Source: Clostridium beijerinckii
GTDB lineage: Bacteria > Bacillota > Clostridia > Clostridiales > Clostridiaceae
Reading direction: 5' to 3'
Assembly: GCF_036699995.1 (NCBI RefSeq)
Contig: NZ_CP144906.1
Location: forward strand, 1,178,001-1,242,000
DNA: 64,000 nt
A program made the translations under genes and the position numbers. Each line of letters starts with the position of its first letter. The stretch's first letter is position 1. A model generated the notes under the pieces. The model worked only from the letters and a program-made list of their open reading frames with translations, had not been told where the DNA came from and made no database searches. Shown here one piece after another: positions 1 to 64,000 of this stretch.

Positions 1-234
1 AATGAATTTGTTAAAAAGTATGATATAGATTTAAACGATAGTTATGCATATGGAGATACAGCAGGCGATTATACTATGTTTAAAAATGTAAAACATCCTT
101 ATTGTATGAATCCAACTAAGGAACTTTTGCAAAAAGTATTGAAAGATCGAGAATTAATAAAAAGAGTGAATGTTGTTGTTGAAAGAAAGGATGTAATATA
201 CAATTTGGACATTGAGGATATACAATTCTTATAG
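1..234 (+). CDS. HAD-family hydrolase, C-terminal part (5' end outside window)
   Basis: The frame is open from base 1 to a TAG at 232-234 and gives 77 residues. It contains GDTAGDYTMF near residue 18, which fits the motif of HAD-superfamily phosphatases in which the acidic residues hold Mg2+; the following HPYCMNPTKEL resembles the tail of subfamily IB (phosphoserine-phosphatase-like) members. The substrate cannot be told from this fragment. The next gene begins 14 bases later, so the two are probably cotranscribed. The assignment rests on this one motif and the tail. Confidence 0.7.
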   Translation, partial: NEFVKKYDIDLNDSYAYGDTAGDYTMFKNVKHPYCMNPTKELLQKVLKDRELIKRVNVVVERKDVIYNLDIEDIQFL

Positions 235-248
235 AAAAGAGTGATACT

Positions 249-1007
249 GTGATTATTCGTGAAAATAAGGTGAAGGTTGAAGAATATAGTGAAGAATTTA
301 TGATGAAGTCTCAAGATAAAGAATATACACCAGAAGAAATTATCTTCTTTGATTTAGAGCATTATGTATATAAGAAGCCTAAGTGTATTGGAGTATTTGG
401 GGCATGTGAGTATGATAAGAAAAATAATAATATTCTAGTAACCCAATATATGATTGAAGATAGAGATGAGGCGACACATATACTGTATCTCGCTAAAGAA
501 TATTTTATAAAGATGAAACAAAAAGGAAAAAAGGCCATTATCACTTTTTCAGGGAATAATGATTTTTCAGTTATTAATTATCTTTTCAAAGAAAATAATA
601 TATATTATAATTTTAGTGAAGAATTTGATTCGATTGATATCCAAAAGGAATATGAAAAGAATAAAAAATTGTCTATTGGGCTTAAAAAGTTAGAAAAAGT
701 TTTTGATATTGTAAGAGAGGGAGAGGTAATCAGCGGATCTAATTTAGCTAAAACTTTTCACAAAGTTATGAAGGATAAAAGCTATTTCAAAAGAATGCCA
801 GAAGAGAAAATTGAAAAAATTCTTCTTTATAATGAGCAGGATGTTATAAATTTATATTATATATATGTAAACTGGAAAAAATATATTTATGAAGATATTG
901 AAGATATTATCGAAGAAGCTATCGCTGAAGATGAAGTTGAAGATTTAGAAAATTTAGAAGAAGAATATGATATTCAAGAAAATTCATTGAATAATAATTC
1001 TAATTAA
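249..1007 (+). CDS. RNase H-like (DEDDy, YprB-type) exonuclease-domain protein
   Basis: 252 residues. FFDLEHY near residue 33 supplies an acidic D-x-E pair (D35, E37), FSGNNDFSVINYL is the second conserved block, and YNEQDVINL (Y194, D198) matches the Y-x3-D motif III of DEDDy 3'-5' exonucleases of the RNase_H_2 family. The last 45 residues are a highly acidic tail (EDIEDIIEEAIAEDEVEDLE). The start is a GTG with a weak ribosome site; an ATG at 299 is an alternative that would still keep the first catalytic pair. A nuclease role on DNA or RNA is inferred from the family. It probably shares a transcript with the upstream HAD gene and ends at the hairpin at 1122. Confidence 0.75.
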   Translation: MIIRENKVKVEEYSEEFMMKSQDKEYTPEEIIFFDLEHYVYKKPKCIGVFGACEYDKKNNNILVTQYMIEDRDEATHILYLAKEYFIKMKQKGKKAIITFSGNNDFSVINYLFKENNIYYNFSEEFDSIDIQKEYEKNKKLSIGLKKLEKVFDIVREGEVISGSNLAKTFHKVMKDKSYFKRMPEEKIEKILLYNEQDVINLYYIYVNWKKYIYEDIEDIIEEAIAEDEVEDLENLEEEYDIQENSLNNNSN

Positions 1008-1121
1008 TGACTGCAAAATAAATAAAATAGAAATAAATAATTTAGAAATAATTAAATTTTATTTCTGATTTTTAAATGACTCCAAGTTTTTGGGGTCTAT
1101 TTTAATGCTTTAAGAATAGCT

Positions 1122-1154
1122 AGGATGCTTTTAATATAATGAAGCATCCTTTTT
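1122..1154 (+). terminator. Rho-independent terminator
   Basis: AGGATGCTT and AAGCATCCT form a perfect 9-bp stem with an 11-base loop, followed by TTTTAT. It closes the exonuclease-like gene. It lies just past the 3' end of the convergent lipoprotein gene and may stop that transcript too, though the T-run on that side is poor. Confidence 0.8.
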
Positions 1155-1162
1155 ATGTTGAG

Positions 1163-2044
1163 TTATTTTTTTGATATGTTAGAGCCGTCTGAGCAAATGA
1201 CGATGGTTCCATCTTTATCTGTTCTATAAGTTTTTATATTGTTTTCATCTAATAATTTTGTAGTAATAGCATCAGGATGATTGTATATATTATCTTTACC
1301 TACAGATATAACTGCTATTGAAGGATTAACTTTTTTTAGAAAGTCTTTACTAGTAGAAGTTGAGGATCCGTGATGTCCCACTTTAAGCACATCTGCGCTG
1401 ATATCTTCATTATTATTAAGAATTTCTTTTTCTACTTCCTTTTCGGCGTCACCAGTAAATAAAAAAGAAGTGTTACCATATTGAATTTTTATTACAGGAG
1501 AGTAGTTGTTTAAATTATCATAAAAATCCTTATTAGGAGAGAAGACATTTATTTTAGTATTTTCACCTAAGTCAATAGAATTACTATTGTTTTTCAATAC
1601 ATGTACCTTTAAATTCTTATTTTTTAAAGCATCTACCATGTCCTCAAAGCTTTTTGTAGTAGATTCAACTTTTGGAGAATAGAAAGTTCCTATACTATAA
1701 GTTTTTATTATATCATCCATATTACCAATATGGTCTTCATGTGGATGAGTTGCAATTACATAATCTAATTTATTTAAGTTTAGCCCTGATAAATAGTTAA
1801 AAAGTTTTCTTCTATCAGATTTAGGCCCAGAATCTATTAAAAGATTTTTGTTATTTACTTGAACGAGAATGCAATCGCCTTGGCCTACATCTATATAATG
1901 AACGAACATCTTGTTTATATCAGCGTTATTGGCTTTATTTGAATTGAATTTTGTAAGGCCACAACTTACTATGGAAAATGAAAATAATAGAATTGCAAGA
2001 AAAGTTAATAAATATTTTTTTACATTATACTTATTTTTGTTCAT
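1163..2044 (-). CDS. Secreted metallo-beta-lactamase-fold lipoprotein (ComEC/Rec2 MBL-like)
   Basis: 293 residues. The N-terminus is a lipoprotein signal with lipobox IVSC (C28), so the protein is probably anchored outside the membrane. The metallo-beta-lactamase fold is shown by HYIDVGQGDCILV, LLIDSG, THPHEDHIG (metal ligands), LFTGDAEKE and VGHHGSSTSTS. This order matches the soluble C-terminal domain of ComEC/Rec2 proteins and their free-standing relatives, which in ComEC is proposed to degrade DNA. There are no ComEC membrane channel segments, so this is not ComEC itself. The start has an AGGAGA-like site in the upstream CAAGGAGACAAC. Single-gene unit. Confidence 0.85.
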   Translation of the reverse strand: MNKNKYNVKKYLLTFLAILLFSFSIVSCGLTKFNSNKANNADINKMFVHYIDVGQGDCILVQVNNKNLLIDSGPKSDRRKLFNYLSGLNLNKLDYVIATHPHEDHIGNMDDIIKTYSIGTFYSPKVESTTKSFEDMVDALKNKNLKVHVLKNNSNSIDLGENTKINVFSPNKDFYDNLNNYSPVIKIQYGNTSFLFTGDAEKEVEKEILNNNEDISADVLKVGHHGSSTSTSKDFLKKVNPSIAVISVGKDNIYNHPDAITTKLLDENNIKTYRTDKDGTIVICSDGSNISKK

Positions 2045-2441
2045 AAAAAAGTTGTCTCCTTGATTACATAGTTTTAATATAATTCTACCATTTAAGGAAA
2101 TGTAATGGAAACAAAATTATTCTAAATGCAAGCAAAAGAAAAATAAAAAGTTAAAATAAAACACGAACAAAATTGTAAAAAGACGATATAATATTCATAT
2201 AATGAGCTTTCTGAGCTTTTTTATAGCATAGTCAGATAGGGGTGGAGGAATTAACTTTGTTGAATTTTAATTTAAGAAATTTCTTATGAACTCGAGTTAT
2301 TTTTAGATGAAAAAAACTTTAAAATGAAAAATGCAAAGGTTGAATATTGCAAAAAGTATGATATAATTATTTCAATATGTGGAATTTGAAAAGAAAAATG
2401 CAATATTTAAATATGAAAAAATTCATATGGGGGGCCATGAA
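2045..2441. other. Intergenic region between divergent genes
   Basis: About 400 bases, AT-rich. It holds the promoter at 2340-2367 for the rightward gene and the start region of the leftward lipoprotein gene. No open frame with a ribosome site and no clear repeat was seen. Confidence 0.6.
2340..2367 (+). promoter_or_regulatory. Promoter (sigma-A type)
   Basis: TTGAAT at 2340-2345 and TATAAT at 2362-2367 are separated by 16 bases. Transcription would begin near 2374, giving a leader of about 70 bases before the ATG at 2442. Confidence 0.65.
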
Positions 2442-4193
2442 ATGAAGAAAGAATTTTCTATGAGTAATGACAAAGTGATGATAAACTTTACAGCAAAGTA
2501 CTGTAATAGCTTTGAGGCTATACTAGAAAGTGATGGATTTAGACGAATTTTAGAAGTTTATCTAAGAAGAGCTAAAAAGAAAAATTCAGTAGCATACAGA
2601 TATTTAAGTAAGACATTAGATACAGATAGTCTTATAGATATTAGGAGAGATTTAACTGTAGTAATAAAATATTTAACAGTTATGAGTGTTGAGGAAATTA
2701 TAGAGATTAGTGACTCATATTCGAAACTATTAGAGGATAGGGACAAGTTTGTAGTATTTATAGAAGATTTCTATTTATTTTGGAGAAAGCTTGAAAGATA
2801 TACAATAGTTCATAGATATAAGGTTCAACAAGGCCTTGCAGCAGTTAGTTTTACAGAAGCAAATGCTAACTTTTCTACATTAATTCTAAGTTTGTACAGA
2901 AAAATTGAACAGCATGTTGCAGGATATCAGCCAAAAGTTTATAGACAAATACCAGCTGGTGGAAATGCCTGCATAATGATTCATGAAATGGAATGGGTAA
3001 GACCAAATGGATATGAAGTTTTAGAGGAAGTACCATTTATTGATCATATACTTTTAGAAACACCATTTATAACTTATCCTAAAAAGAATACAAGAGATGG
3101 AATGTTCACAGAGATAAAATATAACCCATTAAAGTATGCACAAATAAATAAAGAGCATTGGTTTTGTTATCCAGCTAAGATAGGCGGGTTACTTACTTTT
3201 ATTTATTTCCATAGAGATTTTATGGAACATGGAATAACTTTATGTAATCTGTTCGAGATGGCTAGAAGTGAAGAAACAAGGGGAAGAAAGCCAGACATTA
3301 TTTATGTATATGGAGCTAAAGATAACGATGAAGATCTAAAAACAGTGTTCTTTGATGATGTTCAAAATGATATAATGCTTGGATATGTAAATCATTCAGA
3401 AAAGATAGATTATTTTGGGTATATAAAGAAGATGACATTAACATTATACAACTTAATAATGATAAAGAGAGGATATTTGCCAATACATGGTTCAATGGTG
3501 AATATTATTTTAAAAAGCGGAGATGAAGCTAATGTTGTTATCATGGGAGATAGCGGAGCTGGTAAATCTGAAAGTTTAGAAGCTTTTCGTAGTTTAAGCG
3601 AAGATTATATTTCAGATATGACTATTATCTTTGATGATATGGGAACTTTTAAAATAGAGGATGGATTAATTAATGGATATGGAACTGAGATTGGTGCATT
3701 TGTCCGATTAGATGACTTAGATCAAGGATACGCCTTTAAAGAAATGGATAGAAGTATATTTATGAATCCGGATAAGGTCAATGCTAGACTTGTAGTACCA
3801 GTAGCATCATATAAGGAAATATCAAAGGGACATCCAATAGACTTTTTCTTCTATGCTAATAACTACGACGGCGTTAATGAAGGAGAAAAATATTTAGATT
3901 ACTTTAAAACTCCAGAGGAAGCCATTAAAGTATTTAAAGCAGGTGCTAGAATGGCGAAGGGAACAACAACGGAGAAGGGCTTAGTAGAGTCATTTTTTGC
4001 AAATCCATTTGGGCCAGCGCAAAAGCAGGATGAAACAAATATTCTTATAGAAAAATATTTTAATACAATGTTTGAAAATGGACAAGTAAAAGTTGGACAA
4101 ATTAGAACTTGTTTAGGTGTAAAAGGGCAAGAAAAAAATGGGCCAAGAAATGCAGCTATAGAATTATTCGATGAAATTAAAAAGATGAAATAA
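2442..4193 (+). CDS. HPr-kinase/PEPCK-like P-loop protein, function unknown
   Basis: 583 residues from the ATG at 2442, which has a GGGGGG run 6-12 bases upstream; a longer frame starting at 2379 lacks such a site. The C-terminal third carries IHGSMVNI followed by MGDSGAGKSE (G369-E377), very close to the GDSGxGKSE nucleotide loop of HPr kinase/phosphorylase, and then IIFDDMGTF, which resembles the second acidic motif of the HPrK/PEPCK fold. The first 350 residues are not recognised. Clostridial homologues are sometimes called phosphoenolpyruvate carboxykinase, but the length and motifs argue for a separate ATP-using family. A phosphotransfer role is inference. It is transcribed alone. Confidence 0.65.
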   Translation: MKKEFSMSNDKVMINFTAKYCNSFEAILESDGFRRILEVYLRRAKKKNSVAYRYLSKTLDTDSLIDIRRDLTVVIKYLTVMSVEEIIEISDSYSKLLEDRDKFVVFIEDFYLFWRKLERYTIVHRYKVQQGLAAVSFTEANANFSTLILSLYRKIEQHVAGYQPKVYRQIPAGGNACIMIHEMEWVRPNGYEVLEEVPFIDHILLETPFITYPKKNTRDGMFTEIKYNPLKYAQINKEHWFCYPAKIGGLLTFIYFHRDFMEHGITLCNLFEMARSEETRGRKPDIIYVYGAKDNDEDLKTVFFDDVQNDIMLGYVNHSEKIDYFGYIKKMTLTLYNLIMIKRGYLPIHGSMVNIILKSGDEANVVIMGDSGAGKSESLEAFRSLSEDYISDMTIIFDDMGTFKIEDGLINGYGTEIGAFVRLDDLDQGYAFKEMDRSIFMNPDKVNARLVVPVASYKEISKGHPIDFFFYANNYDGVNEGEKYLDYFKTPEEAIKVFKAGARMAKGTTTEKGLVESFFANPFGPAQKQDETNILIEKYFNTMFENGQVKVGQIRTCLGVKGQEKNGPRNAAIELFDEIKKMK

Positions 4194-4199
4194 GTATTA

Positions 4200-4360
4200 A
4201 GGCACAATCAAATAAATAAAAAGTCCATTTGCCAGCCTATTTCCCCTTATGCTACGTTGGAAAATCGACCTAATAGACCCGCTATGAGGGCAATTTGTCG
4301 CATTGCCTAATGAAAAATATCCATGGCAACTTTGGACTTATTATTTATTTTCATGTGCCT
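4200..4360. repeat. 161-bp element with 37-bp inverted ends
   Basis: The first 37 bases, starting AGGCACAATC, are the reverse complement of the last 39, ending CATGTGCCT, with few mismatches. Both arms contain AAATAAATA, AAGTCCA and TTGCCA cores. The middle 85 bases are much less AT-rich than the surroundings (CTACGTTGG, GACCCGCTATGAGGGC). This is what a small non-autonomous mobile element or a transcribed hairpin looks like. No open frame fits inside and no second copy lies in this window. Confidence 0.7.
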
Positions 4361-4361
4361 A

Positions 4362-4400
4362 AAAGAGATTAAGGTAAAGCATTTACCTTAATCTCTTTTT
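4362..4400. terminator. Bidirectional terminator
   Basis: A 17-bp stem (4362-4378 against 4382-4398) around GCA, with a T-run on the + side and TCTCTTTT on the - side. It overlaps the stop codon of the leftward membrane gene and closes the convergent pair. Confidence 0.8.
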
Positions 4401-5146
4401 AATTTATCTCTTAAAGCCTTAAAAATATTTAAAGATCTATAAGAAATACTTGAAAAGTTTTGTCTTGATTGTCTATTATATAAATTCATTTTTAGCTTAC
4501 TGAAAAATGATTCAAAGTGTCTAATCCTACCAACAGCTTTTTCTTTTGTAAAATTCAATAATGAACTTGGTTTATCAAATAAAAAATTAGCTGGCACAAA
4601 TTGAAATGCAAAAGACATTTTTTCAAATTGCATTAAAGAAGCTATAGTTAAACTAAAATCAATAAGATAATAAATAATAATAAAGAAAATAAATACCTCA
4701 CCAAGTGTTTTGGGAATATTATTGATTATGTTTACCACTATAGGATGTATTATCTTAATTATGCCTACCTCACCAACTCCCCAGAGTAGAGAATAAAGTA
4801 AACAAACACGACCATGTATATTAAATGGATCGTCAGTATAATCCCACCACTTTGTCTTAAATGCTTTTTCTAATACAAAACCAGTAATATATTCTAAGAC
4901 TGTTGTAAAGAAACAGGCTAAGAAGAATAAGGCGAAAATATTATGTTTGTAGTTATCAAGAAAGACTACAAGAAATAAGACACCGAATCCATATATAGGA
5001 CAAAAGGGACCATATAAAAATCCTCTATTAACAAACCTACGTTCATTTTTGAAATAATACAAGACTTCGAGGCACCAGCCAGCAAATGAATAGAATACAA
5101 AAAAATATATTAAATTATAAAAATTAAAATTTAATACTGTACGCAA
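4388..5146 (-). CDS. Putative ABC-transporter type IV / CmpB-like membrane protein
   Basis: 252 residues with about five hydrophobic segments. FYSFAGWCLEVLYY near residue 17 and FVNRGFLYGPFCPIYG near residue 38 are the signature of the small clostridial membrane family often labelled putative ABC-transporter type IV (PF06541). No ATPase partner is nearby, so the transport label is weak. The C-terminal 60 residues are basic and probably cytoplasmic. The start is TTG with GGAGG 11 bases upstream; no ATG fits better. Confidence 0.75.
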   Translation of the reverse strand: MRTVLNFNFYNLIYFFVFYSFAGWCLEVLYYFKNERRFVNRGFLYGPFCPIYGFGVLFLVVFLDNYKHNIFALFFLACFFTTVLEYITGFVLEKAFKTKWWDYTDDPFNIHGRVCLLYSLLWGVGEVGIIKIIHPIVVNIINNIPKTLGEVFIFFIIIYYLIDFSLTIASLMQFEKMSFAFQFVPANFLFDKPSSLLNFTKEKAVGRIRHFESFFSKLKMNLYNRQSRQNFSSISYRSLNIFKALRDKLKRD

Positions 5147-5365
5147 ATGTATACTAACCTCCTAGTAAAATATAAGTATTAATAATTTATTCCATTATAT
5201 ATCAAAACATAGCTAAAGAAATATTAATTTTACATTAAAAATTTCTTATCACTATGTATAAAGCTTAAGTATAAATAAATATTATATTGAGATTAGCAGC
5301 GATAGAATTAGCGTTTAAGTCATTTTTATTTTAACAAATATAATATTAATATTTATTATGCTGCA

Positions 5366-5566
5366 TTATACTCTAGATCTTTCTTGAACGAAAAAAGAGA
5401 TAGAATATAAACTAGCAATTCCAACTAAACAATAAATTATTGTAGATAACATTGAAAAACTTCCAAAAAGGAAATCTACTAAGTTAAATCTAAAAAAACC
5501 TATTAAGCCCCAATTAATGCCGCCTATAATTATAAGGGCAAGTGAAATTGAATTTAAAATTTTCAT
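5366..5566 (-). CDS. DUF378 (YuzA-like) small membrane protein
   Basis: 66 residues from the ATG at 5566, which has AAGGAG 10 bases upstream. A GTG at 5575 in frame sits one base from that site and is unlikely. The sequence has two membrane helices and IIGGINWGLIGFF, the hallmark of the DUF378 family. Function unknown in the family. Monocistronic by its surroundings. Confidence 0.8.
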   Translation of the reverse strand: MKILNSISLALIIIGGINWGLIGFFRFNLVDFLFGSFSMLSTIIYCLVGIASLYSISFFVQERSRV

Positions 5567-5640
5567 AAAAAACACACTCCTTATTATAAGATACCTTTAG
5601 TATGTATATAAAAATGTGTTTTTATTCTATTTTTTTATAA

Positions 5641-6111
5641 TTATTCTAATGATATATTTCTGTCTATAGGTTGAGATAGAGAAATAAACGTATCAGTTCT
5701 TTGTACTCCATCAATGTTATTTATCTTGTTAAGTAAAACATTCTGCAAATCTAAAATATTAGCACATACAACTTTAGCAAACATAGAATAATCACCAGTA
5801 GTTAAATGCAATTCAACTACTTCCTTTATGTTTGACATTTGGTCAAATACATAGTTAAAAGAAGATGTTTTATCAACATAGATACCTACAAAACAACATA
5901 CATCGTATCCTAGCTTAGGAAGGTTTAAAATTATTCTAGAACCTTTTATTATTCCTAGATCTTCCATTTTCTTCATTCTTACATGAATAGTACCACCGCT
6001 TACGTGGCATATTCTGGCAATCTCCAAGTAAGGAGTTCTACAATCTTTTATTAATAAGTCAAGTATTTGTAAATCTAATTCATCTAAATGATTATTTGAA
6101 ATTAAATTCAT
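5641..6111 (-). CDS. Lrp/AsnC-family transcriptional regulator
   Basis: 156 residues. An N-terminal winged helix-turn-helix begins with LDELDLQILDLLIKDCR and has the recognition region VSGGTIHVRMKKME; it is followed by the linker ILNLPKLGYDV and a C-terminal RAM (amino-acid-binding) domain containing TTGDYSMFAKV. The length is normal for the family. AGGTGA lies 4 bases before the ATG. Lrp proteins usually act as oligomers that respond to amino acids. The divergent neighbour at 6360 may be a target, but no site was recognised. Confidence 0.9.
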   Translation of the reverse strand: MNLISNNHLDELDLQILDLLIKDCRTPYLEIARICHVSGGTIHVRMKKMEDLGIIKGSRIILNLPKLGYDVCCFVGIYVDKTSSFNYVFDQMSNIKEVVELHLTTGDYSMFAKVVCANILDLQNVLLNKINNIDGVQRTDTFISLSQPIDRNISLE

Positions 6112-6359
6112 TATATCACCTCATATCTTTTATATCATATACTTTTTCTATTTTATCAAATATACGCGAATAATTAAAGATAAAACTATAAATTTGTTAA
6201 AAAAAAATTATAATATTGATATTTTAATAAAAATTATTACTTTTTGATTACAATGTATACTGATGAAATCAACACCAATTAAAAGGAATGCTTGATAATA
6301 GTTTATATATAAATTATCATTAACCATATAGACTTTTTTATAGGAGGATATGTGAGTAG

Positions 6360-6680
6360 ATGAATCTTTTTACATCAATTATTTTATTTGTAGTAATGCT
6401 TCTTGTTATATTTGTAGCTTATGCATTATGCAAAAAATTTATATTTGGTAAAGTGCGTATAAATAAGTGGATACCTTTAGCGATAGCTGCAGTATTATTT
6501 GCAGCCCAAATATTCGTAGGTGCATCAAATACTTATATTTCAAGTGGATTATCTATTTTTGCAGTTCTATTTTTCTTATGGTTCATGGATATTACACAAA
6601 GAGGCGGACTTAAGAAAAAAGAAAAGCAAATAGTGATTAAGCCAAAAGCTAAACCAAATAGAGTTAAAAAAAATAAATAG
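6360..6680 (+). CDS. Small membrane protein with basic tail, unknown
   Basis: 106 residues. Three hydrophobic helices (about residues 3-24, 39-56 and 63-77) are followed by a very basic tail (KKKEKQIVIKPKAKPN, then RVKKNK). I do not recognise a family. AGGAGG lies 12 bases upstream of the ATG; a GTG in between leads to a stop after three codons, so the ATG is the start. The gene is divergent from the Lrp regulator and ends at a long hairpin. Confidence 0.65.
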   Translation: MNLFTSIILFVVMLLVIFVAYALCKKFIFGKVRINKWIPLAIAAVLFAAQIFVGASNTYISSGLSIFAVLFFLWFMDITQRGGLKKKEKQIVIKPKAKPNRVKKNK

Positions 6681-6688
6681 AAACATAG

Positions 6689-6756
6689 AAAAGAAATAGA
6701 ATGTATGATTTATAACAATGTAAATGTTTTGAAATTATATATTCTATTTCTTTTTA
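6689..6756 (+). terminator. Long-loop terminator
   Basis: AAAAGAAATAGAAT (6689-6702) pairs with ATTCTATTTCTTTT (6741-6754) and is followed by more T. The loop of 38 bases is long, but the stem is perfect. Confidence 0.6.
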
Positions 6757-6776
6757 TATGAATTATTTTTTTAAGA

Positions 6777-6884
6777 ATATATATGCGTTGCAAAAAATCT
6801 TCATCATAATTCTAAAAATATTGCAAGAATTTTAGCTGTAATTGTGCATAGTGAATTATGAATTGCTAATTGCAACATATATAT
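6777..6884. repeat. TTGCAA-ended dispersed repeat, copy 1
   Basis: Begins ATATATGCGTTGCAA and ends TTGCAACATATATAT, with the internal marker TATTGCAAGAATTTTAGC followed by GTAATTGTGCATAGTGAATT. The same order recurs near 16907, 46681, 49988, 54787 (inverted) and 62314. Confidence 0.7.
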
Positions 6885-6903
6885 TTTAAGTATATAAACA
6901 ATA

Positions 6904-7914
6904 TTATTCTTGACCTCTAAAAATGGGAGAACTAATAGCGATTTTGTTATTATCCAGTGCTATCTTTATTACATACCACAACTCAGTTTTTAAGGGCTCG
7001 TGAGAATACAAGTATTTTACTTTATTTAAATTCAAGTTAGATATTTTTTTTATTATAGTCCCACCAGTAGATATTATATCAATTTCTAATATTTTGTGAT
7101 TAGGATCATGGGCAAAAATTGAAAATTGTAAATTATCATCTTCCATAGGTATAATATCGCCCATAAATTCATTATTTATTGTAAAGTACATAGTTAAAGT
7201 TCTGGATTCTGTTGAATAAGTGTGTCGTTTTCTAAAAGCGTCGACTAGAGACTGAGTTGTAAGCTCTTCTGCAATTATACATGTTAAATTTTCATCGTCA
7301 CCAAAGTTTAATCTATGATTATCCTGACCATTGATTGCGCCTAGTTTCCAGTTTTTATCGAGTAAATGGTAATAATATTTTTCATATCTTAAATACTTGT
7401 TTGGATAAGATCCATTTCCAACTTCTATTGAAGTTATTAGTTTATTTAAAATAGAGTTGTATTCTAAATATGTTATTGTTTTGTGGGGATGGTTAATTGA
7501 AATAAATGCATTAGGATTATTAAGCATCCATAAAACTAATAGTTGCATATTATTTACTGTTCCAGTAAAGAACCTGTTTGGATTTACTACATTAATGTCT
7601 CCAAACGGATTAGTTTTGCTTTCAAAACCAACCACAGCTAAAAAGTTTTCATGTTTTTTATTATAACGAACAGTTAAATATTTTAGCGCATCCCATCTAC
7701 TTAGCTCAGAGCTTTTTACTTTTATTGTTTTTGTTAAATGATTATTATGGTCTGTTAATATAAGGAAATTAAGGCCGTTATGTCGTGCATAATCAAATGC
7801 TTCAATTGGAGTTCCATGTCCAGTGGAAAAATTGCAATGGGCATGAGGAATTCCATAGTAAAAATTCAGATCATCTATATTAAGCTTATTTTTAGGTGAT
7901 TTTTTTTTCCCCAA
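6904..7914 (-). CDS. PHP-domain phosphoesterase-like protein
   Basis: 336 residues. Metal-binding motifs of the PHP superfamily are visible: PHAHCNFSTGHG near residue 23, LTDHNNHL near residue 54, VVGFESKTNP, SINHPHKT and NGQDNHR. The C-terminal 100 residues look like an added beta-rich domain (YFTINNEFMGDI). PHP proteins hydrolyse phosphoesters; the substrate is unknown here. The start is TTG at 7914 with AGAGGT 7-8 bases upstream; no in-frame ATG lies nearby. Monocistronic. Confidence 0.8.
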   Translation of the reverse strand: MGKKKSPKNKLNIDDLNFYYGIPHAHCNFSTGHGTPIEAFDYARHNGLNFLILTDHNNHLTKTIKVKSSELSRWDALKYLTVRYNKKHENFLAVVGFESKTNPFGDINVVNPNRFFTGTVNNMQLLVLWMLNNPNAFISINHPHKTITYLEYNSILNKLITSIEVGNGSYPNKYLRYEKYYYHLLDKNWKLGAINGQDNHRLNFGDDENLTCIIAEELTTQSLVDAFRKRHTYSTESRTLTMYFTINNEFMGDIIPMEDDNLQFSIFAHDPNHKILEIDIISTGGTIIKKISNLNLNKVKYLYSHEPLKTELWYVIKIALDNNKIAISSPIFRGQE

Positions 7915-7942
7915 AGTTATTACCTCTAAAAATTATTTATAG

Positions 7943-7990
7943 TATATATATATTGCAATGCACAATGCACAATTCACAATTAATAATTAA
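7943..7990. repeat. Partial TTGCAA-ended repeat
   Basis: TATATATATTGCAATGCACAA followed by tandem GCACAATTCACAATT matches, in inverted orientation, only the right end of the repeat described at 6777. The rest is missing. Confidence 0.5.
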
Positions 7991-8097
7991 TTATGGTTTA
8001 AATTATTATTTTATTTCGTATTTCTAAAGTGAGCAAAATAATGACAATAAGTGAATGTAATGTTAAAATAACCTTAGTGTTTAGTGAGGTGATTGTT

Positions 8098-8598
8098 ATG
8101 GTGAAAATTTATAAAGACAAAAAACCTGTTTTGGATAGCGATATTTATATTTCAGAAACTGCAGTAATTATTGGAGACGTAACACTTAAGAAAAATGCGA
8201 ATATATGGTTTGGTGCTGTTATAAGAGGTGATGAAGCATCAATAACTATAGGAGAAAATACAAACATCCAAGAAAATTGTGTGGTACATGTTGATTATGG
8301 ATATAATACAGTTATAGGAGATGGTTGTACTATAGGGCATGGCGCAATAATCCATGGATGCACCATTAAAAATAATGTTTTAGTAGGTATGGGATCAATA
8401 ATATTAAATGGAGCAAAAATAGGCAATAATACAATTATAGGAGCAGGAAGTCTAATAACTCAAAATAAAGAATTTGAAGATGGCGTTTTGATACTTGGAA
8501 ATCCAGCAAAAGTGATACGAAAGTTAACACAAGAAGAAATTGAAGGAATTAAGAAATCATATATAAGTTATCTGGAATTGAGTAAAGATTTCAAGTAA
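8098..8598 (+). CDS. Gamma carbonic anhydrase / LbH hexapeptide protein
   Basis: 166 residues from the ATG at 8098, which has GAGGTGA 5-11 bases upstream; a frame from 8029 adds 23 residues without a ribosome site. Repeated hexapeptides (IIGDVTLKKNANIWFGAVI, and later VLVGMGSIILNGAKIG) form a left-handed beta helix. VVHVDYG and IGHGAIIHG carry the three histidines that bind the metal in gamma carbonic anhydrases of the YrdA/PaaY type. Enzymatic activity in such short relatives varies. It stands alone between repeats. Confidence 0.85.
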   Translation: MVKIYKDKKPVLDSDIYISETAVIIGDVTLKKNANIWFGAVIRGDEASITIGENTNIQENCVVHVDYGYNTVIGDGCTIGHGAIIHGCTIKNNVLVGMGSIILNGAKIGNNTIIGAGSLITQNKEFEDGVLILGNPAKVIRKLTQEEIEGIKKSYISYLELSKDFK

Positions 8599-8806
8599 TT
8601 TAGATTTAACATGTTTTATATAAAGAAAAGATACAAGTTATTATCATATTGTGTAGTAATAAATTTATATTCAAGGTTCTAGTAATGTGAGTACCAAATT
8701 GAGGATAGCAATGTAGAAAGTTAATTTCAATATATAGAATGATCAAGAAAAGTAATAAAGAAGATAACATCGATTAAGATGTTATGATTAATGGAGGAAA
8801 TTAAAA

Positions 8807-9643
8807 ATGATATCAGTAGGGCAATACAGTAAATTAAAAGTAAGTAAAAAGGTAGATTTTGGATATTATCTTGAAGATAATTTTGGTGATGAGGTCTTAC
8901 TTCCAAACAGTGCGGCAAAGGGACATGAAATAAAAGAAGGCGACCAATTAGAAGTATTCATTTATAGAGATTCAAAGGATAGGATGATTTCAACTCTAAA
9001 AAAACCATTATTAACAGTTGGAGAAATTGGTTATTTAGAAGTTGTAAGTCAAAATAATATTGGAGCGTTCGTAAACTTTGGGCTTGAAAGAGACTTATTC
9101 GTTCCATTAAAAGAACAAAATTATAAGCTTAAAGAAGGAAAAAAATATTTATTTTATATGTATGTAGATAAAACCGACAGGTTAGCGGCAACTACTAGAA
9201 TACACTCTTATTTAGATATGGCAGAAGAGGGGAAATATAAAGTTTCTGATGAAGTAAATGCTATAGTTTATGAAATAAATGAAAATGCGACTTTAAATGT
9301 TGCAATAGATGGTGAATATAGAGGTTTAATATTAGCTAATGAGCATTTTGAGTACATATATCCTGGACAAGAAATAAAAGGAAGAGTTAAGAGGATTTAT
9401 GAAGATGGAACTATTGGAGTTACAACGAGAAAGAAAAGGTTAGAAGCAAGAAGTGAATTAAGTGAAACAATACTTAATTATTTAAAAGCAAATGGTGGAT
9501 TTATGCCTTATAATGATAAATCGTCACCTGATGATATAAAGAGAGAATTTAATACAAGTAAAAATTATTTTAAAATGACATTAGGCGGGCTAATGAGAGA
9601 GAAACTAATTACACAGGATAAAGAGGGAACTAGACTTTTATAA
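8807..9643 (+). CDS. cvfB: CvfB-like S1 RNA-binding protein
   Basis: 278 residues. It has three tandem S1-like OB folds (starting near VGQYSKLKVSKK, LTVGEIGYLEVV and VSDEVNAIVYEI), then a winged-helix C-terminus (NGGFMPYNDKSSPDDIKREF, and GGLMREKLI). This architecture is that of CvfB/YitL, an RNA-binding virulence regulator in staphylococci. GGAGG precedes the ATG, and a short hairpin (TAACATC/GATGTTA, 8765-8784) sits just upstream of that site. The gene ends at the terminator at 9668. Confidence 0.85.
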   Translation: MISVGQYSKLKVSKKVDFGYYLEDNFGDEVLLPNSAAKGHEIKEGDQLEVFIYRDSKDRMISTLKKPLLTVGEIGYLEVVSQNNIGAFVNFGLERDLFVPLKEQNYKLKEGKKYLFYMYVDKTDRLAATTRIHSYLDMAEEGKYKVSDEVNAIVYEINENATLNVAIDGEYRGLILANEHFEYIYPGQEIKGRVKRIYEDGTIGVTTRKKRLEARSELSETILNYLKANGGFMPYNDKSSPDDIKREFNTSKNYFKMTLGGLMREKLITQDKEGTRLL

Positions 9644-9667
9644 GTGACAAATGAAAAGTTATAAATT

Positions 9668-9705
9668 AAAAGTGATAAGTTTTATGTTAACTTATCACTT
9701 TTTTT
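9668..9705. terminator. Bidirectional terminator
   Basis: AAAGTGATAAGTT and AACTTATCACTTT form a 13-bp stem with a 6-7 base loop, then a T-run. It lies between the convergent cvfB and spoVAF-like genes and can serve both. Confidence 0.85.
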
Positions 9706-9712
9706 ACATAGC

Positions 9713-11128
9713 TTATTGCACATCGTTTGATATTCGTGTTCTGAATAATAAATTTTTAAGAGCTTTCCAGTTAAATGGAATTAAAGGATAGAAATATTTA
9801 TCACCAGCTATTGTTTTTGTACTTGCCATAACTATTAGAATGAATATAATACCACCTATAAAGCCCCAGAAACCAAAGAATCCACAAAGTATAAGTAAAA
9901 TCATCCTTGCAAATTTTAAAGCAAAATTCATTTCTATGCTAGGTTGAGTAAAGTCTCCTATGGTAACGATGGACATATATAATATAGACTGAGGAATAAA
10001 CCAGCCTGTTTTTACAGCGTAATCACCAAGGATTAAACCACCAATCAAAGACATTGCACTTCCAAGTGGGCTTGGAGTATTTAAACCAGCCAGCTTTAAT
10101 ATATCAACAGCAAATTCTAAAAGCATGAATTGACCGAGCAGAGGCAAAGCAAATTCCTCTTGCGGTTTTAAAAAGTCAAAATAACTCGGTATAAAAATAT
10201 TCCCATTTACAATCATTAAGTAAACTGGAGTTAAGAATATTGTCGCTAACATTACGAAATTTCTAACAATTCTTAGGTAGTTTCCAGTGAATAAAGGGAA
10301 ATAATAATCATTTATATCTTGTAAAAAATCGAAAATTCCTGTTGGGAGAATTATTACGTTTGGAGAATTATCCACAATAATAATTATTTTTCCTTCAACT
10401 ATATGTGCAGCAGCTACATCAGGCCTTTCGGTAAATCTTACCTTTGGAAATGGATTAAGCCAATTTTTTGTGCACATTACATCAACTAAACTTTGGTCAG
10501 AAAGCGTTAAAGCTTTTATATCTACTTTTGATATGCTATCAATTATTAAATCAAGAACTTTTTTATCTGCTACTCCATCTATATACGCGATACATACATC
10601 TGTTTTTGAGACATTACCAACTTGATGTATATCAAAAACTAATCTTGGATCTCGTATTCTTCTTCTAATGAAACCAGCATTAAATACTAACTTTTCAATG
10701 AAGCCATCTCTTCCACCTCTTAAAGTTTTTTCCTTTTCAGGTTTTGATGAATCTGAACCTGGATAAGTACGCAAATCTAAGAGTATAAATGAATCATAGC
10801 CATCAACATACATTATTGTTTGGCCAGATAATAACGCGATTAAAATTTTGTCTAAATCAGTTTCGGTTTTAACGGATACGTGTGAAACTTTATTGTTGAT
10901 AAAGTCATCAATTGTTTTGTATGAATTCATTGTTTCAGGTGTTATCTTAAAGAAAGATTTTAATATTTCCTCCATGATAGCATCTTTAATAAAACCATTC
11001 AAAAAATATAAAACAGAGCTTCTTCCCCCAACAATGAAGTTTCGTTCAACGATATCGAAACTTTTATCTACAACTAAATTTGAATGAATTAAGTCAATAT
11101 TTGCTTGGTAATTGTTTGCAACATTCAA
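9713..11128 (-). CDS. spoVAF: GerA-type spore germination protein, SpoVAF-like
   Basis: 471 residues, full length for the GerA/SpoVAF family. The N-terminal half is soluble; the block LRGGRDGFIEKL followed by RRRIRDPRLVF matches SpoVAF better than GerA receptor subunits, which usually read RGPREGF. NPFPKVRFTERPDV is another family block. The C-terminal half has about five membrane segments from residue 290 on. SpoVAF sits in the inner spore membrane and is linked to germination and ion release. No spoVA or ger partner genes flank it here, so it is an orphan copy. The start ATG is preceded by AGAGAGAAGG. Expression in the forespore is expected but not shown. Confidence 0.8.
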   Translation of the reverse strand: MNVANNYQANIDLIHSNLVVDKSFDIVERNFIVGGRSSVLYFLNGFIKDAIMEEILKSFFKITPETMNSYKTIDDFINNKVSHVSVKTETDLDKILIALLSGQTIMYVDGYDSFILLDLRTYPGSDSSKPEKEKTLRGGRDGFIEKLVFNAGFIRRRIRDPRLVFDIHQVGNVSKTDVCIAYIDGVADKKVLDLIIDSISKVDIKALTLSDQSLVDVMCTKNWLNPFPKVRFTERPDVAAAHIVEGKIIIIVDNSPNVIILPTGIFDFLQDINDYYFPLFTGNYLRIVRNFVMLATIFLTPVYLMIVNGNIFIPSYFDFLKPQEEFALPLLGQFMLLEFAVDILKLAGLNTPSPLGSAMSLIGGLILGDYAVKTGWFIPQSILYMSIVTIGDFTQPSIEMNFALKFARMILLILCGFFGFWGFIGGIIFILIVMASTKTIAGDKYFYPLIPFNWKALKNLLFRTRISNDVQ

Positions 11129-11715
11129 TTATTTTACCTTCTCTCTCTATTTAAATATACATATCTAGTATGTTACAGATAAGAAATAGTATTCATGTTT
11201 ATCAAATATATAAATTTATAATTCTTTATAGCATTATTAGATGGAGAAGTTTTTTTACACTATTTCGCTTTTATAGGTGATGCATTTTTTATAAATATGA
11301 AAAGTTTTTTGGGGGATAGTGCACTTTTTGTACGCAAAGTTTTTAACTGTACTTGATAAGCTCGTAATTGTGGTTCTCGCTTCTTTTAGATATGAAATGA
11401 TATTGGTTGAACTTTGTGATTTTTTAGAGGTGAAATGATCATAATTGTGACTCGCACTTTGAGTACTTTTTATAAATGCGTAAAGATCATGATTGTACTT
11501 GATAAGTTCCTAATTGTGCTTAGCGCTCTCTTTAATTGTTAAATGATCTTAATTGCACTTCGTGCTTTCTTTAACTGTGAGTACTTTTTTTAAAGTAAAA
11601 AGATCTTAATGTGCTATCGCACTTTTTATAAATGTGTAAAGATCTTAATGTGCTGTCGCACTTTTTTTAAAGGTGCATATTTTAATAGTATCAATACTAT
11701 TAGAAGGTGAAATGA
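11129..11715. other. Intergenic region filled with degenerate 39-bp repeats
   Basis: 587 bases. The first 110 are the upstream region of the leftward spoVAF-like gene. From about 11251 to 11676 the sequence is built of repeated pieces of the type GATCTTAATTGCACTTCGTGC. No credible gene was found. Confidence 0.7.
11251..11676. repeat. Degenerate tandem array of the 39-bp hairpin unit
   Basis: Units contain AAAGATCTTAAT, a small palindrome such as GCACTTCGTGC or GTGCTATCGCAC, and a T-rich spacer. GATC cores fall at 11437, 11485, 11545, 11603 and 11642; the last step is exactly 39 bases and the larger ones contain insertions such as GAGTACTTT. The unit is the reverse complement of the one repeated exactly at 24656-24811. 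Confidence 0.7.
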
Positions 11716-13560
11716 ATGTGCGGAATTGCTGGATTAGTAAATTTTAAAAAGAATATAGTACAAGATAAAGATATATTAAATAATATGATAAAGACTTTGG
11801 AGAAGAGGGGACCTGATGCAAAAGGATATTATATATCTCCAAATGTTTTATTAGGCCATAGAAGGCTTATAGTTGTAGATCCAGAAGGTGGATTGCAACC
11901 TATGACTAAAATATTTGAGGGTAAAAAATACACATTAGTTTATAATGGTGAGCTATATAATACTGAGGATTTAAGAAAAGAATTAAAGGCTAAAGGATTT
12001 ACTTTTGATTCTTATTCAGATACTGAAGTATTGCTTACATCGTATATTTGTTGGGGGAAGGACTGCGTAAATAAGCTTATAGGTATATTTGCATTTGGAG
12101 TTTTTGATGAAGATAAAAGAGAAGTTTTTTTAGCTAGAGATCAAATGGGGGTTAAGCCATTATTCTATACTGTTCATGATAATACCCTTGTTTTTGGTTC
12201 TGAGATAAAAACTCTTTTAGCAGATCCAAGAGTTAAAAGAGAAATTGATATGGAAGGGTTAACTGAAATATTTGGACTTGGACCTGCGACAATACCAGGA
12301 AGCGGAGTATTTAAGAATATAAAAGAAATCGCACCAGCCAACTGTTTATTAGTTTCAGGTGATGGAAACATTAAAAAGTGGGAATATTGGACAGTTGAAG
12401 CAAAAGAATTTCATGAAACAGCAGAAGAAGCAATAGTTCATGCGAGAGAATTATTAATAGATGCAGTAAAGAGACAATTAGTTGGAGATGTACCTGTTTG
12501 TACATTCCTATCAGGAGGGCTAGATTCTTCAATTATATCAGCAATAGCTGCTGAGGAATTTAGAAAACAGGGAAAGAAGCTTACTACTTATGCGATTAAT
12601 TATGAAGACAATGAAAAGTATTTTAAAGCGTCATTATTTCAACCGACATCAGATGAATACTGGTCAGAAGAAATGGCAAAATTTATAAATAGTAATCATA
12701 GAAAAGTAGTTTTGAATCATTCAGATTTAGCAGCTGCATTAAGAGATGCTGTAATATCAAGAGACTTACCAGGTATGGCAGATATCGATTCATCAATGCT
12801 TCTATTTTGTAAAGAAATTCGCAAGGACTTTGTAGTTGGACTTACAGGGGAGTGTGCTGATGAAATCTTTGGAGGATATCCTTGGTTTACAAGGGATGAA
12901 ATGTTCTATTTAGATACATTCCCATGGTCAAGATTTGTTAATGATAGAAAGGCTATAGTTAATAAGAAATTAAAAAATATGCCGCTAGAAGAATTAGTTA
13001 GAACACAATATGAAAAATCTCTAAGTAAAGTACCTCATCTTGATGGGGAGAGTAAGAGAGATTATAGGATGAGGGAAGTGTCATATTTAAATCTAAAATG
13101 GTTCATGGTTCAGCTTCTTACAAGAAAAGATAGGACTAGTATGTATAATGGCCTAGAAGCAAGGGTTCCATTTGCAGATATTAGATTGGTTGATTATGCT
13201 TTCAACTTACCAGCTGATGTAAAATTATATAAAGGCAGAGAAAAAGGATTGCTAAGAGCAGCCTTTGAAGGAATATTGCCAAATGATATTATATATAGAA
13301 AGAAGAGTCCATATCCTAAGACACATAATCCAGTTTATACAGACATTGTATGTAAGATGATAACTGAGATTTTGGATAAAAAATCTTCGCCAATTCATGA
13401 GATTATTGATGAAAATGTAGTTAGAGAGATAATATTAACAAAAGGGGAATCATATAAAGCTCCATGGTATGGGCAGCTAATGACTGGACCACAATTGCTT
13501 GCTTTCTTAATTCAAGTAAATATTTGGCTCGAAGAATACAATGTTAATCTACTAATTTAA
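11716..13560 (+). CDS. asnB: Asparagine synthetase (glutamine-hydrolysing)
   Basis: 614 residues. The protein begins MCGIAGLV, so Cys2 is exposed as the class II glutaminase nucleophile after Met removal; YNGELYN and DTEVLL complete the glutaminase half. The synthetase half has FLSGGLDSSIISA (ATP pyrophosphatase loop) near residue 263, GLTGECADEIFGGYPW and ARVPFADIRLVDYA. It makes asparagine from aspartate, glutamine and ATP in the cytoplasm. The ATG has GAAGGTG upstream. It is preceded by the repeat array and followed by a strong terminator, so it is monocistronic. Confidence 0.95.
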   Translation: MCGIAGLVNFKKNIVQDKDILNNMIKTLEKRGPDAKGYYISPNVLLGHRRLIVVDPEGGLQPMTKIFEGKKYTLVYNGELYNTEDLRKELKAKGFTFDSYSDTEVLLTSYICWGKDCVNKLIGIFAFGVFDEDKREVFLARDQMGVKPLFYTVHDNTLVFGSEIKTLLADPRVKREIDMEGLTEIFGLGPATIPGSGVFKNIKEIAPANCLLVSGDGNIKKWEYWTVEAKEFHETAEEAIVHARELLIDAVKRQLVGDVPVCTFLSGGLDSSIISAIAAEEFRKQGKKLTTYAINYEDNEKYFKASLFQPTSDEYWSEEMAKFINSNHRKVVLNHSDLAAALRDAVISRDLPGMADIDSSMLLFCKEIRKDFVVGLTGECADEIFGGYPWFTRDEMFYLDTFPWSRFVNDRKAIVNKKLKNMPLEELVRTQYEKSLSKVPHLDGESKRDYRMREVSYLNLKWFMVQLLTRKDRTSMYNGLEARVPFADIRLVDYAFNLPADVKLYKGREKGLLRAAFEGILPNDIIYRKKSPYPKTHNPVYTDIVCKMITEILDKKSSPIHEIIDENVVREIILTKGESYKAPWYGQLMTGPQLLAFLIQVNIWLEEYNVNLLI

Positions 13561-13660
13561 TTTTCAATTCACAATTCGCATTTCACAATTATGTGGAAAA
13601 CTCCTTTGGAGTTTTAAAAATATATATATCTAAAAATTTAATTCTTAATTGTGCATTAAA

Positions 13661-13692
13661 AAAAGTTCTGCCAAATGGCAGAACTTTTTTTT
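13661..13692. terminator. Bidirectional terminator
   Basis: AAAGTTCTGCC and GGCAGAACTTT form an 11-bp stem around AAAT with T-runs on both sides. It closes asnB and the convergent small gene. A weaker hairpin (AAAACTCC/GGAGTTTT) lies at 13597-13616. Confidence 0.85.
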
Positions 13693-13993
13693 ATATATAT
13701 TTAAATTTTACAGATATTTCTTTAATTTCACCTTTTGAGTTTTTTCTGATTGAAAATTGTTTTATGTCTTTAAAATCATTTTCCAATTGGTAAGTTAGTT
13801 CTGTAATAGTAGCTTTAGCTTTCTTAGTTAAACCACCATCTTGAATAATTTCAAATCTTGATTTTCTGCAAGTTGTTTCATCATTTTTATCATCAATAAT
13901 TACATAATATTCAGGTGCTTCTTCTATGACCATATATTCCTTATTTAAAGTTAAAGTTGAACAAAGATCATTATCTATACATTTTATTATCAT
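13691..13993 (-). CDS. Small hypothetical protein
   Basis: 100 residues, no signal peptide or membrane segment. The first half (MIIKCIDNDLCSTLTLNKEY, then YYVIIDDKND and CRKSRFEII) resembles the small beta-barrel proteins common in phages and Firmicutes that read LTxGKxYEV...YYIIDD, a fold of unknown role. The second half is a basic-acidic mixed region. AGGAGG precedes the ATG, supporting translation. Its T-rich terminator is shared with asnB. No function is proposed. Confidence 0.6.
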   Translation of the reverse strand: MIIKCIDNDLCSTLTLNKEYMVIEEAPEYYVIIDDKNDETTCRKSRFEIIQDGGLTKKAKATITELTYQLENDFKDIKQFSIRKNSKGEIKEISVKFKYI

Positions 13994-14148
13994 TTTAATA
14001 CCTCCTAAATCCCTTTTATATGATAGATTGTACTATAGATATTACCTTGTTTCAACTATAATTCAAAAGATAAAAAAAGTTTGTCAATATTCATAAAAAA
14101 TGATCATTAAAATATTGTAATAAATGTAATATTTTAATTGTCATATAC

Positions 14149-16761
14149 CTATCTATGATATTTAATTAACTTAAATATTTCATTAAGCAAGAATGGTATT
14201 AAAGAGATACATATTACTAGAAGCCAGTCTCTGGCACTTAAAATAAATACATTAAATACATCAGCGAAGAATGGAATTATAATTATTAAAAATTGGATAC
14301 ACATACCAAGTAAAATTGATAATAGGAGATACTTGTTTGTGAATACTCCAACCTTTAAAAGAGATTTTTCCCTGCTTCGCATTGAAAGTGAAAAAAATAA
14401 TTGGGAGAAACTTAAAACCACAAAAGCTAAAGTTTGAGCATGAACTAGAGAACTCATATATAGATGTTCACCAAGGAGAAAGGCAACTAATGTTACACCG
14501 CCAATTAGCACACCATTTAAAGCTAGAAATAAACCCATGTGTTCTGCAAAAAGTGATTCTTTTGGATTTCTAGGAGGATGCTCCATTACGCTTGAATCCT
14601 TTGGATCTATACCAAGAGAAAGGGCAGGAAAACTGTCTGTTATTAAATTCACCCATAAAATATGAATTGGTAATAATGGTGTATCAAAATTTAATAGTAT
14701 TGCCACAAATAAAGAAACTATTTCACCCAAGTTACAGGATAATAAGAATATTATAGCTTTTCTTATATTTGCATAAATATTTCTTCCTTCCTCTACAGCT
14801 TTTACTATTGTAGTAAAGTTGTCGTCAGTTAGGATCATATCAGCAGCACCTTTAGCGACATCAGTCCCCGTGATACCCATAGCAACACCTATATCAGCAG
14901 CCTTTAAAGATGGGGCATCGTTAACGCCATCGCCGGTCATAGATACAATGTTCCCATGGAACTTAAATGCTTTTACAATCTTAACCTTATTTTCTGGAGA
15001 AACTCTAGCAAATACTTTATAATTGTTAACTATTTTATTAAATTCTTCATCGCTATAGCTATCAATTTCGGCACCAGTCATGCACTCATTTATATTATTT
15101 GCAATTCCAAGTTCGCTGGCAATCGCAAAAGCAGTGTTTTTATGATCTCCAGTTATCATAATAGGAGTTATTCCAGCTTGTTTGCATAAAGCAATTGATG
15201 GCTTAACTTCCTCTCTAGGAGGATCTATCATTCCCATTAATCCTACAAAAACTAAATCTTTTTCAAGGGAATCTATGCTGACACTTTCATCCTTTATATC
15301 CTTATAGCTTAAACCGAGGACCCGTAAAGCTTCGTCAGACATTAGATTAGATATCTTTAGTATTTCATCCTTTTTTTCTTGTGTAAAATCAATTATTTCT
15401 CCATTTAATAAGATTTTATTTGAAAGTTTGAGTAAATTATCAATAGCTCCTTTGGTGAAAACTTTAAAATGTGAATCGTATTTATTTACAGTAGTCATGA
15501 GTTTTCTATCGGAGTCAAAAGGAATTTCATCAACTCTTGAGTGATCTATGCTTAAATCTTCTTTATATAAGTCATATTTAATTCCCGCATCTAGTAAAGC
15601 TATTTCAGTAGGATCCCCTGTTTTACTACCATCTTTTGAAGTAGCATCGTTGCACAAAATCATTCCTTCAAACAACAATTTGGTATCATTATCACCCAGA
15701 TCGCAATTATCAATAGATACAAGTTTATTATTAATACAGCATTTTTTTATTGTCATTACATTTAAAGTTAAAGTTCCAGTTTTGTCAGAGCATATTATAT
15801 TGACAGATCCTAAAGTTTCAACGGCTGGAAGTTTTTTTACTATAGAATTTTGTTTTATCATTCGCTGTACACCCATTGCTAGTACTATTGCAACAATTGC
15901 TGGAAGGCCCTCAGGAATTGCAGCAACAGCTAAGCTTATAGCTGTTAAAAGCATTTCGAACCAATCTCGTCCTTGAAACATTGATATGACAAAGATCAAT
16001 ATACAAATACCTACAGCTCCAAAGCCTAAAGTTTTTCCAAGAGATGCAAGTCTTCGCTGCAATGGAGTAGTATTGTCTTCCTCTTTATTTAGCATATCAG
16101 CTATTTTTCCTATTTGTGTATTCATTCCAGTATTTACAACAACACCAGTCCCGCGGCCGTAAGTCACTAGAGTAGACATAAATGCCATATTTATCATATC
16201 ACCTATAGGAATGTTGCTATTTGTAAGGATGACACTGCTATCTTTTTCAGCAGGGACAGATTCACCAGTAAATGCTGATTCATCTATTTTTAGATTAGCA
16301 CTTTCAATTAATCGTAAATCAGCAGGGAGATACCTTCCAGCATCTAGTATAATAATGTCGCCTACAACAACCTCTTCAGAAGGTATTTCTTTTATAATAC
16401 CATCTCTTTTAACTATGGCTTTTGGAGTAGATAGTTTTTTTAATGCTTCGAGAGATTTTTCTGCCTTAGATTCTTGAAAAACTCCTATTAAAGCATTTAT
16501 TAAAATTACAAGCAGTATGACGATTGTATCACTATATTCGTGCATAAATGCAGAAATAATTGCTGCAACTAAAAGTATATAAATCATAACATCGTTTATT
16601 TGGGATAAGAATAGCTGCCAAAGGCTCTTTTTACTTTGAGAAGCTAATTTGTTTTCTCCATATTTTTCAAGGCGCTCTTTTGCCTCTGATTCGGAAAGCC
16701 CAACATCAGGATTAACATTTAATTTTTGCAGAACTTCTTGTGAAGGTGCATCAAACCACAT
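14149..16761 (-). CDS. Cation-transporting P-type ATPase (P2A, Ca2+-type)
   Basis: 870 residues from the ATG at 16761, 11 bases after GGAG; a longer frame from 16782 has no ribosome site. All P-type marks are present: FTGESVPAEK (actuator), SDKTGTLT (phosphorylated Asp), MTGDGVNDAPSLKAADIG, and PEGLPA in helix 4, which is the calcium-pump form of this motif. The N-terminus has the usual cation ATPase domain and the C-terminus four to six helices, giving about ten in all. It probably exports Ca2+ across the plasma membrane at the cost of ATP. Mn2+ is an alternative. Monocistronic. Confidence 0.9.
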   Translation of the reverse strand: MWFDAPSQEVLQKLNVNPDVGLSESEAKERLEKYGENKLASQSKKSLWQLFLSQINDVMIYILLVAAIISAFMHEYSDTIVILLVILINALIGVFQESKAEKSLEALKKLSTPKAIVKRDGIIKEIPSEEVVVGDIIILDAGRYLPADLRLIESANLKIDESAFTGESVPAEKDSSVILTNSNIPIGDMINMAFMSTLVTYGRGTGVVVNTGMNTQIGKIADMLNKEEDNTTPLQRRLASLGKTLGFGAVGICILIFVISMFQGRDWFEMLLTAISLAVAAIPEGLPAIVAIVLAMGVQRMIKQNSIVKKLPAVETLGSVNIICSDKTGTLTLNVMTIKKCCINNKLVSIDNCDLGDNDTKLLFEGMILCNDATSKDGSKTGDPTEIALLDAGIKYDLYKEDLSIDHSRVDEIPFDSDRKLMTTVNKYDSHFKVFTKGAIDNLLKLSNKILLNGEIIDFTQEKKDEILKISNLMSDEALRVLGLSYKDIKDESVSIDSLEKDLVFVGLMGMIDPPREEVKPSIALCKQAGITPIMITGDHKNTAFAIASELGIANNINECMTGAEIDSYSDEEFNKIVNNYKVFARVSPENKVKIVKAFKFHGNIVSMTGDGVNDAPSLKAADIGVAMGITGTDVAKGAADMILTDDNFTTIVKAVEEGRNIYANIRKAIIFLLSCNLGEIVSLFVAILLNFDTPLLPIHILWVNLITDSFPALSLGIDPKDSSVMEHPPRNPKESLFAEHMGLFLALNGVLIGGVTLVAFLLGEHLYMSSLVHAQTLAFVVLSFSQLFFSLSMRSREKSLLKVGVFTNKYLLLSILLGMCIQFLIIIIPFFADVFNVFILSARDWLLVICISLIPFLLNEIFKLIKYHR

Positions 16762-17080
16762 GGATAACATCACTCCATTCATAATTTAGTATATACATAT
16801 ATATATTAGAGGTTTAATGAATTTATATACATGGGAAAAAATGAAATATACATATCAAAATCAAATATTAAGTAGAGAAAATAACTGGATTTTGATATAA
16901 TTAATTATATATATTGCAAAAATAATTCTTCATAATCATTTTAAAGACATTGCAAGAATTTTATCTGTAATTGTGAAATGTGAATTGCAACATATATACA
17001 ATAGAGCGTAATTAGCTATTTTTAGAGTTTTAAACTTTTAGATAAACTTTATTTTTGAGTTAGGAAAGGATTGAATATAC
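16762..17080. other. Intergenic region with a TTGCAA-ended repeat
   Basis: About 320 bases. It holds the upstream part of the leftward ATPase gene, a repeat copy at 16907-16998 and the leader of yaaR. TATAAT at 16894-16899 may be part of a promoter for yaaR. Nothing else was recognised. Confidence 0.5.
16907..16998. repeat. TTGCAA-ended dispersed repeat, copy 2
   Basis: Starts ATATATATTGCAAAAATAAT and ends GAATTGCAACATATAT, with the marker ATTGCAAGAATTTTATC followed by GTAATTGTGAAATG. It is the shortest complete copy, with only one GTGAAATGTGAATT unit. Confidence 0.7.
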
Positions 17081-17500
17081 ATGGAGATTGGTAGAGTGCG
17101 AAGAGGGACTGTAACTTCCGAGAGAAAAATTATTTCTGAAAAAAAAGATTTTTCTCAAAGTTTTAGTCAGGAAAGGCATAAAAAGTCAGAAGAACAGCTC
17201 AAAAAAATGATAGATGATATAAAAAAAAGAGGTAACAGGCTTGTAACTACTAAGACTTATGTTGATGTAGTTATGTACAAGAAGATGATAAAAGAATATT
17301 TAGAATCAATACTAAAGTTCATGTATGAGACTAAAAAAGATATTAGCTTTTGGCAGACTCAGTATTTCGTAACGGTTGATACTGTTGATGGGAAACTTGA
17401 AGAATTAACAAAAGCACTCCTTTCTGATGAAAAAGATAATATAAATATAGCGTCAACAATTGATGAAATTCAAGGGATGATTGTTGATATATATAGATAA
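17081..17500 (+). CDS. yaaR: YaaR-family protein (DUF327)
   Basis: 139 residues, mainly helical. The N-terminal MEIGRVRRG, the charged stretch FSQERHKKSEEQLKKM, and RLVTTKTYVDVVMYKKMIKE are typical of the YaaR/DUF327 family of Firmicutes, whose role is not established. AAAGGA lies 10 bases before the ATG. No partner gene is adjacent. Family assignment is good; function is unknown. Confidence 0.8.
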   Translation: MEIGRVRRGTVTSERKIISEKKDFSQSFSQERHKKSEEQLKKMIDDIKKRGNRLVTTKTYVDVVMYKKMIKEYLESILKFMYETKKDISFWQTQYFVTVDTVDGKLEELTKALLSDEKDNINIASTIDEIQGMIVDIYR

Positions 17501-17635
17501 TAAATGATATACGTGTTGCAATAACATATTCACATTTACAAGGCTATTAAATTAATCGTTCAATCAAGATGGGAATGTGGAAATCTAATTTCAGTAAGTA
17601 TATAAATGTATATTTTTTATAAATAGAAATATATT

Positions 17636-17671
17636 AGAACATGTTTAATAATTATTTTACATGTTCTTTTG
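17636..17671 (+). terminator. Terminator after yaaR
   Basis: AGAACATGT and ACATGTTCT form a perfect 9-bp stem with a 14-base loop, followed by TTTT. Confidence 0.7.
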
Positions 17672-17679
17672 TCGTTTTT

Positions 17680-17708
17680 AATCTGCATTAAAATGATTTA
17701 TGCAGATT
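17680..17708. promoter_or_regulatory. Inverted repeat upstream of the ABC operon
   Basis: AATCTGCAT (17680-17688) and ATGCAGATT (17700-17708) are perfect complements 11 bases apart. There is no T-run, so a terminator is unlikely; a regulator site for the transporter 120 bases downstream is possible. Confidence 0.35.
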
Positions 17709-17828
17709 TGGTATTTTAATTTTAATATGTTATTATAATTAATAGTGAATATCAATTAATTAATATTACTATTAAGTATTTTGATTTAATTCTTAAATTT
17801 AGATATTAATATTTTAGGGGGAATTAGA

Positions 17829-18827
17829 ATGAAGAAAAAGGTATCATTATTTTTAATCATGATATTATGTGCTTTTACATTTGCAGGTTGTGGCAGTAGC
17901 TCAAATCAAAGCAAATCTGAAGATAATAAGAAATCAACAAAAGATATTAGCTTTGTAACACCAGATGGGCTTACAGCTATAGCAGTAGCTAAACTTATAA
18001 AAGAAAAACCAGAAATTAAATCTGGATATGATGTTAATTATACCATAGAGCAAAACTCTGACAGCTTAGTTACAAGCGTTATGAAGAGTGAGCCGGATAT
18101 TGCAATTGTTCCTTCAAACGTGGCGGCAACTGTGTTTAATAAGAACAAGGAATATAAAATAGCAGGAACAGTTGGATTTGGATCGTTTTATATAGGCACA
18201 ACTAATCAAAATCAAAGTGTTGAAGATTTAAAAGGAAAAGAAGTTTACAATATTGGGAAGGGATTAACGCCTGATATAATTGCAAGAACAATACTTAAAG
18301 AAAAAGGTATTGATGTAGATAAAGAAATTAACTTTAGCTATGTGAATACAGTAAATGAGCTTGCACCAATAATTTTATCTGGAAAGTCAGAATATGCAGT
18401 AATTCCAGAACCGGCTTTATCAACAGTTCAGAGTAAAAATGATAAGTTTAATGTAATGCTAAATTTAAATGAAGAATGGAAAAAATTAAACGACTCTCAA
18501 TATGGATATCCTCAATCAACAATTATAGTTAAGAAGGAATTGTTAGAAAATGATAAGGAATTTGTTTCAGAACTTTTGAAGCAAGTTAAAGATTCAGAAG
18601 AGTGGATATATAATAATAAAGAAACTGTTGGAGATTATTGCGAAGAAATAGGAGTTTCGGCAAAGAAGCCAATAGTAGTAAAAGCTATTGATAGGTCAAA
18701 TATAAAATACGTAGGAATAAAGGATTGTTATAAAGAATATGAAACTTATTTTAAAAAATTAAATGAATTTGATCCAAAAACAATAGGAGGAAGTATACCA
18801 AATGATGAAATATTCATGGAAAAGTAG
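17829..18827 (+). CDS. ABC transporter substrate-binding lipoprotein (SsuA/TauA-like)
   Basis: 332 residues. The lipobox FAGC at about residues 18-21 makes it a membrane-anchored lipoprotein. The fold is that of the NMT1/THI5 and SsuA group (VTPDGLTAIAVAKLI, DIAIVPSNVAATV, LKGKEVYNIGKGLTPD). GGGGG lies close before the ATG. It forms a tightly coupled operon with the permease (26-base overlap) and the ATPase. Such systems take up sulfonates, nitrate, thiamine precursors or similar small solutes; the ligand here cannot be named. Confidence 0.85.
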   Translation: MKKKVSLFLIMILCAFTFAGCGSSSNQSKSEDNKKSTKDISFVTPDGLTAIAVAKLIKEKPEIKSGYDVNYTIEQNSDSLVTSVMKSEPDIAIVPSNVAATVFNKNKEYKIAGTVGFGSFYIGTTNQNQSVEDLKGKEVYNIGKGLTPDIIARTILKEKGIDVDKEINFSYVNTVNELAPIILSGKSEYAVIPEPALSTVQSKNDKFNVMLNLNEEWKKLNDSQYGYPQSTIIVKKELLENDKEFVSELLKQVKDSEEWIYNNKETVGDYCEEIGVSAKKPIVVKAIDRSNIKYVGIKDCYKEYETYFKKLNEFDPKTIGGSIPNDEIFMEK

Positions 18828-19557
18828 ATTCTATACTTTACTATCATGTATATTTTTCATAGGAATATGGCAGCTAATTGCATTAATAATAAATAATGAC
18901 ATATATGTCCCGAGATTAGAACAAGTGTTAGAAGCTATTAAGAATATTTTTAGTGATAAAGATTCGTTAAAGATCATTTTCAGCAGTTTTTACAGGACTA
19001 TGACTAGTTATGTATTAGCTTTGATTTTTTCAATGATTTTAGGGGTGCTCGCAATAGTGTATCCATTTTTCAAGTATTTAATGGAACCTGTAAATTCATT
19101 TAGTAAGACAATTCCAACCATGGTGTTAGTAGTTCTTTCATTAGTATGGTTTGATAAGGATAGTACACCATTTGTTGCGGGATTTGCTATCATTTTTCCA
19201 ATCCTTTATGAAGGTATACGAAATAACCTTTTGCAAATAGATAAAAAAATAATCGATATGACGAAGATATATGAAGTGAGTCTAAAAAACAAGATCAAAA
19301 AGATCTATATTCCAACTATGAAATTTTATTTCATGAGCATCTTTGTATCAACATTTTCATTGACTTTTAAAGTTGTAATTGCAGGAGAAGTATACGGTCA
19401 GCCAAAGTTTGGGATAGGATCACAGATACAGGTAGAAAAAGTTAATTTTAATACTCCAGGGATTTTTGCATGGATTGTAATTATTGTCATTGTATCTCTA
19501 GTTTTAGAGTTTCTAAATAAGTTGTTAAGGAAGAGAACATATAGGTGGTCCAAATGA
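18802..19557 (+). CDS. ABC transporter permease (NitT/TauT type)
   Basis: 251 residues with about six membrane helices. The cytoplasmic coupling loop carries the EAA-like stretch IYEVSLKNKIKKIYIPTMKF. AGGAGG within the upstream gene lies 11 bases before the ATG, and the genes overlap by 26 bases, showing translational coupling. It supplies the transmembrane channel for the lipoprotein at 17829 and the ATPase at 19554. Length and topology are normal for SsuC/TauC proteins. Confidence 0.9.
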   Translation: MMKYSWKSRFYTLLSCIFFIGIWQLIALIINNDIYVPRLEQVLEAIKNIFSDKDSLKIIFSSFYRTMTSYVLALIFSMILGVLAIVYPFFKYLMEPVNSFSKTIPTMVLVVLSLVWFDKDSTPFVAGFAIIFPILYEGIRNNLLQIDKKIIDMTKIYEVSLKNKIKKIYIPTMKFYFMSIFVSTFSLTFKVVIAGEVYGQPKFGIGSQIQVEKVNFNTPGIFAWIVIIVIVSLVLEFLNKLLRKRTYRWSK

Positions 19558-20222
19558 ATATAAGTATTAAAAATCTAAATAAGTCATATGGAACTGAGAA
19601 AATTTTTGAAAATTTCAACATAGATTTTTACGACGATAAGATAAATTGTATAATAGGAAAATCTGGGTGTGGAAAGAGTACTCTATTAGACATTATAGCA
19701 GGTCTAATGGATGCTCAAAGTGGAGACATAAGCGGCGTTTCATTAAGTCATATAAGCTATATATTCCAGGAAGATAGGTTAATTGAGTGGCTTACTGTTA
19801 AAGAAAACTTGGAAATTGCATTAAAAAGGTATTTCAAGGATTCTGATTTAGAGAATAGAATTGATGAAGTATTAAATTTAGTTGGAATTTACGATACAAA
19901 AAACAAATATCCAAATGCACTTAGCGGAGGAATGAGACAAAGAGTTAATATAGCAAGAGCATTTGGAAAGCCATCAAAGGTCATTTTAATGGATGAGCCT
20001 TTTAAATCTTTAGATTATAAGTTGAAATATGTCATAATTGATGAATTTAAAAATTTATTAGACAAAGAAAAAAGAATGGTTATATTGGTTACTCATGATC
20101 TAGATGAAGCTATATATTTCCGAGGGAATATAATAGTATTTAACAATAGACCAGTTAAAATAGCAGGAACATTCAGTGATAATTTAGATAAATGTAAGGA
20201 AGAAATTTTAAATATAATATAA
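19554..20222 (+). CDS. ABC transporter ATP-binding protein (NitT/TauT type)
   Basis: 222 residues from the ATG at 19554, which overlaps the permease stop codon (ATGA) and has AGGTGG 5 bases upstream; a GTG at 19545 is embedded in that site. Walker A is GKSGCGKST, the Q-loop is FQEDRLIEW, the signature LSGGMRQR, Walker B VILMDEPF and the switch histidine lies in LVTHDLDEA. LIEW after the Q-loop is typical of the SsuB/TauB group. It powers the transporter encoded just upstream. Confidence 0.92.
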   Translation: MNISIKNLNKSYGTEKIFENFNIDFYDDKINCIIGKSGCGKSTLLDIIAGLMDAQSGDISGVSLSHISYIFQEDRLIEWLTVKENLEIALKRYFKDSDLENRIDEVLNLVGIYDTKNKYPNALSGGMRQRVNIARAFGKPSKVILMDEPFKSLDYKLKYVIIDEFKNLLDKEKRMVILVTHDLDEAIYFRGNIIVFNNRPVKIAGTFSDNLDKCKEEILNII

Positions 20223-20259
20223 AAGTTATATAGTAGGGATGCACTACTAGTACACATTT

Positions 20260-20511
20260 CTAATTATATATACAAATTTTGCTTCCAACTAAAACGAATA
20301 AGAAACTTGCTATTACAAAACTGGAAATACCCAAAAATTTTTTATTTGCATTTAATAAATTAATGCCAAGCAATGTATCACAAAGACCCAAGCAAATAAA
20401 GATTAATGGAAAAAAATAATCTGGATCAGATTTACTTGCTATGATATTTAATGAGAATAAAGGCAATAGAATTGCTAAGCAGAAGCTTACAAAATAAAAT
20501 AGCTTTTTCAT
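20260..20511 (-). CDS. Small membrane protein, unknown
   Basis: 83 residues with three predicted membrane helices (about 3-24, 33-50 and 58-78). AGGTGG lies 12 bases before the ATG on the - strand. No family was recognised. It is convergent with the ABC operon on its left and divergent from the ABC exporter on its right. Confidence 0.55.
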   Translation of the reverse strand: MKKLFYFVSFCLAILLPLFSLNIIASKSDPDYFFPLIFICLGLCDTLLGINLLNANKKFLGISSFVIASFLFVLVGSKICIYN

Positions 20512-20608
20512 AAAAGTTATTCACCACCTTACAATTGGGAAATTATGTATTATATTAAAGTATATACAAGCTATATGAATTTTATTCATTAGAGGAAGGA
20601 GATTTTAA

Positions 20609-22315
20609 ATGATAAGAAAATTTATTTCATTTTATAAACCATATAAATTACTATTTATTTTAGATTTAGTAGTAGCACTTATCGCATCTTTATGCGATTT
20701 AGTATATCCAGTTATGACAAGGGATCTAGTAAATGAATCGATTCCTAATAAAGATGTAAGGACAATTATTGTATTTGCCATAGCATTACTTATAATTTTT
20801 GGAATCAAGGCTGCATGTGGTTACTTCATGCAGTATTGGGGACATGTTGTAGGTGTTAGAATGCAGGGGGATATGAGAAGACATATATTTAAGCATCTTC
20901 AAAAATTACCTAATAGTTTTTTTGATAATAATAAAACAGGGGATATAATGTCTAGAATTATTAATGACTTAATGGATATTTCAGAGCTTGCTCATCATGG
21001 GCCAGAAGATTTATTTATATCAATAGTTATGCTTATAGGTTCATTTATAATATTGTGTACAATCAATATACCTCTTACAGTTTTAATATTTGCATTCATA
21101 CCATTTATAGTATTGTTTACCTTGTATGAGAGAAAGAAGATGAATAAAGCTTTTCTTGAAACTAAAGTAGAAACAGGAGCAGTCAATGCAAATCTTGAAA
21201 ATAGTATTTCAGGAATAAAAATATCAAAAGCATTTGTAAGCCATGAAGCTGAAGAAGAAAAATTTGAAAAAGGAAATAAAAAGTTCATTAATGCCAGAGA
21301 AAGAGCATACAAAGTAATGGCGGAATATTCTTCCGGTGCAGGATTTGGAATGGACGTGCTAAGTTACGTAGGTTTAATAGGAGGAGGAATATTTACACTT
21401 ATTGGACTTATAAACATTGGGGATTTTATGGCATATATGCTGTTTATAAAAATCTTTATGACCCCAATAAAGAAACTTATTGATTTTATGGAGCAATTTC
21501 AAAATGGAATTACAGGTTTCCAAAGATATATAGAAATAATGAGTCAAGATAAAGAAAAAGATAAAGCAAATGCAACTGAACTTGAAAATGTTCAAGGGGA
21601 AATAGAATTTAAAGATGTTAATTTTAGTTATGAAGGAAAAGAAGTTTTAAAAAGTATTTCTATTAAGATAAATAAAGGAAAGATGTTGGCGTTAGTAGGA
21701 GCTTCTGGTGGAGGTAAAACAACATTTTGTAATCTTATACCAAGATTTTATGAAGTTGATAGTGGAGATATTTTAATAGATAATAAGAGTATTTATGATG
21801 TTAAATTAGATTCGCTTAGAGAGAATATAGGAATAGTTCAGCAAGAAGTTTTCTTATTTACAGGAACTATAAGAGATAATATACTGTTTGGAAAGACAGA
21901 TGCAACTGAAGAAGAATTACTAAGAGCTGCTAAGATGGCTAATATTCATGAATTTATAAATACATTACCTGAAGGATATGATACTTACATTGGTGAAAGA
22001 GGTGTTAAATTATCTGGTGGGCAAAAGCAGCGTATTTCCATTGCAAGAGTTTTTCTTAAGAATCCTCCAATATTAATTTTGGATGAGGCAACATCAGCAT
22101 TAGATAATGCAACAGAACGCATAATTCAAGAATCACTAGAAAAGTTATGCGCTGGAAGGACAACCATAGTAGTTGCACATAGATTGTCTACCATTAAGAA
22201 TGCAGATGAAATTGTTGTACTTGGAAAAACAGGCATAATAGAAGCAGGAACTCATGAAGAATTAATGGAGAAACAAGGAGAGTATAGTAATTTACATAGA
22301 CTAGCAGCAGTGTAA
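20609..22315 (+). CDS. ABC exporter, fused membrane and ATPase domains
   Basis: 568 residues, a half-transporter of the MsbA/MdlB type. About six helices occupy residues 1-310, including the exporter block HLQKLPNSFFDNNKTGDIMS. The ATPase has GASGGGKTT (Walker A), QQEVFLFTGTI, KLSGGQKQRISIAR and ILILDEATSALD. It would work as a homodimer, exporting a lipid, drug or peptide. No processing peptidase domain is present. AGGAAGGAGA precedes the ATG. It is followed by a terminator, so it has no partner gene. Confidence 0.92.
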   Translation: MIRKFISFYKPYKLLFILDLVVALIASLCDLVYPVMTRDLVNESIPNKDVRTIIVFAIALLIIFGIKAACGYFMQYWGHVVGVRMQGDMRRHIFKHLQKLPNSFFDNNKTGDIMSRIINDLMDISELAHHGPEDLFISIVMLIGSFIILCTINIPLTVLIFAFIPFIVLFTLYERKKMNKAFLETKVETGAVNANLENSISGIKISKAFVSHEAEEEKFEKGNKKFINARERAYKVMAEYSSGAGFGMDVLSYVGLIGGGIFTLIGLINIGDFMAYMLFIKIFMTPIKKLIDFMEQFQNGITGFQRYIEIMSQDKEKDKANATELENVQGEIEFKDVNFSYEGKEVLKSISIKINKGKMLALVGASGGGKTTFCNLIPRFYEVDSGDILIDNKSIYDVKLDSLRENIGIVQQEVFLFTGTIRDNILFGKTDATEEELLRAAKMANIHEFINTLPEGYDTYIGERGVKLSGGQKQRISIARVFLKNPPILILDEATSALDNATERIIQESLEKLCAGRTTIVVAHRLSTIKNADEIVVLGKTGIIEAGTHEELMEKQGEYSNLHRLAAV

Positions 22316-22328
22316 ACTTTGGATAAAA

Positions 22329-22363
22329 GAAGGTTGCCCAAAACCATATGTTTTGGCAACCTC
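22329..22363. terminator. Bidirectional terminator
   Basis: AGGTTGCC and GGCAACCT pair, extended by AAAAC/GTTTT, with CTT on one side and CTTCTTTT on the other. It lies between convergent genes. Confidence 0.75.
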
Positions 22364-22366
22364 TTA

Positions 22367-22795
22367 TTAGTTATTAGATTCATTTTTTAATGAATTTAGC
22401 AATTGTACTTTTTTATATATAGTGGATACATCCACCTCAACATCCATAGCTTGAGCAAGTTTGTTATGCAATTCAGTTTGAGCGGGATTCTTATCGCTAG
22501 TTTCAGAATCTTTTATTTTATTATTGAATTTTGCCTGAACCAACCTAGAATTTTCTTCACTTTTCAATCTTGCCATATTTTCTAATTCATTGGAAAAAGA
22601 CGCTTGGCTGTCATTTGATGATTGTGAAGCTGATGAATGCAAAGTATTATCAAAAGATTTAGCATTGTTTTGTTTTTTATTGGAAGGATTTCTAGGGTTA
22701 GTATAAGGCCTCTTTATTATTTTATTATCAATAGCAGCACCAGATACACTAGCCACAATATATTCACTTCTAGAAATTATTCTGTTATCACTCAT
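22367..22795 (-). CDS. Hypothetical hydrophilic protein
   Basis: 142 residues, rich in Asn, Ser and Lys, with no signal or membrane segment. The middle (residues 30-75) is low in complexity and probably disordered; residues 95-135 could form helices. A very strong GGGAGGGG lies 7 bases before the ATG, so translation is likely. I do not recognise the family; no function is proposed. Confidence 0.6.
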   Translation of the reverse strand: MSDNRIISRSEYIVASVSGAAIDNKIIKRPYTNPRNPSNKKQNNAKSFDNTLHSSASQSSNDSQASFSNELENMARLKSEENSRLVQAKFNNKIKDSETSDKNPAQTELHNKLAQAMDVEVDVSTIYKKVQLLNSLKNESNN

Positions 22796-23129
22796 ATAAT
22801 ATCCCCTCCCTAAAATTATAAATTCAGCTTCAATATTAGTATCAATATATTACTTATATATTCGTATATTTACTAGAAAAGTTTACTAAATATTCTATAA
22901 TATAATGTATATTTATTTGATTAATATAATATAACGAAAGAGTAAAATATATGCGGGAATAACAAGTTTATGTTCAGTATTATGAACTTAAAGAATAAAA
23001 GGTTCAATCTCAATTGACAGATGTGACATATATATGTGAATTATATGATTCATTCTTTATAAAGTTATTTAGTTTAAAATAACTGACAGTTTAAGATAAA
23101 GTTTAATCAATTAAACCTTTTAGAAGATT

Positions 23130-23411
23130 TATAGATAACACAATTATTGCTTACTTATACTTTGAAATATATCTAAACTAGAAAGCAGAAACATTTTTAT
23201 CTAGCAGGCATTTGAAAATGAGCTGTTAAAAGATCTTAATTGTAGGTTGTTCAACTAATGCTTGTCACAATAAAATTGGGAGCAAGCATTAGTGGTGCAA
23301 CCTGCAATTTAGAACTTTCAGCGAAATTTTCATAGTCCTGTGAAATAACAATGTTTCTACTTTCGGTGGATTAGTGCATAAGTCTAAGTTATATATTGTT
23401 TATCTATAGGG
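23130..23411. repeat. Long palindromic element with TATAGATAA ends
   Basis: The ends, TATAGATAACACAATTATTG and a right end whose complement reads TATAGATAAACAATATATAA, match each other and those of the element at 44370. The core 23181-23364 folds on itself: GAAAGCAGAAACATT with AATGTTTCTACTTTC, TGAAAAT with ATTTTCA, and ACTAATGCTTG (23254) with CAAGCATTAGT (23283). A fragment of the 39-bp unit (AAAAGATCTTAATTGTAG) lies inside. Confidence 0.75.
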
Positions 23412-23445
23412 AGTTATTTTAATAAAATGGAACTTAATTAGAGTA

Positions 23446-23494
23446 TAAAAAAATAGTATGAACTTATTTTTGGCTAAGTTCATACTATTTTTTT
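23446..23494. terminator. ilvE terminator
   Basis: AAAATAGTATGAACTTA and TAAGTTCATACTATTTT form a 17-bp stem with an 8-base loop. On the - strand it ends in TTTTTTTATACTC; both directions carry T-runs. Confidence 0.85.
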
Positions 23495-23512
23495 AACTTT
23501 ATTTTATAAATA

Positions 23513-24541
23513 TTATTCTACTTCGTATATCCAGCCTTCTGGAGCTTCAACATCACCAAGTTGAATTCCTAAAAGTAAGTCATATAATTTTTGAGTTATA
23601 GGACCAACTTCAGTTTCGCTAAAGAATACATGCAATTTATCGTTATGTTGAATTCCACCAATAGGAGTTATTACTGCAGCAGTACCGCAAGCACCAGCTT
23701 CTTTAAATTGATCTATTTCATCAATAAATACTTCTCTTTCATAAACAGGCATCTTTAAATAATGTTCAGCAATGTAAAGAAGAGATCTTTTTGTTATACT
23801 AGGTAAAATAGATGGTGATTTAGGAGTAACAAATTCATCATTTTTAGTTATTCCAAAGAAGTTTGCAGCACCTATTTCTTCGATCTTTGTATGAGTAGCT
23901 GGATCTAGGTAAATACAATCAGCAAATCCTTTTTTTACAGCTTCAGCATGAGCTTGTAATGAAGCTGCATAGTTACCACCAACTTTATTTCCGCCAGTAC
24001 CATGAGGAGCGGCTCTATCAAAGTCATCTAAAACTATATAATTGCAAGGAGATACACCATCTTTAAAATAAGGGCCTACTGGTATACAAAATACACCGAA
24101 AATATACTCTGGAGCAGGTTTAACACCAATGTTGTTACCAACTCCCATTAAATATGGTCTAATATATAGAGTTGCACCACTTCCATAAGGAGGTACATAT
24201 TTTTCATTTGCTTTTACAACTTGTTTAACTGCATCGATAAATTTTTCTTTTGGAATATGTGGCATAAGAAGTTTGTCACAGCTTTCATTCATACGATCTG
24301 CATTTAAGTCAGGTCTAAATAATTGAATTTTGCCTTCTTTTGTTGTATATGCCTTGAGCCCTTCAAAACAACTTTGGCCATAATGAATAACTGTAGAAGC
24401 TTCACTTATACTAAGCATATTGTCTTCAACAAGTTTTCCTTCATCCCATTTTCCATCTTTCCAAACTGAAATATAACGAAGATCTGTTTTTATGTAATCA
24501 AATCCTAATTTACCCCAGTCTATATCAGCTTTTTTCCCCAT
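23513..24541 (-). CDS. ilvE: Branched-chain amino-acid aminotransferase
   Basis: 342 residues, class IV PLP aminotransferase. [14 protein letters not shown] is the N-terminal block, [17 protein letters not shown] carries the PLP lysine, and [11 protein letters not shown] the phosphate-binding block. The size and the FEGLKAY form fit the longer, eukaryote-like BCAT branch. It interconverts Leu, Ile and Val with their 2-oxo acids using 2-oxoglutarate. AGGAGG-like GGAGGAATATAAAAATG places the start. It is separated from the upstream nadE by a terminator and the 39-bp array, so it has its own promoter. Confidence 0.93.
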
Positions 24542-24655
24542 TTTTATATTCCTCCAAATCTATAAGGCTTATTGCCATTGTTTATTATTATTATTTAATA
24601 ACATCTATTTTAGCACTATCCAAAAAAAAATTCCACACATTTGAAAAAAAGTACG

Positions 24656-24811
24656 CACCTATAAAAAGAGCACGAAGTGCAATTAAGATCTTTTCACCTA
24701 TAAAAAGAGCACGAAGTGCAATTAAGATCTTTTCACCTATAAAAAAAGTGCGAAGCACAATTGAGATCATTTCATCTATAATAAGAGCACGAAGCGCAAT
24801 CAAGAACTTTT
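24656..24811. repeat. Four tandem copies of a 39-bp unit
   Basis: Units start at 24656, 24695, 24734 and 24773, an exact period of 39. The first two are identical (CACCTATAAAAAGAGCACGA then AGTGCAATTAAGATCTTTT); the other two differ at several positions but keep the small palindrome (GTGCGAAGCAC, GCACGAAGCGC). Each unit therefore carries one tiny hairpin with a GAA loop and an AAGATC core. Thirteen codons fit one period, but no ribosome site or conserved frame supports coding. Confidence 0.9.
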
Positions 24812-24838
24812 CACATTTGAAAAAATGTCCACGTCAAA

Positions 24839-24879
24839 AAAACCTTAATTAATCTAGTGATAGATTAATTAAGGTTTTT
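24839..24879. terminator. nadE terminator
   Basis: An 18-bp perfect stem (24839-24856 with 24861-24878) around GTGA, with T-runs on both strands. It is the strongest hairpin in this part of the window. Confidence 0.9.
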
Positions 24880-24881
24880 CA

Positions 24882-24935
24882 TGAAATCATATATATTTTC
24901 ATAGTTTTTCGGAACAAAAATATTTATGATTTCGG
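24882..24935. repeat. Short hairpin repeat shared with 47023-47073
   Basis: GAAATCATATATATTTTCAT and ATATTTATGATTTC pair around a TTTTTCGGAA centre. Nearly the same sequence is nested in the element at 46938-47111. Confidence 0.6.
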
Positions 24936-24939
24936 TTAG

Positions 24940-26838
24940 CTATTCCCAAGGATTAGCATCTGATGGCATACGCCAGTCGCCTCTAGGGCTTAAAGAAATA
25001 CTTCCGACTTTAGGTCCATCAGGAAGAGCACTTCTTTTAAATTGTTGAGTAAAGAATCTAAAAATAAATTTATCAAGCCATTTTTGTATTTCCCCATCAG
25101 AGTAATCATCTTTAAAGGCAGCCTTAGCTAAAAAGAATATTCTCTCTTTAGTTGAACCATGTTTAATAAAGTGATATAAGAAGAAATCATGAAGTTCATA
25201 AGGACCTACAATATCTTCTGTTTTTTGAGCGATTTCACCGTTAGCATCCTTAGGTAATAATTCAGGGCTGACAGGTGTATCTAGTATATCCATAAGAATA
25301 TCGCGTACAACTTCAGTAGATTCATGTTGAGCTACATATTGAACTAAATATCTTACAAGAGTTTTTGGAATAGATGGATTTACAGAATACATTGACATAT
25401 GATCGCCATTATATGTACACCAGCCAAGAGCAAGCTCTGATAAATCACCAGTACCTATTAAAAGTCCTCTTTCTTTATTAGCAATATCCATTAAAATTTG
25501 AGTTCTTTCTCTTGCTTGAACATTTTCGTAAGTTACATCATGAATGTCTTTATCATGACCAATATCTTCAAAATGTTGAAGAGATGCTTTAACTATATTT
25601 ATTTCTCTAAGATCTGTACCTAATTCCTTACATAAATTAATAGCGTTATTGTAAGTTCTATCAGTAGTACCGAAGCCAGGCATAGTAATAGTTACTATAT
25701 TCTTTTTATCAATACCAAGTAATTCAAAAGTCTTTACTATTACAAGTAATGCTAGCGTGGAATCCAAACCTCCAGAAATTCCAACTACTGCTTTTTTAGA
25801 GCCTGTATGTTCTAATCTCTTTGCTAAGCCAGCAGCTTGAATATTAAATATTTCTTTGCAGCGAATTTCTCTTTCTTTTTCATAAGAAGGTACGAATGGA
25901 TGTTTATCTACAAATCTATCAAATGTACTTATTGAAACATCGCTAAATTCAAATTTAATTGCGTTAGGATTCTTATTGATAAACTTAGATGAATCTCTAA
26001 AACTCAAATTTTTCATTCTTTCAGACTTTAATTTGAATACATCAACTATAGAATATATTACTTCGTTTTCTCTTTGAAATCTGTCATTTTCTTTTAATAA
26101 TGAACCATTTTCACTTATTAATAAATGCCCGCTAAATAATACATCTGTAGTGGATTCATGAACACCAGCAGAAGAATATATATAGCTGCAGATTGACCTA
26201 GCACTTTGATTTGATATTAGGCTTTTTCTATAATCCATTTTGCTAACAAGCTCATTTGATGCAGAAAGGTTTCCGATTATATGAGCACCCATAAGAGAAA
26301 GGTAAGAACTTGGTGGAATTGTTACCCATAAGTCTTCACAGATTTCAACTCCAAAATTTGCAATACTTGATGAAAAAATTAAGTTTACTCCAAAAGGAAC
26401 ATCTTTTTGGAATGGTAGATCCACTCTTTCATCCTCAATAGAAAGACCTTCAGTGAACCATCTTTTTTCATAGAATTCACTGTAATTTGGAAGATATGAT
26501 TTAGGAACTATTCCTAAAACACTTCCTTTAAACAATAGAAAAGCACAATTGTATAAAGTACTTCCACAGAGAAGTGGTGCACCTACAGCAATTAAAATAT
26601 CATGGTCTTTAGTAGATTCTAATATTTCAAAAATTCCATCTAAAGCTTTGCTTAGTAAGTATTCTTGTAAAAACAGATCTCCACAAGTATAAGCTGTTAA
26701 GCAAAGTTCTGGGAAAACTATGAATTTACTTTCATTTTTTACTGCATCATCTATGCACTGTAAAATATTTTTAACATTATAATCAACATCTGCAACTCTA
26801 GTTGTAGGGCAAGCAGCTGCGACTTTTATAAAATCCAT
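24940..26838 (-). CDS. nadE: Glutamine-dependent NAD+ synthetase
   Basis: 632 residues. The N-terminal nitrilase-like glutaminase has FPELCLTAYTCGDL (Glu), a Lys in PKSYLPNYSEFYEKR and the nucleophile Cys in FGVEICEDLW. The C-terminal NAD synthetase has VGISGGLDSTLALLV near residue 350 (pyrophosphatase loop) and GTGDLSELALGWCTYNGD. It amidates nicotinic acid adenine dinucleotide with glutamine and ATP. The length matches the two-domain enzymes. AAGGAG precedes the ATG. Monocistronic. Confidence 0.95.
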   Translation of the reverse strand: MDFIKVAAACPTTRVADVDYNVKNILQCIDDAVKNESKFIVFPELCLTAYTCGDLFLQEYLLSKALDGIFEILESTKDHDILIAVGAPLLCGSTLYNCAFLLFKGSVLGIVPKSYLPNYSEFYEKRWFTEGLSIEDERVDLPFQKDVPFGVNLIFSSSIANFGVEICEDLWVTIPPSSYLSLMGAHIIGNLSASNELVSKMDYRKSLISNQSARSICSYIYSSAGVHESTTDVLFSGHLLISENGSLLKENDRFQRENEVIYSIVDVFKLKSERMKNLSFRDSSKFINKNPNAIKFEFSDVSISTFDRFVDKHPFVPSYEKEREIRCKEIFNIQAAGLAKRLEHTGSKKAVVGISGGLDSTLALLVIVKTFELLGIDKKNIVTITMPGFGTTDRTYNNAINLCKELGTDLREINIVKASLQHFEDIGHDKDIHDVTYENVQARERTQILMDIANKERGLLIGTGDLSELALGWCTYNGDHMSMYSVNPSIPKTLVRYLVQYVAQHESTEVVRDILMDILDTPVSPELLPKDANGEIAQKTEDIVGPYELHDFFLYHFIKHGSTKERIFFLAKAAFKDDYSDGEIQKWLDKFIFRFFTQQFKRSALPDGPKVGSISLSPRGDWRMPSDANPWE

Positions 26839-27155
26839 TTAATCACTCCTTGCAATTATAAAATTTAAGTTTTTTTATTGGTTTATAAGATATAGTTCTA
26901 ATATAATTAAATACGTTTTAAGTATATTTTGCTTAGTAAACATAAACATATCCTAATAATTATATACTAACATGTTTGTGAAATCAAAAAAAGATAAAAG
27001 GTATAAAATAACTCTTTTTGAGTTAATAAATATCTTGAAATATTCATAAATACACTGTATAATATAAAATAAGATTACAAATTCAAGTATGTATGTAAAA
27101 ATTGGACAGTAAATCTTAGAACTAATATTATAATGTTTTTAAGGAGGGAATTTGT
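26839..27155. other. Intergenic region between divergent nadE and nfeD-like genes
   Basis: 317 bases, AT-rich. A clear rightward promoter lies at 27035-27063. The nadE promoter must face left, but no single best candidate stands out. No repeat was recognised. Confidence 0.55.
27035..27063 (+). promoter_or_regulatory. Promoter of the NfeD/SPFH operon
   Basis: TTGAAA at 27035-27040, a 17-base spacer and TATAAT at 27058-27063. The leader to the ATG at 27156 is about 85 bases. Confidence 0.75.
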
Positions 27156-27587
27156 ATGGGGGCGGCAGTTTTTTGGTTAGTTATAGCTATATGCGTATTT
27201 GCAATAGATATTTTAACTAGTAATTTTTGTTTTACACTATTTGCAGTAGGTGCTGTCGTAGCTGCAGTGTGTGGAGTAATGGAAGTACCATTTATAATTC
27301 AAATAATAGTATTTTCTGTACTAAATATAATATCATTTGCAGTTGGATACCCGTTACTCAAGAAAAAATTTAAAGCAGCAAACGAAAGAATACCACTAAT
27401 GGAAGAAACATATGTAGGAAAAATTATGATAAGCGAAAAAGAGATTAGAGATAAAGCCCAAGTTAAAGTTGGTGGAGAATATTGGACTGTAATAAATGAA
27501 GGCGATATTATTCACAAAGGGGACAAGTTTACTATCAAAGGAATAGAAGGTATAAAATTAAAAATTGAAAAGGTTCAGGAGGACTAG
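27156..27587 (+). CDS. NfeD-family membrane protein
   Basis: 143 residues. Two or three membrane helices occupy residues 5-70 and a C-terminal OB-fold follows (VGKIMISEKEIRDKAQVKVG, and GDKFTIKGIEGIKLKIEK). This is the short NfeD type that pairs with stomatin/flotillin-like proteins. AAGGAGGG precedes the ATG, and the SPFH gene begins 4 bases after the stop, so the two are one unit. Together they are thought to organise membrane microdomains. Confidence 0.85.
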   Translation: MGAAVFWLVIAICVFAIDILTSNFCFTLFAVGAVVAAVCGVMEVPFIIQIIVFSVLNIISFAVGYPLLKKKFKAANERIPLMEETYVGKIMISEKEIRDKAQVKVGGEYWTVINEGDIIHKGDKFTIKGIEGIKLKIEKVQED

Positions 27588-27590
27588 ATT

Positions 27591-28544
27591 ATGAGTGTTA
27601 TTATAATTTTAGGGGTTATTTTACTATTAATATTAATAGTAGTTATATCATCAATTAAGGTTGTAAATACAGGGTATTTGTATGTTGTAGAAAGATTTGG
27701 ACAATTTCACAGAGTGTTAGAGCCAGGCCTACATTTTATTGTGCCATTTGTAGATTTTGTTAGAAGAAAGGTTTCCACAAAACAACAAATTTTAGATGTG
27801 GAGCCACAATCGGTTATAACTAAAGATAATGTTAAAATATTAGTAGACAATGTTATATTTTATAAGGTATTGAATGCAAGAGATGCGGTTTATAATATTG
27901 AAAGTTATCAATCAGGTATTGTATATTCGGCTACAACTAATATGAGAAATATATTAGGTAATATGTCATTAGATGAAATTTTATCAGGAAGAGATTCAAT
28001 AAATCAAGATCTATTAAGCATTATTGATGAAGTTACTGATGCTTATGGTATAAAAATACTTTCGGTTGAAATTAAAAATATAGTTCCACCAGCTGAAATC
28101 CAACAAGCAATGGAAAAACAAATGAAAGCTGAAAGAGATAAGAGAGCTATGATTCTTCAAGCAGAAGGTTTGAGACAATCTCAAATAGAAAAAGCAGAAG
28201 GAGAAAAACAAGCTAAAATTTTATCAGCAGAAGCAGAAAAGCAAGCAAATATAAGAAGAGCAGAAGGTTTAAAAGAATCTCAGTTACTAGAGGCAGAAGG
28301 TAAAGCAAAGGCTATAGAAGAAATAGCGATTGCAGAATCCCAAGCCATAAGAAAAGTAAATCAAGCTATTATTGAGTCTGGAACAAATGAAACTGTTATA
28401 GCATTAAAACAAGTTGAAGCACTTAAAGAAATGGCTAACAGTCCAGCAAACAAGCTTATATTACCAAATGAGACTTTATCATCTCTTGGAAGTATAGCTG
28501 CAATTGCAGATATGCTTAAATCATCAGCATCAGCAAAAAAATAA
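27591..28544 (+). CDS. SPFH/band-7 stomatin-like protein
   Basis: 317 residues. An N-terminal helix (residues 2-24) anchors it; the band 7 domain follows (VVERFGQFHRVLEPGLHFIVPFVD), then a long charged helix rich in AEGEKQAKI repeats (about residues 170-260) that makes the oligomer. FGQFHRVLEPGLHF is typical of the QmcA/paraslipin group. AGGAGG lies 8 bases before the ATG. It probably forms ring-like assemblies with the NfeD protein encoded just upstream and may influence membrane proteases. Confidence 0.92.
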   Translation: MSVIIILGVILLLILIVVISSIKVVNTGYLYVVERFGQFHRVLEPGLHFIVPFVDFVRRKVSTKQQILDVEPQSVITKDNVKILVDNVIFYKVLNARDAVYNIESYQSGIVYSATTNMRNILGNMSLDEILSGRDSINQDLLSIIDEVTDAYGIKILSVEIKNIVPPAEIQQAMEKQMKAERDKRAMILQAEGLRQSQIEKAEGEKQAKILSAEAEKQANIRRAEGLKESQLLEAEGKAKAIEEIAIAESQAIRKVNQAIIESGTNETVIALKQVEALKEMANSPANKLILPNETLSSLGSIAAIADMLKSSASAKK

Positions 28545-28552
28545 ATACAAAT

Positions 28553-28582
28553 TAAGAGAGCAAGGTAATTGCTCTCTTTTAA
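28553..28582 (+). terminator. Terminator of the NfeD/SPFH operon
   Basis: AAGAGAGCAA and TTGCTCTCTT form the stem around a short GGTAA loop, with TTTT following. Confidence 0.85.
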
Positions 28583-28589
28583 GTAGTGA

Positions 28590-28695
28590 ACCAAAATCTT
28601 CGATTTTGTGTGAATCAGTTAAGCAGACATCTCGAATCTATGATTTGATGATGGTTGCTTACTCTGTGAGTAGAGTTTCCTTTAATTATGTTTGA
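28590..28695. repeat. TCGA/TTTCC repeat block, inverted copy
   Basis: It contains AAAATCTTCGATTTTGTGTGA, CAGACATCTCGAATCTATGA, GATGATGGTTGCTTACTCTG and GAGTAGAGTTTCCTTTAA in order. The complement of the same parts, in reversed order, is found at 38040-38160. Small internal palindromes (AAATCTTCGATTT) are part of the block. Confidence 0.65.
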
Positions 28696-28785
28696 GATAT
28701 CGTTTTTGATGGAATTATTATATTATATAAGTAAGAATTAAATACAAAAATTTATCATTATAGAAGGGATTGGGTACAACTATAC

Positions 28786-29604
28786 ATGGATTATAGGGAT
28801 AAAAGAAAAGAGAGAATATTAAATAGTCAAATGAAAAAGTTAATAAAGAGAGAAGAAAAGTTTTTTTATAAAAAAGAAAATGAATATATAAAAAATAAGA
28901 TATTACCTTTAAAAGAGCAATTAGAAGAAAAAATCCCGAAAAATATGATAGAAACTTTTGAGAAAGCATTTGAAAAGGGATTTTATTATGTTTTTGAAAA
29001 AGGTACTACAGTAATAGAGAAAAGTTATAACTCAGAGAAAATTAGAAATGAAGCAGATATAGATGAATATATTTTATCTAAGCAGATGAATAACAAAAAT
29101 TTAAGCAGAATAGATAAAAGAGTGAAAAAAGGTGTGCTTATAAATAAAGGAATCACAGCAGCTGAAGGGACATTACTTGGTATATTAGGAATTGGAATAC
29201 CGGATATACCTGTATTTATTGGAGTAATATTAAAAACTGTGTATGAGATTTGTGTGAATTATGGATTTGATTATAAGTCCAAAAGTGAGAAGGCATTTAT
29301 ATTAAATATAATTTGTGCAAGTTCTATAAAAACAGATGAAAAAATTCTATATTCAAATGAAACAGATAGAATTGCATATAGTATTGAAAATAATCATGAT
29401 CTTAAGGTTGATATAAATGAATTAATTGAGTCAGCTTCAAAATGTTTATCTGAAAATATAGTTGTGGCAAAAGTTATCCAAGGAATACCGATAGTTGGGA
29501 TATATGGTGGAATATCAAATTATAGATTATTGGCTGATATAAGCGAAGTGGCAAGTATAAAATATAAAAAAAGATTATTATCTAAATTGAAAAATACGCT
29601 TTAG
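28786..29604 (+). CDS. EcsC-family protein
   Basis: 272 residues. The N-terminal 80 residues are a charged helical stretch. GVLINKGITAAEGTLLGILG followed by IGIPDIPVF is the amphipathic core of the EcsC family; a second hydrophobic stretch near residue 230 (VIQGIPIVGIYGG) is also typical. EcsC proteins lie at the membrane; in Bacillus EcsC goes with the EcsAB transporter, but the free-standing relatives have no known job. No ecsAB genes are present here. Confidence 0.8.
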   Translation: MDYRDKRKERILNSQMKKLIKREEKFFYKKENEYIKNKILPLKEQLEEKIPKNMIETFEKAFEKGFYYVFEKGTTVIEKSYNSEKIRNEADIDEYILSKQMNNKNLSRIDKRVKKGVLINKGITAAEGTLLGILGIGIPDIPVFIGVILKTVYEICVNYGFDYKSKSEKAFILNIICASSIKTDEKILYSNETDRIAYSIENNHDLKVDINELIESASKCLSENIVVAKVIQGIPIVGIYGGISNYRLLADISEVASIKYKKRLLSKLKNTL

Positions 29605-29712
29605 CTTAGATGAACTTGTTGCGTTTGAGTGTGCCTCAATTTTATTATTGAAAGATTAGCAAAAAAATATTAATATAGACTATGTAGTATAAAAACAAAT
29701 TGAGGTGAAGAA

Positions 29713-30228
29713 ATGAAAAAGAAAAATATAATGAGCTTTATACTTTTATTAATACTTTCTTTTTCTTTAATTGGTTGTAATCTTAAAGATGATTATATAC
29801 TTCAAACAAAAGAAGATACAGATGAAAAGCCATCTGCAGATAAGGTTAATGAAGTTTTTGAATCAGATAAGATGAAGGAATTAATGGATAAATTAAAGTC
29901 TAACCCTAAGGAAATTTCTGATAAAGTTAATGAAGTAGATAGTGATACTACACGTGTAATGAAAGAATTAAATGATAAAGCAGATGAATTGACTGACGAG
30001 CTCAATAATGCTGATTTTGAAGGAAAAAGTGAAGATATTAAAAATAAATTTGATGATATATCTAATAAATTAGATGAAATTAAAGATAATGTTGATGATG
30101 CAAAAGATAGAGCAGATACATTTAAGGATCCAATTGATAAAAAGCAAGTAACAGATACAGTAGATGAATTTACATCACATATGAATAACCTTGAAAGAGC
30201 GATAGATAGAATAGCAACCACTAGATAA
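29713..30228 (+). CDS. Lipoprotein with coiled coil, unknown
   Basis: 171 residues. The signal IMSFILLLILSFSLIGC ends in a lipobox (C22), so it is an anchored extracytoplasmic lipoprotein. The rest is extremely acidic and helical, with heptads of KxxDDISNKLDEIKDNVDDA type that suggest a coiled coil from residue 45 to 165. GAGGTG lies before the ATG. I do not recognise a family. The gene stands alone with a hairpin behind it. Confidence 0.65.
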   Translation: MKKKNIMSFILLLILSFSLIGCNLKDDYILQTKEDTDEKPSADKVNEVFESDKMKELMDKLKSNPKEISDKVNEVDSDTTRVMKELNDKADELTDELNNADFEGKSEDIKNKFDDISNKLDEIKDNVDDAKDRADTFKDPIDKKQVTDTVDEFTSHMNNLERAIDRIATTR

Positions 30229-30250
30229 AATTTATAGTTCCAAGTTTTTG

Positions 30251-30296
30251 ACAGGTATAATGGGCTAATGTAGCTTTCGTTATACCTGTTATAATT
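30251..30296 (+). terminator. Probable terminator
   Basis: ACAGGTATAA (30251-30260) and TTATACCTGT (30280-30289) are perfect complements, but the following TATAATTT is a poor T-run. Confidence 0.45.
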
Positions 30297-30376
30297 TAGA
30301 ATATAAAAAATACTTGATTCTTTTGCTTTAGTATGATAAAGTGATAAATAGAAAGTGATGTAGGGGGTTATTACAT

Positions 30377-31210
30377 ATGAAAATAAATAGTTTAATAAAA
30401 AAATTAACAGTAGTTGCTATCATAGCTACATTGGGAGTAAGCTTGGTTGCATGTGGCGGGAATGCCAATAAATCATCAGAATCAAAGGCAGCCAAAAGTG
30501 CATTAGATAAGGATGAATTAGTAATAGGTTTAGATGATACTTTTGTTCCAATGGGATTTAAAAATGAGAACGGGGAAATAGTTGGATTTGATGTTGATTT
30601 AGCAAATGCAGTAGGTAAAAAACTTAATAAAAAGGTGAAATTTCAATCAATTGATTGGAGTATGAAAGAAACTGAACTTAATAACGGTAATATAGATTTA
30701 ATATGGAATGGATATTCAATTACTGATGAAAGAAAAGAAAAAGTTGAATTTTCAAAGCCATATTTAAGTAATACTCAAGTTATAGTAACATTAGCAGATT
30801 CTAATATTAAATCTAAAAATGATTTAGCAGGTAAAAAAGTTGGTGCTCAAAATGGATCAACAGCAGTAGATGCAGTTGAAGCAGCTAATGGCATCGAAAA
30901 AACTTTTGATGGTGGAAAACTTGTTACATTTGAAGATAATAATGCCGCATTAATGGATTTAGAAGCAAAGAGATTAGATGCAATTGTTGTAGACGAAATT
31001 TTAGCAAGATATTATATGAAAGCAAGAGGACAAGAAAAATATAAAATCTTAGATGAGAATTTTGGAAGTGAACAATACGGTGTTGGAATTAAAAAAGGTG
31101 ATACTAAATTTGTAGAAGCTTTTAACAAAGCTTTAGATGAAGTTATTTCTGATGGAACTGCAGCAGAAATATCAAAGAAATGGTTCGAACAAGATATAAT
31201 TCTTAAATAG
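30377..31210 (+). CDS. Polar amino-acid ABC transporter, binding lipoprotein
   Basis: 277 residues. The lipobox LVAC at about residues 24-27 anchors it outside the membrane. The solute-binding family 3 fold is clear: ELVIGLDDTFVPMGF, NGEIVGFDVDLANAVGKKL, and DLAGKKVGAQNGST. Family members bind Gln, His, Arg, cystine or related amino acids; the ligand cannot be read from the sequence alone. GTAGGGGG precedes the ATG. A weak promoter (TTGATT, 17 bases, TAAAGT near 30315) may drive this three-gene operon. Confidence 0.9.
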   Translation: MKINSLIKKLTVVAIIATLGVSLVACGGNANKSSESKAAKSALDKDELVIGLDDTFVPMGFKNENGEIVGFDVDLANAVGKKLNKKVKFQSIDWSMKETELNNGNIDLIWNGYSITDERKEKVEFSKPYLSNTQVIVTLADSNIKSKNDLAGKKVGAQNGSTAVDAVEAANGIEKTFDGGKLVTFEDNNAALMDLEAKRLDAIVVDEILARYYMKARGQEKYKILDENFGSEQYGVGIKKGDTKFVEAFNKALDEVISDGTAAEISKKWFEQDIILK

Positions 31211-31273
31211 TGCAAATTAGATAATCATAAATATTTATACAAATAGTTTGAAAATAAAGAGGAGGAAATAACT

Positions 31274-31915
31274 TTGAGTTATATTTTAGAGATAATGCCT
31301 CAAGTATTAGAGGGATTACAAGTTACATTAGAAATTTTTGTACTTACTTTAGTATTATCTATTCCACTAGGAGTAATAATCGCTGTAATGAGGACATCTA
31401 AATCTCTAATACTTAAACAAATAAGTGGAATATATATTCTTATAATGAGAGGCACTCCTCTGTTATTACAAATTATTGTAATCTTCTTTGGACTTCCGCT
31501 AGTAGGAATCAGCTTTGATAGATTTCCAGCAGCAATTTTAGCGTTTACTTTAAATTATGGAGCTTATTTTGGAGAAATATTTAGAGCAGGTATAGAGTCT
31601 ATAGATAATGGACAAGTTGAAGGGGCTAAGGTTCTAGGCTTAAGTTCTAAACAAACATTTTTTAGAATAATACTTCCACAAGCATTTAAAACAGTAATAC
31701 CACCAGTTGCAAATGAAATAACAACTTTAGTGAAGGATACTTCGTTAGTTTATGTAGTTGGTATGGACGAGCTATTAAAGATAGGTAAGACTGCTGCTAA
31801 TAGAGATGTTTCGTTGGTACCACTTTTAATAGTTGGTGTTGTTTACTTAATAGTAATAGCAATTTTCAGTCAAGTATTAAAGAAAATTGAAGAGAAGTAT
31901 GACTATTATAAATAG
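31274..31915 (+). CDS. Polar amino-acid ABC transporter, permease
   Basis: 213 residues with about five membrane helices and the HisM/GlnP family blocks IMRGTPLLLQ, LNYGAYFGEIFRAGIESI and GQVEGAKVLGLSSKQTFFRI (the EAA loop). The start is TTG at 31274, supported by AGGAGG 9 bases upstream; there is no nearby ATG. It probably forms a homodimeric channel with the ATPase that follows 15 bases later. Confidence 0.92.
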   Translation: MSYILEIMPQVLEGLQVTLEIFVLTLVLSIPLGVIIAVMRTSKSLILKQISGIYILIMRGTPLLLQIIVIFFGLPLVGISFDRFPAAILAFTLNYGAYFGEIFRAGIESIDNGQVEGAKVLGLSSKQTFFRIILPQAFKTVIPPVANEITTLVKDTSLVYVVGMDELLKIGKTAANRDVSLVPLLIVGVVYLIVIAIFSQVLKKIEEKYDYYK

Positions 31916-31930
31916 TGTGGAGGAAATTAT

Positions 31931-32617
31931 ATGCTTAAAGTAAGTAATTTGAAAAAAAGATTCGGAAATACAGAAGTTTTAAAAGGTGTTAATCTTCATA
32001 TAAAAAAAGGTGAAATATTAGTTGTCGTTGGAAATTCAGGTGGTGGAAAGACCACATTACTTAGATGTGTAAATGAATTGGAACATTGTGATGAAGGCGA
32101 TATAGAAGTTAACGGAAAAGTTTTATGTAAAAATGGTAAGTATGTAGATAAAAATGCGTTAAAAGAAATAAGAAAAGATATAGGGTTAGTATTTCAAAAT
32201 TTTAACTTATTTCCACATATGAGTGTTTTAGAAAATCTTATTGAAGCACCTCAAAAAGTGTTGGGATGGTCAAAAGAAGAAGCTATAAAGAAAGCAGAAG
32301 AAACTTTAGGTTTTTTAGATTTATTAGGAAAAAAAGATAATTATCCATTTGAATTATCTGGCGGTCAAAAACAAAGAGTTGCTATTGGAAGAGCACTAGT
32401 GCTTGAACCTAAAATAATGTGCTTTGATGAGCCAACTTCTGCACTAGATCCAGGACTAACTGGAGAAGTTGCCAATTTAATAAAGCGTTTAAGTGAAAAA
32501 GGCATGAGTATGATGATTATAACTCATGATATGGATTTTGCTAAAAAAGTGTCAGATAGAATAGTATCAATGGATGCTGGAAAATTGCAAGAGGGTCTAA
32601 TGTTCGAAGAAGATTAG
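31931..32617 (+). CDS. Polar amino-acid ABC transporter, ATPase (GlnQ-like)
   Basis: 228 residues. Walker A is GNSGGGKTT, the Q-loop region VFQNFNLFPHMSVLEN is diagnostic of amino-acid importers, the signature is LSGGQKQR and Walker B MCFDEPTSALDP, followed by ITHDMDFAKKVSDR. The GGGK rather than SGKST Walker is a small variation. GTGGAGG precedes the ATG. It completes the uptake operon begun at 30377 and is followed by a terminator. Confidence 0.95.
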   Translation: MLKVSNLKKRFGNTEVLKGVNLHIKKGEILVVVGNSGGGKTTLLRCVNELEHCDEGDIEVNGKVLCKNGKYVDKNALKEIRKDIGLVFQNFNLFPHMSVLENLIEAPQKVLGWSKEEAIKKAEETLGFLDLLGKKDNYPFELSGGQKQRVAIGRALVLEPKIMCFDEPTSALDPGLTGEVANLIKRLSEKGMSMMIITHDMDFAKKVSDRIVSMDAGKLQEGLMFEED

Positions 32618-32627
32618 CTATATTAGG

Positions 32628-32657
32628 ATTGAGGTTGAATTAAACCTCAATTTTTTT
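32628..32657 (+). terminator. Terminator of the amino-acid transport operon
   Basis: ATTGAGGTT and AACCTCAAT pair around GAATTA, followed by TTTTTT. Confidence 0.85.
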
Positions 32658-32744
32658 AACAAATTATATATAAGTTAATAAAAGTTTTGATACATTATAA
32701 ATTGAGAAGGTTTAAATTTAACAATTTGATTGTGAGAATTAGTG

Positions 32745-32773
32745 TTGAAATATGTGGCAAAGTGTGGTATTAT
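32745..32773 (+). promoter_or_regulatory. Promoter of the zinc-ribbon gene
   Basis: TTGAAA (32745-32750), 17 bases, TATTAT (32768-32773). The leader is about 105 bases and contains a small hairpin CTCTGTTTCAGAG near 32820. Confidence 0.7.
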
Positions 32774-32883
32774 AAGAATGTAAGATAATTCAAGATTTAA
32801 TCAATACTGTACATTCGCCTCTGTTTCAGAGATTGGGTCTAGGTATCAGGTTATAATCTTTGGAAAAAGGGAGGATTTTTATA

Positions 32884-33051
32884 ATGGAAGATAGAACTTT
32901 AGTATGTAAAGATTGTGGAAAGGAATTTGTTTTCACAGTTGGAGAACAAGAATTCTACAAAGAAAAAGGATTTGACAACGATCCAGTTAGATGTCCTGAT
33001 TGTAGAAGAGCTAGAAAGCAACAAAGAAACAACAGAAACTTCGACAGATAG
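32884..33051 (+). CDS. Small zinc-ribbon protein
   Basis: 55 residues from the ATG at 32884, which has GGGAGG 7 bases upstream; a longer frame from a TTG at 32860 is unsupported. Two knuckles, CKDCG and CPDCR, form a four-cysteine zinc ribbon, and the tail is basic (RRARKQQRNNRNF). It fits the probable zinc-binding (zf-trcl) family, common and highly conserved in Clostridia, function unknown; nucleic-acid binding is an inference from the tail. It has its own promoter and terminator. Confidence 0.85.
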   Translation: MEDRTLVCKDCGKEFVFTVGEQEFYKEKGFDNDPVRCPDCRRARKQQRNNRNFDR

Positions 33052-33060
33052 TAAGTTGTT

Positions 33061-33096
33061 GAGTCATAAGAGAAATCTTATGACTCTTTATTTTTT
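33061..33096 (+). terminator. Terminator of the zinc-ribbon gene
   Basis: GAGTCATAAGA and TCTTATGACTC are perfect complements around GAAA, with TTTATTTTTT after. Confidence 0.9.
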
Positions 33097-33180
33097 GTAT
33101 GGAGAATTATACAATTTAAAATACGCTTGAAGAGATATATGTGTAAAAAATCTGCATATATGAAAAGAGTGCGAAGCACA

Positions 33181-33294
33181 ATGAATAACTTAATTGCATC
33201 GACCGAAATTTTATTCTACTCTGGCAAATTATATCATTGGATGATGCATAAAGAATTATTAAAAGCAGAAAAACATATAGATTTTTATTGCTAA
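33181..33294 (+). CDS. Doubtful small ORF, 37 residues
   Basis: An ATG at 33181 opens 37 codons (MNNLIASTEILFYSGKLYHW, and so on) ending in TAA, 20 bases before a good terminator. The ATG follows directly on a partial 39-bp repeat (GTGCGAAGCACA) and has no ribosome site. It could be a remnant of a longer gene. I include it only because of the terminator. Confidence 0.15.
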   Translation: MNNLIASTEILFYSGKLYHWMMHKELLKAEKHIDFYC

Positions 33295-33314
33295 GAATAG
33301 AAAAATAAATTTTT

Positions 33315-33370
33315 AGACGTAGATAATTATAGGATTGATAGAAAACACTATAATTATCTGCGTCTTTTTT
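33315..33370 (+). terminator. Strong hairpin terminator without an assigned transcript
   Basis: An 18-nt left arm (33315-33332, starting AGACGTAGAT) and right arm (33348-33365, ending CTGCGTCT) pair with one bulge or mismatch and are followed by TTTTT. No established gene lies between it and the previous terminator at 33096. Confidence 0.75.
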
Positions 33371-33554
33371 GAGCATAGATTATGTTAAAATTGATGCTTT
33401 ATACTATAAAAATGTGCACGATTTAAGAAAAAGAAAAATGCTTTATAATACATAAAAATATATATTAAATAAATAAAATACGAATTATAAAAAAGAAATA
33501 TAAATACATAGTTCGTAAAAACATAAATTAAATGAAATTTTAACATAAAATAGG

Positions 33555-33583
33555 TTGACAACATACGTGTTGAATGATAATCT
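33555..33583 (+). promoter_or_regulatory. purL promoter
   Basis: TTGACA at 33555-33560, a 17-base spacer and TAATCT at 33578-33583. Transcription would start near 33590 and give a leader of about 165 bases. Confidence 0.75.
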
Positions 33584-33596
33584 TATGGTATCGATA

Positions 33597-33630
33597 CGAA
33601 AGTTAGTAGAGTGTTATCAGAAAACATTCG
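33597..33630. promoter_or_regulatory. PurR-like box pair in the purL leader
   Basis: CGAAAGTT (33597-33604) and AACATTCG (33623-33630) are near inverted copies 18 bases apart. Bacillus PurR boxes read CGAACAWT in inverted pairs about 16-17 bases apart, so this is a looser match. The position just downstream of the promoter suits repression. Confidence 0.4.
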
Positions 33631-33755
33631 CCATTACGAAGGTGTAGTGAGTAGGTAAATGAAAAAAATAACAAGTCCAACATACAAGTATAGTGTTGCG
33701 GTATTTTTTGAATGCACCTAGGCTAAATCTCATAATATTTTTTGGAGGAATTAAA

Positions 33756-36700
33756 ATGTTAAATATTAGAAGCGTATTCGTTGAAAAGAAAAAAGGATTT
33801 AATGTAGAAGCTCAAAGTTTACTAAATGACTTTAGAGATAACTTGGGAGTAACTGGATTAGAAGACGTGAGACTTGTTAATAAATATATAATATCAGATA
33901 TACCTGAAGAATATTATAATAAGGCTTTACATACAATTTTTTCTGAAGCAACAGTAGATGTAGTTTACGAATCAGAATTACCAATGAATGAAGGAGAAAT
34001 AGCTTTTGGTGTAGAATATTTGCCAGGTCAATACGACCAAAGAGCAGATTCAGCTTCAGAATGTCTAGCTCTATTAACAGCAGAAGACAAGGTAGAAATA
34101 AAATCAGCTAAAGTAGTAGTATTAAAAGGAAACCTTTCAAAAGATGATATTGAAAAAATTAAGAAATATTATATAAACCCAGTCGATTCTAGGGAAGTAG
34201 ATATAAATAGCAAAGATTTATCGTCACTTTCAAACATACCTAAAGATGTACAGATCTTAGATGGATTTACCAGCAAGACATTGGATCAATTAAAAGAATT
34301 TCATAGTGGACAAGGTTTGGCTATGAGTATTGATGATCTTCTTATGATTCAAGATTATTTCAAAGGAGAGAAAAGAGATCCAAGCATAACTGAGATTAAA
34401 GTTATAGATACATACTGGTCAGATCACTGTAGACATACAACATTCTCAACTATCTTAGAAGATGTCCAAATTGAAGATAATAAATATACGGCTCCAATAA
34501 AAGCAAGTTATGAAGGTTATATAAAATCTAGATCATATGTTTATGGCGAAAAAGAAAAGAATAAAACTCTTATGGATATGGCAGTAATTGCTATGAAAGA
34601 ACTTAGAAAAAGAGGAAAACTTGAAGATTTAGATATTTCCGAAGAAATAAATGCTTGTTCAATTAACGTAAAAATTGAAACTGATAAAGGCATGGAAGAT
34701 TACTTAGTAATGTTCAAGAATGAAACACATAACCATCCAACAGAAATTGAACCTTTTGGTGGAGCAGCAACATGTCTTGGTGGAGCTATAAGAGATCCAC
34801 TATCAGGAAGAACTTATGTATATCAAGCAATGAGAGTTACAGGAGCAGCAGATCCAACAGTTCCAGTTGAAGATACATTAGAAGGAAAACTTCCTCAAAG
34901 AAAGATAACACTTGGAGCAGCTCATGGGTATAGTTCATATGGAAATCAAATTGGTCTCGCAACAGGTCAAGTTGAAGAAGTATATCATCCAAACTATGCA
35001 GCTAAGAGAATGGAAGTTGGAGCAGTTATTGCAGCAGCACCTAAGGAAAATGTGGTAAGAGAAGAACCAGCTTTAGGCGATGTAATTATCTTACTAGGTG
35101 GAAGAACTGGAAGAGATGGTGTTGGAGGAGCTACAGGTTCATCTAAGGAACATACGGTAGATTCAATAAATGAATGTGGAGCAGAAGTACAAAAAGGTAA
35201 TGCTCCGACAGAAAGAAAACTTCAAAGATTATTTAGAAATTCTAAAGTAGCAAAGATGATTAAGAGATGTAATGACTTTGGTGCAGGTGGAGTTTCAGTT
35301 GCGATTGGAGAACTTTGCAGAGGATTAGATATAGATTTAGATAAAGTTCCAAAGAAATATGAAGGTTTAGATGGAACAGAACTTGCAGTTTCAGAATCAC
35401 AAGAAAGAATGGCAGTAGTTGTAACAAAAGAAAATGCAGATGAATTTATAAGACTTTCTAATGAAGAAAATTTAGAGGCTACGTTGGTAGCACATGTTAC
35501 TGATACAGACAGACTTAGATTATTCTGGAGAGGTAAAAACATAGTTGATTTAAAGAGAACATTCTTAGATACAAATGGTGCTACTCAAAAGACAAATGTT
35601 ACAGTTAAAGCTCCAGTTGATTATCCATATGTGGTAGCAGATATTGATGTTAAAGAAGAATGGATAAATAACTTAAGAAAATTAAATGTATCATCTCAGC
35701 AAGGATTATCAGAAAGATTTGATGCAACAATAGGTCATGGAACAGTACTTATGCCTTTTGGTGGTAAATATGCAAAAACTCCAGCAGAAGGAATGGCAGC
35801 TAAAATCCCAGTTCTAGATGGAGAAAGTGCAGATGCCACATTGATGACATTTGGGTTTAATCCAGAACTTGGAACATGGAGCCCATACCACATGGCATAT
35901 TATGCAGTAATTGAAAGTATATCAAAACTTGCAGCTATGGGTGGAGATTACAGAAAAGCTAGACTTACATTCCAAGAGTATTTTGAAAGATTAGGATCAG
36001 AAAGCTCTAGATGGGGTAAACCATTTGCAGCATTGCTTGGTGCATATGAAGCTCAAATGGCATTTGAAACAGCAGCAATCGGTGGTAAGGACTCAATGTC
36101 AGGAAGCTTTGGAGATTTAGATGTACCTCCAACATTAGTATCATTTGCTGTAGGAGTAGAAAAAGCTAGAAATATAATATCACCAGAATTTAAAGAAGCA
36201 GGATCAAGTTTAGTTTTACTTCAAACTGAAAAACTAGAAGATGGAACTATAAATTTAGATAAGCTTAAGAAGAACTTAGACGTACTATATAAATTAATTC
36301 AAGATGAAAAAGTAATTTCATCATCTGCTGTTAAGTATGGTGGAGTTTCAGAAACAGTTACTAAAATGACACTTGGAAATAGAATTGGTGTAGAAATTGA
36401 TAACTTAACAAAGGATGAATTATTTGGATTTAACTATGGAACTATAGTACTAGAAGTTAAGAACAATATTAATGTAGAAAATGAATTTAAAGATTGCTTA
36501 TACAAAGAAATAGGTAAGACAATAAGCTCTGAAGCTATAGTTTCTAAACAATATGACTTAAATCTAAGCATTCAAGCTTTAGAAAAAACTTACGAAGAAA
36601 AACTAAGCTCAGTATTTAAAATTAAAACTGAAGATGTAGAAGGAAAAGTAGAAACAGTTTTATATGATAAAAAATCAAAACTTTCTCCAGCAATTAAAGT

Positions 36701-37502
36701 AGCTAAGCCAAAGGTTGTAATTCCAGTATTCCCAGGAAACAACTGTGAATATGACTGTGCTAGAGCATTTGAAAAAGAAGGAGCAGAAGTTACTCAAGTA
36801 GTATTTAGAAATATTACGAAGGAAGCTCTTAATGATTCAATTGAAAGACTTGCAAAAGAAATAAGTACAGCTCAAATTCTTATGATTCCAGGAGGGTTCT
36901 CAGCAGGGGATGAACCAGATGGTTCAGGTAAATTCATTGCCAATGCTCTTAGAAATGAAAAGATAAGTAATAGCGTAATGGAATTACTTAAGAATAGAGA
37001 TGGATTAGCACTTGGTATTTGTAACGGCTTCCAAGCGTTAATTAAATTAGGATTAGTACCATATGGGGAAATAGTTGATATTAAAGAAGACATGGCTACC
37101 TTGACGTACAATAATATAAATAGACATATGTCTTCAATTATAAGTACAAAAGTCGTTTCAAATAAATCACCTTGGTTTAGTGAAGTTAACGTAGGAGATA
37201 TACATTCAGTTGCAATCTCCCATGGTGAAGGAAGATTTGTTGCACCAGAAAGCTTAATTAAAGAATTAATTGCCAATGGTCAAGTGGCAACTCAATATGT
37301 TGATTTTGATGGAAATGTATCATTAAATATGCCATTCAATCCAAATGGATCAATGTACGGAATAGAAGGTATAACAAGTCCAGATGGAAGAGTTTTAGGT
37401 AAGATGGCTCATAGCGAAAGAATAGGAACAGATTTATATAGAAATATTCCAGGAGACTTTGATCAAAAGATCTTCAAAGCAGGAGTAAATTACTTTAAGT
37501 AG
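33756..37502 (+). CDS. purL: Phosphoribosylformylglycinamidine synthase, single chain
   Basis: 1248 residues from the ATG at 33756 (GGAGG 7 bases upstream; the frame from 33693 lacks a site). The large form joins a PurS-like N-terminus, two AIR-synthase-like halves (ETHNHPTEIEPFGGAATCLG in the first, RWGKPFAALLGAY in the second) and a C-terminal glutaminase with PGGFSAGDEPDGSGK, the nucleophile Cys in ALGICNGFQ and the His in AISHGEGRF. It converts FGAR, glutamine and ATP to FGAM, step 4 of purine synthesis. It is the first purine gene of the cluster, with its own promoter, and is separated from purE by 720 bases. Confidence 0.97.
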   Translation: MLNIRSVFVEKKKGFNVEAQSLLNDFRDNLGVTGLEDVRLVNKYIISDIPEEYYNKALHTIFSEATVDVVYESELPMNEGEIAFGVEYLPGQYDQRADSASECLALLTAEDKVEIKSAKVVVLKGNLSKDDIEKIKKYYINPVDSREVDINSKDLSSLSNIPKDVQILDGFTSKTLDQLKEFHSGQGLAMSIDDLLMIQDYFKGEKRDPSITEIKVIDTYWSDHCRHTTFSTILEDVQIEDNKYTAPIKASYEGYIKSRSYVYGEKEKNKTLMDMAVIAMKELRKRGKLEDLDISEEINACSINVKIETDKGMEDYLVMFKNETHNHPTEIEPFGGAATCLGGAIRDPLSGRTYVYQAMRVTGAADPTVPVEDTLEGKLPQRKITLGAAHGYSSYGNQIGLATGQVEEVYHPNYAAKRMEVGAVIAAAPKENVVREEPALGDVIILLGGRTGRDGVGGATGSSKEHTVDSINECGAEVQKGNAPTERKLQRLFRNSKVAKMIKRCNDFGAGGVSVAIGELCRGLDIDLDKVPKKYEGLDGTELAVSESQERMAVVVTKENADEFIRLSNEENLEATLVAHVTDTDRLRLFWRGKNIVDLKRTFLDTNGATQKTNVTVKAPVDYPYVVADIDVKEEWINNLRKLNVSSQQGLSERFDATIGHGTVLMPFGGKYAKTPAEGMAAKIPVLDGESADATLMTFGFNPELGTWSPYHMAYYAVIESISKLAAMGGDYRKARLTFQEYFERLGSESSRWGKPFAALLGAYEAQMAFETAAIGGKDSMSGSFGDLDVPPTLVSFAVGVEKARNIISPEFKEAGSSLVLLQTEKLEDGTINLDKLKKNLDVLYKLIQDEKVISSSAVKYGGVSETVTKMTLGNRIGVEIDNLTKDELFGFNYGTIVLEVKNNINVENEFKDCLYKEIGKTISSEAIVSKQYDLNLSIQALEKTYEEKLSSVFKIKTEDVEGKVETVLYDKKSKLSPAIKVAKPKVVIPVFPGNNCEYDCARAFEKEGAEVTQVVFRNITKEALNDSIERLAKEISTAQILMIPGGFSAGDEPDGSGKFIANALRNEKISNSVMELLKNRDGLALGICNGFQALIKLGLVPYGEIVDIKEDMATLTYNNINRHMSSIISTKVVSNKSPWFSEVNVGDIHSVAISHGEGRFVAPESLIKELIANGQVATQYVDFDGNVSLNMPFNPNGSMYGIEGITSPDGRVLGKMAHSERIGTDLYRNIPGDFDQKIFKAGVNYFK

Positions 37503-37569
37503 ATAAGTGAAGCTCCAAATTTTACATTTGGATAGCTGAACTTAGTTAATGCCTAAAAGCGTTAACTTC

Positions 37570-37636
37570 CTTAAAAATGATTTGGTGTGAATCACTTACT
37601 CAGCGAGCATATGCGAGTCGAGTTTCCTTTAAAAAA
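37570..37636. repeat. TCGA/TTTCC repeat block, inverted copy
   Basis: GGTGTGAATCACTTACTCAG and GCGAGTCGAGTTTCCTTTAA match the complement of 37940-37980 with small changes. It faces the two direct copies 300-400 bases downstream. Confidence 0.6.
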
Positions 37637-37708
37637 GATTTGTTCTTTATGAAGGTTGATTAAGTAAGTTTCTGGGCGTCTTATTAGCTAGAATGATAAA
37701 GTGCCCAG

Positions 37709-37756
37709 AATATAAGAATATAAGAATATAAGAATATAAGAATATAAGAATATAAG
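37709..37756. repeat. Microsatellite (AATATAAG)6
   Basis: Six perfect copies of the 8-mer AATATAAG run from 37709 to 37756. An 8-base period does not keep a reading frame. It is likely to vary in copy number between strains. Confidence 0.9.
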
Positions 37757-37935
37757 AACTTAAATATGAAAATAGTTTTATATTTAAAAACTTAAAAAGG
37801 TATATATGTAAGAAGTTAAATTTTAAAATATGTATAAAGTTAAGTATATAAATATTTAAAAAGATAAATATGAAGATATGTAAATAGATAAATATATAAA
37901 TATGTAAATATTTATAGTTGTAATGCGGGTTGGGG

Positions 37936-38163
37936 ATATTTAAAGGAAACTCGACTCACTTCGTTCGCTGAGTAAGTTCGAAGGGCGAAATCAAAGATTT
38001 CGATTCTCACTTATAGTAATAATGCGGGCTGCGGGTATTTAAAGGAAACTCGACTCACGTTCGTTCGCTGAGTGCTCACAGAGTAAGCGACCATCATCAA
38101 ATCATAGATTTGAGATGTCTGCTTAAGTTCGAAGAGCGAAATCGTAGATTTCGATTCTCACTT
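37936..38163. repeat. TCGA/TTTCC repeat block, two direct copies
   Basis: Both copies run from ATTTAAAGGAAACTCGACTC through TTCGTTCGCTGAGT to CGATTCTCACTTAT. The second is longer because it holds the segment CTCACAGAGTAAGCGACCAT to GAGATGTCTGCTTAA that also occurs, inverted, at 28610-28680. TAATGCGGGTTG precedes each copy and a third TAATGCGGGTTG follows at 38167. Confidence 0.75.
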
Positions 38164-38222
38164 ATAATGCGGGTTGCAGATACTTAAAGGAAATATATAA
38201 ATTAAAAAACAGGAGGCTTAAG

Positions 38223-38702
38223 ATGCAAGTAGCAATATTTTTTGGAAGTAAATCAGACACAGAGGTTATGAGGGGAGCGGCAAATGCTTTAAAGGAATTT
38301 GGAGTAGAATATAAAGCATTTATACTTTCAGCTCATAGAGTACCAGAAAAATTAGAAGAAACATTAGAAGAAATTCAAGCTCAAGGATGCCAAGTTATTA
38401 TAGCTGGAGCAGGGCTTGCAGCACATTTACCAGGAGTAATAGCATCAAAGACAATACTTCCTGTAATAGGAGTTCCAGTTAAGGCAGCTCTTGAAGGTGT
38501 TGATGCATTATATTCTATAGTACAAATGCCAAAATCAATTCCAGTTGCTACTGTTGGTATAAATAACAGCTACAATGCAGGAATGTTAGCGGTTCAAATG
38601 TTATCAGTTAATAATGATGAATTAAAAAATAAATTAAAAGAATTCAGATTAAATATGAAGAAAAAATTCATTGAGGAAAATGCGGAAGGGGTAGAACTAT
38701 AA
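38223..38702 (+). CDS. purE: N5-carboxyaminoimidazole ribonucleotide mutase
   Basis: 159 residues, class I Pur[11 protein letters not shown] binds the phosphate near residue 6 and [11 protein letters not shown] carries the catalytic His; [14 protein letters not shown] is the glycine-rich loop. It shifts the carboxyl group of N5-CAIR to form CAIR. AGGAGG lies 7 bases before the ATG. The stop codon overlaps the purC start by one base. No purK was seen in this window, so either purK is elsewhere or the enzyme works directly on AIR and CO2. Confidence 0.95.
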
Positions 38703-39409
38703 TGGAAAAATTAGAAATGTTATATGAAGGAAAAGCAAAGAAAATTTACGCAACAGATAAGGCTGACGAAGTAATTGTATATTACAAAGATGATGCAACA
38801 GCATTCAATGGAGAAAAGAAAGGCCAAATCGAAGATAAAGGTATAATGAATAATGCTATAACTTCAGTATTGTTTGAAATATTAGAAAAAGCAGGAGTTA
38901 AAACTCACTTTATAGAGAAACTAAATGATAGAGAACAATTATGTAAAAAGGTTGAAATAGTTCCACTTGAAGTAATAGTGAGAAATGTTGCAGCTGGAAG
39001 CATGGCTAAGAGATTAGGTCTTGAAGAAGGATTTAAACTTAAGACTACTGTATTTGAATTATCATATAAAGATGACTCATTAGGAGATCCATTAATAAAT
39101 GATTATCATGCAGTTGGAATTGGTGCAACTACTTTTGAAGAATTAAAAGTAATCTATGATATGACAGCAAAAATTAATGACACTCTTAAAGCTGTATTTA
39201 AAGAACAAAACATAAACTTAATCGACTTTAAAGTTGAATTTGGTAGATGTGCTGATGGAACAATAGTTTTAGCTGACGAAATCTCACCAGATACTTGCAG
39301 ATTCTGGGATGCAACAACAGGAGAAAAATTAGATAAAGATAGATTTAGAAGAGACTTAGGTAATGTTAAAGATGCTTATGTTGAAATATTAAAGAGAATT
39401 TCTAAGTAG
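38702..39409 (+). CDS. purC: SAICAR synthetase
   Basis: 235 residues. [20 protein letters not shown] is the N-terminal ATP-binding block, [17 protein letters not shown] the substrate loop and [14 protein letters not shown] with [14 protein letters not shown] the C-terminal active site. It joins CAIR and aspartate. The ATG shares one base with the purE stop (TAATG), giving tight coupling. Length is typical of the bacterial single-domain enzyme. Confidence 0.96.
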
Positions 39410-39666
39410 TATATATTTAGAATCAGATTTATTATAAAATTTATATTAGAATGCAATTAGTAATGCACAATGAGGGAACTAAGTTCACAGAGGAAGGTTG
39501 AGAATTCATAAATTAAGTCTTGAGTGTTATTTTAAATTCTTATCTATCTGATGAATTTTGATGAATTATGTGATTTAGAAGTCCAAAAAAATTTCATCCT
39601 TAATTGTGCATTAGTTCTCATGTATTTTAAGTTTTCTAAAAATAGATTAGTGAAAGGATTGTATAG
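39410..39666. repeat. purC-purF gap with a GCACAAT inverted repeat
   Basis: 257 bases. TTAGTAATGCACAATGAGG near 39457 and CCTTAATTGTGCATTAG near 39597 face each other and make the region a loose 160-base palindrome. The wording GTGCATT/AATGCAC is that of the TTGCAA-ended family, but its ends are absent. No promoter was recognised. Confidence 0.45.
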
Positions 39667-41082
39667 ATGAGTAATCCGAATTTTGAATTAATAATGGATC
39701 CAAGTAATGATAAATTTAAGGATGAGTGTGGGGTATTTGGAGTATATACTAATAAGCCAATAGATGTAGCATCAATGACTTACTATGGACTTTATGCTCT
39801 TCAACATAGAGGGCAGGAAAGTGCTGGAATTGCAGTAGCAGATGGTGAAAAAATTGACATACATAAAGGATTAGGTTTAATCACTGAAGCATTTAAGCAG
39901 GAAGATTTACAAAAGCTAAAAGGTCATATAGCTATAGGTCACGTAAGATATTCAACTGCTGGTGGAAAAGGCATCGAAAATGCTCAGCCAATACTCGTTT
40001 CATCAAAGATGGGACCAATAGCTATGGCTCATAACGGAACTTTAGTAAATGCAGATGTAATAAAAGAATTACTTGAAGATGGAGGACAAATCTTTCATAC
40101 TACAACAGATTCTGAAGTAATTGCATGTCTTATAGCAAGAAGTGCAAAAAAAGGTTTTGCAAAGGCAGTAGTTGATGCTATGTCAGCTGTTAGAGGATCA
40201 TTTGCATTAACTATTATGTCAAAGAATAGATTAATTGGGGCTAGAGATCCACATGGAATTAGACCACTTTCGTTGGGGAAAATTGAAGAAGGTTACATTC
40301 TAACTTCAGAAAGCTGCGCTTTAGATGCAATAGGTGCTGAATTTGTAAGGGATATAGAACCAGGAGAAATAGTTATAATAGACAGTGAAGGAATAAGTTC
40401 ATATAGATATTCTGAAAATACTAAATGTCAGACATGTGCTTTTGAATATATATATTTTGCTAGACCAGACTCTAGAATTGATGGGCTTGAAGTTCATACA
40501 ACAAGAGTTAAAGCAGGAGAACAGTTATACAAAGAGCATCCATTAGATGCAGATGTTGTTATAGCAGTTCCAGACTCTGGAATACCAGCAGCTATCGGAT
40601 ATGCAAAGGCTTCTGGAATACCTTATGATACTGGATTTATTAAAAATAGATACGTTGGAAGAACTTTTATATCGCCATCTCAAGAAATAAGAGAAAGAGC
40701 AGTCGCAGTAAAGTTAAATCCACTAAAATCAAACTTAGAAGGAAAAAGAGTTATACTTATTGATGACTCAGTAGTAAGAGGTACTACATCAAAACATTTA
40801 GTTGAATCACTTAGACGTGCAGGTGTAAAAGAAGTTAGTTTCTTACTAGCATCACCAAGTGTTAAGTATCCATGTTATTTTGGAATAGATACACCTTATA
40901 GAAGTGAGCTTGTTGCTGCTAATAATACTATAGAAGAGATTAGAGATATGATTGGAGCAGATTATTTAGGATATCTAAGTGAAGAAGGTGTTTATAAGAG
41001 CTGTGGTGATAGAGAAGAATTTTGTATGGGATGCTTTAATGGAGTTTACCCAGTTGCAACACCAGTAGAGAAAGAGATATAG
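39667..41082 (+). CDS. purF: Amidophosphoribosyltransferase
   Basis: 471 residues. The start gives a 20-residue propeptide before CGVFGVY, so Cys21 becomes the N-terminal nucleophile of the glutaminase after cleavage. The PRPP motif is VILIDDSVVRGTTS near residue 362. Cysteines in CQTCAF and in SCGDREEFCMGCFNG mark the 4Fe-4S form known from Bacillus. It commits PRPP to purine synthesis and is expected to be inhibited by AMP and GMP nucleotides. GAAAGGA precedes the ATG. Confidence 0.96.
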   Translation: MSNPNFELIMDPSNDKFKDECGVFGVYTNKPIDVASMTYYGLYALQHRGQESAGIAVADGEKIDIHKGLGLITEAFKQEDLQKLKGHIAIGHVRYSTAGGKGIENAQPILVSSKMGPIAMAHNGTLVNADVIKELLEDGGQIFHTTTDSEVIACLIARSAKKGFAKAVVDAMSAVRGSFALTIMSKNRLIGARDPHGIRPLSLGKIEEGYILTSESCALDAIGAEFVRDIEPGEIVIIDSEGISSYRYSENTKCQTCAFEYIYFARPDSRIDGLEVHTTRVKAGEQLYKEHPLDADVVIAVPDSGIPAAIGYAKASGIPYDTGFIKNRYVGRTFISPSQEIRERAVAVKLNPLKSNLEGKRVILIDDSVVRGTTSKHLVESLRRAGVKEVSFLLASPSVKYPCYFGIDTPYRSELVAANNTIEEIRDMIGADYLGYLSEEGVYKSCGDREEFCMGCFNGVYPVATPVEKEI

Positions 41083-41151
41083 ACATCTAAGGCACATTCA
41101 TCTATTGTTTTTTGAATATGTCAATAGCATTTTGAAAGGTGGAGTTAATAA

Positions 41152-42153
41152 ATGATTACTTACAAAGAAGCGGGAGTTAACATAGAAGAAGGATATAAGT
41201 CAGTTAAGCTTATAAAAGAATACGCAGCAAGAACTATGAGTCAATATGTTTTAAATGGTCTTGGAAGTTTTGCTGGAATGGTTGAATTACCATCAGGCTA
41301 TGAAAAACCAGTTTTAGTTTCTGGAACTGATGGAGTAGGAACTAAACTAGAAATCGCATTTAAGAACAAGAAGTACGATACAGTTGGTATTGACTGCGTA
41401 GCTATGTGCGTAAATGATATTTTATGCCATGGGGCAAAACCATTATTTTTCTTAGATTACATAGCTTGTGGGAAGCTTGAAGCTGAAGTTGCAGCAGATT
41501 TAGTTAAAGGTATATCAGATGGATGTGTTGATTCTGACTGCGCATTAATTGGTGGAGAAACAGCTGAAATGCCTGGATTTTATTCAGATGGAGAATATGA
41601 TATGGCTGGATTTGCTGTTGGTATAGCTGATAAAGATAAGATTATTAATGGAAGCAATATTAAAGATGGAGATAAATTAATTGGTATAGCTTCTTCTGGA
41701 ATACATTCTAATGGATATTCATTAATCAGAAAAATATTCCCAGATTTAAATGAAGAATTTAATGGTGAAGAAGTATGGAAGACATTAATTACACCAACTA
41801 AGATTTATGTAAAACCAGTACTTAAATTGTTAGAAAGCTATGAAATTAAAGGTATGGCTCATGTTACAGGTGGTGGATTTATAGAAAATGTTCCAAGAAT
41901 GTTCAATGGTGGAGACTTCACAGCTGTAATTAACAAAGATTCATATCCACTTCCAGCTATATTTGAAAGAATCATTGAAAAAGGTGTAGATAAGGAACAT
42001 ATGTATAATACTTTTAACATGGGAATAGGGTTTGTTCTTGCTGTTAAAGATGAAGATGTGGAACCTATTATAAAGGCTTTAGTAGAAATGGGAGAAAAAG
42101 CTTATGAAATAGGATACGTAACATCTGGGGGTGAAGGTATTTGTTTAAAATAG
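41152..42153 (+). CDS. purM: Phosphoribosylformylglycinamidine cyclo-ligase
   Basis: 333 residues, AIR synthetase. VSGTDGVGTKLEIAF, DCVAMCVNDILCHGAKPLFF and LIGGETAEMPGFY are the conserved N-terminal blocks; AHVTGGGFIENVPRM is the C-terminal one. It closes the imidazole ring of AIR from FGAM with ATP. AAAGGTGGAG precedes the ATG. Its last 13 bases overlap purN. Confidence 0.96.
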   Translation: MITYKEAGVNIEEGYKSVKLIKEYAARTMSQYVLNGLGSFAGMVELPSGYEKPVLVSGTDGVGTKLEIAFKNKKYDTVGIDCVAMCVNDILCHGAKPLFFLDYIACGKLEAEVAADLVKGISDGCVDSDCALIGGETAEMPGFYSDGEYDMAGFAVGIADKDKIINGSNIKDGDKLIGIASSGIHSNGYSLIRKIFPDLNEEFNGEEVWKTLITPTKIYVKPVLKLLESYEIKGMAHVTGGGFIENVPRMFNGGDFTAVINKDSYPLPAIFERIIEKGVDKEHMYNTFNMGIGFVLAVKDEDVEPIIKALVEMGEKAYEIGYVTSGGEGICLK

Positions 42154-42752
42154 CGGTCTTGGTTTCTGGGGGCGGAACAGACCTACAATCGGTAATAGAT
42201 GCGGTGGAAAATAACTATATGAATGTTAAGATAGAGATGGTTATAGGAAGCCGTGATAATATTTATGCTTTAGAGAGGGCTAAAAAGCATAATATAGATA
42301 CTTTTGTAGTTACTAGGCGTGAGTATGGTGAAGAATCATCTAACAAGATCTTAGAATTAACAAAGGGAAAGGTTGATTTAATAGTTCTTGCAGGATTTTT
42401 GGCAATTTTAGATGGGGAAATATTAAAAGAATTTGATAATAGAATTATAAATATTCATCCATCTTTAATTCCATCGTTTTGTGGACCTGGAATGTACGGA
42501 TTAAAGGTTCATGAAGCCGTAATTAAAAGTGGTGTAAGATTTTCAGGATGTACAGTTCACTTTGTAAATTCCGAAGTTGATGGTGGTGCTATACTTCTTC
42601 AAGAAGTTGTGCCAGTTTATTTTGAAGATGATGCGGAAACGCTTCAAAAGAGGATTTTAGAAAAAGAACACGAAATATTACCTAAGGCAATTAAGTTAAT
42701 TAGCGAAAATAAAATCAGATTAATTGATGGTAGAGTCAAGATAGAAGAATAA
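42141..42752 (+). CDS. purN: Phosphoribosylglycinamide formyltransferase
   Basis: 203 residues. [17 protein letters not shown] is the GAR phosphate loop and [18 protein letters not shown] carries the conserved Asn-x-His pair; [14 protein letters not shown] completes the formyl transfer site. It uses 10-formyltetrahydrofolate. The start is TTG at 42141, inside the end of purM (13-base overlap) with AAGGT 3 bases upstream; no ATG comes before the first conserved block. The TTG start and overlap suggest coupled, lowered translation. Confidence 0.93.
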
Positions 42753-42765
42753 AGGAGGCCTTTTC

Positions 42766-44274
42766 GTGAAAAAGAGAGCTTTAATAAGTGTATTTGATAA
42801 AGAGGGAGTTTTAGATTTTGCTAAATTTTTAGTATCTAAAGATGTTGAAATTGTATCAACAGGTGGAACTTATAAATATTTGAAGGAAAATGGATTAAAT
42901 GTAATTGAAATCAATGAAGTTACTGATTTTCCTGAAATGTTGGATGGAAGAGTTAAAACACTTCATCCATTAGTTCATGCTGGAATATTAGCTATAAGAG
43001 ACAATGAAGAACATATGAATACATTAAAAGGAAGAAATATTCATACTATAGATTATGTAGTTGTAAATCTATATCCATTCTTTGAGAAAGTTAAAGAAGA
43101 TTTAGAATTTGAAGAAAAGGTTGAATTTATAGATATTGGTGGACCTACAATGCTTAGAGCAGCAGCTAAGAATTTTCAGGATGTTGTAGTAATTTCTGAT
43201 AAAAATGACTATAAAGTTGTTATGGAAGAGATTGAATCAGATGGAGAAACTTCTTATAAGACTAAGAAGAAATTGGCTGGTAAAGTGTTTAATCTTATGA
43301 GTGCTTATGATGGGGCTATTTCAAACTTCTTATTAGCTGATGATGAGGAAGAATATCCAGAATATCTTTCAGTTTCATATAAGAAGATGCAAAGTCTTAG
43401 ATATGGCGAAAATTCACATCAAACTGCAGCTGTTTACGCATCAACAATGCTTGATGGAGCTATGAACACTTTTGAAACATTAAATGGTAAGGAATTATCT
43501 TATAATAACTTCAAAGATGTGGATATAGCTTGGAAATGTGCTAATGAATTTGATGAACCAGCATGTTGTGCATTAAAACATAATACACCTTGTGGTGTTG
43601 CAATTGGAAAAGATTCTTATGAAGCTTATATGAAGGCATATGAAGTAGATCCAACTTCAATATTTGGTGGAATCATTGGATTTAATAGAAAAGTAGATAA
43701 GAAAACTGCTGAAGAAATGGTTAAAATTTTCTTAGAAGTTATAGCTGCACCAGAATATGATGAAGATGCTTTAGAAGTTTTAAAGACTAAAAAGAACTTA
43801 AGAGTTCTTAAATTCCATAATACTCCAAAGGCAGATAAATATATGGTTACAGTTGATGGAGCAATGCTTGTTCAAGAGGAAGACAATAAATTAGTAGAAG
43901 AAATTAAAGTTGTAACTGAAAAGAAACCAACTGATGAGGAAATGAAAGATTTATTATTCGGAATGAAAGTAGTTAAATACGTTAAATCTAATGCTATAGT
44001 TGTTGCTCATAATGGAATAGCACTTGGAATTGGCGGAGGTCAAGTTAACAGAATCTGGCCAACAGAAGATGCTTTAAAGAGAGGAAAAGGAGCTACAATC
44101 CTTGCATCAGATGCTTATTTCCCATTTAGAGATGTAGTTGATGAAGCTGCTAAAAACGGTATTAAAGCTATAATTCAACCAGGTGGTTCAATGAATGATC
44201 AAAAATCAATAGATGCTTGTAATGAACATGGGATAGCAATGGTATTTACAGGATATAGACATTTTAAACACTAA
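42766..44274 (+). CDS. purH: AICAR transformylase / IMP cyclohydrolase
   Basis: 502 residues, the usual bifunctional length. The N-terminal IMP cyclohydrolase (MGS-like) has [18 protein letters not shown] and STGGTYKYL; the transformylase has [25 protein letters not shown] and, at the end, [20 protein letters not shown]. It performs the last two steps to IMP. The start is GTG with AAAGGAGG 8 bases upstream, 13 bases after purN. A 416-base gap with a palindromic element separates it from purD. Confidence 0.96.
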
Positions 44275-44690
44275 TATAAATAAGTTATTTTTATTAGGTA
44301 ATTAAGCAATAAATTCTATATTGAATTGAAAATATATAATAAAAACCCTGTGTTTTTTTAAAGTTAATTGTTATAGATAAACAAGTTATGAATTAGACTT
44401 ATGCTTTGAAATGATTCCCGCATTAGAAAGAAAGGGTACTCTTTTGTGCAGTGTTGCATTTGAGAATATGGCTGTAGGATTTCTTCATTAGAAGTTGTTC
44501 CATTTTTGCTTGTACCAATCTTGTATTGGGAGCATGCAGAAATGGACGCAACTTTTGATGTTAGAAATCCACAGTTATATTCTTTAAGTCAACCGAAACA
44601 ATGGAGTATCCTTTCTTTCGGTTGGTTGTAACATAAGCTATGGGTGTATACTGTTTATCTATAACGGAATATTATTTTGGAGGTATGTAA
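44275..44690. other. Gap between purH and purD occupied by a palindromic element
   Basis: 416 bases without a gene. After about 95 AT-rich bases, a long palindrome fills 44370-44666 and ends 24 bases before purD, leaving only the ribosome site TGGAGG. No separate purD promoter was recognised. Confidence 0.6.
44370..44666. repeat. Long palindromic element with TATAGATAAACA ends
   Basis: The ends are GTTATAGATAAACA and TGTTTATCTATAAC, a perfect 14-bp inverted pair. Inside, GAAAGAAAGGGTACTC faces GAGTATCCTTTCTTTC, and GGATTTCTTC with AAGTTGTTCCATTTTTGC faces GCAGAAATGG and AACTTTTGATGTTAGAAATCC in part. The whole could fold into one hairpin of almost 300 bases in the pur mRNA. Confidence 0.8.
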
Positions 44691-45941
44691 ATGAAACTTC
44701 TTTTAATTGGTTCAGGTGGTAGAGAACATGCTTTGGCTTGGAAACTTGCAAAAAGTGAAAAGGTTGAAAAAATATTTGTTGCTCCAGGTAACGGTGGAAC
44801 TGCAATTGAAAATAAATGCGAAAATGTAAACATAACTGATATTGATGAATTAATTAAATTTGCTAAGGAAGAAATTATTGATCTTACAATAGTTGGGCCA
44901 GAAGATCCTTTAACAAAGGGAATTGTTAATAAGTTTAAAACAGAAGGATTAAAGATATTTGGACCAGCTGAAAATGGAGCAATGCTTGAAGGTAGTAAAA
45001 GCTTTTCTAAAGAGTTTATGAAAAAGTATGGCGTTAAGACAGCAGAATACGAAACATTTACAGATGTCAATGAAGCGCTTAAATATTTAGAAGTATGTCC
45101 TTATCCAACAGTGGTTAAAGCAGATGGTCTTGCAGCAGGAAAAGGCGTTGCTATATGTGAAACTAAAGAAGAAGCAATAGATGCAGTAAAATCGTATATG
45201 GTAGATGATATCTTCAATGGAGCGGGTCAAAAAATAGTAATTGAAGAATTCCTAGAAGGTGTTGAGGCATCAATTCTATCTATAACTGATGGAAAGACAA
45301 TAATTCCGTTCATATCAGGTAAAGACCATAAGCAGATATTTGATGGAGGTAAAGGACCAAATACAGGTGGAATGGGAGTATTAGCACCAAATCCTTATGT
45401 GACAGAAGATGTGATGAAGGATTTCGAAGAAAATATTATGGCTAAGACTTTAATTGGTATTAGAGAAGAAGGCTTTGATTATAAAGGAATAATCTTCTTT
45501 GGTATTATGATTACTGCAAAAGGAACTTATCTTTTGGAATATAATGTAAGAATGGGAGATCCTGAAACACAATCAGTTCTTTATCTAATGGAAAGTGACT
45601 TAGTAGAAGTCATTGAAGCAGCATTAAGAGAAGAACTAGATAAAACCACAATTAAGTGGAATGATGGTATCTGCATAAATGTCGTTTTAGCATCTAAAGG
45701 ATATCCAGGAGATTTTGTTAAAGGATATGAGATAACAATTGATGAAAAAGTTAAAGATAAAGTATTCTTAGCAGGAGCTAAAGCAGAAGATGGAGTTTTA
45801 AAGACTAACGGTGGAAGAGTATTATCAGTTATTGGCCTTGGAAAAACTCTAGAAGAAGCCAGAAAAGACGCTTACGAAAATATTAAATATGTTACTTTTG
45901 AAGGGGCATATTGTAGAAGTGATATAGGAACACATAAATAA
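44691..45941 (+). CDS. purD: Phosphoribosylamine-glycine ligase
   Basis: 416 residues, ATP-grasp enzyme. LLIGSGGREHALAWKLA is the N-terminal glycine-rich start, PTVVKADGLAAGKGVAIC the ATP-grasp block, GKDHKQIFDGGKGPNTGGMG the substrate loop, and YNVRMGDPETQ the metal site. It ligates phosphoribosylamine and glycine. GGAGG lies before the ATG, directly after the palindromic element. It is the last purine gene here and is followed by a terminator. Confidence 0.97.
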   Translation: MKLLLIGSGGREHALAWKLAKSEKVEKIFVAPGNGGTAIENKCENVNITDIDELIKFAKEEIIDLTIVGPEDPLTKGIVNKFKTEGLKIFGPAENGAMLEGSKSFSKEFMKKYGVKTAEYETFTDVNEALKYLEVCPYPTVVKADGLAAGKGVAICETKEEAIDAVKSYMVDDIFNGAGQKIVIEEFLEGVEASILSITDGKTIIPFISGKDHKQIFDGGKGPNTGGMGVLAPNPYVTEDVMKDFEENIMAKTLIGIREEGFDYKGIIFFGIMITAKGTYLLEYNVRMGDPETQSVLYLMESDLVEVIEAALREELDKTTIKWNDGICINVVLASKGYPGDFVKGYEITIDEKVKDKVFLAGAKAEDGVLKTNGGRVLSVIGLGKTLEEARKDAYENIKYVTFEGAYCRSDIGTHK

Positions 45942-45958
45942 ATATATTAAAGAAATGA

Positions 45959-46010
45959 GCTATTAGGTATTATCATGATTTAATCAATAACACCTGATAG
46001 TTTATTTTTT
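45959..46010 (+). terminator. purD terminator
   Basis: CTATTAGGT and ACCTGATAG pair (one G-U), extended by ATTAT/ATAA, with TTTATTTTTT after. Confidence 0.7.
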
Positions 46011-46027
46011 GCTATATATACCGCGGT

Positions 46028-46105
46028 AAGTTTCTATATCATAGTCTTAATTAAGAGCTGGTTTGCTAGAAATTTAAATATAAATTTTTTATTATAGGAC
46101 ATATG
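46028..46105. repeat. 78-bp conserved block, copy 1
   Basis: It reads AAGTTTCTATATCATAG, TCTTAATTAAGAGCTGG, TTTGCTAGAAATTTAAATA and TTATTATAGGACATATG in order. The same four parts, in the same order and spacing, occur at 55898 and 60011. Confidence 0.75.
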
Positions 46106-46145
46106 TTAAAGTTTGTATATATTTTTTTTATTAACTATTTGTTCA

Positions 46146-46174
46146 TTGATTTCCAACTGATTACATGTTAAAAT
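46146..46174 (+). promoter_or_regulatory. Promoter of the GYD-gene leader or small RNA
   Basis: TTGATT (46146-46151), 17 bases, TAAAAT (46169-46174). The start would be near 46181, about 85 bases before a strong terminator. Confidence 0.55.
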
Positions 46175-46180
46175 AATCAT

Positions 46181-46296
46181 TAAATAGGAATATTATGTAT
46201 ATAAGGAAACTGTGATTCGAATATTTACTTGGGCACTTTATATTCGATGAGTTAATAGTGCAACCGACCTTTTTATTAAGGTCGGTCTTTTTTTGT
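46181..46296 (+). ncRNA. Candidate small RNA or terminator-type leader
   Basis: From the predicted start, TCGAATAT (46216) can pair with ATATTCGA (46242), enclosing GGGCACT which could otherwise pair with AGTGCAACC. These are competing pairings. The RNA would end at the terminator hairpin ACCGACCTT/AAGGTCGGT with CTTTTTTT (46263-46294). The GYD gene starts 50 bases on, so the element could be a riboswitch-like attenuator or a free small RNA. Confidence 0.4.
46263..46294 (+). terminator. Strong terminator upstream of the GYD gene
   Basis: ACCGACCTT and AAGGTCGGT form a 9-bp GC-rich stem around TTTATT, followed by CTTTTTTT. Confidence 0.88.
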
Positions 46297-46346
46297 CCGC
46301 TTAAATAAGTGTATAGATAATAAATTAAAATTGAGGTGCAATCTTT

Positions 46347-46649
46347 ATGTTATTTTTTAATAGGTTAAAGAAATATGATGAACATGGGTTTGATTCAAAA
46401 GGAATTCATAAAAACGGTACAAAATTTAATGAAGAGGGTTTTGATAAAAAAGGGGTTCATAAAAATGGCACATATTTTAATACAGAAGGCTACAATATAG
46501 ACGGGTACGATAAATATGGATATGATAAAGAAGGATATAATAGCGGAGGATATGACAGGCAAGGATATAACAAGATGGGATATAATATAAAAGGATATGA
46601 TAGGCAAGGGGAATTTTTAGAAACAAGATATAAATGGAAAGTGAAATAG
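46347..46649 (+). CDS. GYD/GFD tandem-repeat protein, unknown
   Basis: 100 residues, almost all repeats. Two 17-residue units (GFDSKGIHKNGTKFNEE and GFDKKGVHKNGTYFNTE) are followed by eight five-residue units of the form G-Y-(N/D)-x-x (GYNID, GYDKY, GYDKE, GYNSG, GYDRQ, GYNKM, GYNIK, GYDRQ). The ends are basic. There is no signal peptide or membrane helix. Short Gly-Tyr-Asp repeats are known in scattered bacterial and phage proteins of unknown role. GAGGTG precedes the ATG. The gene follows the terminator-bearing leader at 46181-46296. No function is proposed. Confidence 0.7.
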   Translation: MLFFNRLKKYDEHGFDSKGIHKNGTKFNEEGFDKKGVHKNGTYFNTEGYNIDGYDKYGYDKEGYNSGGYDRQGYNKMGYNIKGYDRQGEFLETRYKWKVK

Positions 46650-46680
46650 AAAAATAAAAATTGCTATAAATTAATTCAAT

Positions 46681-46789
46681 AATATATGATGCAAAAATAA
46701 TTCTTCATAAAATTTCTAAAAATATTGCAATAATTCTAGGCATAATTGTGAAATGTGAATTGTGCATTGCAACATATATGTTTATTTCG
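46681..46789. repeat. TTGCAA-ended dispersed repeat, copy 3
   Basis: Starts AATATATGATGCAAAAATAA and ends GTGCATTGCAACATATATG, with the marker ATTGCAATAATTCTAGGC between. Confidence 0.7.
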
Positions 46790-46937
46790 TGGGGTTACGG
46801 AAATTTTGATGGAAATCATTAAATGCAGGGGTGTATCTACTCGCGCATGTTCTAAATTTCGTTAGGACAAGCAAGGGAAGAACAGCTCTGCATTAACTGT
46901 TTTTAACAGCTTATTTTTATGTACTCTTAGTTTGAAT

Positions 46938-47111
46938 ATAGATAAACAATTTAAGAATTAGACTTATTAGATGAACATATTTGCAAAGTTGATAAAACTT
47001 CAATCTCATATCTTCACTAGAAATCATAAATATATTTTCATAGCTTTTCGGAATCAAAATATTTATGATTTCAGTAATTTATCACATAAGTCTAATTTTA
47101 AATTTAGATAT
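46938..47111. repeat. Palindromic element with ATAGATAAACAA end
   Basis: Left end ATAGATAAACAATTTAAG then AATTAGACTTAT; right end ATAAGTCTAATTTTAAATTT then AGATAT, which is its complement with a gap. A 50-base hairpin (GAAATCATAAATATATTTTC with ATATTTATGATTTC, 47023-47073) is nested inside and is also found at 24882. Confidence 0.7.
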
Positions 47112-47181
47112 CTGTATTGCAAGAATTTTAGCCGTAATTGTGAATTGTGAAATGTGCATTGTGAATTGTAACAAACATATG
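47112..47181. repeat. Half of a TTGCAA-ended repeat
   Basis: Begins at the internal marker TATTGCAAGAATTTTAGCC and continues to GTGAATTGTAACAAACATATG, so only the right half is present, abutting the palindromic element. Confidence 0.6.
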
Positions 47182-47216
47182 CTAATAAGTTTTTATTAAA
47201 AATTTCTAGGAATATA

Positions 47217-47279
47217 TTGACATGTAATTCTACAGGGTGTAGTATAAAAATATAAATACTACACCTTGTAGAATTACAT
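47217..47279. promoter_or_regulatory. Promoter embedded in a BlaI-type double operator
   Basis: TTGACA (47217-47222), 17 bases, TAGTAT (47240-47245). The segment 47222-47245 is the inverted copy of 47256-47279 with a single mismatch, a 24-base arm on each side of 10 bases. Each arm holds a site of the form CTACA-N3-TGTAG, which is the core bound by BlaI/MecI repressors. The two sites cover the -10 and the start, so repression of the operon by its own regulator is expected. Confidence 0.88.
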
Positions 47280-47296
47280 AGAGGAGATGATTAAAT

Positions 47297-47665
47297 ATGA
47301 AGCTAGGAAAGATATCGGACGCTGAAATGGAGATAATGAAAATAATATGGAAAAAGAATGATCAAATTACTACAGCTGAGATTTTAGACGCGCTTCCAAA
47401 AGAAAATTCATGGAAGGTAACAACGATAATGACGTTGATATCAAGATTAACTGAAAAGGGGATTTTGAGTGTAACTAAAGTAGGAAAGTTAAATAATTAT
47501 TTTCCTAAGATTACAGAAGAAGAATATAGAGCTATTCAAACGGATAATTTCTTAGAAGATATGCATAAGGGATCAGTTAAAAACTTTATGGCAACATTGT
47601 TTAATAATAAGAAAATAAGTAATAAGGATATTGCAGAGTTGAAAGAATGGCTCAAAGAGGTGTAG
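47297..47665 (+). CDS. BlaI/MecI/CopY-family repressor
   Basis: 122 residues. An N-terminal winged helix starts KISDAEMEIMKIIWKKNDQ, continues with SWKVTTIMTLISRLTEKGIL and LNNYFPKITEEEY; the C-terminal 45 residues are the dimer domain with the region cleaved in BlaI relatives. GAGGAGA precedes the ATG. It is followed 5 bases later by the M56 sensor gene, the classic regulator-sensor pair. It probably represses its own operon through the operator at 47217-47279. Confidence 0.92.
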   Translation: MKLGKISDAEMEIMKIIWKKNDQITTAEILDALPKENSWKVTTIMTLISRLTEKGILSVTKVGKLNNYFPKITEEEYRAIQTDNFLEDMHKGSVKNFMATLFNNKKISNKDIAELKEWLKEV

Positions 47666-47669
47666 GCAT

Positions 47670-48047
47670 ATGAATATTCTAAATTATATTTTGGAAATGT
47701 CACTAGCAGGCAGTTTTATGTTTTTAATACTTTGTTTATTTAGGCCATTTACTAAGAAAACTTTTAGTGCTACTTGGAATTATTATATGCTATTTATAAC
47801 GCTTTTAATTTTTATTATACCTATTGGGAGTTTTGTTAAACTGCCTCAAATAGTGGAACATAAGAATTATTTATCGATGCAGGATAAGAATACGGTAGTG
47901 CAGCAAAATTATGAAAAGATGCTGAAGAGCAATGATAAAAGTGATGAGATAAGAGTTTTGCAAGGGGATGGTACACTTAAGCCTGTGAGCCAGAGTCAAG
48001 TAGACTTAAAGCAGACAAGTAAGTATGGCTCAAAAAATAATGAATAG
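47670..48047 (+). CDS. M56 (BlaR1-type) sensor peptidase, N-terminal piece before frameshift
   Basis: 125 residues. Two membrane helices (about 4-24 and 35-53) and a hydrophilic loop are the start of a BlaR1/MecR1-type membrane peptidase. The frame runs into TAG at 48045 after a run of six A at 48032-48037. Removing one A joins it in frame with the piece that follows (about 769 residues in all). Whether this is a true mutation, slippage during expression or a read error cannot be decided here. Confidence 0.75.
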   Translation: MNILNYILEMSLAGSFMFLILCLFRPFTKKTFSATWNYYMLFITLLIFIIPIGSFVKLPQIVEHKNYLSMQDKNTVVQQNYEKMLKSNDKSDEIRVLQGDGTLKPVSQSQVDLKQTSKYGSKNNE

Positions 48048-49980
48048 AGATATGTTACTTTATGCATGGATATTAGGTGTACTCATACTAGTAATTAAGG
48101 AAACTTACGTATATATTTCTTTTTATGAAAAACTTAAAAGTGTAAGTGATATCATTGAGGATGAGTCTATAATTAATGTTTTTGAAAACTGTAAGAAAAA
48201 ATTAAATATATATAGGAGGATAATTTTAAAAGAATGTGGCGGCATTAAAAGTCCAATGATTACAGGAATATTAACACCTACTATCACAATTCCTAAGATG
48301 GACCATAATCTGGATAAGCTTGAAATAATACTGGATCATGAATTAATTCATTTTAAACGTAAAGATTTATGGGTGAAGGTAGTTGCACTTTTAGCAAATG
48401 TAATCAATTGGTTTAATCCCATTGTTTATATTATTAGAAATAGGATAAATATAATTTGTGAGCTGTCTTTAGATGAACAACTTATAAAGAATATGGATAA
48501 ATCAAAAAGAAAATATTATGGAGAAATTATATTAGAGTTAATAGAATATTCTCAGAATAAATCCCTAAGCTTAGGGGCATCAGTTTGTAAAAGTAGAAAG
48601 GAGATTGAGACACGATTGAAAAATATAGTGTTTTTTAAAAAGTCAAAAAAAATAATTGTTTGTATTTCACTTATAGTAACTATGATTTTTACATCTACAA
48701 GTTTGCTCGCTTCAAAGACTGTATTTGCTAGTAATAGTGATACAGCAAAAAGTGCTAAAGGGGCAGAATTTGCAGTATTTGTAACAGATGATGGGTTATA
48801 TATGTCTGAATTAAAAGAAAATAACCCAGTTCTTCTTGATAAAAATGAAAAAATTAAATTGCCGAAAATATCTAAAGATGGGTCATATGTTGCTTATACT
48901 AAAGAAGATGATTTATATATTTGCAATATAGACACTCGTGAGGTAATTGAAGTAGCTAAAAATGTAGAGTCATATGACTGGAATAATTCTGGAAACCTAA
49001 TTTGCTCTGTTAAAAATGCAGGTATGTCTATGTATAATACCAATACTAAAAAGTTAGTGGATATTATAAGCAATGAGTATGATTATTTTAATATAAATTG
49101 CGATAGTAAAAATAAGGTATATGCTAATAAACAGCTAGAAAGTACTACAGACAAAGGGAAAACTATTAAATCAATAGGTGTAATTAGCTATGACTTAGAT
49201 ACTAAAGAAGAGAATGTTATTTTGGAAGGTAAAGAAGGAAATAATAAAGAGATTGGAGAGCAGTATACAGCATCTGAGTTATTTGAATCCATTGGATCAA
49301 GACCTAATGTTGAAAGAATATCAAGTGATGATAGATATATGTATATATGGAACAAACCTAATTCAGGCTCAATGTCAGCTGATATGACAGAATTTGCAGT
49401 ATATGATCTTTTAAGCAATAAATTTATAGAAAATAATAATATGATTGCATTAGCATATAAAGATAATATTTCTCAAAATCCAGTGGATAGCAGCATAGTT
49501 GCTGTTAATAATGGCGAATATAGAGACATGTATAGTAATAAGGCATTAGGAATTTTCGATATCAAAGCTAACAAATTTACAAGTCTAATTCCAGAAAATC
49601 AAGTGTCAATGACACCGGATTATTCCAGTGACGGAAAGAATATAGTATATTCTGGAGCTAATGCCTTAAAAGATGACATATCACAAAGTTCGAAAAACTG
49701 GGAAAGTGAACCGCACTATATTTATCAAGTGAACACTGAAACAAAAGAAATAACTCAAATTACAAATAACAAATCATTTGATTTCATGCCAAAATATATA
49801 TCAGAAAATCAAATATTATTTGTAAGAAAAGATGGCGATTCATTTAGTTTATGGAAGACAAAAGATGGAGTGGAAACTAAGCTTGCTGATTCTTTGAATT
49901 TTAGATCAACTTCTTATACAAATACTTGGTACTATGGTCATTATAAAACTGAAAATGTTATAGACGTATATAAAAAGTAA
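48025..49980 (+). CDS. M56 sensor peptidase, catalytic and propeller part after frameshift
   Basis: 651 residues if started at the ATG at 48025, which has no ribosome site. A membrane helix (about 10-30) comes first, then the zinc peptidase motif LDHELIHFKRKD near residue 112 and NWFNPIVYIIRNR, then a fourth helix (KIIVCISLIVTMIF). The extracellular part (residues 235-651) is not a penicillin-binding domain. It has TolB/WD40-like blades such as LPKISKDGSYVAYTKEDDLY and TPDYSSDGKNIVYSGAN, so it looks like a beta-propeller sensor. It would cleave or inactivate the repressor at 47297 on sensing an unknown signal. Confidence 0.75.
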   Translation: MAQKIMNRDMLLYAWILGVLILVIKETYVYISFYEKLKSVSDIIEDESIINVFENCKKKLNIYRRIILKECGGIKSPMITGILTPTITIPKMDHNLDKLEIILDHELIHFKRKDLWVKVVALLANVINWFNPIVYIIRNRINIICELSLDEQLIKNMDKSKRKYYGEIILELIEYSQNKSLSLGASVCKSRKEIETRLKNIVFFKKSKKIIVCISLIVTMIFTSTSLLASKTVFASNSDTAKSAKGAEFAVFVTDDGLYMSELKENNPVLLDKNEKIKLPKISKDGSYVAYTKEDDLYICNIDTREVIEVAKNVESYDWNNSGNLICSVKNAGMSMYNTNTKKLVDIISNEYDYFNINCDSKNKVYANKQLESTTDKGKTIKSIGVISYDLDTKEENVILEGKEGNNKEIGEQYTASELFESIGSRPNVERISSDDRYMYIWNKPNSGSMSADMTEFAVYDLLSNKFIENNNMIALAYKDNISQNPVDSSIVAVNNGEYRDMYSNKALGIFDIKANKFTSLIPENQVSMTPDYSSDGKNIVYSGANALKDDISQSSKNWESEPHYIYQVNTETKEITQITNNKSFDFMPKYISENQILFVRKDGDSFSLWKTKDGVETKLADSLNFRSTSYTNTWYYGHYKTENVIDVYKK

Positions 49981-49987
49981 ATATTTC

Positions 49988-50093
49988 ATATATATGTTGC
50001 AAAAATAATACTTCATCATAATTCTAAAAATATTACAAGAATTTTGGCCGTAATTGTGAATTGTGAAATGTACATTGTGAATTGCAATATATA
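49988..50093. repeat. TTGCAA-ended dispersed repeat, copy 4
   Basis: Starts ATATATATGTTGCAAAAATA and ends GTGAATTGCAATATATAAG, with the marker ATTACAAGAATTTTGGCC between. Confidence 0.7.
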
Positions 50094-50150
50094 AGTTCAA
50101 TATGATAAAATACTCAATTGTACATAAATTGAGTATTTTATTATTTTAGT
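50081..50150. repeat. 70-bp direct repeat, left copy
   Basis: ATTGCAATATATAAGTTCAA then TATGATAAAATACTCAATTG, a hairpin with AATTGAGTATTTTATTATTT. The right copy at 51340-51410 differs by a TA insertion and one base change. Confidence 0.85.
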
Positions 50151-50372
50151 AGTTACTATTATTTCTATATCTAATTGGAAATGAATTAGTATAAGCCAAG
50201 ATAGAATATAGTACTTTGAAGACTAACGGTTATAGAGTATTATTACTATTATTGCAGTGTTCATAAATGGAATGGTAATATAATTTGAGTATATTGAAAT
50301 ACAATGTTTAATTAGATATAATATTAATAAGAAACCAATGTAAATGATAGAAGATAAGGTAAGGTTAATAAG

Positions 50373-51230
50373 ATGAACAAAACTTTAAAGGAATTAAATC
50401 TTGAAGATGACTTCCTTTTTGCAAAGGTTATGAGTGATAAAGCAATTTGTAAAGAATTATTAGAGAAAATTTTAGAAATTGAAATAGAAAAAGTTGAAAT
50501 AGTTGAAGAACAGAAAACCATAGATTTATTACTTGAAAGTAAGGGAATCCGTTTAGATGTTTATGTTAAAGACGAAAATAATACAATCTACAATGTTGAA
50601 ATGCAGAGAGGAAAGCATAAGAATTTGCCTAAAAGGCTAAGATATTATCAAGGAAGCATAGATTTAGACTTAATAAGCAAAGGCGAGGATTACAGAAAAC
50701 TTACCAAAAGCTATATTATATTTGTCTGTACATTTGATTTATTCAATAAAGGTCGCCATAAATATACTTTTCAAAATTTATGTTTAGAAGACAATAGTAT
50801 AATGTTAAATGATGAAGCTCAGAAAATAGTATTAAATACAAAGGGAATTATGAATGATTTAAGTGAAGAATTATTAGAATTCCTTGAATATGTAGAAGAA
50901 TCAACAGATGGAATAGCAAAGAGAGCTAAAGGGAATCTTGTTAAAAGTATACATAAAAGAGTGCTGGAAGTTAAAAATGATATTTCGGTGGAGGTGCACT
51001 TCTTGAAAAAGTGCGAAGCGCAATCAAGATCTTATATGACTTTATTGGAAAGAGATAGAGAAAAAATTGAAGAAGGAAGAGAAGAAGGAAGAGAAGAAGC
51101 AATTAAACAATTGATATTAAAACAATATAGCAAAGGACTTTCTGTAGAGTATATTGCGGATATAAATGAAATAGATATTGAATATGTAAGAGATATAGTG
51201 AAAAATAATACATCTAAAGTTAATAATTAA
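50373..51230 (+). CDS. Rpn-family recombination-promoting nuclease (PD-(D/E)XK)
   Basis: 285 residues. LEDDFLFAKVMSDKAICKEL is the family start. The nuclease core is IRLDVYVKDENNTIYNVEMQ near residues 58-77, with Asp and E-x-Q as catalytic residues. The C-terminal part is a charged helix (EKIEEGREEGREEAIKQLI). RpnA-type proteins cut DNA and raise recombination; many are degenerate transposase relatives. Codons for residues 211-221 (KKCEAQSRSY region) coincide with a copy of the 39-bp intergenic repeat. A weak AAGGT lies before the ATG. The gene lies between 70-bp direct repeats. Confidence 0.88.
   Translation: MNKTLKELNLEDDFLFAKVMSDKAICKELLEKILEIEIEKVEIVEEQKTIDLLLESKGIRLDVYVKDENNTIYNVEMQRGKHKNLPKRLRYYQGSIDLDLISKGEDYRKLTKSYIIFVCTFDLFNKGRHKYTFQNLCLEDNSIMLNDEAQKIVLNTKGIMNDLSEELLEFLEYVEESTDGIAKRAKGNLVKSIHKRVLEVKNDISVEVHFLKKCEAQSRSYMTLLERDREKIEEGREEGREEAIKQLILKQYSKGLSVEYIADINEIDIEYVRDIVKNNTSKVNN
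51005..51034 (+). repeat. 39-bp repeat unit inside a coding sequence
   Basis: GAAAAAGTGCGAAGCGCAAT then CAAGATCTTA matches the third and fourth units of the array at 24656-24811 at nearly every base. It is read in frame in the nuclease gene. Confidence 0.75.
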
Positions 51231-51250
51231 AAAACTTTATGTAAAATTTG

Positions 51251-51281
51251 CTGATGGATTAATTTCCATCAGTATTATTTT
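51251..51281 (+). terminator. Terminator after the Rpn gene
   Basis: CTGATGGA and TCCATCAG pair around TTAATT, followed by TATTATTTTT. Confidence 0.7.
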
Positions 51282-51339
51282 TACTTATAATAGGTTAAAT
51301 ATAGGGATAAAACTATTTTACATAAAATGTACAAATTAA

Positions 51340-51410
51340 ATTGCAATATATATAAGTTCAATATGATAAAATACTCAATTGTATATAAATTGAGTATTTT
51401 ATTATTTTAG
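51340..51410. repeat. 70-bp direct repeat, right copy
   Basis: ATTGCAATATATATAAGTTC, then the same hairpin core as at 50107-50145 (ATACTCAATT/AATTGAGTAT) and TTTTATTATTTTAG. It ends 28 bases before the MNT antitoxin start and may contain part of its promoter. Confidence 0.85.
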
Positions 51411-51437
51411 TGATATAATTCTAAAGAGGTGATAATT

Positions 51438-51869
51438 TTGGCTGAATCATATTTTTTTAATGAATTAAAGAAAATTGAAAGTATCGTTTGTATTGCTGAA
51501 TTTGGGAGCTATAGAACAGAGTATTGGAACAAAGATAGAAGTGACATAGACTTAGCTGTTGTAGTAAAACCAAAAGTTTCATTTATGGACACCTTAGACA
51601 TTGAAGATAAAATCATAGAATTATCAAAGCAATATTATAACTACGATAATATACATTTGACATTTGTTTTATTTAAAGATTTTGGAAGTAAGTATGCAAG
51701 ATTTGCAGTAGATAGTAATAATAAATATATTATTGATGAAGAATTATGGTATGATTTTCAGCATTATGTCTTAAAATATGCGAGGAACAATGCAAACTTT
51801 GAAAAAGTATTAAAAATAGATGAGCAATATAGTTATTTTGGAGGAATTACAGATGAGTCCTTACTTTAG
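51438..51869 (+). CDS. MNT-type nucleotidyltransferase antitoxin (MntA-like)
   Basis: 143 residues from a TTG at 51438 with AGAGGTGA about 6 bases upstream; a GTG at 51429 lies inside that site. The minimal nucleotidyltransferase motif is FGSYRTEYWNKDRSDIDLAV: Gly23-Ser24, eleven residues, then Asp36-x-Asp38, one residue longer than the common GS-x10-D-x-D. In MntA/HepT pairs this enzyme adds AMP groups to the HEPN toxin and silences it. The HEPN gene overlaps its last 17 bases, which supports the pairing. Confidence 0.85.
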   Translation: MAESYFFNELKKIESIVCIAEFGSYRTEYWNKDRSDIDLAVVVKPKVSFMDTLDIEDKIIELSKQYYNYDNIHLTFVLFKDFGSKYARFAVDSNNKYIIDEELWYDFQHYVLKYARNNANFEKVLKIDEQYSYFGGITDESLL

Positions 51870-52311
51870 ATATAAAAAAGAAAAATTTTTAGAAAAATAT
51901 AAAGCTGCCTATGATAATTTAGAAAATTTAAAGGAAGCTATAAATGAATATAAGAAATCCAATAACAAAATAATAAAAAGGGCTGTTATAGCTTATTTTC
52001 AAGATTTTGCGGAATATATAATTGACATGTGTGAGAGCTATATAATCATAAATGATGGGAAAATAAGTAGTTCAGCTTCGGCATTAAAGCTTATTGAAGA
52101 AGCTTCTGAAATTGGATTTTTTGATGAGACATTAAAAAAATATTTATCAGTAGTAGTTAAGTTGAGAAATAGATATACTCATGATTATTATATTAGAGAA
52201 ACAAGTGAAAATGAAATAGAAAAGTTTTGTTTGGAAAAATTAGCATATTTTGAATTGTTTTTAGAGGAAAGCAAGGACAATGTTATATTAAAATATAGAG
52301 ATAAAAAATAA
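51853..52311 (+). CDS. HEPN toxin (HepT-like RNase)
   Basis: 152 residues from the ATG at 51853, which has GGAGG 8 bases upstream inside the MNT gene; a frame from 51820 lacks a site. The protein is all helical. RNRYTHDYY carries R105-x4-H110-x-Y112, which is the R-x4-H-x-Y motif of HepT toxins: R and H cleave RNA and the Tyr is the residue AMPylated by MntA. It is the toxin half of a type VII-like MNT/HEPN module. It is slightly longer than typical HepT owing to a charged C-terminus. Confidence 0.88.
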   Translation: MSPYFRYKKEKFLEKYKAAYDNLENLKEAINEYKKSNNKIIKRAVIAYFQDFAEYIIDMCESYIIINDGKISSSASALKLIEEASEIGFFDETLKKYLSVVVKLRNRYTHDYYIRETSENEIEKFCLEKLAYFELFLEESKDNVILKYRDKK

Positions 52312-52395
52312 TATTTTTAGAAATCCACAACCAAATTCTCTAGAAACCGAAACAATGAGTACCTGCTCTTTCGGTTAGTATCACATAAGTATGCA
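52312..52395. repeat. Fragment of the long palindromic element
   Basis: TTTAGAAATCCACAACCAAA, AAACCGAAACAATGAGTA, and TCTTTCGGTTAGTATCACATAAG match the right part of the element at 44370-44666 (about 44557-44635). The left part is missing. Confidence 0.55.
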
Positions 52396-52416
52396 TATAA
52401 CAAATCAAATGAATGG

Positions 52417-53358
52417 ATGAAGAGCAACATGGAAAACAAGAATTATTTATACAATAATTATATAAATATGGCGAGAAATTTAAGGTCGGAAAATAACTTA
52501 TTAAAAGCCCTTTCTTTTTATCAAAAGGCATATGCCTTAAATATAGGAAAAGAAGATATAGAATTACTAATGGATATGGCATTAATTTATGATGAAATTG
52601 GGTTATCTGGTGATGCAGAGAAAAAGTATAGAGAAGTAATTGAATTAGATGAGGATGATGCTAGAGCATATTATGGCTTGGCAATAATATATGATGAAAA
52701 TGATGAATTAGAAAAGGCTAAAAAATATTACGAGAAGGCTATAGAAAAAAATCCTAATTATGATAAAGCATATTTCTTTTTAGCAAATATATATGATGAA
52801 TCAGGTGAAAAGGATAAGGCCATAAGTAACTATAAAAAGGTTATTGAGATAAATCCTAATTATATGTGGGCATATGCAAATTTAGCTTGTATTTTAGAAG
52901 AAAACAATGAAAATATTGATGCACTGAATTATATAAATAAGGCTTTAGAAATTGAGGATAGGCATTACAAGATATTATTTAATAAAGCAGTAATTTTAAA
53001 TAAGTTAAATAAGATAGAAGAGAGCAAAGAATATTATTACAAGTCTATTGAAGCAAATCCAAATTATCCGTATAGTTTTTTAAATTTATCCGTAGCATAT
53101 AGAGAAGAAGGTAATTTTGAAAAAGCTATTGAAGTAATAAGCGAGGGAATAGAAGAAAATGATGATGAAGGTTTTTTATATTATAATAGAGCTTGTTATT
53201 ATGTAAATATAAATGAAAATCTAAAAGCATTAAGAGATGTAGAAAAAAGTATAGAATTAAATGAATTCTTTTTGGAATATATGAAGAAAGACAAAGAATT
53301 AGATCCAATAAGAATACTTGAAGAATACAAGAATCTTTGTATAGATATCCAAATTTAA
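52417..53358 (+). CDS. TPR-repeat protein
   Basis: 313 residues built from about eight tetratricopeptide repeats. Clear examples are ARAYYGLAIIYDENDELEKA, KAYFFLANIYDESGEKDKAI and WAYANLACILEENNENIDAL. There is no signal peptide or membrane helix, so it is probably a cytoplasmic scaffold for protein binding. The start may be the ATG at 52417 or the one at 52429; only a weak GAAGAG site supports the latter. No partner is evident, though the MNT/HEPN pair lies directly upstream. Confidence 0.85.
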   Translation: MKSNMENKNYLYNNYINMARNLRSENNLLKALSFYQKAYALNIGKEDIELLMDMALIYDEIGLSGDAEKKYREVIELDEDDARAYYGLAIIYDENDELEKAKKYYEKAIEKNPNYDKAYFFLANIYDESGEKDKAISNYKKVIEINPNYMWAYANLACILEENNENIDALNYINKALEIEDRHYKILFNKAVILNKLNKIEESKEYYYKSIEANPNYPYSFLNLSVAYREEGNFEKAIEVISEGIEENDDEGFLYYNRACYYVNINENLKALRDVEKSIELNEFFLEYMKKDKELDPIRILEEYKNLCIDIQI

Positions 53359-53387
53359 AATTATAGTTATGTGTGGTAAAACCGAAA

Positions 53388-53575
53388 TTAGATACAAATT
53401 TGTTCCAGCGGACTAATGAAATTTTCGCTGGATAGTTCTAAGTGGAAGGTTGAACCCATTTCTGCATGCTCCAAAAACAAGTTTAGGACAAGCAGAAAAT
53501 GGAACAACCTTCAACTAAGAACCATCACGACTCAATTTCAAATGCCGCTTTCACAAACATGTATCTAATTTCTAG
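53388..53575. repeat. Long palindromic element
   Basis: AATTAGATACAAATTTGTT faces AACATGTATCTAATTTC; CCAGCGGACTAATGAA with TTTTCGCTGG is an internal hairpin; TAGTTCTAAGTGGAAGGTTG faces CAACCTTCAACTAAGAACCA; CCATTTCTGC faces GCAGAAAATGG at the centre. Its wording (CCATTTCTGCATGCTCC) is that of the element at 44370. Confidence 0.75.
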
Positions 53576-53639
53576 TATAATTCACAAAGATTAAAGTATA
53601 AGTATATCTTTTGGTTTGGGTATCTATAGATATCACAAT

Positions 53640-54005
53640 CATAAACTATACTTAAACTATGAAATATATTCCAATTAGAAATGAGTAATATACTTTTGTG
53701 GAATGTTTCATTGGTAATTTTGATGGATGTGATTCTTTGGCTATAAGTTGTTCCAAATGTGCTAGTTCAAAAAGTGAGAATCGAAAAGTGATGCTCCAAA
53801 TTTTATATTTGGTTCGCAGAACTTTCCCTGTGGGCATTTCACATTTCGTTATTCGAACTTTCTCTGTGAGCGCTTGTTCTTTGAAGCTAGCACTTTGGGT
53901 GCAACTTTATAGCATTAGAATCACCTATCAGAATTACCTAGAAACTGGAACAAAAGTATGTTATTCATTTCGGCGAGTTATATGCATAAGTTCATGTCTT
54001 AGTTT
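53640..54005. repeat. Long palindromic element, looser
   Basis: GAAATGAGTAATATACTTTT (53678-53697) faces AAAAGTATGTTATTCATTTC (53952-53971), and the outer parts AAACTATACTTAAACTA and TAGTTTGGATA are only loosely paired. The centre carries repeats of TTCGCAGAACTTTCCCTGTG and TTCGAACTTTCTCTGTG type. Confidence 0.6.
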
Positions 54006-54179
54006 GGATACCTATATACAGTACTAGAAACAATAGAACGACTGTCCTTCCAGTAGCGGCGTGTATCCTCATTAATATAATCTATTTTTTAGGAATAAAA
54101 TATTTAAAATAACAAAAGATAAACTTAAAGAATACTTTTTGTAAATAAGGTAGATTTGTTATAATATGGAGGAACAATA

Positions 54180-54713
54180 ATGCGTAAAATAATAATCCGT
54201 TTGATAACGTTTGCAGTATTCATAACAGTATTCACAAGTAATTTAGCATATGCACAAATTCCGAGTGTACCTCAGCCTTATGGTCCTAAAATATCTAATT
54301 TACAGAATAAGGAAGATATTATTAACAGCTTAAATCAAATTAAAGTTATACGGGCAAATTTAACTGTATATAATATAAAACCAGATACACCAGTTGATGA
54401 CTTGAAGAAGTTTGATGTTGAGATACAGCGTTACATTGAGCAGCTTAGAATTATTAGGACTAATTTGGTAAATCATGCTGATAAATATTCAAATTCAATT
54501 TCTGACGTGTTTTTTGCAGAACAAATTGTAATTATAGCTACTTGCTATATTGTAAGTTTAAAGCACCAACAACTCTTAGTAAGAGCAATAGAAAACAATG
54601 TGCCAGAAGCTTCAACATTATTTTATTCAACATATATGATACCAATATATTATTACCTTACATTAGGTGATGAACAAATAGCTTATACTCAAACATATAC
54701 AGTAATCTCTTAA
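54180..54713 (+). CDS. Exported protein, unknown
   Basis: 177 residues. A signal peptide (RKIIIRLITFAVFITVFTS) ends near AYA-QIP, so a soluble exported protein of about 150 residues is expected. It is mainly helical (DLKKFDVEIQRYIEQLRIIR) with a hydrophobic stretch (AEQIVIIATCYIVSLKH). ATGGAGG precedes the ATG. I do not recognise the family. The 3' end (TATACAGTAATCTCTTAA) is part of a 32-bp segment repeated 64 bases further on. Confidence 0.65.
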   Translation: MRKIIIRLITFAVFITVFTSNLAYAQIPSVPQPYGPKISNLQNKEDIINSLNQIKVIRANLTVYNIKPDTPVDDLKKFDVEIQRYIEQLRIIRTNLVNHADKYSNSISDVFFAEQIVIIATCYIVSLKHQQLLVRAIENNVPEASTLFYSTYMIPIYYYLTLGDEQIAYTQTYTVIS

Positions 54714-54788
54714 TAAATTTAAATTCATGAAACGAATTAAGCAAAACAACATTTTTACATATACAGTAATCTCTTAATAAATTTAAAT
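54693..54788. repeat. 32-bp direct repeat spanning a stop codon
   Basis: ACATATACAGTAATCTCTTA plus ATAAATTTAAAT occurs at 54693-54724, covering the end of the exported protein gene, and again at 54757-54788. The two are identical and exactly 64 bases apart. Confidence 0.9.
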
Positions 54789-54909
54789 ATATATTGCAAC
54801 TCACAATGCACAATTTACAATGCACAGCTCACAATGCATAATTACGGCTAAAATTCTTTCGATATGTTTAGAATTATGGTGTAGAATTATTTTATGACAT
54901 ATATATGTT
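54787..54909. repeat. TTGCAA-ended dispersed repeat, inverted copy
   Basis: Starts ATATATATTGCAACTCACAA and ends ATGACATATATATGTT. The marker appears as its complement, GGCTAAAATTCTTTCGATA. It has extra units of the GCACAATTTACAAT type. Confidence 0.65.
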
Positions 54910-55007
54910 ATGATGAGAAAAAAATTAAGAGCTTTGGAATAGATAGCATTATATAAGAAGAGATTTTGTTGAAATAATGGAAAATAAAATAAAAAGCAAA
55001 AGAAGCC

Positions 55008-55042
55008 AAGTTTTAAATATTAGAGCTTGGCTTCTTTTTTTA
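55008..55042. terminator. Bidirectional terminator
   Basis: AGAAGCCAAG and CTTGGCTTCT pair around a 15-base loop with TTTTTTT on the + side and CTTTTGCTTTTTA on the - side. Confidence 0.85.
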
Positions 55043-55055
55043 TAACTTAATGTAA

Positions 55056-55667
55056 TTAATTTGCATACTTAATAGTAGATAAGTCTGATGCATGTTCATA
55101 TTCTATTGTTTCATTATTATATAGGAATTTTACACCATCAATCCATTCACCTTTAGATTTGTTATTTGATTGAAGAAAATTTTCAATCAAAGTATTAGCT
55201 GTAACTGAACCACCAGTTGATCCTTGGAATTTTGGAACCCATTTTTTATTATTTGAGTCAGTCAAGTTTATAGTGGCAACTTTTTTACCGTTAACAGTAT
55301 TTATAGATTTAACTTCAATTGGTAAACTATCAAATTTCTTCTCTGATACAGCTTTTGCTAATTCTTTTAGCTTGTCCTGTAGAACGGAATTTTCATTTAC
55401 TTCAATAGTACCTGATTCATTTGGTTCTAAAGAGTTATCATCTATACTATATATAGAAAGTTTTACCTTATTTACTTTTTTTGCATCGTTGGTAGTTTCA
55501 TTAGCTTTTTTACTATCAGCATTAGAAGAGCCATTGTCGTCTTTGTTTTGCTCTACAGTAGTAGTGTTATTATCACTAGGCTTAGGGGAATCACTAGGCT
55601 TTGTGCTACAAGAAACCATTACAGTACTTAACATTAAAACTGTAGCTATAATTAACTTTCTAGTCAT
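55056..55667 (-). CDS. Lipoprotein with GerMN-like domain
   Basis: 203 residues. The lipobox VMVSC (C20) follows a good signal; a Ser/Asn/Lys/Asp-rich linker covers residues 22-66. The folded part (KVKLSIYSIDDNSLEPNES, VATINLTDSNNKKW, GGSVTANTLIENFLQ, DGVKFLYNNETIE) has the order seen in GerMN-domain (sporulation/spore germination) proteins, which bind the cell wall or partners near it, but the match is loose. AGGAGG precedes the ATG. Monocistronic. Confidence 0.65.
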   Translation of the reverse strand: MTRKLIIATVLMLSTVMVSCSTKPSDSPKPSDNNTTTVEQNKDDNGSSNADSKKANETTNDAKKVNKVKLSIYSIDDNSLEPNESGTIEVNENSVLQDKLKELAKAVSEKKFDSLPIEVKSINTVNGKKVATINLTDSNNKKWVPKFQGSTGGSVTANTLIENFLQSNNKSKGEWIDGVKFLYNNETIEYEHASDLSTIKYAN

Positions 55668-55790
55668 GATATGTACACCTCCTATGTTTAAAAATTAATA
55701 TTATAGATAATATTAACTGATTTAATTAATTATATCATAGGAAATTGCTAATTAAAAGCGCACTCTCAACTGGAAAAAATTGAAAAAAAT

Positions 55791-55833
55791 TTGACAATGT
55801 ATTTTGAGTATAGTATATTTTGATTATCAAACT
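55791..55833 (+). promoter_or_regulatory. fab promoter with FabT-type operator
   Basis: TTGACA (55791-55796), 17 bases, TATATT (55814-55819). The palindrome TTTGATTATCAAA (55819-55831) overlaps the -10 and start and is the consensus core known for streptococcal FabT sites; TTTGATTTTAAA follows as a second, weaker half. It suggests control by the MarR-type protein encoded at 56316. Confidence 0.8.
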
Positions 55834-55897
55834 ATTTGATTTTAAAACTTTTCGCACCATTTATTTTTTATATAAAATAATTATTTATGTTGCAATT

Positions 55898-55975
55898 GAG
55901 TTTCTACATTAATTATCTTAATTGAGCAGTTGGCTTACTAGAATTTTAAATGTAAGTTTATTATTGTAACATATG
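55898..55975. repeat. 78-bp conserved block, copy 2
   Basis: GAGTTTCTACATTAATTA, TCTTAATTGAGCAGTTGG, CTTACTAGAATTTTAAATG and TTATTATTGTAACATATG in order. CTACATT can pair with AAATGTAA, and the centre TCTTA with TAGAA in part. It lies in the untranslated leader of the fab operon. Confidence 0.8.
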
Positions 55976-56315
55976 TATTTAATAGTTTTTGTTATAAAGA
56001 AAATTAAGGTATCTTAAAGATAAGACATATTAAGAAAATATAAAGTAAATATGTTTGTCTATATATTTGTCTCAAGTAAGGTAAAACTTTTCATGTGGTA
56101 TTTTACATTCCATATGAATTAGGCGGAGTCAGTCTTAGGACAAAATATCATCGCGTCTTTTACTTATTATTTTATTTATATGTCTAATTGGTCAATAGAT
56201 TGTTTATTTGGTATGATATTTAAAATTTTCATTACCAAATTTTTCATTTTATAAACACTGAATATAATTTTTGTTAGAAGATATTTTTGGATGCCAAAAT
56301 GGAGAGTGCAGATAA

Positions 56316-56765
56316 ATGGATAAATCAACAAAACTGATTAACGAGCTTTTGGTGCAGTTATTTAATGATGTCTTACAAATTGAGGAGCAAAGTTTAAAGA
56401 ATGGTGTACTTTCAGATCTTTCAATAACAGAAATTCATACTATAGAATCCATTGGTATGTACAGTGAAAGAACAATGTCAGAGGTAGCGCAGAAATTAAA
56501 AATTACAGTAAGTACTTTAACAACTGCTATCAATAAATTAATTAAAAAAGGATATGTAGAAAGAAACAGGATAGAAACAGACAGAAGAGTTGTCCTTATT
56601 AAATTAACTAGAAAAGGAAAGTTAGCATTCAGAATCCATCAGAGATTTCATGGAGAAATGATAAATAATGCAATAGAAGGATTAACGTTAGAAGAAGAAG
56701 AAGTTTTAATTTCTTCTTTAAATAAAATAAATAACTTTTTTAAGGAAAAATATGAATTAGTATAA
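56316..56765 (+). CDS. fabT: MarR-family fatty-acid regulator (FabT-like)
   Basis: 149 residues. Helical dimer ends flank a winged helix (SITEIHTIESIGMYSERTMS, LKITVSTLTTAINKLIKKGY, and the wing RNRIETDRRVVLIKLTRKG). A MarR gene in front of fabH is the FabT arrangement of streptococci and clostridia, and the FabT-type palindrome lies over the promoter upstream, so it probably represses the cluster when long-chain acyl-ACP is abundant. The ATG shares weak spacing with GGAGAG. The downstream fabH follows after 14 bases. Confidence 0.85.
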   Translation: MDKSTKLINELLVQLFNDVLQIEEQSLKNGVLSDLSITEIHTIESIGMYSERTMSEVAQKLKITVSTLTTAINKLIKKGYVERNRIETDRRVVLIKLTRKGKLAFRIHQRFHGEMINNAIEGLTLEEEEVLISSLNKINNFFKEKYELV

Positions 56766-56779
56766 TGAAGGAGAAAAAT

Positions 56780-57751
56780 ATGAGTAATATTAAAATTGCT
56801 GGAATTGGAGCATATCTTCCATCTCTAGTAGTTACTAATGATAGAATAAGTGAATTCGTTGAAACAAGTGATGAATGGATAGTGCAAAGAACAGGTATGA
56901 GAGAAAGAAGAATCTCAGAAGGAGAAAATACATCTGATATCTCAACAAAAGCAGCTAAACTTGCGCTTGAAAGAGCTGGTATTGATGCAAAAGATTTAGA
57001 ACTTATTATTGTTGCTACAATTAGTCCAGATATGTTTATACCATCAGTTGCATGTCTAGTTCAAAGTAATTTAGATGCAAGCAAGGCAGCTTGTTTTGAT
57101 ATAAGTGTTGCATGTTCAGGATTTGTATACGGCTTGGAGACAGCTAAAGCTTTAATGATGTCTATGAACTATAAAAATGCATTAGTAGTTGGAGCTGAAG
57201 TTCTTTCAAAAGTAACAGATTGGACAGACAGAAGCACTTGTATTTTATTTGGAGATGGTGCTGGTGCTGCTGTACTTAAGAGGGATGAAGCACCAGGAAT
57301 AATTAAATCATATTTAAGAGCGGATGGGAAAAAGGGGGAAGCACTTACTATAGGTGCTACTGATTTTGATACTCCTTTTTCAAAAGAAAAAAAATTAGCT
57401 AAAAGAACTATCGATATGAATGGTAGAGAAATACTTAGATTTGCAGTATCTGCAATAGAAGAAGCCGTTACTGAAGTTATGAAAGATACTAATGTCTCAT
57501 TTGATGATATTAAATATATAGTACCTCACCAAGCAAATTATAGAATTATAAAATTAGCAGCAGAAAAATTAAAATTAAGCGAAGATAAGTTTTATTTAAA
57601 CTTAGAAAAGGTAGGAAATACATCAGCTGCAACAGTGCCTATAGCTTTAAATGAAATGTATGAAAAAGGCTTACTAAATAAAGGTGATAAAATTATTCTT
57701 GTCGCATTTGGTGGTGGGTTAACTTATGCAGCAACATTACTTGAGTGGTAA
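56780..57751 (+). CDS. fabH: Beta-ketoacyl-ACP synthase III
   Basis: 323 residues from the ATG at 56780 (AAGGAG 6 bases upstream); an in-frame ATG at 56765 overlaps the fabT stop and lacks a site. The catalytic Cys lies in SVACSGFVYGLE, the His in IVPHQANYRI and the Asn in KVGNTSAATVPI. TSDEWIVQRTGMRERR is the CoA-binding start. It condenses acetyl-CoA with malonyl-ACP to start each fatty acid. The length is normal. Confidence 0.96.
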   Translation: MSNIKIAGIGAYLPSLVVTNDRISEFVETSDEWIVQRTGMRERRISEGENTSDISTKAAKLALERAGIDAKDLELIIVATISPDMFIPSVACLVQSNLDASKAACFDISVACSGFVYGLETAKALMMSMNYKNALVVGAEVLSKVTDWTDRSTCILFGDGAGAAVLKRDEAPGIIKSYLRADGKKGEALTIGATDFDTPFSKEKKLAKRTIDMNGREILRFAVSAIEEAVTEVMKDTNVSFDDIKYIVPHQANYRIIKLAAEKLKLSEDKFYLNLEKVGNTSAATVPIALNEMYEKGLLNKGDKIILVAFGGGLTYAATLLEW

Positions 57752-58105
57752 TTAAAAATAATAGTTAAATAAGCTTTTATTATTTAACTTTAAAATATAT
57801 TTATCTATAAAAATGGAATGGGTATGGAAATAAATATCATGTCATTTGAGATTAGAAATAATACAAGATGCAATTTAATACTTATAAAAAAACCAATGTA
57901 TAAACGTTGGAGAATATGAACTTATTTTTAACTTTTTAGTAATCTCATTGATAAAAATATGCTATAATAGTAAAATTACTTATCATAATAGGCAAAATGG
58001 CTATTATACATAGATAAGATTAAAATACAGGAAGTTCCATTATTATAGTAAGAGATAGTACATTAAGCGATATTTTGTGATTGGTAATGGTAGGAGGAAT
58101 ATGTT
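57752..58105. other. Gap between fabH and fabK
   Basis: 354 bases. A weak hairpin (AGTTAAATAA/TTATTTAACT, 57763-57789) could end part of the fabT-fabH transcript, and TGCTATAAT (57960-57968) is an extended -10 that may restart it. No acpP reading frame exists here. Confidence 0.55.
57960..57968 (+). promoter_or_regulatory. Extended -10 promoter before fabK
   Basis: TGCTATAAT is a TGn-extended -10; a good -35 is not seen (TAATCT at best). It could drive fabK onward. Confidence 0.4.
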
Positions 58106-59047
58106 GTGGAAAAAAATAGAGTATGTGACCTGTTAAAAATAGAATATCCTATATTTCAAGGTGCTATGGCAAGAATTGCAGATGCATCTTTAGCTTCAGC
58201 GGTAAGTGAGGCTGGTGGACTTGGAATAATAACTGGGGCAGCGCCAACTGAATGGGTAAGGGAACAGATAAAGAAAACAAAGGAATTAACTAATAAGCCA
58301 TTCGGTGTAAATATAATGTTAATGGCAGAAAATGCTGAGGAAATAGCAGAATTGGTATGTGAAGAAGGCGTGTCTGTTGTTACAACTGGTGCAGGAAGCC
58401 CAGGAAAGTATATGGAAAAGTGGAAAGCTCATGGAATAAAGGTTATACCAGTAGTAGCTTCTGTAGCATTAGCTAAGAGAATGGAAAAGTCAGGAGCTGA
58501 TGCAATTATTGCAGAAGGTACTGAATCAGGTGGGCATGTAGGTCAGTTAACAACTATGACATTAGTACCACAAGTTGTTGATGCTGTAAGCGTACCAGTT
58601 ATAGCAGCTGGAGGAATAGGTGATGGTAGAGGAGTAGCTGCATCATTTATGCTAGGCGCTGAAGGAATTCAAGTTGGAACAAGATTCTTAGTGGCAAAAG
58701 AATGTACAATACATCAAAATTATAAAGATAAAGTATTAAAAGCCAATGATATAGATACAGAAGTGACAGGAAGACCAACAGGTCACCCAGTTAGAGTTCT
58801 AAGAAATAAGCTTGCAAGAACTTATCTTAAGTTAGAGAAAGAAGGAGCATCTGCTGAAGAGTTAGAAAAGCTTGGAGTTGGTGCGCTTAAAAAGGCTGTT
58901 GTAGACGGTGATGTGGATAATGGATCACTTATGTCAGGTCAAATAGCAGGACTTATTTGCAAGGAACAATCATGTAAGGAAATGATTGAGGAATTATTTA
59001 CAGAAGCAAATGAAATATTTAAGCGTTTTGGAGGGAATCATGAATAG
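58106..59047 (+). CDS. fabK: Enoyl-ACP reductase II
   Basis: 313 residues, FMN-dependent TIM barrel. IEYPIFQGAMARIADASLAS begins the protein, GVNIMLM and VVTTGAGSPGKY continue it, and EGTESGGHVGQLTTMTLVPQ with AAGGIGDGRGVAASFMLGAE is the flavin phosphate site. FabK replaces FabI in many Firmicutes and makes them resistant to triclosan. The start is GTG with GGAGG 10 bases upstream. It overlaps fabD by 8 bases, and a 2-nitropropane dioxygenase label sometimes given to such proteins is less likely in this context. Confidence 0.93.
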   Translation: MEKNRVCDLLKIEYPIFQGAMARIADASLASAVSEAGGLGIITGAAPTEWVREQIKKTKELTNKPFGVNIMLMAENAEEIAELVCEEGVSVVTTGAGSPGKYMEKWKAHGIKVIPVVASVALAKRMEKSGADAIIAEGTESGGHVGQLTTMTLVPQVVDAVSVPVIAAGGIGDGRGVAASFMLGAEGIQVGTRFLVAKECTIHQNYKDKVLKANDIDTEVTGRPTGHPVRVLRNKLARTYLKLEKEGASAEELEKLGVGALKKAVVDGDVDNGSLMSGQIAGLICKEQSCKEMIEELFTEANEIFKRFGGNHE

Positions 59048-59984
59048 TAGTAAAACTGCATTTCTTTTTCCAGGCCAAGGAGTTCAAACTATTGGAATGG
59101 CAAAAGAACTTTGCGAGAATATACCAGAATGTAAAGAAATATTAGATCGTAGTGAAGAAATTTTAAATATGCCTATCAAGAAAATGATGTTCGAAGGGCC
59201 AGAAGAAATTTTAACAGCAACAGAAAATGCACAACCAACAATCCTTGTTGCATCACTTATAGCGTTAAAAGCATTAGAGATAAATGGTATTGAAGCAGAT
59301 TATGCAGCAGGCCTTAGCTTAGGAGAATATGCAGCGCTAATATACGGGGGAGCACTTTCTTTAGAAGAGGGATTACTTCTCATAAAAGAAAGAGGAAGAA
59401 TAATGGGTAGTGCGCTACCAGAAGGCCTTGGAAAAATGGCTGCTGTGTTAAAATTAAATGATGAAAAGATACAAGAGTTATTAACTAGAGCAGGTGAATT
59501 TGGAATAGTTGAAGGGGCTAACTTTAACTGCCCAGGTCAAGTAGTTATTTCAGGAGAAAACAAAGCAATAGATGAAGCTGTAAAAATTGCAAAAGAATTA
59601 GGAGGCCTTGGAATTCCGCTAAAGGTTAGTGGACCATTTCATAGTTCCCTTCTTGAGCCTGCAAGTGAAGAATTCTTTAATACTATAAAAAATGTTGATA
59701 TTAAAGAACTTAATAAAGTAGTTTATTCAAATGTTAAAGGGCTTCCTTATGAAAAAGAAGATGATGTTAAAGAATTATTAAAGAGACATATAAGAACATC
59801 AGTCCTTTTTGAAAAGACTATAAATCATATGATAGATAGCGGCGTAGATACATTTATAGAAGTAGGTCCTGGAAAAGCACTTAGAGGATTTGTTAAGAAA
59901 ATAAATAAGAGTGCAAGTCTTTTAAATGTTGAGGATATGGATTCATTGAAAAATACAATTGATAAAATTAAAAGCAATCTTTAA
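59040..59984 (+). CDS. fabD: Malonyl-CoA:ACP transacylase
   Basis: 314 residues from the ATG at 59040 with GGAGGG 4 bases upstream, overlapping the fabK stop; a longer frame from 58986 lacks a site. FLFPGQGVQTIGMAKEL starts the protein, GLSLGEYAAL carries the nucleophile Ser, and VSGPFHSSLLEPA the catalytic His. It loads malonyl groups onto ACP. Translational coupling with fabK is expected from the overlap. Confidence 0.96.
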   Translation: MNSSKTAFLFPGQGVQTIGMAKELCENIPECKEILDRSEEILNMPIKKMMFEGPEEILTATENAQPTILVASLIALKALEINGIEADYAAGLSLGEYAALIYGGALSLEEGLLLIKERGRIMGSALPEGLGKMAAVLKLNDEKIQELLTRAGEFGIVEGANFNCPGQVVISGENKAIDEAVKIAKELGGLGIPLKVSGPFHSSLLEPASEEFFNTIKNVDIKELNKVVYSNVKGLPYEKEDDVKELLKRHIRTSVLFEKTINHMIDSGVDTFIEVGPGKALRGFVKKINKSASLLNVEDMDSLKNTIDKIKSNL

Positions 59985-60010
59985 TATATAAATATATATT
60001 TATTAAAGGC

Positions 60011-60087
60011 AAGTCTCTACATTTTTATCTTAACTGACACTTGGTTTACTAAGATTTTTAAATGTAGGCTTGTTATTGTAAAATATA
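60011..60087. repeat. 78-bp conserved block, copy 3
   Basis: AAGTCTCTACATTTTTA, TCTTAACTGACACTTGG, TTTACTAAGATTTTTAAATG and TTGTTATTGTAAAATATAG in order. CTACATTT and AAATGTAG, and ATCTTA and TAAGAT, are complementary, so this copy forms a good two-part hairpin. It lies between fabD and fabG. Confidence 0.8.
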
Positions 60088-60183
60088 GAAATAGTTATTT
60101 AGAATGAGTAGATAGATTATAAATAATTATTAGCAGCTCAGTTATAGGTTAATTGTTTATAACAATAGGAGGTAATTTAATAT

Positions 60184-60924
60184 ATGCTAAAAGGAAAATG
60201 TGCGATTGTTACAGGCGCATCAAGAGGAATTGGAAAGGCAATAGCTTTAAAGCTTGCATCTCTTGGAGCTAATATAGTTTTAAATTATAGAAGTAATGAA
60301 AAAGAAGCATTAGAAGTTGAAAATGAAATAAAAGGCATGGGTGTAGAAACTTTATGCGTAAAAGGTGATATATCTAAGTCAGAAGAAGTTGATAATCTTA
60401 TCAATTCTGCCAAAGAAAAATTTGGTACTATAGATATAATGGTAAATAATGCAGGAATCACAAAAGATGCATTAATAATCAGAATGAAAGAAGAAGATTT
60501 TGATAATGTTATTGATGTTAATCTAAAAGGTGTATTTAACTGCTTAAAAGCTATCACTCCAATTATGATGAAACAAAAACATGGAAAGATAATAAATCTT
60601 TCATCAGTAGTTGGAATTACTGGAAATGCAGGTCAAGTAAATTATTCTGCGTCTAAAGCAGGAGTAATTGGAATGACAAAATCATTAGCTAGAGAAGTTG
60701 GTTCAAGAGGAATCACTGTAAATGCAGTAGCACCAGGATATATCGAAACAGATATGACAGAAGCTCTAGCAGATAAATACAAAGAAGAGATGAAGAAGAC
60801 TATACCGCTTAAGAGATTAGGAAAAGCAAGTGATGTAGCAAATGTTGTAGCTTTCCTTGCAAGTGAAAGTGCAGATTATGTTACAGGGCAAGTTATCCAG
60901 GTTGACGGTGGAATGTTAATGTAA
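60184..60924 (+). CDS. fabG: 3-oxoacyl-ACP reductase
   Basis: 246 residues, classical short-chain dehydrogenase. TGASRGIGKAIAL binds NADPH, NNAG is present at residue 90, and Ser-Tyr-Lys are in NLSSVVGITGNAGQVNYSAS with SKAG. It reduces 3-oxoacyl-ACP in each elongation round. AGGAGG precedes the ATG. Its stop codon is one base from an in-frame ATG of fabF, but the true fabF start lies 17 bases on. Confidence 0.95.
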   Translation: MLKGKCAIVTGASRGIGKAIALKLASLGANIVLNYRSNEKEALEVENEIKGMGVETLCVKGDISKSEEVDNLINSAKEKFGTIDIMVNNAGITKDALIIRMKEEDFDNVIDVNLKGVFNCLKAITPIMMKQKHGKIINLSSVVGITGNAGQVNYSASKAGVIGMTKSLAREVGSRGITVNAVAPGYIETDMTEALADKYKEEMKKTIPLKRLGKASDVANVVAFLASESADYVTGQVIQVDGGMLM

Positions 60925-60941
60925 TGGAGGAAGTTTTATTT

Positions 60942-62177
60942 ATGGAAAGAAGAGTAGTAATTACGGGGATGGGAGCTCTGACTCCGATAGGAAATGATGT
61001 AAGTACGTTTTGGGATAATGCAAAAAGCGGAAAGCTAGGAATAGATTATATAACTTTAGTTGATAAAGATTTAGTAGATGTAAAAATAGCAGCAGAAGTT
61101 AAGGGCTTTGATCCAGATACTTTAATAGGAAAGAAAGAAGCAAAGAGATTAGATAGATTCGCACAATTTGCTTTGGTTGCATCTGATGAAGCAATAAAGA
61201 ATTCAGGAATAGATTTAGAAAAAGAAAATCTAGAAAGATTTGGAGTAATGCTTGGATCTGGTATAGGTGGATTTGAAACTATTGAAACTGAATGTACTAA
61301 AATTGCAACTGGAAAATCTAAGAGAGTATCTCCATTTTTCGTTCCTATGACAATAATAAATTTAGGTGCAGGAAATGTAGCTATTAAATATGGATTAAGA
61401 GGACCATGTACATCAGCAGTAACTGCTTGTGCAACAGGAACAAACAATATTGGTGATGCATTTAGAACAATAAAACATGGTTATGCAGATGTAATGCTTG
61501 CAGGTGGAGCAGAAGCACCTATAACTAGACTTGGAGTTACTGGATTCCATAGTATGAAGGCATTAAATTCAGGAAATAACCCAGAAAGAGCTTCTATTCC
61601 TTTCGATAAGGAAAGAGGTGGATTTGTAATGGGAGAAGGTGCAGGAGTTGTAATTCTTGAATCTTTAGAGCATGCTGAAGCTAGAGGTGCAAACATCATA
61701 GCTGAAGTTGTAGGATATGGATCAACTTGTGATGCATATCATATTACATCTCCAGATCCAGAAGGAGCAGGAGCTTCAAGAGCTATGGCTGATGCGTTGC
61801 AAGAGGCAGGAATTAAACCAGAACAAGTTTCTTATATAAATGCTCATGGAACTTCAACAGAATTAAATGATAAATTTGAAACAGCAGCTATTAAAAAGGC
61901 GTTTGGAGAAGATGCATACAAAGTTCCGATATCTTCAACAAAATCTATGACAGGTCATCTTTTAGGAGCAGCAGGAGCAATAGAAGCAATAATATGTGCA
62001 AAGGCTCTTGAAGAAGGATTTATCCCGCCAACAATCGGATATAAAACAAAAGATGAAGAATTAGATTTAGATTATGTGCCTAACGTTGGAAGAAAGCAAG
62101 ATTTAGAATATGCGCTTACTAACTCTTTAGGCTTTGGTGGACATAATGCCACTTTACTTTTGAAAAAGTGGAAATAA
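60942..62177 (+). CDS. fabF: Beta-ketoacyl-ACP synthase II
   Basis: 411 residues from the ATG at 60942, with GGAGG 11 bases upstream; the frame from 60924 would begin inside the fabG stop. The Cys lies in TACATGTNNIGDAF, the two His in INAHGTSTELNDK and SMTGHLLGAAGAIEA. It elongates acyl-ACP with malonyl-ACP. RRVVITGMGALTPIG is the standard N-terminus. Length is normal. Confidence 0.96.
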   Translation: MERRVVITGMGALTPIGNDVSTFWDNAKSGKLGIDYITLVDKDLVDVKIAAEVKGFDPDTLIGKKEAKRLDRFAQFALVASDEAIKNSGIDLEKENLERFGVMLGSGIGGFETIETECTKIATGKSKRVSPFFVPMTIINLGAGNVAIKYGLRGPCTSAVTACATGTNNIGDAFRTIKHGYADVMLAGGAEAPITRLGVTGFHSMKALNSGNNPERASIPFDKERGGFVMGEGAGVVILESLEHAEARGANIIAEVVGYGSTCDAYHITSPDPEGAGASRAMADALQEAGIKPEQVSYINAHGTSTELNDKFETAAIKKAFGEDAYKVPISSTKSMTGHLLGAAGAIEAIICAKALEEGFIPPTIGYKTKDEELDLDYVPNVGRKQDLEYALTNSLGFGGHNATLLLKKWK

Positions 62178-62210
62178 TAAAGATATATTTGGTAAAATAA
62201 AAAGTGTTAC

Positions 62211-62293
62211 ATATATTTTATGCCAGAAAAGTTAAATGCAGTTAATAAGAAATATTAACTTTTGAATGTGACTTAGTACGGCATAAAATATAT
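62211..62293. repeat. Long hairpin
   Basis: ATATATTTTATGCC (62211-62224) is the exact complement of GGCATAAAATATAT (62280-62293); inside, AAAAGTTAA pairs with TTAACTTTT. There is no T-run, so it is not an ordinary terminator. No second copy was seen. Confidence 0.7.
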
Positions 62294-62313
62294 AAATAAT
62301 ATTTTTGAATAAG

Positions 62314-62515
62314 ATATATATATACATTGCAAAAAATAATTCCTAAGAATAATTCTAAAAATATTATAAGAATTTCATACGTAATTGTGAATTAAAAATT
62401 GAGCAGTGTGAATTGTGCACTGTGAAATGATAATTGAGCATTGTGCATTAAGCTGTGAATTGTGCATCGTGCATTGTGAATTAAATTATGAATTGTGCAT
62501 TGCAACATATATATA
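62314..62515. repeat. TTGCAA-ended dispersed repeat, expanded copy
   Basis: Starts ATATATATATACATTGCAAA and ends TGCATTGCAACATATATATA. The usual GTGAATT/GTGCATT unit is repeated about eight times (GTGAATTGTGCACTGTGAAA and similar), making this copy about 200 bp instead of 100. Confidence 0.75.
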
Positions 62516-62531
62516 AGAGGAGGATATTTTT

Positions 62532-63047
62532 ATGGACTTTGAAAAAATTAAAGAGCTTGTTAAATTGGTTGATTCTTCAAGTTTAGCCTTTTTTGAGCTT
62601 CAAAGTGGAAATGATCATATAAAGATGGATAAATCATTAACTAGAGGATTAGCTGATAATGGTGCAGGAAATTATACACCAGCTGTAAACAATCAGGTTA
62701 ACACTGCTGCTAGTTCACTTAGTTCAGTAGAAAGATCAGAAAATCATATAGTGGAGAAAGAAGAAGTAAAGGCTGCTGAAAAAGAAGTAGTTATAGACGA
62801 TAAGGATGTAAGTATTATAACTTCTCCTATGGTTGGAACATTTTACTCTTCAGCATCACCAGAAAGCTCACCTTTCGTAGAAGTTGGCGGCACAGTTTCT
62901 AAGGGAAAGGTTATTTGCATTATAGAAGCTATGAAACTTATGAATGAAATTGAAAGCGAATATAATGGAGTAATAGTAGAACGCTTAGTTAAAGATGGAG
63001 ATATGGTAGAATATGGCCAGCCACTGTTTAAGGTTAAGGGGGAATAA
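62532..63047 (+). CDS. accB: Biotin carboxyl carrier protein of acetyl-CoA carboxylase
   Basis: 171 residues. The N-terminal [20 protein letters not shown], an acidic-Ala linker and the biotinyl domain follow each other. Biotin is carried on Lys135 of [10 protein letters not shown]; the thumb-like region [20 protein letters not shown] is typical of AccB. AGGAGG lies 8 bases before the ATG. It works with AccC, whose gene follows fabZ. Confidence 0.95.
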
Positions 63048-63050
63048 TTA

Positions 63051-63479
63051 ATGCTTAACATAAATGAAATAAAAAAAATTATACCACATAGATACCCAAT
63101 GCTTTTAATAGATAGAGTAACCGAAATGGAAATAGAAGAAAAGCAATTTGTAAGAGGGTATAAGAATGTGTCTGCAAATGAAGCATTCTTTCAAGGGCAT
63201 TATCCTGAAGAGCCAATTATGCCAGGAGTACTTCAAATTGAAGCTTTAGCTCAAACAGGGGCAGTAGCTATTCTTTCAATGGAAAAATTTAAAGGAAAAA
63301 CTCCGTTATTTGCAGGTATTAATAAAGCAAGATTTAAAGGCAAAGTTGTACCTGGCGATAAATTAGATTTATATTGTGAAATAATAAAAATTAAAGGACC
63401 TGTAGGTATTGGAAATGGAATAGCATCAGTTGATGGAAAGACGGTTTGTGAAGCGGAAATAATTTTTGCAATACAATAG
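63051..63479 (+). CDS. fabZ: 3-hydroxyacyl-ACP dehydratase
   Basis: 142 residues, hot-dog fold. [13 protein letters not shown] is the N-terminal block; [20 protein letters not shown] holds the catalytic His and Glu. It removes water from 3-hydroxyacyl-ACP. It starts 3 bases after the accB stop with GGGGG close upstream, showing one operon. Confidence 0.96.
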
Positions 63480-63493
63480 GATAGGTGATAAAG

Positions 63494-64000
63494 ATGTTAA
63501 AGAAAGTGCTAATTGCCAACAGAGGAGAAATTGCAGTTAGAATAATTAGAGCTTGTAGAGAAATGGGAATAAGTACAGTAGCTGTTTATTCAGAAATAGA
63601 TAAAGAAGCACTTCATACTCAACTTGCAGATGAAGCTGTATGTATTGGTTCTGCAATGCCTAAAGATAGTTATTTAAACATAACAAACATTCTAAGTGCA
63701 TGTGTTTTAACTGGAGCTGACGCTATACATCCAGGGTTCGGATTTTTATCAGAAAATCCTAAATTCGCAAAGATGTGTAGACAATGCAATATTAAATTTA
63801 TAGGTCCTGATTATGAGACAATTGAGCTTATGGGAAATAAGGCCAAGGCAAGAGAAATCATGAAAGCTTCTGGTGTTCCTGTGGTACCTGGATATGAAGG
63901 CGAAATAAGAGACGAAGCTCATGCTTTAGAAATTGCAAAAGGTATTGGATATCCAATAATGATAAAAGCATCAGCAGGTGGCGGTGGTAAAGGAATAAGA
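63494..64000 (+). CDS. accC: Biotin carboxylase of acetyl-CoA carboxylase (3' end outside window)
   Basis: 169 residues are visible from the ATG at 63494, and the frame is open at the window end. [20 protein letters not shown] begins the protein, followed by [18 protein letters not shown] and the start of the ATP-grasp glycine loop [12 protein letters not shown]. It carboxylates the biotin on AccB using bicarbonate and ATP. AGGTGA lies 5 bases before the ATG. The carboxyltransferase genes accD and accA probably follow, outside the window. Confidence 0.95.

What the first reader, a model, noticed from the sequence alone, without database searches (positions are those of the whole stretch)
47670..49980. 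BlaI-linked M56 sensor with a beta-propeller, split by a one-base frameshift
Seen: BlaI-like repressor, tight operator, then a four-helix M56 peptidase with HELIH whose outer domain has TolB/WD40-like blades rather than a penicillin-binding fold. The gene is broken after six A at 48032-48037; one A fewer restores a reading frame of about 769 codons. Known: BlaR1/MecR1 sense beta-lactams through a penicillin-binding domain. Inference: this pair senses something other than a beta-lactam, and the A-run could be a slippage switch that turns the system on or off.
Basis: partly seen in the sequence, partly recalled or inferred. Interest (0 to 1): 0.7.

Follow-up and report, generated by a model that had tools for sequence, protein, structure and literature searches.

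The report
Broken BlaR1-like sensor with beta-propeller
A Clostridium has an antibiotic-sensor-like repressor and protease pair whose outer part is a beta-propeller instead of a penicillin-binding domain; in this genome the protease gene looks freshly broken by a small duplication, not by a slipping run of A's, and related bacteria seem to have kept only the propeller several times.

Summary
The pair is real: a BlaI/MecI-type repressor (47297-47665), a paired operator, and an M56 (BlaR1-type) membrane protease with HELIH whose outer domain is a confidently predicted 412-residue beta-propeller. The gene is split into 125- and 651-codon frames. The slippage switch is not supported. Both pieces still look constrained (dN/dS about 0.1), and away from the window's edge it was the only broken gene among 54 compared: probably a recent real mutation, in the loop between TM2 and TM3. 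In ten genomes (this one broken) the pair is adjacent, and exact operator matches occur only at the pair's own promoter: a self-regulated loop with no other target seen. The propeller also exists alone as a predicted exported protein. Fused and stand-alone forms are interleaved in the propeller tree (12 changes; at least 7 on well-supported branches) while the fused M56 halves group together (moderate support), so the propeller was probably set free repeatedly by loss of the protease half. Ligand unknown. New variant of a known kind.

The parts
47217..47245 (+). promoter-like -35 TTGACA / -10 TAGTAT of the blaI operon; the first operator dyad overlaps the -10
   Evidence: consensus scan (23 promoter-like matches in the region, 23.0 expected from shuffles, so weak on its own); TTGAC before the first dyad also in the relatives' promoters (read by eye)
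47222..47279 (.). paired operator: two CTACANNNTGTAG dyads in inverted orientation, 24-nt arms 96% complementary
   Evidence: paired dyads before blaI in 10 of 10 loci, read by eye
47297..47665 (+). BlaI/MecI-family repressor, 122 aa
   Evidence: Penicillinase_R 6.9e-32; BlaI/MecI PDB chains 7.7e-15 to 3e-10
47670..48047 (+). piece 1 of the broken M56 gene: TM1, TM2 and most of the TM2-TM3 loop, 125 aa
48000..48047 (+). break region: short tandem duplication upstream of the (unchanged) six-A run
   Evidence: alignment with nine relatives (for four of them)
48025..49980 (+). piece 2 of the broken M56 gene: TM3, zinc-protease domain, TM4, propeller; 651 aa
48337..48351 (+). HELIH zinc motif
   Evidence: HE[LI][IL]H in 66 of 67 fused relatives, the 67th (P0117) has HELMH
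48721..48729 (+). V-F-A after TM4, possible signal-peptidase site
   Evidence: motif rule recalled; VFA at residues 321-400 in 59 of 67 fused relatives, 5 more in the 80 residues before that, 0 in seven other 80-residue blocks
48742..49977 (+). beta-propeller domain
47115..47171 (+). upstream copy of a 57-nt direct repeat that brackets the operon
50031..50087 (+). downstream copy of the same repeat, 93% identical

Best explanation
In its intact form (in relatives) this is a self-regulated BlaI-M56 relay whose extracellular sensor is a beta-propeller. BlaI sits on a paired operator over its own promoter; binding of an unknown extracellular ligand to the propeller is passed through the TM2-TM3 loop and TM3 to the inward-facing zinc protease, which removes BlaI and raises expression of the pair itself. 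In the window genome the M56 gene carries a recent short tandem duplication in the part that encodes the disordered TM2-TM3 loop, so the receptor is made at best as two separate pieces and BlaI is expected to stay on its operator: the loop is locked low. Shown: gene order, families, operator, predicted fold, break, intact relatives, no exact operator match elsewhere. Inferred: ligand sensing, BlaI cleavage and the locked-off state, all by analogy with BlaR1.
For: Family and fold hits; blaI directly before the M56 gene in 10 of 10 loci, paired dyads in 10 of 10 (by eye); exact operator matches only at that promoter in the 10 genomes that have the pair, none in G004, which lacks it; the break lies in the loop that folds at pLDDT below 50 (residues 58-124 of the intact relative); open frames in 9 of 9 other genomes with a full-length gene; dN/dS against G002 0.04 (blaI), 0.12, 0.10 and 0.11 (piece 1, M56 part, propeller); only broken gene away from the window's edge among 54 compared.
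Against: No ligand, BlaI cleavage or expression was tested. No target besides its own operon was found, which is odd for a sensor. Weaker operators would have been missed: with up to two mismatches the 11 genomes give 97 matches away from the promoter against 90 for the reversed control; one of the 97 (in G028) has a single mismatch and was not examined. A second BlaI/M56 pair in the genome could act on this BlaI, although its box differs.
Confidence: 0.62

Rival explanations
1. Split but still working receptor: the two pieces are made separately and reassemble in the membrane, because the break falls in a flexible loop and leaves every folded element whole.
For: Pieces overlap by 23 bases with an ATG at the start of piece 2; loop predicted disordered; low dN/dS in both pieces; two metagenomic relatives, P0017 and P0053, also begin inside this loop.
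Against: No Shine-Dalgarno-like stretch before the ATG of piece 2, while blaI and piece 1 have one (read by eye; rule recalled). In BlaR1 this loop takes part in signalling (PMC9834060, passages). Low dN/dS only says the break is young. P0017 and P0053 may be gene-calling or contig artefacts; their upstream DNA was not seen.
Confidence: 0.1
2. A-run slippage (transcriptional or ribosomal) makes some full-length protein: the reader's switch.
For: A run of six A lies in the overlap of the two frames.
Against: The same run lies inside one open frame in three close relatives; none of the six more distant relatives has a six-A run aligned there. A one-base backward slip leads to the third frame, not to piece 2 (worked out from the coordinates).
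Confidence: 0.04
3. Sequencing or assembly error; the gene is intact in the strain.
For: Single lesion in an otherwise conserved gene; no reads available.
Against: One-contig genome of 5,552,291 bases, completeness 100; a tandem duplication is not the usual homopolymer error (general knowledge); away from the window's edge it was the only broken gene among 54 compared, and of 55 window ORFs only one doubtful 109-aa ORF was not covered in G002.
Confidence: 0.12
4. The propeller is the product, not only a sensor: the relay controls display or release of a propeller that does its work outside the cell, and the protease half is dispensable.
For: No exact operator site other than at the operon itself; repeated fused/stand-alone switching; decayed M56 sequence with in-frame stops before open stand-alone propellers in G004 and G012; VFA after TM4 in most fused forms, while BlaR1's sensor is shed by signal peptidase (PMC9834060, passages).
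Against: No function known for the stand-alone form; no conserved neighbours; G048 has lost all but a scrap of the propeller too; only 15 of 31 stand-alone forms have VFA near the start, the distant ones lacking it. A stand-alone propeller may serve another receptor.
Confidence: 0.3

Closest known systems
BlaR1/MecR1 with BlaI/MecI (Staphylococcus, Bacillus licheniformis)
   Same: repressor gene directly before an M56 membrane protease (order in those systems recalled); HExxH; membrane helices with an outer loop; outer C-terminal domain; dyad operators; intact P0001 aligns to BlaR1 cryo-EM chains at 5.7e-7 over residues 9-443
   Different: outer domain is a beta-propeller, not the beta-lactam-binding domain related to class D beta-lactamases (PMC9834060, passages); three bases between the half-sites; no beta-lactamase or PBP gene noticed beside the operon; here the gene is broken
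BlaI regulons of Clostridium thermocellum (PMC8457756, passages read)
   Same: very small regulons, autoregulation, paired sites for up to four protomers
   Different: there the regulons hold further genes that the authors put down to a beta-lactam response; here none was found
Stand-alone 'TolB family' / 'PD40 domain' proteins of Clostridiaceae
   Same: same propeller family
   Different: no M56 half, and no blaI seen next door in the stretches examined
NirF/NirN/NirS (cd1) and DPP IV propellers
   Different: 8-12% identity; no evidence of haem binding or of a peptidase domain

Membership tests
BlaI/MecI repressors | Penicillinase_R domain | tested here: met
   110.6 bits over cut-off 22.6
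BlaI/MecI repressors | dyad operator in its own promoter | tested here: met
   two dyads of the form CTACANNNYGTAG before blaI, by eye in 10 of 10 loci; exact pattern at the promoter twice in 7 and once in 3 of 10 genomes. Binding itself not tested
BlaI/MecI repressors | inactivation by cleavage by the partner protease | not testable with these tools
   C-terminal region aligns to MecI/BlaI; no cleavage assay
M56 peptidases | Peptidase_M56 domain with HExxH between membrane helices | tested here: met
   piece 2 142.6 bits; HELIH; intact relative modelled; in the window the domain is split
BlaR1/MecR1 beta-lactam sensors | penicillin-binding C-terminal sensor domain | tested here: not met
   no such Pfam hit; NCBIfam blaR1_generic 130.1 bits against a cut-off of 400, matching residues 9-243 only; sensor_MecR1 45.1 bits against 1200; model is a propeller
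BlaR1/MecR1 beta-lactam sensors | controls a beta-lactamase or PBP2a gene | tested here: inconclusive
   no exact operator site elsewhere; none recognised by eye among ORFs beside the operon (not all annotated); weaker sites not excluded
Beta-propellers of the TolB/DPP IV/cd1 type | radially arranged four-stranded blades | tested here: met
Phase-variable (slippage) gene | repeat tract at the break whose length varies between relatives | tested here: not met
   A run same length in the window and three close relatives; no isolate-level data

The most novel reading that the evidence does not exclude
The propeller of this BlaR1-like receptor is itself the effector: a self-controlled, signal-peptidase-released extracellular propeller. 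The BlaI-M56 part is a removable controller that has been lost many times in Clostridiaceae, leaving an exported propeller free of this operator, and the window shows a first step of such a loss.
Probability: 0.25. Interest if true: 0.65.

Novelty: new variant of a known kind. Interest (0 to 1): 0.42.

Why it matters
BlaR1-type receptors are known almost only as beta-lactam sensors (general knowledge). A family with a propeller in place of the penicillin-binding domain shows that the same relay has been fitted with another outer domain, and the natural set of fused and freed propellers makes it possible to ask whether the domain only senses or also acts outside the cell. It also corrects a tempting but wrong slippage-switch reading.

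Tried and rejected
A-run slippage: rejected, the run is unchanged in three close relatives. My first alignment had five of nine relatives in the wrong orientation, so those five rows meant nothing; one search repeats it for all nine. Regulon beyond the operon: of the 5 exact 13-mer sites elsewhere in the own genome 4 lie inside genes and 1 between genes; of the nine 2-mismatch sites of the longer pattern 7 lie in genes and 2 between genes. Near sites of the other ten genomes were not examined one by one. Conserved neighbours as a clue to function: beside the pair only the purine and fatty-acid genes of the slot; none recognised beside stand-alone propellers. General decay of the gene: dN/dS of the pieces (0.10-0.12) is above the purine genes (0.03-0.06) but like a neighbouring lipoprotein (0.11) and below the Rpn gene (0.15); lineage-specific codon changes 11 silent / 9 replacing in the window against 17 / 6 in G002, Fisher p 0.22. 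RNA element at the break: no Rfam match there; one c-di-GMP-II riboswitch further upstream. Papers: BlaR1 + M56 + beta-propeller, 0 papers; M56 family + BlaI + sensor domain, 0; some searches listed 6 of 6, 15 of 30, 1 of 1, 10 of 4,848 (off topic), 12 of 19 and 8 of 18 papers, and no listed title or abstract start spoke of a propeller-bearing M56 protein. The library lacks most subscription papers. Of two papers passages were read (PMC8457756, PMC9834060). Trees: one search is the quick version, its careful search unfinished; searches are careful trees of 38, 53 and 54 hand-picked rows; some metagenomic stand-alone rows may be partial genes, and the trees carry long-branch warnings. One search's looser test ([VIAL]xA) gave 60 of 67 fused (5 of the 7 misses because the propeller start was not recognised) and 18 of 31 stand-alone; one search's VFA count replaces it. 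One search scored at most 8 candidates per genome, so its counts are lower bounds. The genome-contig scan found 5 loci and added nothing.

Full report
What is there. The window lies in a one-contig Clostridium genome of 5,552,291 bases; the closest named protein is from C. beijerinckii (95% identity). Downstream of purine genes stands a 122-aa BlaI-family repressor (47297-47665; Penicillinase_R 6.9e-32), followed after four bases by an M56 peptidase gene split in two frames: piece 1 at 47670-48047 (125 aa) and piece 2 at 48025-49980 (651 aa). Piece 2 holds HELIH and most of the M56 domain (142.6 bits) and a C-terminal domain with weak propeller hits (DPPIV_N 2.5e-8, TolB 8e-8).

The break. Aligned with all nine relatives that have a full-length gene, the three closest (G002, G003, G007; 96, 92 and 84% identical over piece 2) have the same six-A run at the same place, and their genes are open. 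What the window has and none of the nine has is a short tandem duplication about ten bases upstream. The nine genes are open over 771 to 785 codons between stops. The pieces are not decayed: dN/dS against G002 is 0.12, 0.10 and 0.11 for piece 1, the M56 part and the propeller, and 0.04 for blaI; three purine genes give 0.03 to 0.06, other neighbours 0.07 to 0.15. Of 54 G002 ORFs of 100 aa or more with a counterpart in the window, 2 are not covered in one piece: one at the window's edge and this gene; 15 further G002 ORFs had no counterpart, the G002 stretch being longer than the window. So the lesion is recent and probably real. In the model of the intact relative P0001 (pLDDT 81.3, pTM 0.56) residues 58-124 between TM2 and TM3 are below pLDDT 50, and the break falls near residue 118. 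In BlaR1 the loop at this place (EL1) reaches the sensor domain and takes part in signalling (PMC9834060, passages).

The control loop. In 10 of 10 loci (window and nine relatives) blaI lies directly before the M56 gene, and the promoter holds two dyads (by eye), in opposite orientation in 9 and in the same orientation in G028. Searching 11 genomes with ATTCTACARRNYGTAGWAT gave exact matches only at this promoter: two in 7 genomes, one in 3 (the partner site having one mismatch in G056, two in G017, more in G032), none in G004, which has lost blaI (its slot). With up to two mismatches there are 97 further matches away from the promoter, against 90 for the reversed pattern; one, in G028, has a single mismatch. 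In the own genome 7 of 9 such sites lie inside genes. The genome's second BlaI has a different box, TACANNTGTA (read by eye). BlaI regulons in C. thermocellum are also tiny and self-regulated (PMC8457756, passages).

Fused and free propellers. The propeller profile hits 28 of 206 Clostridiaceae genomes (a lower bound): 14 in the own genus, 14 outside. The full-length fused frame is seen only in the own genus in that sample; outside it 12 genomes have a lone frame of 431-487 codons, and 2 (G097, G183) broken or cut pieces. In the 13 of these 14 whose surroundings were fetched no blaI or M56 gene was found in the stretch (some stretches are short). In G004, in the same chromosomal slot, and in G012, beside the intact pair, an open stand-alone propeller follows M56 sequence with in-frame stops; in G048 the slot holds only a scrap of the propeller. 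A second fused lineage (P0117 and others) is likewise mixed with stand-alone forms. A careful propeller tree of 54 chosen rows needs 12 changes between fused and free (12-13 in bootstraps; at least 7 forced by well-supported branches; 0 of 200 bootstrap trees with one change); a tree of 38 rows needs 7, at least 4 forced. The M56 halves of both fused lineages form one group (89/74; 88% of 200 bootstraps) against 24 other M56 proteins. The simplest reading is one old fusion and repeated loss of the protease half; the support for the single group is moderate, so independent fusions are not excluded. VFA, a possible signal-peptidase site, stands at residues 321-400 in 59 of 67 fused forms (5 more have it in the 80 residues before), and near the start of 15 of 31 stand-alone forms, the distant ones lacking it. 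Stand-alone forms of the window's own group start just before TM4, as if it were a signal peptide. BlaR1's sensor is cut off by signal peptidase at a matching place (PMC9834060, passages).

Conclusion. What it works like: a BlaR1-type relay with a propeller sensor (inferred); what it is here: a recently broken copy. It belongs to the M56 and BlaI families but not to the BlaR1/MecR1 beta-lactam sensors, whose defining sensor domain is not met.

Noticed in passing
window 46196-46278 (+): c-di-GMP-II riboswitch (73.2 bits, E 9.4e-16) about 70 bases before a 100-aa ORF (46347-46649) made of GY-rich tandem repeats of unknown function.
   Followed up: no
window 47115-47171 and 50031-50087: 57-nt direct repeat (93% identical) brackets the whole blaI-M56 operon; recombination between the copies could delete it.
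   Followed up: partly
own genome, 41 matches of AATTGTGAATTGTGAA: Scattered heptamer (AATTGTG) repeats, 22 on the + and 19 on the - strand, none for the reversed control; first half of the contig 16 + / 6 -, second half 6 + / 13 -, as if oriented with replication.
   Followed up: partly
L053 7005-8849 (-), own genome C1:3425005-3426849: Second BlaI/M56 pair; the protease's C-terminal 280 or so residues match no Pfam family at E 0.01.
   Followed up: no
L060 1030-5949 (G003): 1,639-aa ORF that begins like leucine-rich-repeat surface proteins (by eye), before the propeller scrap at 7809-7910 of the same contig.
   Followed up: no
P0017 and P0053: Two metagenomic relatives begin inside the TM2-TM3 loop, near where the window gene is broken; upstream DNA not seen.
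   Followed up: partly
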